Part shown: in pieces, positions 1-36,486 of the stretch
Numbering within the stretch: position 1 is the first letter of the stretch
Layout: each line of letters begins with the position of its first letter
Assembly: GCF_012184385.1 (NCBI RefSeq)
Contig: NZ_VSRL01000041.1
Location: 15,928 to 52,413, forward strand
Origin: Lentzea indica
GTDB taxonomy: Bacteria; Actinomycetota; Actinomycetes; Mycobacteriales; Pseudonocardiaceae
Direction: 5' to 3'
DNA length: 36,486 nucleotides
Program-made: the position numbers and the translations under genes
The notes under the pieces: model-generated
Told to the model about the DNA's origin: nothing
The model's input: only the letters and a program-made list of their open reading frames with translations
Databases searched by the model: none

Positions 1-560
1 GCCCGGCGGTGCTGCGAACCTGGTGCTGATCACCAGCCGCAACCGGTTGAGCGGGCTGGTCGCGCGTGAGGGTGCGCAGCCCGTCGCGTTGGACGTGCTC
101 GACGAGCAGGCTGCGGTCGATCTGCTGACCGAACGGATCCGCGCGGCACGCGTCGCCGCCGAGCCCGAGGCGGTCTCGCGGCTGGTCAAGCGGTGTGCGG
201 GACTTCCACTGGCGCTCGGCATCGTGGCCGCCCGCGCTGCCTACGGCGACTCGCTGACGGCGTTGGCGGACGAGCTGGAACTGGAACGTCTTGACGCGCT
301 GGACATCGACGATCCGATGACCGGCATCCGCGGGGTCTTCTCGTGGTCGCTGAGGAACGTCAGCGAGACGGCGGCCAGGGTGTTCGTGCTGCTCGGCCTG
401 CATCCAGGACCGGACTTCTCGATCGCGGCCGCGGCCAGCCTCGCGGCGCTGCCACTCGCGGAAGCACAACGGGCGCTGCACGAACTGGTGGCGGGCAGCC
501 TCGTCGCCACGACGAGCACCGGGCGGTACTTGCTGCACGACCTGTTGCGGGACTACGCCG
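1..560. repeat. First arm of a 2.7-kb tandem gene duplication (mate 2711-3270)
   Basis: Bases 1-100 match 2711-2810 almost exactly, and high identity continues with scattered changes to about base 480-560. Downstream, in the TPR-coding part, similarity falls to protein level only. The offset of 2710 bp is about one gene length plus the 4-bp intergenic gap, as expected for head-to-tail gene duplication. Long blocks with no changes (for example the CAGLPLAL-coding stretch) between diverged segments suggest gene conversion or strong constraint on the NTPase domain. Whether more copies lie upstream cannot be seen. Confidence 0.9.
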
Positions 561-1579
561 CCGAACGTGTGGGCGAACTGCCTGAAGTGCAACGGTCGGA
601 GGCGTTGCACCGGATGTTCGACCACTACCTGCACACCTCGCTGGAGGCGAACCAGAGGATCGAGATCCGCGTCCACTGGACGCCGCTGGCGCCGCCGTCG
701 CCGTCCGCCGTGGTCGTGCCGATGCCGGATGTGCGGGCAGCGCGAGAATGGGAGAACGCCGAGCGCCGGGTGGTGCCGGGAGTGGTGGCGAAGATGGTGG
801 CCGCGGGGGCGGACGATCTCGCCTGGCGGCTGGGCTACACGTTGCACCTCCACCTGCTCAGGCGGGGACAGCTGGCCGATGTCGAGGCTTTGGAACTCAT
901 GGCGCTGGCTGCGGCGCAACGGCTCGGCGACGTCTTCGGCCGGGCCCGCCTGCACCGCTCGCTCGGCGGCGTTTACATCGCGCAGGAGGATTTCGACAAG
1001 GCGGACCACCACCTGAGCTCCGCGTTGCGGTGTGAAGTGGAGCTGGGCAACCCGAACACGCAGGCGGACGTTTCACGTGGCCTGGCCTTCGTGTACGAGA
1101 TGCAGGGCCGGCACGCGGACGCGCTGGACATCCTGACGAAGGTGCATGCGACGGTCGACAGCCTGAACACGTACCAGCGGGCCTGTCATCTCGCGGCGCT
1201 GGGCAGAGCCCATCATCGGGCCGGCGAAGCCGAACGCGGTCTCGAACTCTGCCTGAGAGCGGACGAGGCGTTCGACGAGGCCAAACGCGACGTGCCGTCC
1301 ATGCCCATGTCGACGAACTGGGAGACGAAAGGTGACATCCACCTGGACTTCGGCCGGTACCCGGAAGCCGTCGACTGTTACCGCGAGGCGGTGCGGTTGC
1401 TGAGGACGATGAGCCAGACGATCCAACTGGCCTACGGGCTGGTCAGGCTGGCGAAGGCGCACATCGCGGCGGGGGAGAGCGAGGCCGCCCGTCCACCGCT
1501 AGTGGAGGCGGTGTCCATCTACGAAGCGCTGGACCGCAAGGACGCGGCCGAGGTGCGCTCACTGCTGGAAGGTTTGTAG
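2..1579 (+). CDS. SARP/NB-ARC/TPR transcriptional regulator (5' truncated by window edge)
   Basis: The open frame runs from the window edge to TAG at 1577-1579, so this is the C-terminal part of a larger protein. It starts in the NB-ARC/STAND NTPase, just after the Walker B region (PGGAANLVLITSRNRL), and includes the GLPL-type motif CAGLPLAL. A winged-helix-like segment (LLHDLLRDYAAER) and tetratricopeptide-type helices rich in A-x-x-G-x-x-x-A patterns follow to the C-terminus. It is the sister of the next gene: position 1 aligns with position 2711, and the NTPase part is nearly identical while the TPR part has diverged. By analogy with AfsR/SARP proteins it is probably a large transcriptional activator whose N-terminal DNA-binding and BTAD domains lie upstream. 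The TPR part may sense a ligand or partner. No target genes are visible here. Confidence 0.85.
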   Translation, partial: PGGAANLVLITSRNRLSGLVAREGAQPVALDVLDEQAAVDLLTERIRAARVAAEPEAVSRLVKRCAGLPLALGIVAARAAYGDSLTALADELELERLDALDIDDPMTGIRGVFSWSLRNVSETAARVFVLLGLHPGPDFSIAAAASLAALPLAEAQRALHELVAGSLVATTSTGRYLLHDLLRDYAAERVGELPEVQRSEALHRMFDHYLHTSLEANQRIEIRVHWTPLAPPSPSAVVVPMPDVRAAREWENAERRVVPGVVAKMVAAGADDLAWRLGYTLHLHLLRRGQLADVEALELMALAAAQRLGDVFGRARLHRSLGGVYIAQEDFDKADHHLSSALRCEVELGNPNTQADVSRGLAFVYEMQGRHADALDILTKVHATVDSLNTYQRACHLAALGRAHHRAGEAERGLELCLRADEAFDEAKRDVPSMPMSTNWETKGDIHLDFGRYPEAVDCYREAVRLLRTMSQTIQLAYGLVRLAKAHIAAGESEAARPPLVEAVSIYEALDRKDAAEVRSLLEGL

Positions 1580-1583
1580 CGAC

Positions 1584-4301
1584 GTGACTGTCGAGTACCG
1601 CGTGCTGGGGCCGTTGGAAGTACTGCTCGACGGCGAACCTGTCCCGGTGCCTGCCGGGCGCGGTCGAGTTCTGCTCGCGACGTTGTTGTTGCGTGCCAAC
1701 GAGTTCGTGTCGGTCGACGAGCTGGTTGAACGGGTGTGGGACGGCGAGCCGCCGGCCGCGGATCGGGCGCACAAGACATTGCAGACGGTCGTGATGCGGT
1801 TGCGGCAGTCGTTGGGGGAAGCCAACTGCGTGCGCACGTCGTCACGCGGTTACTCGGCCGAGGTGGAGCCGGAACAGCTCGACCTCACCCGGTTCCGGGC
1901 GCTGACGGCTCTCGGCGAGCGCCGTGCCGCGTTGGAGTTGTGGCGTGGGCCGGTGCTGGGCAACGTCGCGTCGGAGTCGTTGCACCGCGAAGACGTGCCT
2001 CAGCTGGTGGAGGAGCACGTCGTCGCGCTGGAACGGCGGATCGACGAGGACCTGGCCCGTGTCACCGACGTCCTGGTGCCTGAGCTGCGGTCACTGGTGC
2101 GGCAGCATCCGCTGCGGGAGACGTTCTGGGCGCAGTTGATGCTGGCCCTGCATCGGGCGGGCCAGCAGGCGGAGGCACTCACGGTCTACCAGGAGATCCG
2201 CACGCGTCTCGCCGACGAACTCGGTGTGGACCCCGGTCAACGGCTGCGCGAGGCGCATGAGCAGGTGCTGCGTGGTGAGGCGCCCGCTTCGTCGGTGGTG
2301 CCCCGCCAGCTCCCGCCGGCCCACCCGCACTTCGTCGGCCGCGAGCACGAGCTGGCGCGGCTGACCGAGATGCTCAGGATCCGGCCGGGCGAGCCGGTGC
2401 TGATCTCCGCGATCAACGGCATCGGTGGTGTTGGCAAGACCGCGCTCGCGCTGCGATGGGCACACCAGGTCGCCGACCGGTTCCCTGACGGTCAGCTCTA
2501 CGCGAACCTGCGCGGCTTCGACACGCGTGCCGAGCCGCTGGACCCGGTGTCGGTGACCCGCGACTTCCTGCTCGCGCTCGGCGTGCCGACGAAGGAGATC
2601 CCGGCGTCCGACGACGCGGTGATCGCCATGTACCGGTCGGTGTTGGCGCAGCGCCGGGCGCTGGTGGTGCTGGACAACGCCCGTGATGTGGATCAGGTCC
2701 GGCCGTTGTTGCCCGGCGGTGCTGCGAACCTGGTGCTGATCACCAGCCGCAACCGGTTGAGCGGGCTGGTCGCGCGTGAGGGTGCGCAGCCCGTCGCGTT
2801 GGACGTGCTGGACCAACAGGGCGCGGTCGATCTGCTGACCGAACGCATCGGCGCGGCACGTGTCGCCGCCGAGCCGGACGCCGTCTCGCGGCTGGTCAAG
2901 CGGTGTGCGGGACTTCCACTGGCGCTCGGCATCGTGGCCGCCCGCGCTGCCTACGGTGACTCGCTCACGGCACTGGCGGACGAGCTGGAACAGGAACGCC
3001 TCGACGCGCTCGACATCGACGATCCGATGACCGGCATCCGCGGGGTCTTCTCGTGGTCGTTGCGGTCGGTGAGCGAACCGGCGGCCAGGGTGTTCGTGCT
3101 GCTCGGCCTGCATCCAGGACCGGACTTCTCGATCGCGGCCGCGGCCAGCCTCGCGGCGCTGTCACCGGCAGAGGCCAGGCGGGCGCTCAATGAGCTCGTC
3201 GCCTGCAGCCTGGTCGGTGCGGCGAACACCGGGCGGTTCGCGTTGCACGACCTGCTTCGCGACTACGTCCAGGAGCGTGCTGCGGAGTTGCCTGACGAGC
3301 AGCGTCTCCCCGCGCGGCAGCGGATGTTCGACCACTACGTCCACATGACCTGGGCGGCCTGCGTACCGCTGGAAGGCGCCATCCGCTGGCCGGAACTGCC
3401 ACCACCAGCGGAGTTCGCGGTCGTCGAGCCCATCGCGGACGTCGATGCCAGCTACGGCTGGTACGAACCAGAGCACCAGGTGTTGCTGGGTGTGTTCGCC
3501 CAGCTGGAGGCCGTTGGGGCGGATGACGTCCTCTGGACCTACGCCTATTCGTTGCACAACTACCTGCTGCGCAGCTCACGTCTGGGTGAGGCCGCGGACA
3601 TCGAGGCGCGTGGGCTCGCCGCGGCGCAGCGCGAAGGCAGCGTCTTCGGGCAATCGCGCCTCAACCGCGCGCTGGCGGGCGCCTACATGGCGGCGAGGGA
3701 CCTGGTGAAGGCGGAGTTCCACATGGGTGAAGGGCTGCGCTGCGACGAGGAACTGGGCGACGAGAACGGAGTGTCGAACGTGTCGCGCGGGCTGGCCTTC
3801 CTGTGCGAACTGCAGGGCAAGCACGACGAGGGGCTGGCGGTCCTGCGCCGCATCCATCCGATGGCCGTCAACCTGAAGACCAAGTTCGAGAAAGCCAGCT
3901 ATCTCTCCGCCTACGGCAGAGCACATCACCTGGTGGGCGACAACGAGCGCGCGCTCGAGCTCTGCCTCGACGCGCAGGCGCTGTACGTCGAGCTCAACCG
4001 CCCGGCGGGGGACGTGTCCAGGAGCATGAACCACGAAACGCTGGCCGACATCTACACGGCACTCGGCAGGCACGCGGACGCGATCGAGAACTGCCAGGCG
4101 TCCGTGCGGATGCTGCGAGCCATCCGGGACATCCACAACCTCGCCGATGTGCTCGTGCAGCTGTCGAAGGCCCAGATCGCGGCGGGGGATCCCGACGCTG
4201 CCCGCGAGTCGCTCGACGAGGCGTTGTCCCTCTGCGAGCGGATGGAGGCGGGGAACGCGAACTCTCAGCGGGTGCGGGAGCTGCTCGCTTCACTGGACTA
4301 G
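1584..4301 (+). CDS. SARP-family regulator with DNA-binding, BTAD, NB-ARC and TPR domains
   Basis: Complete 905-residue AfsR-like regulator. Residues 1-95 are an OmpR-type winged helix (EYRVLGPLEVLLDG, then a typical VDELVERVW segment). Residues about 96-240 are the bacterial transcriptional activation domain (HPLRETFWAQLMLALHRAG, YQEIRTRLADELGVDPG). Residues about 255-520 are an NB-ARC/STAND NTPase with P-loop GIGGVGKTAL near residue 280, Walker B ALVVLDNA and GLPL motif CAGLPLAL. The rest is TPR-like. The GTG start is 4 nt after the previous stop, with GGAAGG about 11 nt upstream, so both copies are probably co-transcribed. SARPs usually activate secondary-metabolite genes by binding direct repeats near -35, but no biosynthetic cluster is in this window. 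The target is unknown. Confidence 0.93.
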   Translation: MTVEYRVLGPLEVLLDGEPVPVPAGRGRVLLATLLLRANEFVSVDELVERVWDGEPPAADRAHKTLQTVVMRLRQSLGEANCVRTSSRGYSAEVEPEQLDLTRFRALTALGERRAALELWRGPVLGNVASESLHREDVPQLVEEHVVALERRIDEDLARVTDVLVPELRSLVRQHPLRETFWAQLMLALHRAGQQAEALTVYQEIRTRLADELGVDPGQRLREAHEQVLRGEAPASSVVPRQLPPAHPHFVGREHELARLTEMLRIRPGEPVLISAINGIGGVGKTALALRWAHQVADRFPDGQLYANLRGFDTRAEPLDPVSVTRDFLLALGVPTKEIPASDDAVIAMYRSVLAQRRALVVLDNARDVDQVRPLLPGGAANLVLITSRNRLSGLVAREGAQPVALDVLDQQGAVDLLTERIGAARVAAEPDAVSRLVKRCAGLPLALGIVAARAAYGDSLTALADELEQERLDALDIDDPMTGIRGVFSWSLRSVSEPAARVFVLLGLHPGPDFSIAAAASLAALSPAEARRALNELVACSLVGAANTGRFALHDLLRDYVQERAAELPDEQRLPARQRMFDHYVHMTWAACVPLEGAIRWPELPPPAEFAVVEPIADVDASYGWYEPEHQVLLGVFAQLEAVGADDVLWTYAYSLHNYLLRSSRLGEAADIEARGLAAAQREGSVFGQSRLNRALAGAYMAARDLVKAEFHMGEGLRCDEELGDENGVSNVSRGLAFLCELQGKHDEGLAVLRRIHPMAVNLKTKFEKASYLSAYGRAHHLVGDNERALELCLDAQALYVELNRPAGDVSRSMNHETLADIYTALGRHADAIENCQASVRMLRAIRDIHNLADVLVQLSKAQIAAGDPDAARESLDEALSLCERMEAGNANSQRVRELLASLD

Positions 4302-4326
4302 GTTTGTACCGACCTCTGTGGGGTAG
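4301..4326 (+). promoter_or_regulatory. Candidate stress-sigma (SigB/SigF-type) promoter
   Basis: GGTTT at 4301-4305 is followed after 15 nt by GGGTAG at 4321-4326. This fits the actinobacterial general-stress sigma pattern GGTTT-N15..17-GGGTA. It lies about 32 nt upstream of a small membrane-protein gene with a strong ribosome binding site. Both boxes are short, so a chance match is possible. Confidence 0.45.
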
Positions 4327-4357
4327 TCCAGAGAAGGATTCCCCACCTGGAGGTGTC

Positions 4358-4513
4358 ATGATCGTTCTCGGTCTGATCCTGCTCGTCGTCGGATGGCTGG
4401 CCGGTATCAGCATCCTGACGACCATCGGAGTGGTGCTTCTGGTGATCGGCGCGATCCTCGCCGTGCTCGGCGCGGTCGGCAGGCCGGTCGGCGGACGTGC
4501 ACATTACTTCTAA
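4358..4513 (+). CDS. Small hydrophobic membrane protein (DUF6131-like, 51 aa)
   Basis: A 51-residue protein beginning MIVLGLILLVVGWLAGISIL, with two hydrophobic helices (about residues 2-16 and 19-39) and a short tail GRPVGGRAHYF. GGAGG at 4349-4353 lies 4 nt before ATG. The pattern matches short actinobacterial proteins usually listed as DUF6131, whose function is not known. The gene stands alone between the SARP gene and a strong stem-loop. It has its own candidate stress-sigma promoter, so it may be an envelope-stress peptide, but that role is inferred only from the promoter and size. Confidence 0.8.
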   Translation: MIVLGLILLVVGWLAGISILTTIGVVLLVIGAILAVLGAVGRPVGGRAHYF

Positions 4514-4530
4514 GGCTGCACATAGCGCCC

Positions 4531-4584
4531 CCATTCCCCCTCGGAATGGTGAAGGGGGAGTCTCCACTGTGGAGGCTCCCCCTT
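4531..4584. terminator. Two consecutive stem-loops between convergent small genes
   Basis: The first hairpin (4531-4549) has arms CCATTCC/GGAATGG. The second (4552-4584) has 15-bp arms with a single G-T wobble and a 3-nt loop. Neither is followed by a T-run, so Rho-independent function is inferred from stem strength. The position between two convergent genes (ends 4513 and 4605) suggests it serves both directions. Confidence 0.7.
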
Positions 4585-4604
4585 CCGCTTGCCTGGCAAC
4601 GGTT

Positions 4605-4706
4605 TTACACGTTGTTCTTGGCGCGAGCGGCAGCGGCGAACACTCCGAACGCGACCCCCAGCATGGCCAGAGCGGCGACAGCAGCGACTACAAGATCAAC
4701 AGACAT
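4605..4706 (-). CDS. Predicted 33-aa single-pass membrane microprotein
   Basis: On the minus strand ATG at 4706-4704 opens a 33-codon frame ending in TAA at 4605. The peptide is a short acidic N-terminus (MSVDLVV), one continuous hydrophobic segment of about 20 residues rich in Ala, Val, Leu and Phe, and a basic/polar tail ending RAKNNV. GAGGGAG lies 11 nt before the start. The gene is convergent with the 51-aa membrane protein gene, and the two share the stem-loops at 4531-4584. A GGGTAC box at 4761-4756 could be part of a stress-sigma promoter, but the matching -35 element is poor. Function unknown. The frame is too short to be certain without expression data. Confidence 0.5.
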   Translation of the reverse strand: MSVDLVVAAVAALAMLGVAFGVFAAAARAKNNV

Positions 4707-4778
4707 GATCAGAAAAACTCCCTCTTGCGATCTCTCCCGTCTCTATGACGCCGGGGTACCCGTGAACGTTGCCTCGGG

Positions 4779-4784
4779 TAACGT
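4779..4784 (+). promoter_or_regulatory. Candidate -10 box for leaderless GT87 gene
   Basis: TAACGT fits the actinobacterial TAnnnT -10 pattern and is followed by 7 nt and then the GTG at 4792. This suggests transcription starts at or next to the start codon. No convincing -35 box is present. Confidence 0.35.
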
Positions 4785-4791
4785 TTTCGGG

Positions 4792-6006
4792 GTGAAACTC
4801 CGTGCTGTGGAAGCGCGTGTGCTCTCCGTAGCACCGTGGCTGCTCGCGTTGTCGGTCGCCGGGCACCTGTTCATGGTCGCGTTCCAGGCGAAGATGACCA
4901 TGATCGACCTGCTGGTGTACCGCAACGGCTCGCCGCACCTGTTCTCCGGCGACCTGTACGAGTGGCGGCTCGACCAGTACGCGGACGTGTTCCCGCTGCC
5001 GTTCACGTACCCGCCGTTCGCGGCCGCGATCTTCACGCCGATGAGCTGGGTGCCGTGGGAGGCGTCCCGGTGGATCTGGCAGCTGATCTGCCTCGGCTGC
5101 CTCTACTACATCGTGCGCACGAGTCTGAAGCTGCTGAAGCTGCACGACCCGCGCCGCGTGATGATGTGGACCGCGCTGACGCTGTGGATCGAGCCGGTGC
5201 GCACCACGCTCAACTACGGCCAGATCAACCTGGTGCTGGCGGCGATCCTGATCGGCACGCTCGCGAGCGCGCGGAACTGGGTCGGCGGCGCCGGTGTGGG
5301 TTTCACGGCGGGCATCAAACTCACGCCCGCCATCTCCGGGCTCTACTTCCTCATCCAACGCAGGTGGATGGCCGCCGTCTGGTCGTTCGTCGCGTTCGTC
5401 GCGGTGTACGGCATCGGCTGGGCCATCTCGCCGTCGCAGTCGGACAAGTTCTGGTTCCAGCTGCTCGGTGATGCGAGCCGGGTCGGGCCGGTCGGCAGCG
5501 CGATCAACCAGTCGATGCGCGGGGCGCTGAGCCGCACGTTCGGCCACGACGTCAAGACCGGGCCGATCTACCTCGTGGCCGTGCTGGTCGCGGCCGCGCT
5601 GACGTGGTTCGCGGTCAGCAAGACCAAGGACGTGCTGGCGTTGATCATCAGCGTCCAGATGCTCGGCCTGCTGGTCTCGCCCATCTCGTGGAGTCACCAC
5701 TGGGTGTGGATGGTGCCCGCCCTCCTGTGGCTGACCTACGAGGGCGGACACCTCCTCTGCAAGATCACCGCCGGCCTGTGGGTGCTGCTGACCGGCGGTT
5801 ACCTGATCTCGTTCCTGCTGCTCGCCCAGCCGAACATCTGGGACTTCCCGCGGCCCTGGTACTTCGTGCTGCTCGGCTGGGGCTACCCGGCCGCCGGCAT
5901 GCTCACGCTGGTCGCGATCGGCCTAGCAACCAGGCGTGAGAGGGACGAGCTGCTGCCCGGCGATGAGGAAGCTGCCGACAGCGAACCCAGCCGAGTCGCC
6001 GGCTGA
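4792..6006 (+). CDS. GT87 polyprenyl-phosphate mannosyltransferase, PimE-like membrane enzyme
   Basis: A 404-residue polytopic membrane protein of the GT-C fold family GT87 (old DUF2029). After the first membrane helix (about 12-31) comes the family signature MIDLLVYRNG, whose Asp39 corresponds to the catalytic acid of PimE-type enzymes, then LYEWRLDQYADVF and FTYPPFAAAIFTP. About ten hydrophobic segments follow and the C-terminus is acidic. Such enzymes move mannose from polyprenyl-phosphomannose to phosphatidylinositol mannosides or related glycolipids on the outer face of the membrane. The start chosen is GTG after a TAnnnT box; GTG at 4762 is the alternative. The 3' end overlaps the convergent hydrolase gene by 84 bp. 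The presence of an lpqW-like gene in the same window supports a PimE-type role, but the exact acceptor is not proven. Confidence 0.82.
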   Translation: MKLRAVEARVLSVAPWLLALSVAGHLFMVAFQAKMTMIDLLVYRNGSPHLFSGDLYEWRLDQYADVFPLPFTYPPFAAAIFTPMSWVPWEASRWIWQLICLGCLYYIVRTSLKLLKLHDPRRVMMWTALTLWIEPVRTTLNYGQINLVLAAILIGTLASARNWVGGAGVGFTAGIKLTPAISGLYFLIQRRWMAAVWSFVAFVAVYGIGWAISPSQSDKFWFQLLGDASRVGPVGSAINQSMRGALSRTFGHDVKTGPIYLVAVLVAAALTWFAVSKTKDVLALIISVQMLGLLVSPISWSHHWVWMVPALLWLTYEGGHLLCKITAGLWVLLTGGYLISFLLLAQPNIWDFPRPWYFVLLGWGYPAAGMLTLVAIGLATRRERDELLPGDEEAADSEPSRVAG

Positions 6007-6912
6007 GGCCGGCTTCCAGGAGTTGCGGGCCGCCGTCCAGCCGAGCAGGCCGTCGGCGTCCAGCGCGGTCTGCAGCGCCTGCCAGCCCTTCTGCACGTAC
6101 GGCAGGTAGGTCTCCTTGTCGAGGACGCCCGCGTTGACGCCCGCGGCGAACGCGTAGGTGATCATCGCGGTGGCCGCGGAGTCCTTGCCGGTGGCGCCCC
6201 AGAAGCCGTCGTGGCGCTGCAGGTGCCGCAACGTCTGCGCGCTCTTGCGCAGCGTCTTGGCGTAGTCGGCGCGGTACGGGTTGTCCTTCGGCAGCATCAG
6301 GATCGCCTTGGCCAGACCCTGCACGGCCCAGCCGTTGGTTTGCACGTTCAGGCTCCACAGGCCCGTGACCTCGTCGAACGTGCGCTTCTTGAGGCTGCGG
6401 TACGACCTGTACGAGTAGTCGAGCAGGTCCTGGTCGAGGTCGCGCACGGCGACCTCGGTGAAGGACGGCAGCGACATGGTCAGCGCGTCGGGCGATTTCC
6501 AGTGGTCGAACTTCCCGGTCTTCGCCTGGGCCCGCAGGTTGTCCCGCAGCGGCTGGAGCACCTCGGGCTCCGGGTGGAAGAACGAGACGGCCAGGTAGGC
6601 CTCACCGCTCGACTGCGGGTCAGGGGCGTACGGGTTCGCCGGGTCGATCGGCAGCAGGTACTTGTTCGCTTTCACCCACGGCCACGTCTTGTGGTTGCTG
6701 ATCCCGGTCGTCCGCACCTGCGCGATGTTGCCGACGTGGAAGTTCGCGTTGGACCAGTTGTTGGCCTTGAGATCGGTGCCCTTGGTGACCCACGCCTGGC
6801 TGGCCTTGATCATCGTGTCCGTCACGGCACACGGCACGGCCTGCGCGGCCACCGGTGCGATCAGGAGGCTGCCAGCCAGCGCCACGACAAAAAGGGGTGT
6901 GCGCAACCGCAT
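5923..6912 (-). CDS. Secreted glycoside hydrolase, GH88/GH105-like
   Basis: A 329-residue protein with a Sec signal peptide (MRLRTPLFVVALAGSLLIAP, cleavage after VAAQA). The mature part has the repeating helical-hairpin pattern of alpha/alpha-six-barrel enzymes: NNWSNANFHVGNIAQ, then TNGWAVQGLAKAILMLPKDN and GFWGATGKDSAATAMITYAF, ending WTAARNSWKPASAG. These match the layout of unsaturated glucuronyl/galacturonyl hydrolases (GH88/GH105), which cut oligosaccharides released by polysaccharide lyases. The catalytic Asp cannot be assigned with certainty, and the substrate is unknown. GAGAGGG about 9 nt before ATG supports this start; ATG at 6930 is an alternative. No lyase or sugar-uptake genes are adjacent. 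Confidence 0.72.
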   Translation of the reverse strand: MRLRTPLFVVALAGSLLIAPVAAQAVPCAVTDTMIKASQAWVTKGTDLKANNWSNANFHVGNIAQVRTTGISNHKTWPWVKANKYLLPIDPANPYAPDPQSSGEAYLAVSFFHPEPEVLQPLRDNLRAQAKTGKFDHWKSPDALTMSLPSFTEVAVRDLDQDLLDYSYRSYRSLKKRTFDEVTGLWSLNVQTNGWAVQGLAKAILMLPKDNPYRADYAKTLRKSAQTLRHLQRHDGFWGATGKDSAATAMITYAFAAGVNAGVLDKETYLPYVQKGWQALQTALDADGLLGWTAARNSWKPASAGDSAGFAVGSFLIAGQQLVPLTPGC

Positions 6913-6965
6913 GAGGGTGTTCCCTCTCATTTCCGCGGGCGGCGGCAGCGCACATCTTGACCGAA

Positions 6966-7259
6966 TCAGGCCAACGCGTCCAGGACTCCGTCGATCTCCT
7001 CGGCGAGAGACACGTCGAGCGCGGTGATTCCTCCCTTGTAGTGGGTGCTCAGGCGAAATGTGAGGGTCTTGTAGCGAATGTCGATGTCCGGGTGGTGGTT
7101 GTCGTTCTCGGCGATCTCCGCGACCCGGTTCACGACCATGATCGCCTGCGGGAAGCTCGCCAGCTCCACGGTCCTGACGAGTGCCGCGTCCTGGGCTGCC
7201 CAGTCGGGCAGCTTGGGCAGCACGTCGTTCAGCTGATCGTCGCTCAACAGCTCGGCCAT
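6966..7259 (-). CDS. 4a-hydroxytetrahydrobiopterin dehydratase (pterin carbinolamine dehydratase)
   Basis: A 97-residue protein covering the whole PCD fold. The motif NDNHHPDIDIRYKTLTFRL followed by STHYKGGITALDVSLAEEID is the family signature, with the paired His residues of the pterin site. These enzymes dehydrate 4a-hydroxytetrahydrobiopterin to recycle pterin cofactor and can also bind partner proteins. The start MAELLSDDQL is chosen by family length; an in-frame GTG at 7283 would add eight residues. It is transcribed away from the thiamine operon. No aromatic amino-acid hydroxylase lies nearby, so its cellular partner is not apparent. Confidence 0.92.
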   Translation of the reverse strand: MAELLSDDQLNDVLPKLPDWAAQDAALVRTVELASFPQAIMVVNRVAEIAENDNHHPDIDIRYKTLTFRLSTHYKGGITALDVSLAEEIDGVLDALA

Positions 7260-7284
7260 GTCCTGATCGTGCCACCACGTCACG

Positions 7285-7290
7285 TAAGCT
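7285..7290 (+). promoter_or_regulatory. Candidate -10 box upstream of the TPP riboswitch
   Basis: TAAGCT fits TAnnnT and would place the transcription start near 7297, just before the first conserved bases of the aptamer at about 7301. No clear -35 hexamer was found. Confidence 0.4.
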
Positions 7291-7300
7291 GCGCGTTTGC

Positions 7301-7391
7301 CACGGGAGTCCGGTGAAGCGCCGGGCTGAGAGGAGGGCTCGCAAGCCCTCGACCGTCCACCTGATCCGGGTCATACCGGCGTAGGGAGAGA
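7301..7391 (+). promoter_or_regulatory. TPP (thiamine pyrophosphate) riboswitch
   Basis: The conserved THI-element blocks are present in order. They are GGGAGTCCGGTG, the CTGAGA box at 7326-7331, a variable helix GAGGGCTCGCAAGCCCTC, and then ACCTGATCCGGGTCATACC plus GGCGTAGGGA at the 3' end. Downstream are thiamine-transport genes, as expected. The purine-rich GTAGGGAGAG of the aptamer 3' core lies about 8 nt before the thiB GTG. The aptamer therefore contains the ribosome binding site, so TPP binding probably blocks translation initiation directly. No terminator is seen between aptamer and gene. Confidence 0.96.
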
Positions 7392-7396
7392 TTTCA

Positions 7397-8401
7397 GTGA
7401 GAAAGATTTTTGCTGTTGCCGCCGCTGCTGCACTGGCGCTGACCGGTTGTTCGACCGGTACGTCGACCGCGCCGCAGACGCACGAGGTCACTTTGGTGAC
7501 GCACGACTCGTTCGTGGTGAAGGAAGGCCTCATGGACGAGTTCCAGAAGGCCACCGGTATCACCGTGAAGCAGATCGCGAGCGGTGACGCGGGCGAGCTC
7601 ACGAACAAGCTCGTGCTCACCAAGTCCAATCCGATCGGCGACGTCGCGTTCGGTGTCGACTCGACGTTCGCCTCGCGGGCTCTGGCCGAGGGCGTGTTCG
7701 CCGAGTACGCCTCGCCGGAGGCCTCCAAGGGCGCTCAGCGCTACCAGGTGGACTCCACGGGGCGCCTGCACGCGGTGGACGTCGGTGACGTGTGCCTGAA
7801 CATCGACCCGGCCAAGCTCGGTGGCGTCGAGCCGACCTCGTACGAGGACCTCGTCGACCCGAAGTTCAAGGACAAGCTGGTCGTGGAGAACCCGGCCACG
7901 TCCTCGCCGGGCCTCGCGTTCCTGCTGGGCACGATCGCGAAGTTCGGCGAGAACGGCTGGCAGGAGTACTGGACCAAGCTCAAGGCCAACGGCGTCAAGG
8001 TCGTGAGCGGCTGGGAAGAGGCCTACAACCAGGAGTTCTCCGCCACCAAGGGCGACCGGCCGATCGTCGTCTCGTACGCCTCGTCGCCGTCGGCGGAGGG
8101 CGGCAAGACCAAGGCCGTGCTGAGCACGTGCTACCGCCAGGTCGAGTACGCCGGCGTGCTGTCCGGGGCCAAGAACCCCGCCGACGCGCAGAAGGTCCTG
8201 GACTTCCTGCTGGGCGAGAAGTTCCAGGCCCAGGTGGCCGAGCACATGTACGTCTACCCGTCGCGTGAGGGCGTCGCGCTGCCCGAGTCGTGGGCCAAGG
8301 ACGCGCCGCTGCCGCCGAACCCGCAGACCCTGCCCGCGGACAAGGTCAAGGACAACCGCGAAGCCTGGGTCGAGCAGTGGCGCAAGCTCGTGCAGGGCTG
8401 A
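7397..8401 (+). CDS. thiB: Thiamine ABC transporter substrate-binding lipoprotein
   Basis: A 334-residue lipoprotein with signal MRKIFAVAAAAALALTGC and lipobox LTGC (Cys18). It is a type 2 periplasmic-binding-like protein: VTLVTHDSFVVKEGLMDEF matches the opening of ThiB/TbpA, and FGVDSTFASRALAEGVFAEY and PIVVSYASSPSAE are also ThiB-like. It captures thiamine (or its phosphates) outside the membrane and delivers it to ThiP. GTG start, with the ribosome binding site inside the TPP riboswitch. The stop codon overlaps the start proposed for thiP. Confidence 0.95.
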   Translation: MRKIFAVAAAAALALTGCSTGTSTAPQTHEVTLVTHDSFVVKEGLMDEFQKATGITVKQIASGDAGELTNKLVLTKSNPIGDVAFGVDSTFASRALAEGVFAEYASPEASKGAQRYQVDSTGRLHAVDVGDVCLNIDPAKLGGVEPTSYEDLVDPKFKDKLVVENPATSSPGLAFLLGTIAKFGENGWQEYWTKLKANGVKVVSGWEEAYNQEFSATKGDRPIVVSYASSPSAEGGKTKAVLSTCYRQVEYAGVLSGAKNPADAQKVLDFLLGEKFQAQVAEHMYVYPSREGVALPESWAKDAPLPPNPQTLPADKVKDNREAWVEQWRKLVQG

Positions 8402-9984
8402 GCACCCGCACCGGGTGGTCGGCGGCGGCGCTGTTGCCGCTGGCCTTCCTCGGGTTGTTCTTCGCGTGGCCCGTGCTGGCGATCGTGTCGCTGGGGCTGC
8501 GCGAGGGCGGTGTGGTTTCCGCGCTGTTCAGCGGGGAGACCTGGGAGCTCGTCGGGTTCACGCTGGGGCAGGCTCTCGCGTCGACACTGGTCGCGCTCGT
8601 CGCCGGGTTGCCGGTGGCGTTCGTGCTCGCGCGGTGCCGGCTTCGCGGGCTCGGGGTTGTGCGTGCGGCCGTGATGGTGCCGTTCGTGCTGCCGACCGTG
8701 GTGGTGGGGCTGGCTTTCCGCACGTTCTGGCCGGACGGCGGGGTGCTGCCGATCGTGCTGGCCAACGCGTTCTTCAACGTCGCCGTGGTCGCGCGGACCG
8801 TTGGCGGGCTGTGGGCCCACACGGATCGGCGGGCTGAGGACGCGGCCCGGGCTCTCGGGGCTTCCCGTCCGCGGGCGTTCCTGTCGGTCGTGTTGCCGGC
8901 GTTGGCGCCCGCGATCGGGTCGGCTGCGGCGGTCGTGTTCTTGTTCTGCGCCACCAGTTTCGGTGTGGTTCTGGTGCTCGGCGGGTCTCGGTATCGGACG
9001 TTGGAGACCGAGATCTACCTGCGGACGGTCGAGCTGTTCGACCTCTCCGGCGCGGCCGCGTTGTCGTTGCTGCAGTTCGCTGCTGTGCTGGCGGTCCTGG
9101 TTCTGGGTGCGCTGGCCCGGCGGCGTCGGGAGACGGCGTTGTCGTTGCGCGGCAGGGAAGAGCTGGCCCGGCGGCCGTCCGGTGGTGAGTGGTACGTCGT
9201 TGCCGGGGCGGGCCTGGTCGTCATGGCCTTGCTGACGCCGGTCGTCGGGCTGGTCACGCGGTCGTTGTCCACCCGGGACGGTTGGAGCTTCGCCGGATAT
9301 GCGGCGCTGGCGACTCGTGGTGATCGCGGGACGCTGGCGGTAACCGGGCTGGACGCGGCGTTGAACTCGGTGCGGACGGCGTTCGACGCGACTCTTGTGG
9401 CGTTGGTGGTCGGGGTGTTCTCCGCCGTGGTGCTGGTCGGGTTGCGGCGGTCAGGGGGCCGGATCGCGGAGGTGCTGGACACCGCGTTGATGCTGCCTCT
9501 CGGGGTGTCCGCGGTGACCCTCGGTTTCGGGTACCTGGTGACGATGGACGCGCTGCCAGGGGATTTCCGGACCTCGCCGTTGCTGGTGCCGCTGGCCCAG
9601 GCGCTGGTGGTGACGCCGTTGATCGTGCGGATGGTGCTGCCGGTGTTGCGGGCGGTCGACGAACGCCTGCGGCAGGCGGCGGCGACGTTGGGCGCGTCGC
9701 CGTTCCGGGTGTGGCGTGAGGTGGACCTGCCGCTGGTCGGGCGGTCGCTGGTGGCGGCTGCCGGCTTCGGGTACGTGGTGGCGCTGGGGGAGTTCGGTGC
9801 GACGAGCTTCCTGGCGCGGCCGGACGCGCCGACGTTGCCGGTGGTGATCGCGCGGCTGATGTCGCGGCCGGGGGAGTTGAACAGCCAGATGGCCTATGCG
9901 GCGTGTGCGCTGCTGATGGTCGTCACGGTCGGGTGCGTGCTGCTGATCGAGCGGTTGCGCGTGCCTAGCAGCGGGGAGTTCTGA
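8398..9984 (+). CDS. thiP: Thiamine ABC transporter permease (double-domain)
   Basis: A permease of about 528 residues made of two fused BPD-transport halves, as in ThiP and FbpB. The two EAA-type loops that contact the ATPase are RAEDAARALGASRPRAF and RLRQAAATLGASPFRVW. About twelve hydrophobic segments are visible. No ATG, GTG or TTG falls at the expected N-terminus. The best fit is a CTG at 8398 in the overlap CTGA with the thiB stop, giving MSTRTGWSAAALLP. An in-frame GTG at 8290 would add 36 non-hydrophobic residues inside thiB. The next gene overlaps by one base (TGATG). Confidence 0.9.
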   Translation: MSTRTGWSAAALLPLAFLGLFFAWPVLAIVSLGLREGGVVSALFSGETWELVGFTLGQALASTLVALVAGLPVAFVLARCRLRGLGVVRAAVMVPFVLPTVVVGLAFRTFWPDGGVLPIVLANAFFNVAVVARTVGGLWAHTDRRAEDAARALGASRPRAFLSVVLPALAPAIGSAAAVVFLFCATSFGVVLVLGGSRYRTLETEIYLRTVELFDLSGAAALSLLQFAAVLAVLVLGALARRRRETALSLRGREELARRPSGGEWYVVAGAGLVVMALLTPVVGLVTRSLSTRDGWSFAGYAALATRGDRGTLAVTGLDAALNSVRTAFDATLVALVVGVFSAVVLVGLRRSGGRIAEVLDTALMLPLGVSAVTLGFGYLVTMDALPGDFRTSPLLVPLAQALVVTPLIVRMVLPVLRAVDERLRQAAATLGASPFRVWREVDLPLVGRSLVAAAGFGYVVALGEFGATSFLARPDAPTLPVVIARLMSRPGELNSQMAYAACALLMVVTVGCVLLIERLRVPSSGEF

Positions 9985-10937
9985 TGGCGCTGGAACTGGA
10001 CTCGATCACCGTCCGTTATGGACAGATGGTCGCGGTGTCGGACGTGTCGCTTTCGGTGGCGGACGGTGAAGTCGTGGCGCTGCTCGGGCCGTCGGGGTGC
10101 GGGAAGTCGACGTTGCTGCGGACGATCGCGGGACTGGAGAAGCCTTCTTCCGGTTCGGTCCGGTGGGATTCGTCGGACCTGGCCGGTGTGCCGGTGCATC
10201 GGCGGGAGTTCGGGCTGGTCTTCCAGGACGGGCAGCTGTTTCCGCACCGGTCGGTGGCGGGGAACGTGGCTTTCGGGCTGCGGATGCGTGGAGTGGAGCG
10301 CGAAGAGCGGGACAAGCGGGTTCTTTCGTTGCTGGAGCTCGTCGGTTTGGACGGGTATGCCTCACGTCGTGTGACGCAGCTGTCCGGTGGTGAGCAGCAG
10401 CGGGTGGCGTTGGCGCGGGCGTTGGCTCCCTCGCCGCGGTTGTTGCTGCTGGACGAGCCGTTGTCGGCGCTGGACCGGGCGTTGCGGGAGCAGCTCGCGG
10501 TCGATCTGGCGCGGTTGTTGCGGGAGGCCGCCACGACCGCGTTGGTCGTGACGCACGACCACGACGAGGCGTTCACGCTGGCCGACCGGGTGGCGATCAT
10601 GTTGCGCGGCCGGATCGTTCAGGTCGGCCCGCCGGCCGAGGTGTGGTCGTCGCCGGTCGATGTCGAGACCGCGAAGTTCTTGGGGTGCAACAAGTTCGTG
10701 CCCGGTTCGTTCGTGGGGGTATCCGCTGAACGCGTTGGGCTGCGGGCCACGGCGTTGCGGGTCGATCCGTCGGGCTCTCTTGAGGGCACTGTGCTGGAGC
10801 GGGTGCACCGGCGGGACCACGTGCGGTTGCTCGTGGAGATCGACGGCGAGGAGTACGAGGCGGTCGGGCCGATGACCGAGATCGGGGACCGCGTGCGGCT
10901 CGTAATTGACTTGGACGGCGTCGCTCGTATCGGTTAG
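9984..10937 (+). CDS. thiQ: Thiamine ABC transporter ATP-binding protein
   Basis: A 317-residue ABC ATPase. Walker A GPSGCGKST at residues 35-43, Q-loop FGLVFQDGQLFP, signature LSGGEQQR, Walker B RLLLLDEPLSALD and the switch His in VVTHDHDEA are all intact. About 85 residues follow the NBD and resemble the TOBE-type regulatory tail of FbpC/PotA-like ATPases (SLEGTVLERVHRRDHVRLL). ATG overlaps the thiP stop by one base. It powers thiamine import with ThiP and ThiB. FbpC-like iron ATPases look similar; the riboswitch decides for thiamine. Confidence 0.93.
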   Translation: MALELDSITVRYGQMVAVSDVSLSVADGEVVALLGPSGCGKSTLLRTIAGLEKPSSGSVRWDSSDLAGVPVHRREFGLVFQDGQLFPHRSVAGNVAFGLRMRGVEREERDKRVLSLLELVGLDGYASRRVTQLSGGEQQRVALARALAPSPRLLLLDEPLSALDRALREQLAVDLARLLREAATTALVVTHDHDEAFTLADRVAIMLRGRIVQVGPPAEVWSSPVDVETAKFLGCNKFVPGSFVGVSAERVGLRATALRVDPSGSLEGTVLERVHRRDHVRLLVEIDGEEYEAVGPMTEIGDRVRLVIDLDGVARIG

Positions 10938-10948
10938 CTAAGAGTCCT

Positions 10949-11707
10949 ATGGGACATCTTGAGGGACGAGTCGCGCTGGTCACGGGCGTGAGCAGGCGGC
11001 AGGGCATCGGGTACGCGACCGCTCAGCGGCTGGCCGGGCTGGGCGCTGACCTGTTCGTGCAGCACCACGTGGCGCACGACGCGGAGCAGCCGTGGGGCGC
11101 GGATTCGATCGAGGACGTGATCGCGGGTATCGGTGGTCGCGTCGAGCACCTCGGTGCCGATCTCGCGCTGCCGGACGCGCCGGAGCAGCTCATGGCGGCT
11201 GCGGTCAAGGCTTACGGGCGTGTCGACGTGCTGGTGTGCAACCACGCGAGCAGCGGGCCCGACGGTGGGCTGGGTGAGCTGGACGCGGCCAAGATCGATG
11301 CTCACTACGCGGTGAACACGCGGTCGTCGATCCTGTTGGCGCAAGCGTTTGCCGAGCAGCACGACGGGGCGCCTGGCGGACGGGTCGTGTTCATGACGTC
11401 CGGGCAGAATCTCGGACCGATGCCTGGTCAGATCGCCTACGCCGCGTCGAAGGGTGCGCTGGTGGGGATCATGTCGACGCTGTCCCACCAGCTGATCAGG
11501 CAGGGGATCACCATCAACGCGGTGAACCCCGGCCCGACCGACACCGGTTATGCGACCGAGGAGACCAGGGAGTGGGTGCGGGAGCGGATGCCGCTCGGCC
11601 GCTGGGGCCAGCCGGACGACGCCGCCCGGCTGGTCTCCTGGCTCTGCACCGACGACGCTGAGTGGATCACCGGACAGGTGATCAACAGCGAGGGCGGGTT
11701 TCGCTAG
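10949..11707 (+). CDS. SDR-family oxidoreductase (FabG-like)
   Basis: A 252-residue classical short-chain dehydrogenase. The cofactor motif is VTGVSRRQGIGYATAQRL (TGxxxxxGIG). The usual NNAG motif is VCNHAS. The catalytic part is FMTSGQNLGPMPGQIAYAAS followed by K (S...YxxxK), and NPGPTDTGY follows. ITGQVINSEGGF closes the fold. It probably reduces a carbonyl or oxidises an alcohol with NAD(P); the substrate cannot be told. It begins 11 nt after thiQ with only a weak GAG before ATG, so it is probably read from the thiamine transcript, without an evident functional link. Its stop codon interlocks with the convergent permease gene in a shared CTAG. Confidence 0.88.
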   Translation: MGHLEGRVALVTGVSRRQGIGYATAQRLAGLGADLFVQHHVAHDAEQPWGADSIEDVIAGIGGRVEHLGADLALPDAPEQLMAAAVKAYGRVDVLVCNHASSGPDGGLGELDAAKIDAHYAVNTRSSILLAQAFAEQHDGAPGGRVVFMTSGQNLGPMPGQIAYAASKGALVGIMSTLSHQLIRQGITINAVNPGPTDTGYATEETREWVRERMPLGRWGQPDDAARLVSWLCTDDAEWITGQVINSEGGFR

Positions 11708-12504
11708 CTGTCCTTGGTGATGAGACGCATTGCGGCGAGGCCCGTGCCGATCAGCATGTAGCAGCCCGCGAGGAGCGTGCTGTCCCAGATCTGACCGAGC
11801 GGGATCGGGTCTCGCATCACGTCGATCAGGCCGGGGAAGCCCGTCGTGATCAGGAACGGGTGCAGCCAGTCGAGCGACGGGAACTGCCCCAGCACCTGGA
11901 ACACGATGATCGTCGTCATCGTCGCCGCCTGCACCACCAGCGGGTGCTCGGTCGTCGAGCTGACGGCGAGGGCGACCGCGCCGATCGCCACCATCTGGAA
12001 CGTCACCAGCAGGATGAAGAACGCGATCCGCAGGAAGCCCTCTGCCGTGGAGAGGGTGGTGCCGGACAGCGTCATCATGCCGTTCGTGCCGAGGAACGCG
12101 GTGCCGGCGATGATGCCCACGACCGCCATCAGCGTGACGGCGAAGAGCGACATCGCGGTGAGCCCGAACAGCTTCACGAACAGCAGCCGCACCCGTGACA
12201 CCGGTGCGACGAGCAGCCCGCGCAACGTGCCGTGCTGCGCCTCGCCCGCGAGCCCGTCCGCCGCCCAGATCGACGCCACCAGCGGCAGCAGCAGGTTGAG
12301 CGACAGGAACAGGGTGAAGATGGGCACGACCATGCCGTTGCCGTTGAGGATCGCTCCCAGCCCCGGCCCGCCGTCACCCTCGCCGGCGGACCAGATGCCG
12401 AAGCTGATGATGATCGGCACCAGGATCAGCCCGAACAGCCCGATGAGGGTCCGCGGCCTGCGCAGCATCCAGCGCACCTCGGAACCGAACTGACGCGTGA
12501 TCAT
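11704..12504 (-). CDS. ABC-2 type transporter permease
   Basis: A 266-residue permease with six hydrophobic segments: residues about 18-37, 63-83, 107-132, 155-177, 183-204 and 238-258. The segment EAQHGTLRGLLVAPVSRVR after the second helix is the typical coupling region of ABC-2 exporters. ATG overlaps the stop of the upstream ATPase gene by 4 nt (ATGA), so the two form one translational unit. It probably exports a lipid, peptide or antibiotic together with that ATPase; the substrate is unknown. Confidence 0.88.
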   Translation of the reverse strand: MITRQFGSEVRWMLRRPRTLIGLFGLILVPIIISFGIWSAGEGDGGPGLGAILNGNGMVVPIFTLFLSLNLLLPLVASIWAADGLAGEAQHGTLRGLLVAPVSRVRLLFVKLFGLTAMSLFAVTLMAVVGIIAGTAFLGTNGMMTLSGTTLSTAEGFLRIAFFILLVTFQMVAIGAVALAVSSTTEHPLVVQAATMTTIIVFQVLGQFPSLDWLHPFLITTGFPGLIDVMRDPIPLGQIWDSTLLAGCYMLIGTGLAAMRLITKDS

Positions 12505-13505
12505 CGCGGTCCCCCGTCCAGCGTGTCCACAGCGGACATTCCGCGCTCGGCCTCCTCGGCCTCGGTGAGCCGCGCGAACAGCTCCTCCAGGCCGGTCTTC
12601 CACCTGGTCGCCTCGTAGACCCCGACGCCGGCCTTCACCAGCGTCTCGATCACCTGCGGCGCCGACGTTCCCGCGAGTTCGACACGGAGGCCCTCGCCGA
12701 GCGGTCGTGCGGAGATCTTCGCGGTGCGCAGTGCGCTGAGCGCCGTCTCGACGTCCGGGGTGATCACCTGGAGCGCCGAGCCGCCAGCCTGCAGCAGTTC
12801 GGTCAGCTCTCCCTGTGCCACAACGGTTCCGCGGTGCAGGACCGCGACGTGCGTGCAGGTCGCCTCGACCTCGCTCAACAGGTGGCTGGAGACGAGGACG
12901 GTGCTGCCCTGTTCGTGCAGGTCCGCGATGATCTTGCGGATCTCGCGGGTTCCCGCCGGGTCGAGGCCGTTGGTCGGCTCGTCGAGCACGACCAGCTTGC
13001 GCGGCACGAGCAACGCCGCGGCCAGGCCGAGACGTTGCTTCATGCCGAGCGAGTACCCCCGGTACCTGCGGTGGGCCGCCTGCGCGAGCCCGACGCGTTC
13101 GAGCGCGTCCTCCACCGCCTGCTTGATCTGCTTCTTGGGGAGCAGCGGCTCGAACGCGGCACACCTGATGAGGTTCTCCCGCCCGCTGAGGAACGGGTGG
13201 AACCCCGGACCCTCGACCAGCGCGCCCACGTGCGGCAGCGCGTGCTCGGCCCCGTCAGGAAGCGGCTTGCCGAGCAGCTCGATCTCCCCCTGCGTGGGGC
13301 GGACCAACCCGAGCAGCATCCGGATCGTGGTCGTCTTGCCAGACCCGTTGGGGCCGAGCATGCCGAGCACGGCTCCTTCCGGCAGCTCGAGGTCGACGCG
13401 GTCCACGGCGACCGTGCTCCCGTACTCCTTGCGCAGACCCTTGGTCCGCGCGGCGACGGCGGTCTTGTGCCCCGTCGTCACCGGCGCGCTGGTCGAGGTG
13501 GTCAC
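12501..13505 (-). CDS. ABC exporter ATP-binding protein (bacitracin/multidrug-export type)
   Basis: A 334-residue ATPase. Walker A GPNGSGKTTT lies near residues 53-62. The signature is the exporter-type YSLGMKQRLGLA, Walker B KLVVLDEPTNGLDPAG, and the switch His is in VLVSSHLLSEVE. A C-terminal extension of about 100 residues follows, as in BcrA-like proteins. The GTG start overlaps the stop of the lolA-like gene (GTGA), and its own stop overlaps the permease start. The three genes therefore look like one operon, with the lolA-like gene first. The neighbouring divergent regulator/kinase pair is the likely regulator, by location only. Confidence 0.93.
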   Translation of the reverse strand: MTTSTSAPVTTGHKTAVAARTKGLRKEYGSTVAVDRVDLELPEGAVLGMLGPNGSGKTTTIRMLLGLVRPTQGEIELLGKPLPDGAEHALPHVGALVEGPGFHPFLSGRENLIRCAAFEPLLPKKQIKQAVEDALERVGLAQAAHRRYRGYSLGMKQRLGLAAALLVPRKLVVLDEPTNGLDPAGTREIRKIIADLHEQGSTVLVSSHLLSEVEATCTHVAVLHRGTVVAQGELTELLQAGGSALQVITPDVETALSALRTAKISARPLGEGLRVELAGTSAPQVIETLVKAGVGVYEATRWKTGLEELFARLTEAEEAERGMSAVDTLDGGPR

Positions 13506-14572
13506 TTCACCTGTCCGATCGTGTCGAACAGCACCTGCTCGGGCACGGCGCCCGCGACAACACGGCCGTCGTCCGCGATCAGGATCGTGGCGACCTTGGT
13601 CGTGAACAGCTTGCCGCTGCCCCAGCTGCCGCTCACCTTCTTGGTGAACCGGTCGACCAGGCCCTGCGCCTCTGCCGGCACGTGGGTCATGGCCTCAGCC
13701 GGGATCTTCGCGCCGACGACCGAGTCCCAGCCGGTGCCGAAGATCTGCGGGTCCTTGCCGTTCAGCGCCTGCTCCAGGCCCAGCTCGGGCTCGTGCCGCT
13801 GCTTCTGCTCCTTGGCCTCCGGAGTGGTGACCTTGGCGTTGGCGGGCGGGGTGAACTCGAACAGCTTCGAGTCCTGCGGGCCGACGTTGATCTGGCTGAA
13901 GCCGACCGTGCCAGCCGGTTCCGCGGTGCCGTTCGTGAGGACGGCGACGCGCAGCGGCATCTTGAGCTCGGAGTCGACCGCGATCCTGACCTCACGGATC
14001 AGCGTCTTCTCACTGGCCTTCGGCGTGAGGACCAGCTCGTAGGCGGCACGGTTCGCGACCCGCGCGGTGCCGTCGACGCTGATGTCGCTGAACTCCTTGG
14101 TCTGGTTGACGATCTCCTTGGCCGCGGTGGCCGGGTCGATCGCCTTCTGCTCGTTCTCCGGCTTGACCTCCTTGTCGGCCTTGTGCTCCGACTTGGTGAC
14201 CTCGTTGTTCTGGGAGTTCCAGGACCACGTGGTGGAGCCGTCGTCAACGATGGTCTGCTCGGACTGACCGTTCGGAAGAGCCAGCCGGAGCTTGCCGTTG
14301 CCGTCCGTCCAGATCCTCGCGCTGTGCTTGCCGTCCGCGAGCTGCGGGATCTCGCCGATCGCCGGGAGACCGAGCTTGTTGTCGACCTCCACGGTGCCGC
14401 CGAACGCACCCGGTTTGCTGGTCAGGACCTGCTCGACCAGCTTCTCCGGGGCGATGTCCGGCAGGGATGGTGGCTGGCCTGCGCCTGCTGGCATGGCTAG
14501 CAGGCTGATGCCTGCCGCACCGGTGAGCACACCGGCCGCAGCTGCGGCCAGGGTCACCTTTCGCTTGTTCAT
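13502..14572 (-). CDS. LolA-like (DUF2092-type) exported protein
   Basis: A 356-residue protein with an N-terminal signal (MNKRKVTLAAAAAGVLTGAA, then GISLLAMPAGAG). It has the pattern of actinobacterial LolA-like/DUF2092 proteins: KLVEQVLTSKPGAFGGTVEV, TIVDDGSTTWSWNSQNNEV, a beta-rich centre and EPAGTVGFSQINVGPQDSKLF. Proteins of this fold bind lipids or lipidated partners outside the membrane. It is first in an operon with an ABC exporter, with stop/start overlap GTGA. The strong GGAGGAGGGG about 6 nt before ATG fixes the start; an upstream in-frame start at 14590 has no such site. Actinobacteria lack the Lol outer-membrane route, so a canonical LolA role is unlikely. Confidence 0.8.
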   Translation of the reverse strand: MNKRKVTLAAAAAGVLTGAAGISLLAMPAGAGQPPSLPDIAPEKLVEQVLTSKPGAFGGTVEVDNKLGLPAIGEIPQLADGKHSARIWTDGNGKLRLALPNGQSEQTIVDDGSTTWSWNSQNNEVTKSEHKADKEVKPENEQKAIDPATAAKEIVNQTKEFSDISVDGTARVANRAAYELVLTPKASEKTLIREVRIAVDSELKMPLRVAVLTNGTAEPAGTVGFSQINVGPQDSKLFEFTPPANAKVTTPEAKEQKQRHEPELGLEQALNGKDPQIFGTGWDSVVGAKIPAEAMTHVPAEAQGLVDRFTKKVSGSWGSGKLFTTKVATILIADDGRVVAGAVPEQVLFDTIGQVK

Positions 14573-14672
14573 CTGTGTCCCCTCCTCCAAGGGCTTGTGG
14601 TTACAGCTTGAAGTGGGGTTGCTGAGATGGTGCTGAGACTAGTCTGACCTGCTGGTTTGTGCTTGTTTCTTG

Positions 14673-14940
14673 GTCGGGTTGGGGTTGGTTGGCTGGGCGC
14701 TCTTGCCGTAGGTGGTTGTTGTGCGATGGCGGGTTGCGGTTGCGTGCTTTCCCCGGGGGCTCTGCCCCCAAACCCCCGGCAATCTGATCGGGGGTCCAGC
14801 GCCGTGCGCGGGTTGATGGCACGCCGGTTGCTTACGGCGGCTGCCTGTTGCGTGGGTGGGTTGCGTTTGGTTTGGGGTGGTCCCGCCTGCTGGCTTTGTG
14901 AAGGGCGGGCTCGGCTGCGCCTTCGCGGTGGCCTGTTGCT
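14673..14940. repeat. Dispersed intergenic repeat, copy 1
   Basis: This gene-free stretch between the divergent lolA-like and response-regulator genes shares a series of blocks with 36062-36400. They are a GC-rich hairpin (here GGGGGCTCTGCCCCC), then GCAATCTGATC, TCCAGCGCCG, GCGGGTTGATGGCACGCC, GGTTGC, GGGGTGGTCCCG and finally GTGAAGGGCGGGCTCGGCT. The blocks are in the same order and roughly the same spacing. It lacks the nested palindrome of copy 2. The rest of the 14573-14997 gap has no convincing gene; the only open frames overlap the repeat and look random. Confidence 0.8.
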
Positions 14941-14997
14941 GAGAGGCGGCTGAGATCTTGCGGGCGGTTAGTTGGCTGGGGCGGCATGCTGTGCGGT

Positions 14998-15699
14998 GTG
15001 AAGCCTCGAGTGCTGGTCGTGGACGACGAAGTCGGCGTGCGCCGGGCGTTGGAGCGTGGGCTGGCGGCTGAGGGCATGGAGGTCGTGACGGCCGCTGATG
15101 GGCCCACTGCGTTGAGGGTGGCGTTGACCGGGGCCTTTGACGTGGTGCTGCTCGACATCATGTTGCCCGGGCTGTCCGGGTATCGGGTGTTGCAGCGCAT
15201 GCGGGCTGATGGGGTGCGAACGCCGGTGTTGATGGTGTCGGCGAAGGACGGGGAGATCGACCAGGCGGACGGGCTGGATCTCGGGGCCGATGGGTATTTG
15301 GTCAAGCCGTTCAGCTTTGTCGTGCTGGTGGCGCAGGTCAGGGCGTTGTTGCGGCGTGGGGGTGGGGCGCGGCGGAAGTTGACGCTGGGCAATCTCGTCA
15401 TCGATCGGGGGTTGCGCGAGGTCAGCTGGGCCGGGCAGGACGTGTCGTTGAGTCCTCGGGAGTACGCGGTGCTCGACGTGTTGGCGTCTCGGGCCGGGTC
15501 TGTGGTGACCAAGGACGAGTTGTTGCGGGCGGTGTGGGGGGACGAGCAGGCCGCCACTCGGAATGCGGTTGAGGTTTACGTGGGGTACCTCAGGCGCAAG
15601 TTGGAGGCGGTTGGGGGTGGGGAGGTCGTGAGGACCATTCGGGGACACGGGTACATCGCGTCCACCCCCGACCTGGACAGCGCGCTGGGGAACAAGTGA
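14998..15699 (+). CDS. OmpR/PhoB-family response regulator
   Basis: A 233-residue two-component regulator. The receiver domain (about 1-115) starts KPRVLVVDDEVGVRRALE, with the phospho-acceptor Asp53 in VVLLDIMLPG and the conserved Lys in DGYLVKPFSF. The winged-helix DNA-binding domain (about 130-225) has LSPREYAVLDVLASRAG and VYVGYLRRKLE. The GTG start follows family length; ATG at 14986 would add four residues, and neither has ideally spaced ribosome binding sequence. The stop overlaps the kinase start (GTGA). It is divergent from the lolA-like/ABC operon across the repeat, so that operon is a reasonable candidate target. Confidence 0.93.
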   Translation: MKPRVLVVDDEVGVRRALERGLAAEGMEVVTAADGPTALRVALTGAFDVVLLDIMLPGLSGYRVLQRMRADGVRTPVLMVSAKDGEIDQADGLDLGADGYLVKPFSFVVLVAQVRALLRRGGGARRKLTLGNLVIDRGLREVSWAGQDVSLSPREYAVLDVLASRAGSVVTKDELLRAVWGDEQAATRNAVEVYVGYLRRKLEAVGGGEVVRTIRGHGYIASTPDLDSALGNK

Positions 15700-16955
15700 A
15701 CCCTCGCCGCTGGTGGTTGCGGCGGTCGCTGCGTTTTCGCATCACCGTGGTGGCCACGGGGGTGGCGTTGTTGTGTTTGCTGGCCTTCACCGGGCTGGCG
15801 CCCGCGTTGATCGGGATCATTCAGATCACGGCGGTGGACCAGGAGCTGGAGAAGGCGCCGGCGCGGGTGTTGGACGTGTCTGGTGTGCCTGTGGACGGGA
15901 AGCCGCCGCTTCCGTTGACGGCGCAGGACATTCGGACGTTGAAGTCCGGGGAGCCGGTGCTGCGGCTGGAGGGGGCGTCGGCGTATCGGTTCCGGGGGCG
16001 GGTGGTGTTCTCGGGGGACGGGACGCCTCGGCTCGAGGTGTACGCGCACACGTTGCTCGGGTACGAGAACGCCAACACGCTGGGGACGCGGTGGTTGGCG
16101 GTCGCGGCGGTGCTGGTGGCCGGGCTTGTGGGGATCGCGACGTGGTTGGCTGTGCGATCGTCGTTGCGGCCTGTCGAGCGGATGCGGGTCGCTGCTGGGG
16201 AGTTGCCGCACGGGGAGCGCCTGCCGGTGCCGCCGTCACGGGACGAGTTGCAGGCGCTGGCGCAGGCGCTCAACGCGTTGCTGGCGCGCAGGGACGAGGC
16301 GTCTGATCGGCTGCGGAGGTTCACGGGGGACGCGGCGCATGAGTTGAGGTCGCCGGTTGCCTCGGTGCGGGCTCAGGCCGAGGTCGCGGTGGCGCATCCG
16401 GATCCGGACTTCTCGATCGAGGTGCTGGAGTCGGTGGTCGAGGAGTCGATCCGGCTCAGCGCGCTGGTGGACTCGTTGCTGATCCTGGCGCGGGCGGACA
16501 CGGGGAAGCCGTCGCGGGCCGAGGCCGTGGATCTGGTGCTGGAGGCCGAGTCGGCGATCTCCAGGCTCGGGACGGAGTTGCTGGTGCGGCTGAACGCTCC
16601 GCCCTCGGCGTGTCTCGTGTCGGCCACCCGGTCCGAGGTCGAGCTGGTGCTGGACAACCTGCTGCGCAACGCGGCGCGGTACGCGTTCTCGACGATCACC
16701 CTGACGCTGGTGCCGGTCGGGCGGGACGTGCGGTTGCTCGTGGACGACGACGGGCACGGCATTCCCGTTGAGCATCGGGCGAAGGTGTTCGACAGGTTTT
16801 ATCGAGTGGAAGAGGATCGCGGGCGCGGGTCGGGTGGCTTCGGGCTCGGGCTCGCGTTGGTGGCGCATCTGGTGCAGCGGCGTGGCGGCACGGTCAGGGC
16901 CGCGGAGTCACCTGCCGGTGGTGCGCGTTTGGAGATCCGCTGGCCGTCCTGGTAG
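15696..16955 (+). CDS. Sensor histidine kinase
   Basis: A 419-residue membrane kinase. Helix 1 (about 16-40) and helix 2 (about 136-155) flank an extracytoplasmic sensor of about 95 residues. A HAMP-like linker (RSSLRPVERMRVAAGELPHG) follows. The HisKA box FTGDAAHELRSPVASVRAQ contains the phosphorylated His215. The ATPase has the N-box ELVLDNLLRNAARYA, G1 DDDGHGIP and G2 GSGGFGLGLALV. It should phosphorylate the preceding response regulator. The signal is unknown; a cell-wall or membrane stimulus fits the ABC/LolA-like neighbours, but that is inference. Confidence 0.93.
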   Translation: MNPRRWWLRRSLRFRITVVATGVALLCLLAFTGLAPALIGIIQITAVDQELEKAPARVLDVSGVPVDGKPPLPLTAQDIRTLKSGEPVLRLEGASAYRFRGRVVFSGDGTPRLEVYAHTLLGYENANTLGTRWLAVAAVLVAGLVGIATWLAVRSSLRPVERMRVAAGELPHGERLPVPPSRDELQALAQALNALLARRDEASDRLRRFTGDAAHELRSPVASVRAQAEVAVAHPDPDFSIEVLESVVEESIRLSALVDSLLILARADTGKPSRAEAVDLVLEAESAISRLGTELLVRLNAPPSACLVSATRSEVELVLDNLLRNAARYAFSTITLTLVPVGRDVRLLVDDDGHGIPVEHRAKVFDRFYRVEEDRGRGSGGFGLGLALVAHLVQRRGGTVRAAESPAGGARLEIRWPSW

Positions 16956-16963
16956 CAATCACT

Positions 16964-17746
16964 GTGCCAGAGTTGCGAGCGTCGGCGCTGGTCGACGCGC
17001 CTGTTGCCACTGTTGCCGGTGCCCTGTTGGACACCGCGCTGATCACCGGGTTCGGGGTCAAGGTCCCGGGTCCCTTGCTGTGCGTGGGAGATGTGCTCAC
17101 CGGGGCGCTGGGTGTGAAGCTGACGGTCACCCGTGCCGATCTGTCCGGTGTGTCGGCCGCTGGGGACTTTCTGGAGCTGCACACGGATCTCGTGGTCACC
17201 GGCGCCGGGACGATGGTGATCGACCGCGTCAGCTGGACGACGGTGGGTGGCGTGGTCGGGCGGTTCGCGGACGTCACTGTCGGGCGCGGGATGGCGTTGC
17301 GGGTGCTGGAGAAGCGCTCGGCGCTGCTGGCGGAACGGTGCGAGGAGCTCAGAGACGCTCGGGTCGTGGTCGGTGCGGCGATCGTCCGGGGTGGACGGTT
17401 GCTGGCTCAGCAGCGGTCCTATCCGGAAAGTCATGCTGGGCAGTGGGAACTGCCCGGCGGACGGGTCGAGGACGGCGAGAAGCCGGAAGAGGCGCTGGTC
17501 CGCGAGTGCGTGGAAGAGCTCGGCGTGTCGATCGAGGTCGGCGAGCAGGTCGGGCCGGACGTGCCGTTGCGCAAGGACATGGTCCTGCGGATCTTCGAGG
17601 CGAAGCTGGCCGAGCTCGACGGCGGTGAGCCGGAAGCGTTGGAGCACAACGCTGTCCGGTGGCTCACCGCCGGCGAGCTGCCGTCAACGGACTGGCTGCC
17701 CGCGGACCGGGTGCTGGTGCCCGCCCTTCAGGAGCTCCTCAACTGA
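16964..17746 (+). CDS. Nudix hydrolase (MutT2-like) with an extra N-terminal domain
   Basis: A 260-residue two-part protein. The C-terminal 130 residues are a Nudix enzyme: VVVGAAIVRGGRLLAQQRSY, WELPGG, and the Nudix box with G-x5-E-x7-REC-x-EELG (GGRVEDGEKPEEALVRECVE, then ELG). It resembles mycobacterial MutT2, which removes pyrophosphate from dCTP-type (methylated or oxidised) nucleotides; DWLPADR near the end is also MutT2-like. The N-terminal 130 residues (ASALVDAPVATVAGALLDTA, then VTRADLSGVSAAGDFLELHT) look like an SRPBCC/START-type ligand-binding fold, which is not part of usual MutT2. GTG start 8 nt after the kinase gene with no clear ribosome binding site. The stop overlaps trpS by 8 bp. 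Confidence 0.82.
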   Translation: MPELRASALVDAPVATVAGALLDTALITGFGVKVPGPLLCVGDVLTGALGVKLTVTRADLSGVSAAGDFLELHTDLVVTGAGTMVIDRVSWTTVGGVVGRFADVTVGRGMALRVLEKRSALLAERCEELRDARVVVGAAIVRGGRLLAQQRSYPESHAGQWELPGGRVEDGEKPEEALVRECVEELGVSIEVGEQVGPDVPLRKDMVLRIFEAKLAELDGGEPEALEHNAVRWLTAGELPSTDWLPADRVLVPALQELLN

Positions 17747-18662
17747 GTCCGGAAAGACGCAGCGCCCCGGCCAGCCGGTGCTGCGCGCGTTCGCGGGCCC
17801 TTTCCGCGCCCACCGAGCGGATGCGGTCCAGTTCCGCCGGGTCGGCGAGGAGCTCCAGCGTGCGGTCGCGCACGGGGCGGAGCTCCTCGATCACCGCTTC
17901 GGCCACGACGTTCTTGAGGTCGGAGAACCTGCTCGTGTAGTCCTCGGGCTCCTTGCCGGTGCAGGAGGCGAGGATCTCGGTCAGGTTCGCGATGCCCTCG
18001 GTGGACGAGACGGCGCGACGGACCTTGCGCCGCACCAGATCCGGTTCGTCGAGCACGAACACGACGCCCGTGGAGCTCTGTGCGGACTTGTCCATCTTGC
18101 GCGCCGGGTCCGAGAGGTCCTTGATGCGCGCACCCACCTTCGGCACGACCGCGGTCGGGACGATGAACGCCTCGCCGTAGGCGTTGTTGAAGCGGCGGGC
18201 GAGCGCGCGGGCCAGTTCGACGTGCTGGAGCTGGTCCTCGCCGACCGGGACCTCCGCGGTGCCCTGCAGCAGGATGTCCGCGGCCATCAGCACCGGGTAG
18301 GTGAGCAGGCTGAGACGCACGGAGTCGCGGCCGAGCGACTTCTCCTTGAACTGGATCATGCGTGCGGCCTCGCCGTACGTGCAGGTGCACTCCAGCACCC
18401 AGTTCAGCGCGCCCAGCTCGCGGATCAGATCGCTCTGCACGCACACGCTGGCCGGGTCGATGCCAGAGGCGATGAGAACGGCGAGCTGTTCGCGCGTCAT
18501 GGATCGCAGACGTTGAGGGTTGTGCGACGACGTCATCGCGTGCAGGTCGCTGATGAAGTACACGTCCTCGTCGGTGCCCTCACGGGCCCACGTCCGCAGT
18601 GCACCCAGGTAGTTGCCCAAGTGGACCTGGCCGGAGGGCGTGATGGCGGAGAGCCGGATCAT
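17739..18662 (-). CDS. trpS: Tryptophanyl-tRNA synthetase
   Basis: A 307-residue class I aminoacyl-tRNA synthetase that joins Trp to tRNA-Trp. The HIGH-type motif is PSGQVHLGNYLGA at residues 9-21 and the KMSKS-type motif is ARKMDKS. YFISDLHAMTS, LLTYPVLMAADILLQ and VPVGEDQLQHVELAR are specific to TrpRS. The start MIRLSAITPSG is fixed by family length and by AAAGGA 8-9 nt upstream. The gene is controlled by a ribosome-type attenuator (18705-18802) and a hairpin over its ribosome binding site (18669-18687). In Streptomyces coelicolor the auxiliary, indolmycin-resistant trpRS1 is also regulated by attenuation. Whether this is the housekeeping or an auxiliary enzyme cannot be decided here. Confidence 0.96.
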   Translation of the reverse strand: MIRLSAITPSGQVHLGNYLGALRTWAREGTDEDVYFISDLHAMTSSHNPQRLRSMTREQLAVLIASGIDPASVCVQSDLIRELGALNWVLECTCTYGEAARMIQFKEKSLGRDSVRLSLLTYPVLMAADILLQGTAEVPVGEDQLQHVELARALARRFNNAYGEAFIVPTAVVPKVGARIKDLSDPARKMDKSAQSSTGVVFVLDEPDLVRRKVRRAVSSTEGIANLTEILASCTGKEPEDYTSRFSDLKNVVAEAVIEELRPVRDRTLELLADPAELDRIRSVGAERARERAQHRLAGALRLSGLS

Positions 18663-18668
18663 GATGTT

Positions 18669-18687
18669 GGTCCTTTCGTGAAGGACC
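18669..18687 (-). promoter_or_regulatory. Hairpin enclosing the trpS ribosome binding site
   Basis: On the minus strand GGTCCTT-CACGA-AAGGACC forms a perfect 7-bp stem. The 3' arm contains the AAGGA that should pair with 16S rRNA 8 nt before the trpS ATG. The site could therefore be hidden unless the helix is opened, which would add translational control to the attenuator upstream. Confidence 0.6.
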
Positions 18688-18704
18688 GCCCGGACGAAAC
18701 GCAC

Positions 18705-18729
18705 AAAAGAGCCGCCCGTCTCGGGCGGC
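18705..18729 (-). terminator. trpS attenuator: Rho-independent terminator
   Basis: On the minus strand GCCGCCCG-AGA-CGGGCGGC is a perfect 8-bp stem followed by TCTTTT. It sits between the leader peptide and trpS. Its 5' arm (GGCCGCC, 18730-18724) can instead pair with GGCGGCC (18765-18759) at the end of the leader-peptide frame. That segment can itself pair with GGCCGC just after the Trp codons. This is the mutually exclusive terminator/antiterminator layout of ribosome-mediated attenuation. Confidence 0.88.
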
Positions 18730-18751
18730 CTGTGTTCGCGTCAGCGCACAG

Positions 18752-18802
18752 CTACTCCGGCCGCCTGAAAGCGGCCCACCAGAAGGCGTTCAGAGTGCGC
18801 AC
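18752..18802 (-). CDS. trpS leader peptide (MRTLNAFWWAAFRRPE)
   Basis: A 16-codon minus-strand frame starting GTG at 18802 and ending TAG at 18752 encodes MRTLNAFWWAAFRRPE, with two adjacent Trp codons (18781-18776). A ribosome stalled there for lack of charged tRNA-Trp would cover GGCCGC at 18776-18771, which begins at once after the Trp codons. That frees GGCGGCC to form the antiterminator and lets trpS be transcribed. No ribosome binding site precedes the GTG. It lies 7 nt after a TATACT -10 box, so the peptide is probably translated from a leaderless mRNA. Confidence 0.85.
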   Translation of the reverse strand: MRTLNAFWWAAFRRPE

Positions 18803-18809
18803 GATCAGC

Positions 18810-18838
18810 AGTATAGGACTACCGTTGAAGGATGTTCA
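18810..18838 (-). promoter_or_regulatory. trpS leader promoter
   Basis: On the minus strand TGAACA (18838-18833), 17 nt, then TATACT (18815-18810). The leader-peptide GTG begins 7 nt after the -10 box, so it should be at or within 1 nt of the transcription start. The promoter overlaps the start of the divergent YciI-like gene. Confidence 0.65.
18820..18825 (+). promoter_or_regulatory. Candidate -10 box for leaderless YciI-like gene
   Basis: TACCGT fits TAnnnT and is followed by 6 nt and then ATG at 18832. A GAAGG touches the ATG directly, too close to act as a ribosome binding site, so a leaderless start is more likely. The box lies inside the divergent trpS promoter. Confidence 0.4.
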
Positions 18839-19134
18839 TCGTGCTGCTGAAGTACGTCGCGCCACTGGAACAGATCGACTACGCCCTCCCCGACCACCGC
18901 GAGTGGGTCGAGAAGCAGTACGAGCGAGGGTTGTTCCTCGCCTCAGGGCGACAGGTGCCGAGGGTCGGCGGCGTGATCATCACGCGCCCCATGCCCCGCG
19001 GCAAGCTCGAAGCGCTGCTCGCCACGGACCCGTGGGCCGAGCAGAAGCTGGTCAAGTACGAGATCTGCGAGTTCGAGGCGACGCGGACGGCGCCGGAGCT
19101 CGTGAAGCTGAACGAGGCGGTCCTGCAGCACTAG
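18832..19134 (+). CDS. YciI-like protein
   Basis: A 100-residue protein that covers the YciI/YCII alpha-beta barrel fold: MFIVLLKYVAPLEQIDYALP, then DHREWVEKQYERGLFLASGR and GVIITRPMPRGKLEALLATD, closing with VKYEICEFEAT. The conserved His-Asp pair is present as PDHREW, with Asp again in LATDPWAE. Members are small, mostly uncharacterised cytoplasmic enzymes; some act as dehydrochlorinases or lactonases. No reaction can be assigned. It is divergent from trpS and its stop interlocks with the convergent protease gene in CTAG. Confidence 0.9.
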   Translation: MFIVLLKYVAPLEQIDYALPDHREWVEKQYERGLFLASGRQVPRVGGVIITRPMPRGKLEALLATDPWAEQKLVKYEICEFEATRTAPELVKLNEAVLQH

Positions 19135-20006
19135 AGTCCGGTCAGCCACGCGATCGCGGTGTCGAGCACGCGATCGTGGATGTCGCCTGAGTTCGAGACC
19201 AGCGTCATCGGCGCGATCGGCGCGTTGCCGTAGGTGCGTCCGGTGCGGTCGGCCATGTGCGCGGTGGTGATCGCGAGCCGCGCGCCGTCAGGGAGCGGGA
19301 ACGTCTGGTTGGCCGTCGCGAAACCGGCGGTCGGCTCGCCGAAGGTGTGGACGTTCTCCGCGCCGAGGAACGAGACCAGCACGGCCTCGCCGGAACTGGC
19401 CGTTCTCCCGTTCGTCAGCACCGCCACCGGCCGGTTCGCCGGCTTCGGGATCCTCCTGAACACGAACGTCCTGCGCCGGCCCTGGTAGACGTGCCTGGCG
19501 CGGATGCCCCACTCGGTCGTGGTGCCGTCCGGTGTGACGAACGCGCCGGTCTTGCCTTCGCCGAGCAGCGGCGACGCCACCGTGAGCATCGGGTACATGT
19601 CGCCACCGCCGTTGCCGCGCAGGTCGACCACCCAGCCGGAAGGCCGCCGCGTGATGAGGCCGCGCATGACCTTGAGACCCGCGGTGACGTAGGCCGAGCG
19701 GTTCCGGGACGCGGTTCGTGGAAGCAGCAGGTGCGCGGTGGAACCGATCATCCGGCCCGTTGGGACGGTCACCTTCGGTGACGCGCCTGCGCGGTGGGAC
19801 GTGATCAGGTGGGTGTGCGGGTTGCCGAGCGTGGCGATCACCTGACGGATCGCGGCGTAGGTGTCCTCAGGAGCGCTCGCGCCGGCCGTGGCGAGGTGAG
19901 CTTCAGCACGTAGTGCGGGCCAGTCGGCCTTCGTGCTCTCCATGGAGTGCCGCTCGAGGAGGTCGAGCGCCTTGTCGACGTACGCGCGCACCCGGTCGGC
20001 TCTCAA
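19131..20006 (-). CDS. S41-family (Tsp/CtpA-like) peptidase without PDZ domain
   Basis: A 291-residue protein with the S41 core: GWVVDLRGNGGGDMYPML, then VAVLTNGRTASSGEAVLVSF with the catalytic Ser in TASSGE. FGEPTAGFATANQTFPLPDG and TAHMADRTGRTYGNAPI follow. The first 90 residues are a helical cap. There is no PDZ domain and no signal peptide, so it is probably cytoplasmic. The classical Tsp Lys/Gln pair after the Ser is not obvious; PTAGF replaces it, as in other members of this subgroup. Start: TTG at 20006 overlapping the preceding stop (TTGA), with GTG at 19991 as alternative. It appears coupled to the upstream Cys/Lys-rich microprotein. Confidence 0.8.
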   Translation of the reverse strand: MRADRVRAYVDKALDLLERHSMESTKADWPALRAEAHLATAGASAPEDTYAAIRQVIATLGNPHTHLITSHRAGASPKVTVPTGRMIGSTAHLLLPRTASRNRSAYVTAGLKVMRGLITRRPSGWVVDLRGNGGGDMYPMLTVASPLLGEGKTGAFVTPDGTTTEWGIRARHVYQGRRRTFVFRRIPKPANRPVAVLTNGRTASSGEAVLVSFLGAENVHTFGEPTAGFATANQTFPLPDGARLAITTAHMADRTGRTYGNAPIAPMTLVSNSGDIHDRVLDTAIAWLTGL

Positions 20007-20158
20007 GCGGCCTTCTTCAGCGCCTTCTTGGCCGCCTTCTCCGCCTTCTTCGCAGCCTTCTTCCTGGCCTTGTCCCGCTCCTTGAGCAGGAAGGGCACCG
20101 GGCAGCGCTTGCACTGAGGCTTCGACCGGCAGCACTTCTTCTTGAGCTTTTTACCCAC
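20003..20158 (-). CDS. Cys/Lys-rich microprotein (CC...CxxC, 51 aa)
   Basis: A 51-residue very basic protein: MGKKLKKKCCRSKPQCKRCP, a short linker, then a Lys/Ala helix built from AKKA-type repeats to the end. The four cysteines (CC, six residues later CxxC) could hold zinc or an iron-sulfur cluster. The tail resembles nucleic-acid-binding tails of actinobacterial histone-like proteins. Start: GTG 9 nt after GGAG; the frame is open further up (to 20218) but without family-like sequence. Its stop overlaps the protease start in TTGA. Function unknown. Confidence 0.75.
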   Translation of the reverse strand: MGKKLKKKCCRSKPQCKRCPVPFLLKERDKARKKAAKKAEKAAKKALKKAA

Positions 20159-20174
20159 TGGTTGCACTCCACTC

Positions 20175-20186
20175 CGACACGTGTCG
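20175..20186. promoter_or_regulatory. 12-bp perfect palindrome, possible operator
   Basis: CGACACGTGTCG lies 17-28 nt upstream of the microprotein start, in the 166-bp divergent gap before typA. Its size and symmetry fit a dimeric regulator site, but a 12-bp palindrome can occur by chance in GC-rich DNA. The rest of the gap holds TACTCT at 20247-20252, a possible typA -10 box, without a matching -35. Confidence 0.3.
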
Positions 20187-20324
20187 CTAGAGTAGGTGAG
20201 GCTCACTTCACTAGGCACTCTTGTGTGGTAATGCCGACGCAGCCGGTACTCTGGTGTACGGCTGTGCGCATTGACGTGTCCGGCGCGAGCCCCTCCAACG
20301 CCTTCGAAGCTCTAGGAGTTCTGC

Positions 20325-22220
20325 GTGCCCACGGCCACCGCGCCCGGTCTTCAGACGCGCACTGACCTGCGCAACGTCGCGATCATCGCGCACGTCGACC
20401 ACGGCAAAACCACGCTGGTCGACGCCATGCTGCGTCAGTCTGGTGCCTTCTCCGCGCGTGCCGAGCTGGTCGACCGGGTCATGGACTCCGGCGAGCTCGA
20501 GCGTGAGAAGGGCATCACGATCCTCGCGAAGAACACCGCTGTTCGTCGCCACACCCCTGACGGCGATGTCGTCATCAACGTCGTCGACACCCCCGGCCAC
20601 GCCGACTTCGGTGGCGAGGTCGAGCGTGCGCTCGCGATGGTCGACGGCGTCGTGCTGCTCGTCGACGCGTCCGAGGGCCCGCTGCCGCAGACCCGCTTCG
20701 TGCTGCGCAAGACGCTGGCCGCGGGTCTCCCCGTCATCCTGCTCGTCAACAAGGTCGACCGTCCCGACGCCCGGATCTCCGAGGTCGTCGAAGAGACGCA
20801 CGACCTGCTGCTCGACCTCGCGACCGAGGTGGGCGCGGACGACTCCGTGCTCGACCTGCCGGTCGTGTTCGCCTCCGCGCGCGCCGGTCGCGCGTCGCTC
20901 ACCCAGCCGGAGGACGGCGGCCTGCCGGACGAGGAGAACCTGGACACGCTGTTCCAGGTCCTGCTCGACCACATCCCGGCGCCGGTCGTCGAGGTCGACG
21001 CCCCGCTCCGCGCGCTGGTGACGAACCTCGACGCCTCGACGTTCCTCGGCCGCATCGCGCTCTGCCGCATCGCCGCGGGCAAGATGCGCAAGGGCGAGAT
21101 CGTCGCCTGGTGCCGTGAAGACGGCACGACGCAGCGCGTCAAGATCACCGAGCTCCTCATCACCGAGGCGCTCGACCGCATCCCCGCGGAAGAGGCCAGC
21201 GCGGGCGACCTGGTCGCCATCGCCGGCATCGCGGAGATCACCATCGGTGACACGCTCGCCGACGTCGACGACCCGCGTCCGCTGACCCGGATCACCGTCG
21301 ACGAGCCCGCCATCTCGATGACCGTCGGTGTGAACACCTCGCCGCTCGCCGGTCGCAACGGCGGCACCAAGCTGACCGCGCGCGTGCTCAAGGCCCGCCT
21401 CGACGCCGAGCTCGTCGGCAACGTGTCGGTCCGCGTGCTGCCGACCGAGCGTCCCGACACCTGGGAGGTGCAGGGCCGCGGTGAGCTGGCGCTGGCCATC
21501 CTGGTCGAGCAGATGCGCCGCGAGGGCTTCGAGCTGACCGTCGGCAAGCCGCAGGTCGTCACGCGGATGGTCGACGGCAAGATCCACGAGCCGTTCGAGC
21601 GTCTGACGATCGACGCGCCGGAGGAGCACCTCGGCGCGATCACGCAGCTCCTGGCGAACCGCAAGGGCCGCATGGAGAACATGTCGGGTCACGGCTCGGG
21701 CCGCATCAAGCTCGACTACGTCGTGCCGTCGCGTGGCCTGATCGGCTTCCGCACCGAGTTCCTGACCGAGACCCGCGGCACCGGCATCGCGAACGCCGTG
21801 GCCGAGGGCTACGGCCCGTGGGCCGGCGAGATCCGCACCCGTCACAACGGCTCGCTGGTCGCCGACCGCACCGGTTCGGTCACCGCCTACGCGATGATCC
21901 AGCTCGCGGACCGCGGCACGTTCTTCGTCGAGCCGGGCGCGGACGCGTACGAGGGCATGGTCGTGGGCGAGAACCCGCGCTCCGAGGACCTCGACGTCAA
22001 CGTGTGCCGTGAGAAGAAGCTCACGAACATGCGCACCTCCACCGCCGACGTGATGGAGACGCTGGCCCGCCCGCGCAAGCTGTCGCTCGAAGAGGCGCTG
22101 GAGTTCTGCGCCGTCGACGAGTGCGTCGAGGTGGCGCCGGAGGTCGTGCGCGTGCGCAAGGTGACGCTGGACGCGAACCTGCGTGGGCGTGAGCGCTCGA
22201 AGTTGAAGCAGCGCGGCTGA
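20325..22220 (+). CDS. typA: Translational GTPase TypA/BipA
   Basis: A 631-residue GTPase of the EF-G/LepA superfamily that binds the 70S ribosome and aids large-subunit assembly and stress adaptation. G1 AHVDHGKTT at about residues 22-30, switch/G3 DTPGHADF and G4 NKVD are intact. Domain II, two EF-G-like alpha/beta domains and the BipA-specific C-terminal domain (GRIKLDYVVPSRGLIGFRTE, then NMRTSTADVMETLARPRKLS) follow. GTG start with AGGAG 7 nt upstream. The next gene is lpqW-like, as in Mycobacterium tuberculosis (Rv1165-Rv1166). Confidence 0.97.
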   Translation: MPTATAPGLQTRTDLRNVAIIAHVDHGKTTLVDAMLRQSGAFSARAELVDRVMDSGELEREKGITILAKNTAVRRHTPDGDVVINVVDTPGHADFGGEVERALAMVDGVVLLVDASEGPLPQTRFVLRKTLAAGLPVILLVNKVDRPDARISEVVEETHDLLLDLATEVGADDSVLDLPVVFASARAGRASLTQPEDGGLPDEENLDTLFQVLLDHIPAPVVEVDAPLRALVTNLDASTFLGRIALCRIAAGKMRKGEIVAWCREDGTTQRVKITELLITEALDRIPAEEASAGDLVAIAGIAEITIGDTLADVDDPRPLTRITVDEPAISMTVGVNTSPLAGRNGGTKLTARVLKARLDAELVGNVSVRVLPTERPDTWEVQGRGELALAILVEQMRREGFELTVGKPQVVTRMVDGKIHEPFERLTIDAPEEHLGAITQLLANRKGRMENMSGHGSGRIKLDYVVPSRGLIGFRTEFLTETRGTGIANAVAEGYGPWAGEIRTRHNGSLVADRTGSVTAYAMIQLADRGTFFVEPGADAYEGMVVGENPRSEDLDVNVCREKKLTNMRTSTADVMETLARPRKLSLEEALEFCAVDECVEVAPEVVRVRKVTLDANLRGRERSKLKQRG

Positions 22221-22245
22221 GTCCGACGCTGACGTAACGCCTGAC

Positions 22246-22280
22246 GGGGCGGCTGGGCCAGTGGCCTGGCCGCCCTTCGT
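22246..22280 (+). terminator. typA terminator
   Basis: A 14-bp stem (GGGCGGC...GCCGCCC, two G-T wobbles) at 22247-22275, followed by TTCGTCGT, begins 26 nt after the typA stop. The T content is low, so termination is inferred mainly from stem strength and position. Confidence 0.65.
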
Positions 22281-22468
22281 CGTGTCCGGGGCGGCGTTTC
22301 AACGACCGAAAACCAGCCGATCCCAGGGCGAACCACCCGACCAGGTGAGCCGTACTACCCACCGTGCGAGCAACCCTCCATCCACCCGGCACGTCCACTC
22401 TAGTGGCGCGGGTGACAAAACTTGGGTTGCCCGAACGTCACCACCGTTCTTCTGGCAATGTGAGGACC

Positions 22469-24129
22469 ATGAGGCGACTCGGGGGAGTGCTGGCTGCTGC
22501 CGTCCTGTGCGGCACAGCCGCGGCGTGCACGAACGCGCCGCCTCCGCCCCTGGTCCCGAAGTCCGAGGCCCCCGTCATCACCACCACGGGGCCGAAGGTC
22601 ACCGAGATCGTGGTCGGCGTCGACGACGTGGCCGGCGGTTACAACCCGCACTCCCTCGCGGCCCAGAGCCCCATCACGACCGCGCTGAGCTCGCTCCTGC
22701 TGCCATCCGTCTTCCGGCCGGGCGCGGACGGCGCCCCGCAGCTCGACCGGAGCATCATGGTGAGCGCGAAGGTCACCAAGGCCGAGCCGTTCACGGTCAC
22801 CTACACGATTCGCAAGGACGCCAGCTGGTCCGACAGCGCGCCGATCGCCGCCGAGGACTTCTACTACCTGTGGCAGCGTATGCGCGTCGAGCCCGGTGTT
22901 GTGGATCCGGCGGGTTACCGGCTCATCAACAACATCACCGCGCGTGAAGGCGGCAAGGTCGTCGAGGTCGCGTTCGGCAAGCCGTTCCCCGGCTGGCGGT
23001 CGCTCTTCGCGAACCTGTTGCCCGCGCACCTCCTCAAGGACGCTCCCGGCACGTGGTCGAACGTCCTGAGCACCGGCTTCCCCGCCACCGCGGGGCCGTT
23101 CCAGATGCGCTCGCTCGACGAGCGCGCGGTGAGGTCGTGCTCGAGCGCAGCGATCGGTACTGGGAGGTGCCGACGACGCTCGACCGGGTCGTGATCAGGC
23201 GTGCCACGCACAGCGCGATGGCCGAGTCATTGTCCAAAGGGGACAATCAGGCTGTTCTGCTCAGGGCCGACGCCGCGGACGTGAACCTGCTCAAGGACAT
23301 CCAGAACCTCACCACGAAACCCGTGCCGCGCAACGAGGTCGTGCAGGTCCTGCTCCGGCCGGCCAGTCAGCAGCTCGCGGACGTCAAAGCGCGCAAAGCG
23401 ATCGTGGCCGCGCTCGACAGGGACGCGCTGATCGCGTCCGGCACCCAGAGCGGGCCGAGCACGCAGTTCCGGGCCGACTCGTACGTCGTGCCGCCGAGCC
23501 GCGCCGGGTACCAGGCGACCATCACGGGCAACACGCTCAACGCCGCTGTCGCCGACCAGCTCCTCACCGAGGCCGGGTACGTGAAGACCGGAACCGAGTG
23601 GCAGAAGGCCGGCAAGCCGCTCAAGCTCAAGATCGCCGCGCCGGAGAAGTCCGAGCCGTACGTCAGCATCGCGAACCGGATCAAGGCGCAGCTCACCGAG
23701 CGCGGCATCGCCTCCGAGGTCGTCACGCCGAACGCCGAGGACCTGTTCAGCAAGCAGCTCACCGAGAAGGACATCGACATCGCCGTCGTGCCGCGGGTGG
23801 ACGCCGGTGACTCGGCGGCGGGGCTGGCGAGTGCGTACGGGTGTGTCGGCGACGCGCCGGACGGGGCCACGCCCAGCCCGCAGAACCCGGCCGGGTTCTG
23901 CGACCCGGCGATCCAGACGGACATCGACGCCGCGTTGAACGGCAAGGTGCTGCTGTCGGACGTGCTGGTGCGGATCGAGCCGCAGATCCAGGCTCAGGCC
24001 GTTTCGGTGCCGTTGTTCCAGGTAGTCGATCTACTTGGTGTGTTGCCCACCGTTTCGGGGGTCGACACCGGCGCGCCGCTGGCCGGCGTGCTCAGCGGTG
24101 CACCCGAGTGGCGGCGTCTCGACAAGTAG
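22469..24129 (+). pseudogene. lpqW: LpqW-like lipoprotein (solute-binding family 5), frameshifted
   Basis: A lipoprotein gene with signal MRRLGGVLAAAVLCGTAAAC (lipobox Cys20), then a family 5 solute-binding domain: IVVGVDDVAGGYNPHSLAAQ, SWSDSAPIAAEDFYYLWQRM, GVVDPAGYRLINNI. The frame is lost near 23120-23130 in GAGCGCGCGGTGAG. Reading on gives a stop at about 23194, while the true sequence (GEVVLERSDRYWEVPTTLDR) continues in the -1 frame to 24129. One base has been lost, in the GC alternation. The sequence pattern and the place after typA match mycobacterial LpqW, which steers phosphatidylinositol mannoside synthesis together with PimE. There is no slippery site, so this is either a real disruption or a sequence error. 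Intact length would be about 553 residues. Confidence 0.85.
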
Positions 24130-24187
24130 CCAACGGGTGGGAAAACCGTTGCGCGGACGATTCCCTCGTTGCTACGTTCGGCCGCCG

Positions 24188-24220
24188 TCGTTGACAGAAT
24201 TTCATTCGCCCGGTCAACGA
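24188..24220. promoter_or_regulatory. Inverted repeat TCGTTGAC-N17-GTCAACGA
   Basis: Two perfect 8-bp arms (24188-24195, 24213-24220) lie in the 302-bp gene-free gap between the lpqW-like and dppA-like genes. The left arm includes TTGACA, a possible -35 box, but no TAnnnT box sits 17-18 nt further on. It could be an operator for the peptide-uptake operon. The gap also holds GCCCG-GTAAT-CGGGC at 24229-24243, a weak hairpin. Confidence 0.4.
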
Positions 24221-24336
24221 ACGCTGGCGCCCGGTAATCGGGCCATCGCGGCGCGCTACAACCTGTTTCCATTGGGTCACGATCGCCCTGTCAGGTAGTG
24301 ACCGCTCCCTCACCAGGTTCTTACCGTGCTGCCCAC

Positions 24337-24368
24337 GATGTGCCGGTTCGGGGCGCATTTGGCACATC
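24337..24368. promoter_or_regulatory. Inverted repeat GATGTGCC-N16-GGCACATC
   Basis: Two perfect 8-bp arms (24337-24344, 24361-24368), about 64 nt before the dppA-like start, in the same gap. The arm spacing is close to that of the first repeat (16 versus 17 nt), although the sequences differ. This is consistent with binding of dimeric proteins on one DNA face, but an mRNA leader hairpin is equally possible. Confidence 0.4.
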
Positions 24369-24431
24369 TCGGTTTATGGGCGTGCATGCCGACCTGGCCA
24401 CGGCCGCCCAGTGCTAGGAGGGCACGTGTCG

Positions 24432-26210
24432 ATGAGGAGAACCAAAGCACTTCCGGCGATTGCGCTGGTTGCCAGCGCGTCTCTCGTGCTGGGTGCGTGC
24501 GGTGGTGGCGGCGGGACCAACGATGCTGATGGTGGCGACGCCACCATCGCGGAGATGGCGGTCGCCCGCGGTGAGTCCGCGGACGGCTACACCGCGCCGG
24601 AGACGAAGCAGAGCGGCCAGATCGTGGTGTCGACGGACAAGCCGTTCACCGCGTACAACAACGCGACCGAGGACGCGAACCAGTCCTACAACACGTTCGC
24701 GCTGGTCCTCGTGCAGCCTGGTGCGCACATCCTGAACGGCAACAACAAGTACAGCCTGAACAAGGACGTGATGGAGAGCGTCGAGGTCACCTCGAAGTCT
24801 CCGCAGGTTGTCACTTGGAAGCTGAAGAAGGGCGTCAGCTGGTCCGACGGCGAGGCCTGGGACTGCGACGACTTCTACATGGCTTGGTTCACCCAGAGCA
24901 ACTCGGCGAAGAAGGCTGACGCGAGCAAGTACTTCAAGCCGGCCGGCAGCACCGGCTACGACCTGATGACCGGTGAGTGCAAGGACGACCAGACGTTCGT
25001 CGGCACGTTCGCCGCGCCTTACCCGGACTACATCGGCTTGTTCAACAACGACGTTCTTCCCGCGCACATCCTGGAGAAGACCGCCGGCATCGCCGATGTC
25101 ACCAAGCTGAACAAGGACAGCGCCGCCGCTGACATCCAGAAGGCTGCTGACTTCTGGAACGAGAAGTGGAACGGCTTCACCAAGGAGCTCATGCCGGGCG
25201 CCGGTCCGTACGTGCTGACGGGCTTCGAGCCGAACCAGTCGGTGACGCTGGAGCGCAACCCCAAGTGGGTCGGCAAGCCCGGCGGACCCGAGAAGATCGT
25301 GCTGAAGGCGGTCTCGGACCCCGTCGCGCAGGCGCAGGCGCTGGAGAACGGTGAGGTCGCCGTCAACTCCATGGCCCAGCCCGACGCGAACGCCGCCACG
25401 AAGCTGAAGGGCCTCAACGCCCAGGGCATCACGTTCGGCGCGGGCCCCGGCCTGTCGTTCGAGCACTTCGACATCCAGATGAAGCACCCGGTGCTGTCCA
25501 AGGAGGAGGTCCGCAAGGCCTTCTTCATGTGCGTCAAGCGCCAGGACATCATCGACAAGCTGATCACCGAAGTGCAGGCCGACGCCAAGCCGCTCGGCAG
25601 CCTGATCTTCTTCCCGAAGGACGAGGGCTACAAGGACGTCTACGGCGACAAGGCCAAGGGTGACCCGGCCGCGTCGAAGAAGATCCTCAGTGACGCGGGC
25701 TGGACGCAGGGTGCCGACGGCGTGTTCGCGAAGGACGGCGTGCGTGCCTCCTTCCGGATCAGCCACACCGACATCCCGCGGCGCAAGCAGACCGTCGAGC
25801 TGGTCCAGGGTCAGTGCAAGGAAGCCGGCATCGAGATCAAGGACGACACCGACCCGAACTTCCTCGACGAGCGCGTGAGCCAGGGTGACTACGACGTCGC
25901 GCTGTTCGCGTGGTCCGGTGGCCCTCTCAAGAGCGACAAGAAGTCGATCTACGAGACCGGCGGTGGCCAGAACTGGCAGAACCTGAGCGTCCCGGCGGCG
26001 GACGAGGCCTTCAAGTCGGGCGTGTCCCAGACGACGATCGCGGACTCGCTCAAGTACTTCCAGAAGGCCGATGAGGAGATCGCGAACGCCTACGGTTCGC
26101 TCCCGCTGTTCCAGATGCCGAACATGTGGGCCTTCAAGGGTCTCGACCGCGTGTACTTCCAGAGCTACTACGGCGCGTTGTGGAACGCCAACGAGTGGCA
26201 GACCAAGTAA
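24432..26210 (+). CDS. Peptide ABC transporter substrate-binding lipoprotein (family 5, DppA/OppA-like)
   Basis: A 592-residue lipoprotein with signal MRRTKALPAIALVASASLVL and lipobox LGAC. The family 5 solute-binding fold is seen in NKYSLNKDVMESVEVTSKSP, LKKGVSWSDGEAWDCDDFYM, MPGAGPYVLTGFEPNQSVTL and ISHTDIPRRKQTVELVQGQC. It should bind peptides or a similar solute outside the membrane for the following permeases. AGGAGG at 24416-24421 serves either ATG at 24432 (chosen, spacing 10) or GTG at 24426 (spacing 4). A strong stem-loop follows the stop, before the permease genes. Confidence 0.93.
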   Translation: MRRTKALPAIALVASASLVLGACGGGGGTNDADGGDATIAEMAVARGESADGYTAPETKQSGQIVVSTDKPFTAYNNATEDANQSYNTFALVLVQPGAHILNGNNKYSLNKDVMESVEVTSKSPQVVTWKLKKGVSWSDGEAWDCDDFYMAWFTQSNSAKKADASKYFKPAGSTGYDLMTGECKDDQTFVGTFAAPYPDYIGLFNNDVLPAHILEKTAGIADVTKLNKDSAAADIQKAADFWNEKWNGFTKELMPGAGPYVLTGFEPNQSVTLERNPKWVGKPGGPEKIVLKAVSDPVAQAQALENGEVAVNSMAQPDANAATKLKGLNAQGITFGAGPGLSFEHFDIQMKHPVLSKEEVRKAFFMCVKRQDIIDKLITEVQADAKPLGSLIFFPKDEGYKDVYGDKAKGDPAASKKILSDAGWTQGADGVFAKDGVRASFRISHTDIPRRKQTVELVQGQCKEAGIEIKDDTDPNFLDERVSQGDYDVALFAWSGGPLKSDKKSIYETGGGQNWQNLSVPAADEAFKSGVSQTTIADSLKYFQKADEEIANAYGSLPLFQMPNMWAFKGLDRVYFQSYYGALWNANEWQTK

Positions 26211-26241
26211 TTCGCCATAGCTGAAGTGCGCAACGCCTGAC

Positions 26242-26276
26242 CGGGCGGGGCCGGACCACGAGTCCGGCCCCGCCCG
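26242..26276 (+). terminator. Strong stem-loop between binding-protein and permease genes
   Basis: Perfect 15-bp arms with a 5-nt loop (CACGA), no T-run after it. In peptide-uptake operons such a hairpin often stops part of the transcripts or protects the 3' end of the binding-protein mRNA, giving more binding protein than permease. That role is inferred from position. Confidence 0.75.
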
Positions 26277-26304
26277 AGCCGGGTTGCCCCCTAGGAGCCC
26301 CGCC

Positions 26305-27301
26305 GTGATCCGCTACATCATTCGACGGCTGCTGATCTCGATACCGATCCTCCTGATCGGCAGCTTCGCCTGTTACGTCCTCGTCGCCACCGCCGGCAAC
26401 CCCTTGGCGGAAATGCGATTCCGGCCTGGCGTCACCGAAGCCGACATCAAGGCCGCGGAGATCGCCCTGGGCTTGGACAAGCCCGTGATCGTGCGTTACT
26501 GGAACTGGCTCACCGACTTCCTGTCCGGTGACTGGGGCCAGAGCATCGCCCTCGGCCAGGCCAAGACCGCTGTCTTCCCGGCCGTCACCGACGCGCTGTG
26601 GACGACCGGACGCCTCGTCATCGGCGCCGAACTTCTCGCTCTCACACTGGGTGTCTCGGTCGGCGTGCTCGCCGCCGTGCGCCAGTACTCGATCTTCGAC
26701 TACCTCGCCACCAGCACCGCGTTCCTCATGTTCTCGATGCCGATCTTCTGCGTCGCGGTCATCGTGAAGAACTACGGCATCCAGTTCAACAACGTTCTGG
26801 AGTCGATGGGGCTGGACCGGTGGCTCACCACCGCGGCCGCGGCCGGGTGGCTTCAGCGGCAGCTTCAGTGAAGTGATCTTCAAGTACACCGGCACGTTCC
26901 TGCTGCCGACGCTCGCGCTGATGCTGATCAGCTTCGCTGCGTACAGCAGGTTCGAACGTGCGTCCATGCTGGAGATCCTGCACTCGGACTTCGTGCGCAC
27001 CGCGCGGGCGAAGGGCATCTCGCAGAGCCGGGTGATCTTCCGCCACGCGTTCCGCAACGCGCTCATCCCCGTCGCCACGCTGTTCTCGCTGAACTTCGGT
27101 GCCGTGTTGTCCGGCGCGATCATCACCGAGACCGTGTTCGGCTGGGCCGGCATGGGCACGTTGCTGGTGAACTCCGTGCGCCAGTTCGACCCGCCGATGC
27201 TGATGGGCTGGCTCGCGGTCACCGCGACGTTGATCGTGCTGTTCAACCTGATCGCCGACGTCGTGTACGGCGTCCTCGACCCTAGGATTCGCCTTGGCTA
27301 A
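26305..27301 (+). pseudogene. Peptide ABC transporter permease (DppB-like), frameshifted
   Basis: GTG at 26305 with AGGAG 8 nt upstream starts IRYIIRRLLISIPILLIGSF, then GLDKPVIVRYWNWLTDFLSG and DWGQSIALGQ, typical DppB/OppB sequence. The frame stops at 26871 after WLTTAAAAGWLQRQLQ. The expected continuation GGFSGSFSEVIFKYTGTFLL runs in the +1 frame to TAA at 27301 and has the EAA loop LHSDFVRTARAKGISQSRVI. One extra G in the GGG at 26845-26847 explains the shift. The rest of the operon is intact, so this may be a sequence error; if real, the transporter would be inactive or use another DppB. Confidence 0.87.
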
Positions 27302-28226
27302 CATCAACTTGGCGTCCGAGGGCGGCGTGGTCAACAGCGCTCCGCAGTCCGACTCCCACGAGTTCGACGCCACCAAGACCCGCACACAGGGCCAGCTCGT
27401 CCTGCGGCGCTTCCTGCGCCACCGGCTCGCGATGGTGAGCCTCACCGTTTTCGTCTTCCTCGTGCTGTTCGCGTTCGTCGGCCCGTTCATCTGGACCTAT
27501 GACTTCGAGGACGTGTCCAGCAAGTCGTACCAGCCGATGAGCGGCACCCACCCGCTCGGCACCACGCAGGTCGGCAAGGACATGCTGGCGCTGCTCATGC
27601 GCGGCACCGCCTACTCGCTGCAGATCGCGTTGATCGTGGCCGCCCTGGCGACCGCGGTCGGCGTGACCTTCGGTGCTCTGGCCGGATATCTGCGCGGCTT
27701 CGTGGACACGGCGCTGATGCGCCTGGTCGACCTCCTGCTGATCATCCCTCAGATCGCGGTCGCCGCGATCGTCGTGAAGGGCTTCTCCGGCAGCTGGTAC
27801 GTCGTCGCGCTGGTGCTTGCCGCGTTCGCCTGGATGCAGATCGCCCGCATCACCCGCGGCGAGACGCTTTCCCTGGCACAGCGGGAGTTCGTCGAAGCGG
27901 CACGAGCCTGTGGCGCCAGCACTCCGCGCATCATCTTCAAGCACCTCGTGCCGAACATGATCGGCAGCATCACGGTCAACGCCACGCTGGCGATCGCCGC
28001 CGCGGTGCTGACGGAGGCCGCGCTGTCGTTCCTGGGACTGGGAGTCCAGCCGCCGGACACCTCGCTCGGCGTGATCGTGCTGGAGAACTACGGGCAGTTC
28101 ATGAACCGGCCGTGGCTGTTCTGGGGTCCGTTCATCGTGCTCGTGTCGCTTTCCCTGGCCGTCAACTTCATCGGTGACGGCCTACGCGACGCGTTCGACC
28201 CGCGGCAGACGAAGGTGCGTGCCTGA
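27294..28226 (+). CDS. Peptide ABC transporter permease (DppC-like)
   Basis: A 310-residue inner-membrane permease. HRLAMVSLTVFVFLVLFAFV is the first helix, followed by the DppC-type loop HPLGTTQVGKDMLALLMRGT. Five more helices follow, and the EAA loop is REFVEAARACGASTPRIIFK. LTEAALSFLGLGVQPPDTSL near the end is diagnostic for DppC/OppC. TTG start inside the end of the dppB-like gene (8-bp overlap) with AGGA 7 nt upstream; stop overlaps the next ATG by one base. Forms the channel with the DppB-like protein. Confidence 0.93.
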   Translation: MANINLASEGGVVNSAPQSDSHEFDATKTRTQGQLVLRRFLRHRLAMVSLTVFVFLVLFAFVGPFIWTYDFEDVSSKSYQPMSGTHPLGTTQVGKDMLALLMRGTAYSLQIALIVAALATAVGVTFGALAGYLRGFVDTALMRLVDLLLIIPQIAVAAIVVKGFSGSWYVVALVLAAFAWMQIARITRGETLSLAQREFVEAARACGASTPRIIFKHLVPNMIGSITVNATLAIAAAVLTEAALSFLGLGVQPPDTSLGVIVLENYGQFMNRPWLFWGPFIVLVSLSLAVNFIGDGLRDAFDPRQTKVRA

Positions 28227-29389
28227 TGACGACTGTTTCCGAACTGTCGGAGGACTTCCTGCCCTCCAACACCACCGCACCGCTGCTCTCGGTCAAGGAC
28301 CTGTCGGTCACGTTCCCGACCGACGACGGCGACGTCCGTGCCGTGCGCAACGTCTCGTTCGACCTCAACCCCGGTGACGTGCTGGGCATCGTCGGCGAGT
28401 CGGGCTCCGGCAAGTCCGTGTCCTCCATGGCGATCATGGGCCTGCTGCCCAAGAACGCGATCATCGAAGGTTCGATCCGCTATCGCGGTGAGGAGCTGAA
28501 CGGCCGCACCTACAAGCAGATGCAGCCGTTCCGCAGCAAGCACATCTCGATGATCTTCCAGGACCCGATGACGTCGCTGAACCCCGTCTACACCGTGGGG
28601 TGGCAGCTCGCGGAGACCTACCGCGCGCACCACAACGTCTCCAAGAAGGCGGCGTGGGCCAAGGCGGTCGAGGCGCTGGAACTGGTCGGCATCCCGCAGC
28701 CGGACAGGCGCGCTGCCCAGTACCCGCACGAGTTCTCCGGCGGCATGCGGCAGCGCGTAGTGATCGCGATGGCGATCATCAACGACCCCAGCGTGATCAT
28801 CGCCGACGAGCCGACCACCGCGCTCGACGTGACGGTGCAGGCGCAGATCCTCGACACCATGCTGCGCCTGCAGTCCGAGACCGACGCGGCGATCGTCATG
28901 ATCACGCACGACCTCGGCGTGGTCGCGGGCATGGTCAACCGCGTGCAGGTGATGTACGGCGGCACCGTGGTCGAGTCCGGCCCTGTCGACGACGTCTTCG
29001 AACGGCCTCGGATGCCTTACACGGTCGGGCTTCTCGGCTCCGTGCCGAACCCGGCCACCCTGGGCAAGCGGCTCACCCCGATCAAGGGCGCGCCGCCGTC
29101 CCTGGTGAACCTGCCGACCGGGTGCTCGTTCTCGCCGCGTTGCCCGCTCGTCATCGACGTGTGCCACGAGTGGGAGCCGGAGCTGGAAGAGGCCGGCGCG
29201 GCGAACCACACGACGCGGTGCCACCGCTGGGAGCACCTCGCGACCATCGATCGGCCGCAGAAGCTGTTCCTGCACGACGAGATCGGCACGGTGGAGAACC
29301 CGGCGGTGTTCGCCGCGGCCAACCCCGACGAGTCGCTCGAAGTGACCACCGTGCACGGATCTTTGGTGTCTGATGAGGAGTCGAAGTGA
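28226..29389 (+). CDS. Peptide ABC transporter ATP-binding protein (DppD-like)
   Basis: A 387-residue ATPase. Walker [12 protein letters not shown]-loop [14 protein letters not shown], signature [15 protein letters not shown], Walker [14 protein letters not shown] and switch MITHDLGVV are intact. The C-terminal oligopeptide-type tail [20 protein letters not shown] and TTRCHRW has the cysteines typical of this subgroup, in some members an iron-sulfur site. ATG overlaps the previous stop (TGATG) and the stop overlaps the next GTG (GTGA). Confidence 0.94.
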
Positions 29390-30378
29390 CCGCTCCGCTG
29401 TTGGAGGTCACGGACCTCGTCAAGGAGTTCCCCGTGCGGGGCAACGGAATCATCCCGCGCAACATCGGCACGGTGCAGGCCGTGTCCGGGGTGTCGTTCA
29501 CGCTGCACCCCGGTGAGACGCTCGGCCTGGTTGGCGAGTCCGGCTGTGGCAAGTCCACGACCGGACGCGCGATCCTGCAGCTGCACAAGCCGACCTCGGG
29601 CTCGGTGAAGTTCGAGGGCCGCGAGCTCACTTCCATGAGCAACAAGCAGTTGCGTCCGTTGCGCAAGGACATCCAGATCGTCTTCCAGGACCCGTACGCG
29701 TCGCTGAACCCCAAGTGGCAGGTCAACGACATCATCGCGGAACCGTTGCGGATCCACGGTGTCGAGGGCGGCGTGCAGAGGCGGGTCAACGAGCTGATGG
29801 AGCTCGTGGGTCTCAACTCCGAGCACCGCAACCGCTACCCGCACGAGTTCTCCGGCGGTCAGCGGCAGCGCATCGGCATCGCGCGGGCGCTCGCGCTCAA
29901 CCCGCGCTTCCTGGTGCTGGACGAGCCGGTGTCCGCTTTGGACGTCTCGGTACAGGCCGGTGTCGTGAACCTGTTGGAGGAACTGCAGGAACGGCTCGGG
30001 CTGGCGTACCTGTTCGTGGCGCACGACCTCTCGGTGGTGCGGCACATCTCCGACCGCGTCGCGGTGATGTACCTCGGCAAGATCATCGAGATGGGCGAGC
30101 GCGAGGCCATCTACAACAGGCCGATGCACCCGTACACGCAGGCGTTGCTGTCCGCGGTGCCGATGCCCGATCCCAAGCAGGAGCGCCAACGCCAGCGGAT
30201 CGTACTCACCGGTGACGTGCCGTCGCCCGTCAATCCGCCGTCGGGCTGCCGGTTCCGCACCCGGTGCTGGAAGGCGCAGGACATCTGCGCCACCGAAGAA
30301 CCGAAGCTGGAAAGGCGGGGTGCGCCGGACGGAACGTTGTCCGCGTGCCACTTCGCCGAGGAACGCTCCGTGGTTTAG
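29386..30378 (+). CDS. Peptide ABC transporter ATP-binding protein (DppF/OppF-like)
   Basis: A 330-residue ATPase, partner of the preceding one. Walker [12 protein letters not shown]-loop [14 protein letters not shown], signature [15 protein letters not shown], Walker [18 protein letters not shown] and switch [12 protein letters not shown]. The C-terminal tail [20 protein letters not shown] is that of OppF/DppF. The GTG start overlaps the upstream stop by 4 nt. It is the last gene of the operon, closed by a strong terminator. Confidence 0.94.
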
Positions 30379-30408
30379 AAGCCTTACAGACCAATTGAGA
30401 TCCTTAGC

Positions 30409-30450
30409 AAAGGCCGCCTTTATCATCAGGTGAAGGCGGCCTTTACTCTT
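30409..30450 (+). terminator. Terminator of the peptide-uptake operon
   Basis: Perfect 12-bp stem AAAGGCCGCCTT/AAGGCGGCCTTT (30409-30420, 30433-30444) with a 12-nt loop, followed by ACTCTTTT. It begins 31 nt after the last stop. The A-rich 5' side and T-rich 3' side suggest it may also work on the other strand. Confidence 0.92.
30444..30449 (+). promoter_or_regulatory. Candidate -10 box for leaderless mshB
   Basis: TACTCT (TAnnnT) is followed by 6 nt and then the mshB GTG at 30456. There is no ribosome binding site. The likely -35 (TTATCA at 30420-30425) falls in the loop of the preceding terminator, so promoter and terminator overlap. Confidence 0.4.
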
Positions 30451-30455
30451 TTCCG

Positions 30456-31292
30456 GTGACGCTGACTGCCCCACCTCGGTTGCTCTTCGTGCACGCCCAC
30501 CCGGACGACGAGAGTCTCTGGACCGGCGGCACCATCGCGCGCTACGCATCGGCCGGCGCGCACGTCACCGTCGTGACCTGCACGCTGGGCGAAGAAGGCG
30601 AGATCATCCCGCCCGCGCTGGCGCATCTGGCCGCCGACGCCGCCGACCAGCTGGGCGGGTACCGCGTGGGTGAGCTGAGATCAGCCTGCGCCGCGCTCGG
30701 CGTGACGGACCACAGATTCCTCGGTGGCATCGGCCGCTGGCGCGACTCCGGCATGGTCGACGTGCCGTCCAACGCGCACGCGCGCGCGTTCATCCAGGGC
30801 TCGCTGGACGACCAGACCGCCCAGCTCGTCGAGATCCTGCGCGAGGTCAAGCCTCAGGTCGTCGTCAGCTACGACGCGTTCGGCGGCTACGGCCACCCGG
30901 ACCACATCCGCGCGCACGAGATCACGGTGGCCGCGTGCGCCCAGGTCTCCGAGGTCGAGCGGGTCTTCTACGCGGTGACGTCCCGCGACGCCACGAAGGC
31001 CGGTGTGGCCGCGCTGGAGAACGTCCCCGAGTCGTTCCGGCTGCCGGAGCCCGGCGAGCTGCCGGTGACCCCGGACGAGGACATCACGACCGTGATCGAC
31101 GTGTCCGAGCACCTGGCGGCAAAGCGCCGTGCGTTGCGTGCACACTCGACACAGGTCAGCGTGTGGGACGCCGGCTATGCGTTGTCGAACGGCGTTGCAC
31201 AGCCGTTGGTCGGCAGCGAGTTCTACGTGCTCGCCAAGGGCTCGGCGGAGGGCGCGGCCACAGACTTGTTCGGAGGATTGGGTGAGCGTTAG
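30456..31292 (+). CDS. mshB: Mycothiol biosynthesis deacetylase
   Basis: A 278-residue zinc enzyme that removes the acetyl group from GlcNAc-inositol, the second step of mycothiol synthesis, in the cytoplasm. The N-terminus RLLFVHAHPDDESLWTGG has the zinc ligands His15 and Asp18, and GGYGHPDHIRAHE carries the third His and catalytic residues. VVTCTLGEEGEIIPP and GRWRDSGM are specific to MshB within the LmbE-like family. GTG start, apparently leaderless. The stop lies inside the next gene (11-bp overlap). Confidence 0.95.
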   Translation: MTLTAPPRLLFVHAHPDDESLWTGGTIARYASAGAHVTVVTCTLGEEGEIIPPALAHLAADAADQLGGYRVGELRSACAALGVTDHRFLGGIGRWRDSGMVDVPSNAHARAFIQGSLDDQTAQLVEILREVKPQVVVSYDAFGGYGHPDHIRAHEITVAACAQVSEVERVFYAVTSRDATKAGVAALENVPESFRLPEPGELPVTPDEDITTVIDVSEHLAAKRRALRAHSTQVSVWDAGYALSNGVAQPLVGSEFYVLAKGSAEGAATDLFGGLGER

Positions 31293-31707
31293 CTCGCGAG
31301 TGCTGCTTCTGCTGCTTCTGTGCGTCGAGGCAGCAGTGCTCGCCGTGCTCGAAACGTTCTTCCTGCCCGTCCGCCTGGACGGCACGCTGCTGCCGCGCCT
31401 GGGCGACATCCCGTTCCCGATCACAATCGCGGTGGCCGTCATCACCACGCCGATGCTGGTGCAGTGGGCGGCCACCCTGTCAGGGCGGGTCGCGGCCGCC
31501 GCGGCCCCGCTCATCGTGTGGTTCTTCACGATCTTCACGCTCGGCTTCCTCGAGCCGGGCGGCAACGGTCAGTTCCTGCTGGGCGACTGGCGCACGCTCC
31601 TGCTGATCGCGGGTGGCGCGCTGCCGGGCGCGGTCGCCGTGGGGGCCGTGATGGCCCGCAACGCGGCGCACCGGCCGGGTCTCTACGAGACCGCGGGGAT
31701 CCAGTAG
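31282..31707 (+). CDS. Small integral membrane protein downstream of mshB
   Basis: A 141-residue protein with four hydrophobic segments: residues about 6-27, 43-62, 70-93 and 106-126. GGAGG lies 5 nt before the GTG, which is inside the end of mshB. A short membrane protein follows mshB in many actinobacteria (Rv1171 in Mycobacterium tuberculosis). The coupling suggests a link with mycothiol, but no function is known. The 3' end overlaps the convergent GNAT gene by 25 bp. Confidence 0.85.
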   Translation: MSVSSRVLLLLLLCVEAAVLAVLETFFLPVRLDGTLLPRLGDIPFPITIAVAVITTPMLVQWAATLSGRVAAAAAPLIVWFFTIFTLGFLEPGGNGQFLLGDWRTLLLIAGGALPGAVAVGAVMARNAAHRPGLYETAGIQ

Positions 31708-32405
31708 CGGTAGCGGTGGTGCTCGGTGCAGCCGAGCTCCTCGTACAACCTGATCGCCGGCTCGTTGTGCTCGGCGACCTGCAGCACGCACGTCGTGGCG
31801 CCCTGCTCCAGGCCCCAGCCCGCCAGCTCGCCCATGAGGCGCCTCGCGAGGCCCTGGCGGCGGTGTGACGGCCGCACGGCGAGGCGGGCGACATGCAGCA
31901 GGTCTTCGACGACGGCGCCCCTCACAGCCGCGATCACCGTGTCGTTCTCGATGATGCTCGCGAAGCACACGTTGCCACCGCTGCCGAGCACGTGCCGCTG
32001 GGCGGAGGAGACCTCGGATCCTGCCGTCAGTTCCCACCATCCGGGAAGATCACGATTCTCGGCCACGCCGTCGGCGAACTTCTCCAGCGGGCCGGTCATC
32101 ACCTGCGACTCCGCGCCGCCCGGATGATCGAGATCGACGCGCCAGCCTGAAGCCGCGATCGCCTGTTCGTGCACTGAGCCGTTGACTACATGAGCAGTGG
32201 GTTTGATGCCGTGCTCTCGCGCGAACCCTTCGATGACGGTCAGCGCACCCGGGATCGGCAGGCCGGGATCACCGCAGGTCAGCGTGCTGTTGGCGCGGCC
32301 GGTGAAGCCGGCGGCCGCGCGCATCAACCAGTTTCCGAGCGGGACTTCTGCCAGGGCGGGCCATGCTCGCGCGCAGAGCGACTCCAGGTGATCCACGGTG
32401 TGCAC
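31683..32405 (-). CDS. GNAT-family N-acetyltransferase
   Basis: A 240-residue protein. The C-terminal half is the GNAT fold: VEDLLHVARLAVRPSHRRQG, then LARRLMGELAGWG, with the acetyl-CoA loop RRQGLA, and VLQVAEHNEPAIRLYEELGC near the end. The first 110 residues (WPALAEVPLGNWLMRAAAGF, then TGRANSTLTCG) are a degenerate second GNAT-like half. The start is GTG at 32405 with AGGA about 6 nt upstream; the open frame reaches 32465. The acceptor substrate is unknown. It is divergent from fdxA, and an iron-box-like sequence lies between them. Confidence 0.85.
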   Translation of the reverse strand: MHTVDHLESLCARAWPALAEVPLGNWLMRAAAGFTGRANSTLTCGDPGLPIPGALTVIEGFAREHGIKPTAHVVNGSVHEQAIAASGWRVDLDHPGGAESQVMTGPLEKFADGVAENRDLPGWWELTAGSEVSSAQRHVLGSGGNVCFASIIENDTVIAAVRGAVVEDLLHVARLAVRPSHRRQGLARRLMGELAGWGLEQGATTCVLQVAEHNEPAIRLYEELGCTEHHRYRYWIPAVS

Positions 32406-32473
32406 ACGTTCATCCTGACTCCGTTGGCCAGGGAATTTATGGGCAGGTGTTGTGACGTGGCACACCGTGCAGC

Positions 32474-32489
32474 TAAGGCAAGCCTGACC
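32474..32489. promoter_or_regulatory. Candidate DtxR/IdeR-type iron box
   Basis: TAAGGCAAGCCTGACC matches the iron-box pattern TTAGGTTAGGCTAACC at 11 of 16 positions, including the central AG-CT core. It is in the 154-bp divergent gap between the GNAT gene and fdxA, upstream of possible -10 boxes GATACT (32494-32499) and TACTCT (32513-32518). Iron control of a ferredoxin is plausible, but the match is imperfect. Confidence 0.35.
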
Positions 32490-32559
32490 GGGTGATACTC
32501 GAACGTGCCGCGTACTCTCCGGCTTGCGCGGTGTGGACCAGAGGAAGTTGGAGAGCGCA

Positions 32560-32886
32560 GTGACCTATGTGATCGCCCAGCCGTGCGTGGACGTGCTCGA
32601 CAAGGCGTGCATCGAAGAGTGCCCCGTCGACTGCATCTACGAAGGCGACCGGATGCTCTACATCCACCCCGACGAGTGCGTGGACTGTGGCGCGTGCGAA
32701 CCCGTGTGCCCGGTGGAAGCCATCTACTACGAGGACGACGTCCCCGATGAGTGGAAGGACTACACCAAGGCCAACGTGGACTTCTTCAACGAGCTCGGTT
32801 CGCCCGGTGGCGCGTCGAAGGTCGGCAAGGTGAGCGCCGACCCGCCGATGATCAAGGAGCTCGAGCCGCAGGCTGAGGGGCATTGA
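32560..32886 (+). CDS. fdxA: Seven-iron ferredoxin
   Basis: A 108-residue FdxA-type ferredoxin, an electron carrier with one [3Fe-4S] and one [4Fe-4S] cluster. The cysteines are C9-x7-C17-x3-C21-P and C40-x2-C43-x2-C46-x3-C50-P. The motifs are [14 protein letters not shown] and [20 protein letters not shown]. The tail [20 protein letters not shown] is typical of actinobacterial FdxA/FdxC. GTG start with GGAG 7 nt upstream. The stop overlaps the dapC start by 3 bases (TTGA), the same pairing as fdxC-dapC in mycobacteria. Confidence 0.96.
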
Positions 32887-33980
32887 TTCTTTCGCGCAGG
32901 GGGCCGGCGCTGCCGGACTTCCCGTGGGACTCCCTGGCTGACCACGCCGCCAAGGCGCGCAAGCACCCGGGTGGCGTGGTCGACCTGTCGGTCGGCACGC
33001 CCGTCGACCCGGTTCCCGCGGTGATCCAGTCCGCACTGTCGTCGGTCGCCGACATCCCCGGTTACCCGACCACCCACGGCACGCCAGAGCTGCGCGCGGC
33101 CTTCGTCGCCGCCGTCGAGCGGCGCTACGGGATCGTCGGACTCTCGGCTGACGCGGTGCTGCCCACGATCGGCTCCAAGGAGCTCGTGGCGTGGCTGCCC
33201 ACCCTGCTCGGCGTCGGGCCCGGCGACATCGTGGCCGTGCCCTCCGTGGCGTACCCGACCTACGAGGTGGGCGCGCTGCTAGCTGGCGCGATCGTCGTGC
33301 GTCTCGCCGATGGTGAGAAGCCGCCGGCGGGCACTCGGCTGGTGTGGCTGAACTCGCCGTCGAACCCGACCGGTCGCGTGTTGTCGGCAGAGCAGCTGCG
33401 TGACGCCGTTGCCGCCGCTCGCGCTGTCGGTGCCGTGGTGGCGTCGGACGAGTGCTACCTGGCTCTGCCGTGGGACGCCTCGCCGGTGTCGGTGCTGCAT
33501 CCGTCCGTTGTGGACTCCTTCGACGGTGTGCTCGCCGTGCACTCGCTGTCGAAGTCGTCGTCGCTGGCGGGCTATCGGGCCGGGTTCATCACCGGTGACC
33601 CTGAGCTGATCTCGGGTTTGCTGGAGCTTCGCAAACACGCAGGGATGATCGTGCCGCGTCCGGTGCAGGAGGCCATGCGGGCCGCCCTGGAGGACGACGC
33701 GCACGTCGCCGAGCAGCGCTCGCGGTATCTCGCCCGTCGCGAGGTGCTGAAGCCGGCGCTGGAGGCGGCCGGGTTCACCGTGTCGCACTCCGAGGCGGGG
33801 CTCTACCTGTGGTCGTCACGCGGTGAGGACGCCTGGGAGACGATCTCCTGGCTGGCCGATCGCGGCATTCTCGCGGCTCCCGGCACGTTCTACGGCCCAG
33901 CTGGCGCCCAGCACGTGCGGATCGCGCTCACGGCCACCGACGAGCGGATCGCCGCGGCCGCCGAGCGCCTCAAGGCTTGA
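32883..33980 (+). CDS. dapC: Succinyldiaminopimelate transaminase
   Basis: A 365-residue class I/II PLP aminotransferase of lysine and cell-wall diaminopimelate synthesis. It converts N-succinyl-2-amino-6-ketopimelate to N-succinyl-LL-diaminopimelate with glutamate. The cofactor Lys224 is in [16 protein letters not shown]. Other class marks are [31 protein letters not shown] and ASDECYLAL, and the substrate-carboxylate Arg in [13 protein letters not shown] start coupled to fdxA. The dapD gene, which makes its succinylated precursor, lies 1 kb away on the other strand. Confidence 0.94.
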
Positions 33981-34031
33981 GGCGCGGTCAAGGCCCAGCG
34001 GGCGAGCGGTTCGCGGCTGCGGCCCGGCACA

Positions 34032-34937
34032 TCAGGGCTTGAGAGCCGACCAGACCCTGCGGGTGAACTGGTTCGGCGGCACCGAGTCCGTGGTGAGCCG
34101 GACACTGGTGCTGATCTCCTCGCCGCTGAGGCCCAGGCCCAGCACCAGGTGCCAGTGCAGGTCCCAGAGATCCTGAAACGCGTCCAGCTCCACGTCGGCG
34201 TCCGCGCTGACGTGGAGCACCGACGGTTCCGCGATCCGGACGACGCGCTCGACCGCCCGCACGTCCCGCGTGTTCGTGCGGAAGCTGAACGCCAGGTCGA
34301 CCGTCTCGCTGTCGAGCCCGTACGTCGCGTACGAGTGACACCTGTGGTGTGGCAACGACAGCGGCTGGTTCGTCTCCAGGTAGAGGTCGCCCTCGAACCT
34401 CAGCGTCGGCGAGTGCTGGCTGAGCGTGGCGCGGGCGCTGACGAACTCCCAGCCGGGCATGTCCAGCTTGGGCACCAGCAGTTCCAGCACTTCTCCACGT
34501 CTGGCGCTTCTCGTGCGTTCGCCTGAGCGCCACGGGATTTCCCTGCTGTAGGGCTCTTTCTTCGTGACGAACACGTACGGGGCGCTGTCGGTTTGAAGGC
34601 TCAGGACGACCACGGTCCTGCCCGACGACCAGTTGAACGCCACAGTGGTGAGGCCGGGCGCGACGCCGTCGAAGTGGCTTTCGACCTTCGGCCACCAGCT
34701 GGAGAGTTCCTCGGCCAGGGCGCCTTTGACGTACCGGCCCTTCTCGTCGACGCCGACGATCCACATCGCCTCCGACCCGCGCGCGGCGTTGCACAGCGCG
34801 GCGATCTGGCGTGCGGCCTTGCCGTGGTCGATCGGCCACTGCGTCTTGAACTCCACGAAGGAGTCCTCCGACTGCGCTCCCTCCAGGGCACGCTCGATCG
34901 CGGCGCGAGCGTTCAACTCGATCCGCTGTTTCAGCAC
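34032..34937 (-). CDS. AlbA_2 (Schlafen-type) domain protein
   Basis: A 301-residue protein. Residues about 18-135 resemble the AlbA_2/Schlafen-type domain: SEDSFVEFKTQWPIDHGKAA, ALCNAARGSEAMWIVGVDEK, VVVLSLQTDSAPYVFVTKKE, then REIPWRSGERTRSARR. The EFK...ALxNxxxG...IGVD layout is the family core. The remaining 165 residues (DLYLETNQPLSLPHHRCHSY) have no recognised domain. Such proteins are often putative nucleic-acid binders or occur in defence genes; no partner is visible here. Start: GTG at 34937, with GAGGAGG 5 nt upstream, fits better than GTG at 34943. It lies between convergent dapC and upstream dapD. Confidence 0.68.
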   Translation of the reverse strand: MLKQRIELNARAAIERALEGAQSEDSFVEFKTQWPIDHGKAARQIAALCNAARGSEAMWIVGVDEKGRYVKGALAEELSSWWPKVESHFDGVAPGLTTVAFNWSSGRTVVVLSLQTDSAPYVFVTKKEPYSREIPWRSGERTRSARRGEVLELLVPKLDMPGWEFVSARATLSQHSPTLRFEGDLYLETNQPLSLPHHRCHSYATYGLDSETVDLAFSFRTNTRDVRAVERVVRIAEPSVLHVSADADVELDAFQDLWDLHWHLVLGLGLSGEEISTSVRLTTDSVPPNQFTRRVWSALKP

Positions 34938-34971
34938 GTGCACCTCCTCGGATAGTGCCTCAAGATGGCAC

Positions 34972-35001
34972 GGGCCCAGCCTGCCTCAGCAGACCGGGCC
35001 C
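34972..35001 (-). terminator. dapD terminator / intergenic stem-loop
   Basis: On the minus strand GGGCCC-ggt-CTGC-TGAG-GCAG-gct-GGGCCC forms a two-step stem between dapD and the AlbA_2 gene. A second hairpin GTGCC...GGCAC (34955-34971) follows directly. No T-run is present, so termination is probable but not certain. The AlbA_2 gene may be partly read from the dapD promoter. Confidence 0.55.
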
Positions 35002-35019
35002 CAGACATCGATTTCTCTC

Positions 35020-35985
35020 TCAGTCGTTCGCGTGCAGTGCGGCGTTCAGTTCCACGCCGGTGCCCTTGCGGGCTTTGACCTTCACCGTGCCGGTCACCGA
35101 GTCCCGGATGAACAGCAGGTTCGACTGGCCGCTGAGGGTGATGGCCTTGACGACCTCGCCGTCGGGGAGCGTGACCTTGGTGCCCGCGGTGATGTAGAGG
35201 CCGGCCTCCACCACGCAGTCGTCGCCCAGCGAGATGCCCAGGCCCGCGTTGGCGCCGAGCAGGCAGCGTTCGCCCAGGGAGATGACCTGCTTGCCGCCCC
35301 CTGAGAGGGTGCCCATGATCGAGGCGCCGCCGCCCACGTCCGAGCCGTCGCCGACCACGACGCCGCCCGAGATGCGGCCCTCGACCATGCTGCTGCCCAG
35401 GGTGCCGGCGTTGAAGTTCACGAAACCCTCGTGCATGACCGTGGTGCCCGCCGCCAGGTGGGCGCCCAGGCGGACTCGGTCGGCGTCGCCGATCCTCACG
35501 CCGGACGGGACCACGTAGTCGACCATCCTCGCGAACTTGTCGACGCTGTAGACCGTGACCGGGCCCCTGGTGCGGAGCCTCGTACGGGTCTGTTCGAAGC
35601 CGTCCACCGCGCAGGGGCCGTGGTTCGTCCAGACGACGTTGGTGAGCAGGCCGAAGAGGCCGTCCAGGTTGGCGCCGTGGGGCTTGATCAGGCGGTGGCT
35701 GATGAGGTGCAGCCTCAGCCAGACGTCGTAGGTGTCTTGTGGGGCGGCTTCGAGGTTGATTGCTGCTCGGACTCCTACTACCTCTACGTCTCGCTCCGGG
35801 TCCTCGCCCAGGAGCTTGGCCGCCGATTCGCCCAGGGTTTCTGCGATTTCCGCTGACGACAGGCGGGTTGTGCCCAGGTCTCCTGCGTCTTCTGCGTCGC
35901 CCAGGGTTGGGGACGGGTACCAGGTGTCCAGGACGGTGCCGTCTGGGGTCACTGTGGCCAGGCCGATGCCGTATGCGGTGCTCAC
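35020..35985 (-). CDS. dapD: Tetrahydrodipicolinate N-succinyltransferase
   Basis: A 321-residue trimeric left-handed beta-helix enzyme that succinylates tetrahydrodipicolinate with succinyl-CoA, the committed step of the succinylase DAP pathway. It is the actinobacterial form: [20 protein letters not shown] at the N-terminus, then [60 protein letters not shown] and [20 protein letters not shown] with hexapeptide repeats. GTG start 7 nt after a TAGGCT box and without a ribosome binding site, so probably leaderless. Confidence 0.96.
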
Positions 35986-35992
35986 GGGGGTG

Positions 35993-35998
35993 AGCCTA
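35993..35998 (-). promoter_or_regulatory. Candidate -10 box for leaderless dapD
   Basis: On the minus strand TAGGCT (TAnnnT) is followed by CACCCCC and the dapD GTG at 35985. No -35 hexamer or ribosome binding site is recognisable. Confidence 0.4.
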
Positions 35999-36061
35999 GT
36001 CCGGGCGCCGTTTTTTCGTATGGTCGTCCCCCTGTGTCGTTGGCGGCTGCCGGTTTCGTGT

Positions 36062-36400
36062 TCGTAGGTGGTTGGGTTGCGTGGTTGTGTGGCGGTTGGG
36101 GTGGGTTTTCCTGGGGCTCCGCCCCAGACCCCGCCAATCTGATCAAAGACCTGTCCAGCGCCGCCTGCGGGTTGATGGCACGCCTGTTGCTTTTGGCGGC
36201 TTGCTGTTGCGTAGGTGTTTGGGGTGTGGGGTGGTCCCGTCACGAGTCGCACGGAGGCAGCCACACCCAGGGAGGAGAGTCAAGTCGACGAAAAGCGTGT
36301 CGACTTGACTCTCCTCCCTGGGCGCGGCAAAACGCGTCAGCACGACTCGTGACGGGACCACCCCACCGGCGTTGTGTGTGAAGGGCGGGCTCGGCTAATG
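36062..36400. repeat. Dispersed intergenic repeat, copy 2
   Basis: This shares ordered blocks with 14673-14940: a GC hairpin (here CTGGGGCTCCGCCCCAG), CCAATCTGATC, TCCAGCGCCG, GCGGGTTGATGGCACGCC, GGGGTGGTCCCG and GTGAAGGGCGGGCTCGGCT. It differs by holding a nested palindrome between the last two blocks. The gap from 35986 to the window end (501 bp) contains this repeat, the dapD promoter and no credible gene. The last 85 bases (36401-36486) are GC-rich with short inverted repeats (GAGTGCT/AGCACTC) and nothing recognised. Confidence 0.8.
36226..36366. repeat. Nested palindrome: two perfect 24-bp inverted repeats, one inside the other
   Basis: The outer arms at 36226-36249 and 36343-36366 are exact reverse complements over 24 bp (they begin GTGGGGTGGTCCCGTCACGA). 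The inner arms at 36266-36289 and 36299-36322 are also exact over 24 bp (they begin CCCAGGGAGGAGAGTCAAGT), separated by a 9-nt loop GAAAAGCGT. The spacers between outer and inner arms are 16 and 20 nt and unrelated; the right one has a small CGCG-GCAAAA-CGCG hairpin. The outer arm starts with GGGGTGGTCCCG of the host repeat. No target-site duplication is visible. Perfect pairing suggests recent origin, active maintenance, or a mobile fold-back element. Confidence 0.93.
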
Positions 36401-36486
36401 AGTGCTGAGCCGGCCGTTTCTGGCAGGCTCGGCCTGTGGCCGCTGGTGGGTGAGCACTCTGGCTCGGTGGAGTTGTGGAGTCCTTG

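Follow-up and report, generated by a model that had tools for sequence, protein, structure and literature searches.

What maintains two long palindromes, nested one inside the other, in the intergenic DNA next to dapD in Lentzea indica, given the usual instability of long perfect palindromes in bacteria? The window, by which we mean the whole 36,486-nucleotide stretch of DNA that was analysed, contains the following features (window positions).

35020..35985, minus strand: dapD, neighbour outside the unit (TIGR03535, 514 bits, above cut-off; orthologs in 24 of 24 genomes)
36050..36420, minus strand: composite unit, ends approximate, matching the second window copy in blocks; structure defined on copies in other genomes and RNA fold
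36226..36366, minus strand: two-tier palindrome, the core of the unit (R1 match 156.9 bits on the minus strand, 105.2 on the plus strand)
36226..36249, no strand: outer arm, 24 bp, perfect, partner 36343-36366
36343..36366, no strand: outer arm, 24 bp, perfect, partner 36226-36249
36260..36289, no strand: inner arm, 30 positions (24 perfect, 36266-36289), partner 36299-36328
36299..36328, no strand: inner arm, 30 positions (24 perfect, 36299-36322), partner 36260-36289
36290..36298, minus strand: apical loop ACGCTTTTC (minus-strand reading), almost invariant across the Lentzea family
36170..36184, minus strand: conserved 15-nt box GGCGTGCCATCAACC
36127..36152, minus strand: small hairpin region around TCAGATTG (36135-36142), from sequence and fold
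36112..36126, minus strand: small GC hairpin TGGGGCGGAGCCCCA, from sequence and fold
14673..14940, minus strand: second unit copy, palindrome lost except for one 12-nt arm end (14874-14885), with its box at 14811-14825

The first-pass annotation had described two perfect 24-bp inverted repeats nested within 36226-36366 around a 9-nt apex loop, and rechecking the letters confirmed their exact complementarity. The inner hairpin is longer than first noted, spanning 30 positions on each side, and the two A.C mismatches that the extension shows on the plus strand are G.U pairs on the minus strand. These palindromes are the sole perfect inverted repeats in the window with arms of at least 16 bp and a spacer of at most 150, and the random probability of one given 24-bp arm pair is about 6e-14 at the base composition of the window. 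Folded as single-stranded DNA, the palindrome region reaches a z of -11.1 (none of 200 shuffles as good), and the whole unit, folded as minus-strand RNA, a z of -13.1 (none of 100 shuffles as good).

The annotation had also raised the prospects of a single copy without relatives and of an assembly artefact such as a chimeric hairpin read. Neither is the case. Using R1, a covariance model built on an alignment of 31 copies (A1), we found 18 near-full copies in the window's own genome (9.97 Mb in 634 contigs), together with copies across Lentzea, and a chimeric read is excluded because many copies are present in other assemblies, among them the one-contig genome G002. Near-full copies listed elsewhere number 37 in G001, 23 in G023 (found by R1, none by DNA comparison) and 8 in G002, with short or cut copies in addition. 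Overall, R1 matches were obtained in 24 of 24 Lentzea genomes, with a best E<1e-20 in 15 and weaker best matches, down to 3.7e-4, in the other nine; DNA matches were obtained in 23 of the 24, own genome included, and copy number ranges from about 40 down to one copy or fragments. Many copies in the own assembly are located at contig ends, and because hairpins coincide with contig ends, a lone copy that is short or cut off needs careful reading if its assembly is fragmented.

Outside the genus, no DNA similarity was found in 16 genomes of other genera and no R1 match in three other-genus genomes. An exact 23-base loop-and-stem piece occurs in 39 stretches of one-genome-per-species contigs, of which 37 are Lentzea and two belong to a record named Nocardia sp. 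NRRL S-836 (name as recorded). A virus, plasmid or phage source was rejected, as the exact loop-and-stem pattern is absent from viral contigs and no similar DNA was found in plasmids or phages. None of the titles listed in searches of the open-licence literature for a prior description deals with the Lentzea element.

Around the palindrome lies a larger unit, about 350-400 bp long, of which it forms the core. Read along the folding strand, the unit has a GCGAAGCCGAAGGCGAGCCGTCCTT-like 5′ motif, sometimes in tandem, then the palindrome and, after a spacing of about 39 nt, the 15-nt box; two small hairpins, one around TCAGATTG and one around TGGGGCNGAGCCCCA, come next, followed by a tail that varies in length and contains tandem pieces. 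The limits of the unit were drawn from k-mers shared among 34 G001 and 22 G023 copies; counted from where the palindrome model starts, sharing among the 34 G001 copies increases over about -100 to -50 and has returned to background by about +400, and similarity among copies extends about 50-75 nt before the palindrome and 150-200 nt or more after it. Allowing A or T at one position, the exact box is found in 22 of the 24 Lentzea genomes, the reversed control giving none; it is absent from G009 and G023 and present one to four times in G003, G013, G015, G018 and G022. A palindrome was detected at 8 of the 22 boxes in G002, and the inner hairpin went unrecognised at 38 of 143 boxes, some of which may have other loops. 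By eye, outer-arm types go together with the sequence after the box. Also by eye, a further repeated sequence, perhaps the end of an insertion sequence, starts at the box position in both L059 and L060.

The annotation had noted that the copy at 14673-14940 has a single GGGGTGGTCCCG arm, which is correct, and had left two readings, the palindrome as an insertion or as what remains in a complete copy. The complete-copy side is favoured, as the 14.7-kb copy is best read, from its sequence, as a unit of the same kind, strand and box as the 36-kb copy, minus its palindrome. Elsewhere in the window, positions 1-300 and 2711-3010 form a 300-base direct repeat (94% identical), and more repeated blocks recur at the same 2710-base spacing, perhaps from a gene duplication.

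Pairing within the palindrome is conserved well beyond the window. Nearly all cells of A1 (99.5%) are paired, and both partners vary at 37 of its 56 pairs; none of 500 shuffles reached these values, and the signal collapses when partners are slid by one to three columns. Across 92 distinct copies (from 95 matching loci of 96 given, the better strand of each used), imperfect pairs on the strand equivalent to the window's minus strand comprise 257 G.U cells and 4 A.C cells, in an alignment whose fitting to the model favours pairing, not G.U over A.C by strand for a given palindrome. The imbalance persists when the two columns richest in G.U are left out (133 vs 4), and 18 pair columns hold G.U and 4 hold A.C. 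Since G.U on one strand is A.C on the other, the minus strand of the window is the one kept foldable. Such foldability suits RNA and single-stranded DNA alike, and a strong strand mutation bias is a possible alternative.

The fold is directional. In 69 of the 92 copies the sense strand gives the more stable predicted RNA fold, the GUCAA/UUGAC pairs are retained in 91 or 92 of 92, with a stem of varying length between them and the loop, and the direction of ACGCTTTTC is kept in 104 of the 105 hairpins that are linked to a box and recognised by the loop pattern. The sole case among these with an inverted 9-nt loop is L035/L070 (G006, the Lentzea pudingi record). The inner stem is nearly all Watson-Crick; G.U pairs lie mostly in the outer stem and junction, and one G.U column is present in 85 of the 92 copies. 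A protein-binding or recombination site in the form of a symmetric duplex, another of the annotation's candidates, is less likely, because neither the loop nor the junctions nor the wobble pairs are symmetric, and they keep one direction.

We next consider the history of individual sites. With dapD as the anchor for locating the orthologous site, the R1 element is found there in three of 24 genomes, namely G000, its relative G007 (same place) and G023, whose copy is contig-cut and has a form of its own. By eye, G015, G018 and G019 have unit sequence with no palindrome in view (the upstream contig of G018 being 262 bases), and the other 18 genomes have no unit sequence within the stretch examined by eye. 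At the rho site, the R1 element is likewise found in three of 24 genomes, and G000 retains the unit with a palindrome relic. For 12 G001 sites in five relatives, 50 of 60 cells were assessable (the other ten had no strong match or no retrieved sequence, and L149 is among them in all five relatives): the inner hairpin, scored at 12 bp or more, is present in 21, other parts only in 16, a class that includes some contig-end cuts, and nothing in 13, as judged by a motif test that may score a relic as empty (the L184 locus in G014 keeps part of an arm). No clear target duplication was seen in the filled/empty comparisons at dapD, rho and the 12 G001 loci, and unit ends vary. As many sites are common to several species, present movement is rare or absent.

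The annotation had proposed that several copies with conserved arms at different sites would support a mobile or maintained element, and genome searches returned this pattern: multiple copies that keep their pairing, lie at different sites and are present in some species and absent from others. Its more specific candidate, a mobile miniature fold-back element, has to be modified, as the palindrome is not free-standing but the core of the larger unit.

Where full 30-bp inner stems could be compared with G001, 15 of 16 differ, while the upstream flanks are 82-93% identical among the rows listed; the stems have thus been replaced as matched pairs at fixed places, plausibly by conversion from other copies or by template switching. 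Template switching is able to maintain stems, according to an excerpt of PMC8794818, and an inverted loop is a known template-switch product in the portion seen of PMC8604942, which the L035 loop fits. Of the short forms in the own genome, ten were read; most of these have no inner hairpin, and several are deleted between short direct repeats, an expected route of hairpin loss, although some short forms could in part be assembly or amplification errors.

The exchange of stems, the L035 loop, the deletions at short direct repeats and the nearly pure Watson-Crick inner stems are all in keeping with passive palindromic DNA, that is, old repeats kept perfect by template switching and ectopic gene conversion alone, with neither an enzyme nor a selected fold. 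Unless mutation is strongly strand-biased, however, such a process predicts neither the near-invariant loop with GUCAA/UUGAC, nor the G.U column and the G.U/A.C imbalance, nor the orientation by replication described below, and we regard it as very unlikely.

Orientation was examined relative to dnaA, which was located in all 13 genomes given. The strand lists used for orientation and gene context are samples from among the matches listed, and the multi-genome orientation counts include orthologs more than once. On contigs that bear dnaA, 24 of the 26 copies listed have their folding strand reading toward it (23 of 26 if G002 is not circular), and the same holds for 47 of 54 boxes among those listed (46 of 54 if G002 is linear), including G002 boxes without a detected palindrome. 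Neighbouring copies share a strand, per contig, in 61 of 67 listed cases, orthologs being counted repeatedly. In G001 only, neighbouring copies lie on one strand in 20 of 24 (permutation p = 0.0006), in a set that contains the contig-end copies C7 and C10, which have equal scores and may be one repeated region. Two G001 sites that break the rule, L161 by dnaA and L187 by contig majority, break it in G016 too, and the exceptions are thus inherited. Orientation following replication, with these copy and box counts, is what a fork-oriented mobile element would show. By the dnaA orientation rule used here, the foldable strand is the leading-strand template.

The same polarity also fits chromosome sites maintained by the host, where a host protein would bind the box and hairpin and read their direction relative to oriC, as with sites that guide FtsK or segregation. 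A KOPS-like site (a comparison from general knowledge) would combine a polar distribution with a bound host translocase, and of these the polarity is seen in the Lentzea copies. Orientation relative to dnaA, locations common to several species, the exact box in most genomes and the compliance of G002 boxes that have no detected palindrome all agree with this reading. A copy number that falls from about 40 to one copy or fragments, the few or missing exact boxes in seven genomes and the 13 empty orthologous cells do not, and a self-complementary, covarying hairpin is unnecessary for such sites. We consider host-maintained polar sites unlikely.

Next we examined the neighbouring genes, called with an in-house codon-usage caller after four of 60 loci (L163, L194, L198 and L201) were dropped for want of a loop. 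Among 23 copies with both neighbours called in range, 7 lie between convergent, 15 between tandem and 1 between divergent genes, and the tandem genes share the direction of the folding strand in 6 cases and oppose it in 9. Co-direction of the upstream gene with the folding strand was seen in 10 of 11 called cases in the own genome and in 27 of 39 in G001, G023 and G002; the downstream gene has the opposite direction in 23 of 30. These counts place the units after gene ends, and gene direction alone leaves the replication polarity without explanation. The annotation's strong bidirectional terminator is not supported: orientation tracks replication more than flanking genes, and a simple terminator scan of 35950-36486 gave no GC hairpin with T run at the palindrome, only two weak terminator-like sites at 36039-36054 and 36186-36200 (0.8 expected). 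The box contains a plus-strand ATG, but inspection by eye led us to drop a coding reading, because the length differences between copies are out of frame.

Placement after gene ends and co-direction with the upstream gene, a link that is possible, are what would be expected of a transcribed structured RNA, either a 3′ UTR or an independent small RNA, whose hairpin is selected for instance for mRNA stability, processing or protein binding; stem covariation and imperfections that are G.U rather than A.C would follow as well. Yet orientation also follows replication, tandem neighbours run more often against the folding strand than with it, downstream genes mostly oppose it, and copy number varies widely. 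Furthermore, no Rfam family (4227 models) was matched over its gathering score in the window, and a scan limited to sigma-70 found no promoter-like site in 35950-36486. We therefore think a structured RNA rather improbable, slightly more so than host-maintained sites.

Our preferred reading, to which we give not quite an even chance, is a genus-specific, non-autonomous, dispersed intergenic mobile element of about 350-400 bp with a two-tier hairpin core, oriented by the replication fork and kept palindromic by paired turnover. The sequences compared show that the unit has recognisable limits at many unrelated sites and that orthologous sites are filled, palindrome-deleted or empty; one strand is kept foldable, mostly reading toward oriC, and the two sides of each stem change together. 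A putative enzyme encoded elsewhere would recognise the folded single strand through its loop, GUCAA/UUGAC and wobble positions, and insertion at replication forks would set the orientation. Insertions would survive mainly after gene ends and not in promoter regions, stems would stay matched because other copies convert them and templates are switched, the fold itself being under some selection, and palindromes would be lost through hairpin deletion.

Several points count against this reading. The enzyme search described below found no partner, target duplication is not clear and unit ends vary, and many sites are common to several species. Co-direction with the upstream gene is better predicted by a transcribed RNA, the sense strand gives the more stable predicted RNA fold in no more than 69 of 92 copies, and the foldable strand is the leading-strand template, unlike the lagging-strand template of known single-strand transposons. 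A lagging-strand model may still apply, because the conserved G.U becomes an A.C mismatch when the lagging-strand template is read, and recognition of E. coli REP requires conserved mismatches (PMC8266576).

The search for a mobilising enzyme, which covered PF01797 (Y1), found none tied to the copies. Y1 transposases are encoded in 11 of the 24 Lentzea genomes, the own genome included, and are absent from the copy-rich G005, G006, G010 and G023, and none of 22 fetched Y1 stretches holds the element or the box; a Y1/RAYT partner is accordingly not supported.

Comparison with known systems places the element close to REP/REPIN sequences with their RAYTs, which, from extracts of PMC3116915 and PMC8266576, share dispersed intergenic palindromes, long single-strand hairpins, conserved mismatch positions and presence or loss between relatives. 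A GTAG-type tetranucleotide ahead of a 20-50 nt palindrome is a feature of REP/REPIN, and REP copies number hundreds or thousands, compared with up to about 40 for the Lentzea element (PMC8266576, in extract). Unlike REP/REPIN, the Lentzea copies have no tied RAYT/Y1, the unit is much larger, and it contains two nested long perfect stems. IS200/IS605 elements are alike in being hairpin-based, and the section available of PMC5371812 describes orientation set by replication for IS200/IS605, Tn7 and other insertion sequences; in contrast, no TnpA-like gene lies near the Lentzea copies in the stretches seen, and the foldable strand is, by our orientation rule, the leading-strand template. MITEs of DDE transposons, compared partly from general knowledge, are likewise short, non-coding and dispersed, with inverted repeats and filled/empty sites, whereas the Lentzea inverted repeats are internal rather than terminal, with strand-specific covariation and no clear target duplication. 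Collectively, the palindromic element is real, genus-wide in Lentzea, structured and polar, and is best called a variant of the dispersed palindromic repeats.

A bolder form of the mobile reading, which we find distinctly doubtful, is a new class of mobile element that would move as a folded single strand or via RNA, without a Y1 transposase, as a SINE-like unit. Such a unit would have a constant 5′ motif, a core of nested hairpins, a conserved box and hairpins on the 3′ side and a tandem tail of changing length, and it would insert in one direction at forks. Imperfections of the G.U type only, the variation in the tail and the orientation relative to the fork would then be expected. SINE-like retroelements, as generally understood, also combine a non-coding structured core, a defined 5′ motif and a tail of variable length; they are, however, known from eukaryotes.

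The palindrome is itself a neighbour of another element in G004, where an IS481-like insertion sequence adjoins the apical loop in 7 of 19 stretches (among L358-L364, L367 and L377:1820-3016), an eighth stretch, L362, being cut. Its 398-aa transposase scores 201.5 bits with NF033577, below the cut-off of 224, and rve is above cut-off. The flanks, taken from different contigs, suggest a 15-nt duplication, GACACGCTTTTCGTC, spanning the loop, and the hairpin tip seems to be a preferred target of this element.

Taken together, these results indicate that some Lentzea genomes hold dozens of long palindromes with clear strand and replication polarity, despite the usual instability of such sequences. 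In practical terms, many contig ends of the own assembly fall at these hairpins. About 100 aligned copies, together with orthologous sites in several species, provide a natural set for telling apart the causes of compensatory change, whether selection on the fold, gene conversion or template switching. If the element is mobile, its enzyme is apparently not the usual Y1/RAYT, and a mechanism would be added to those known.
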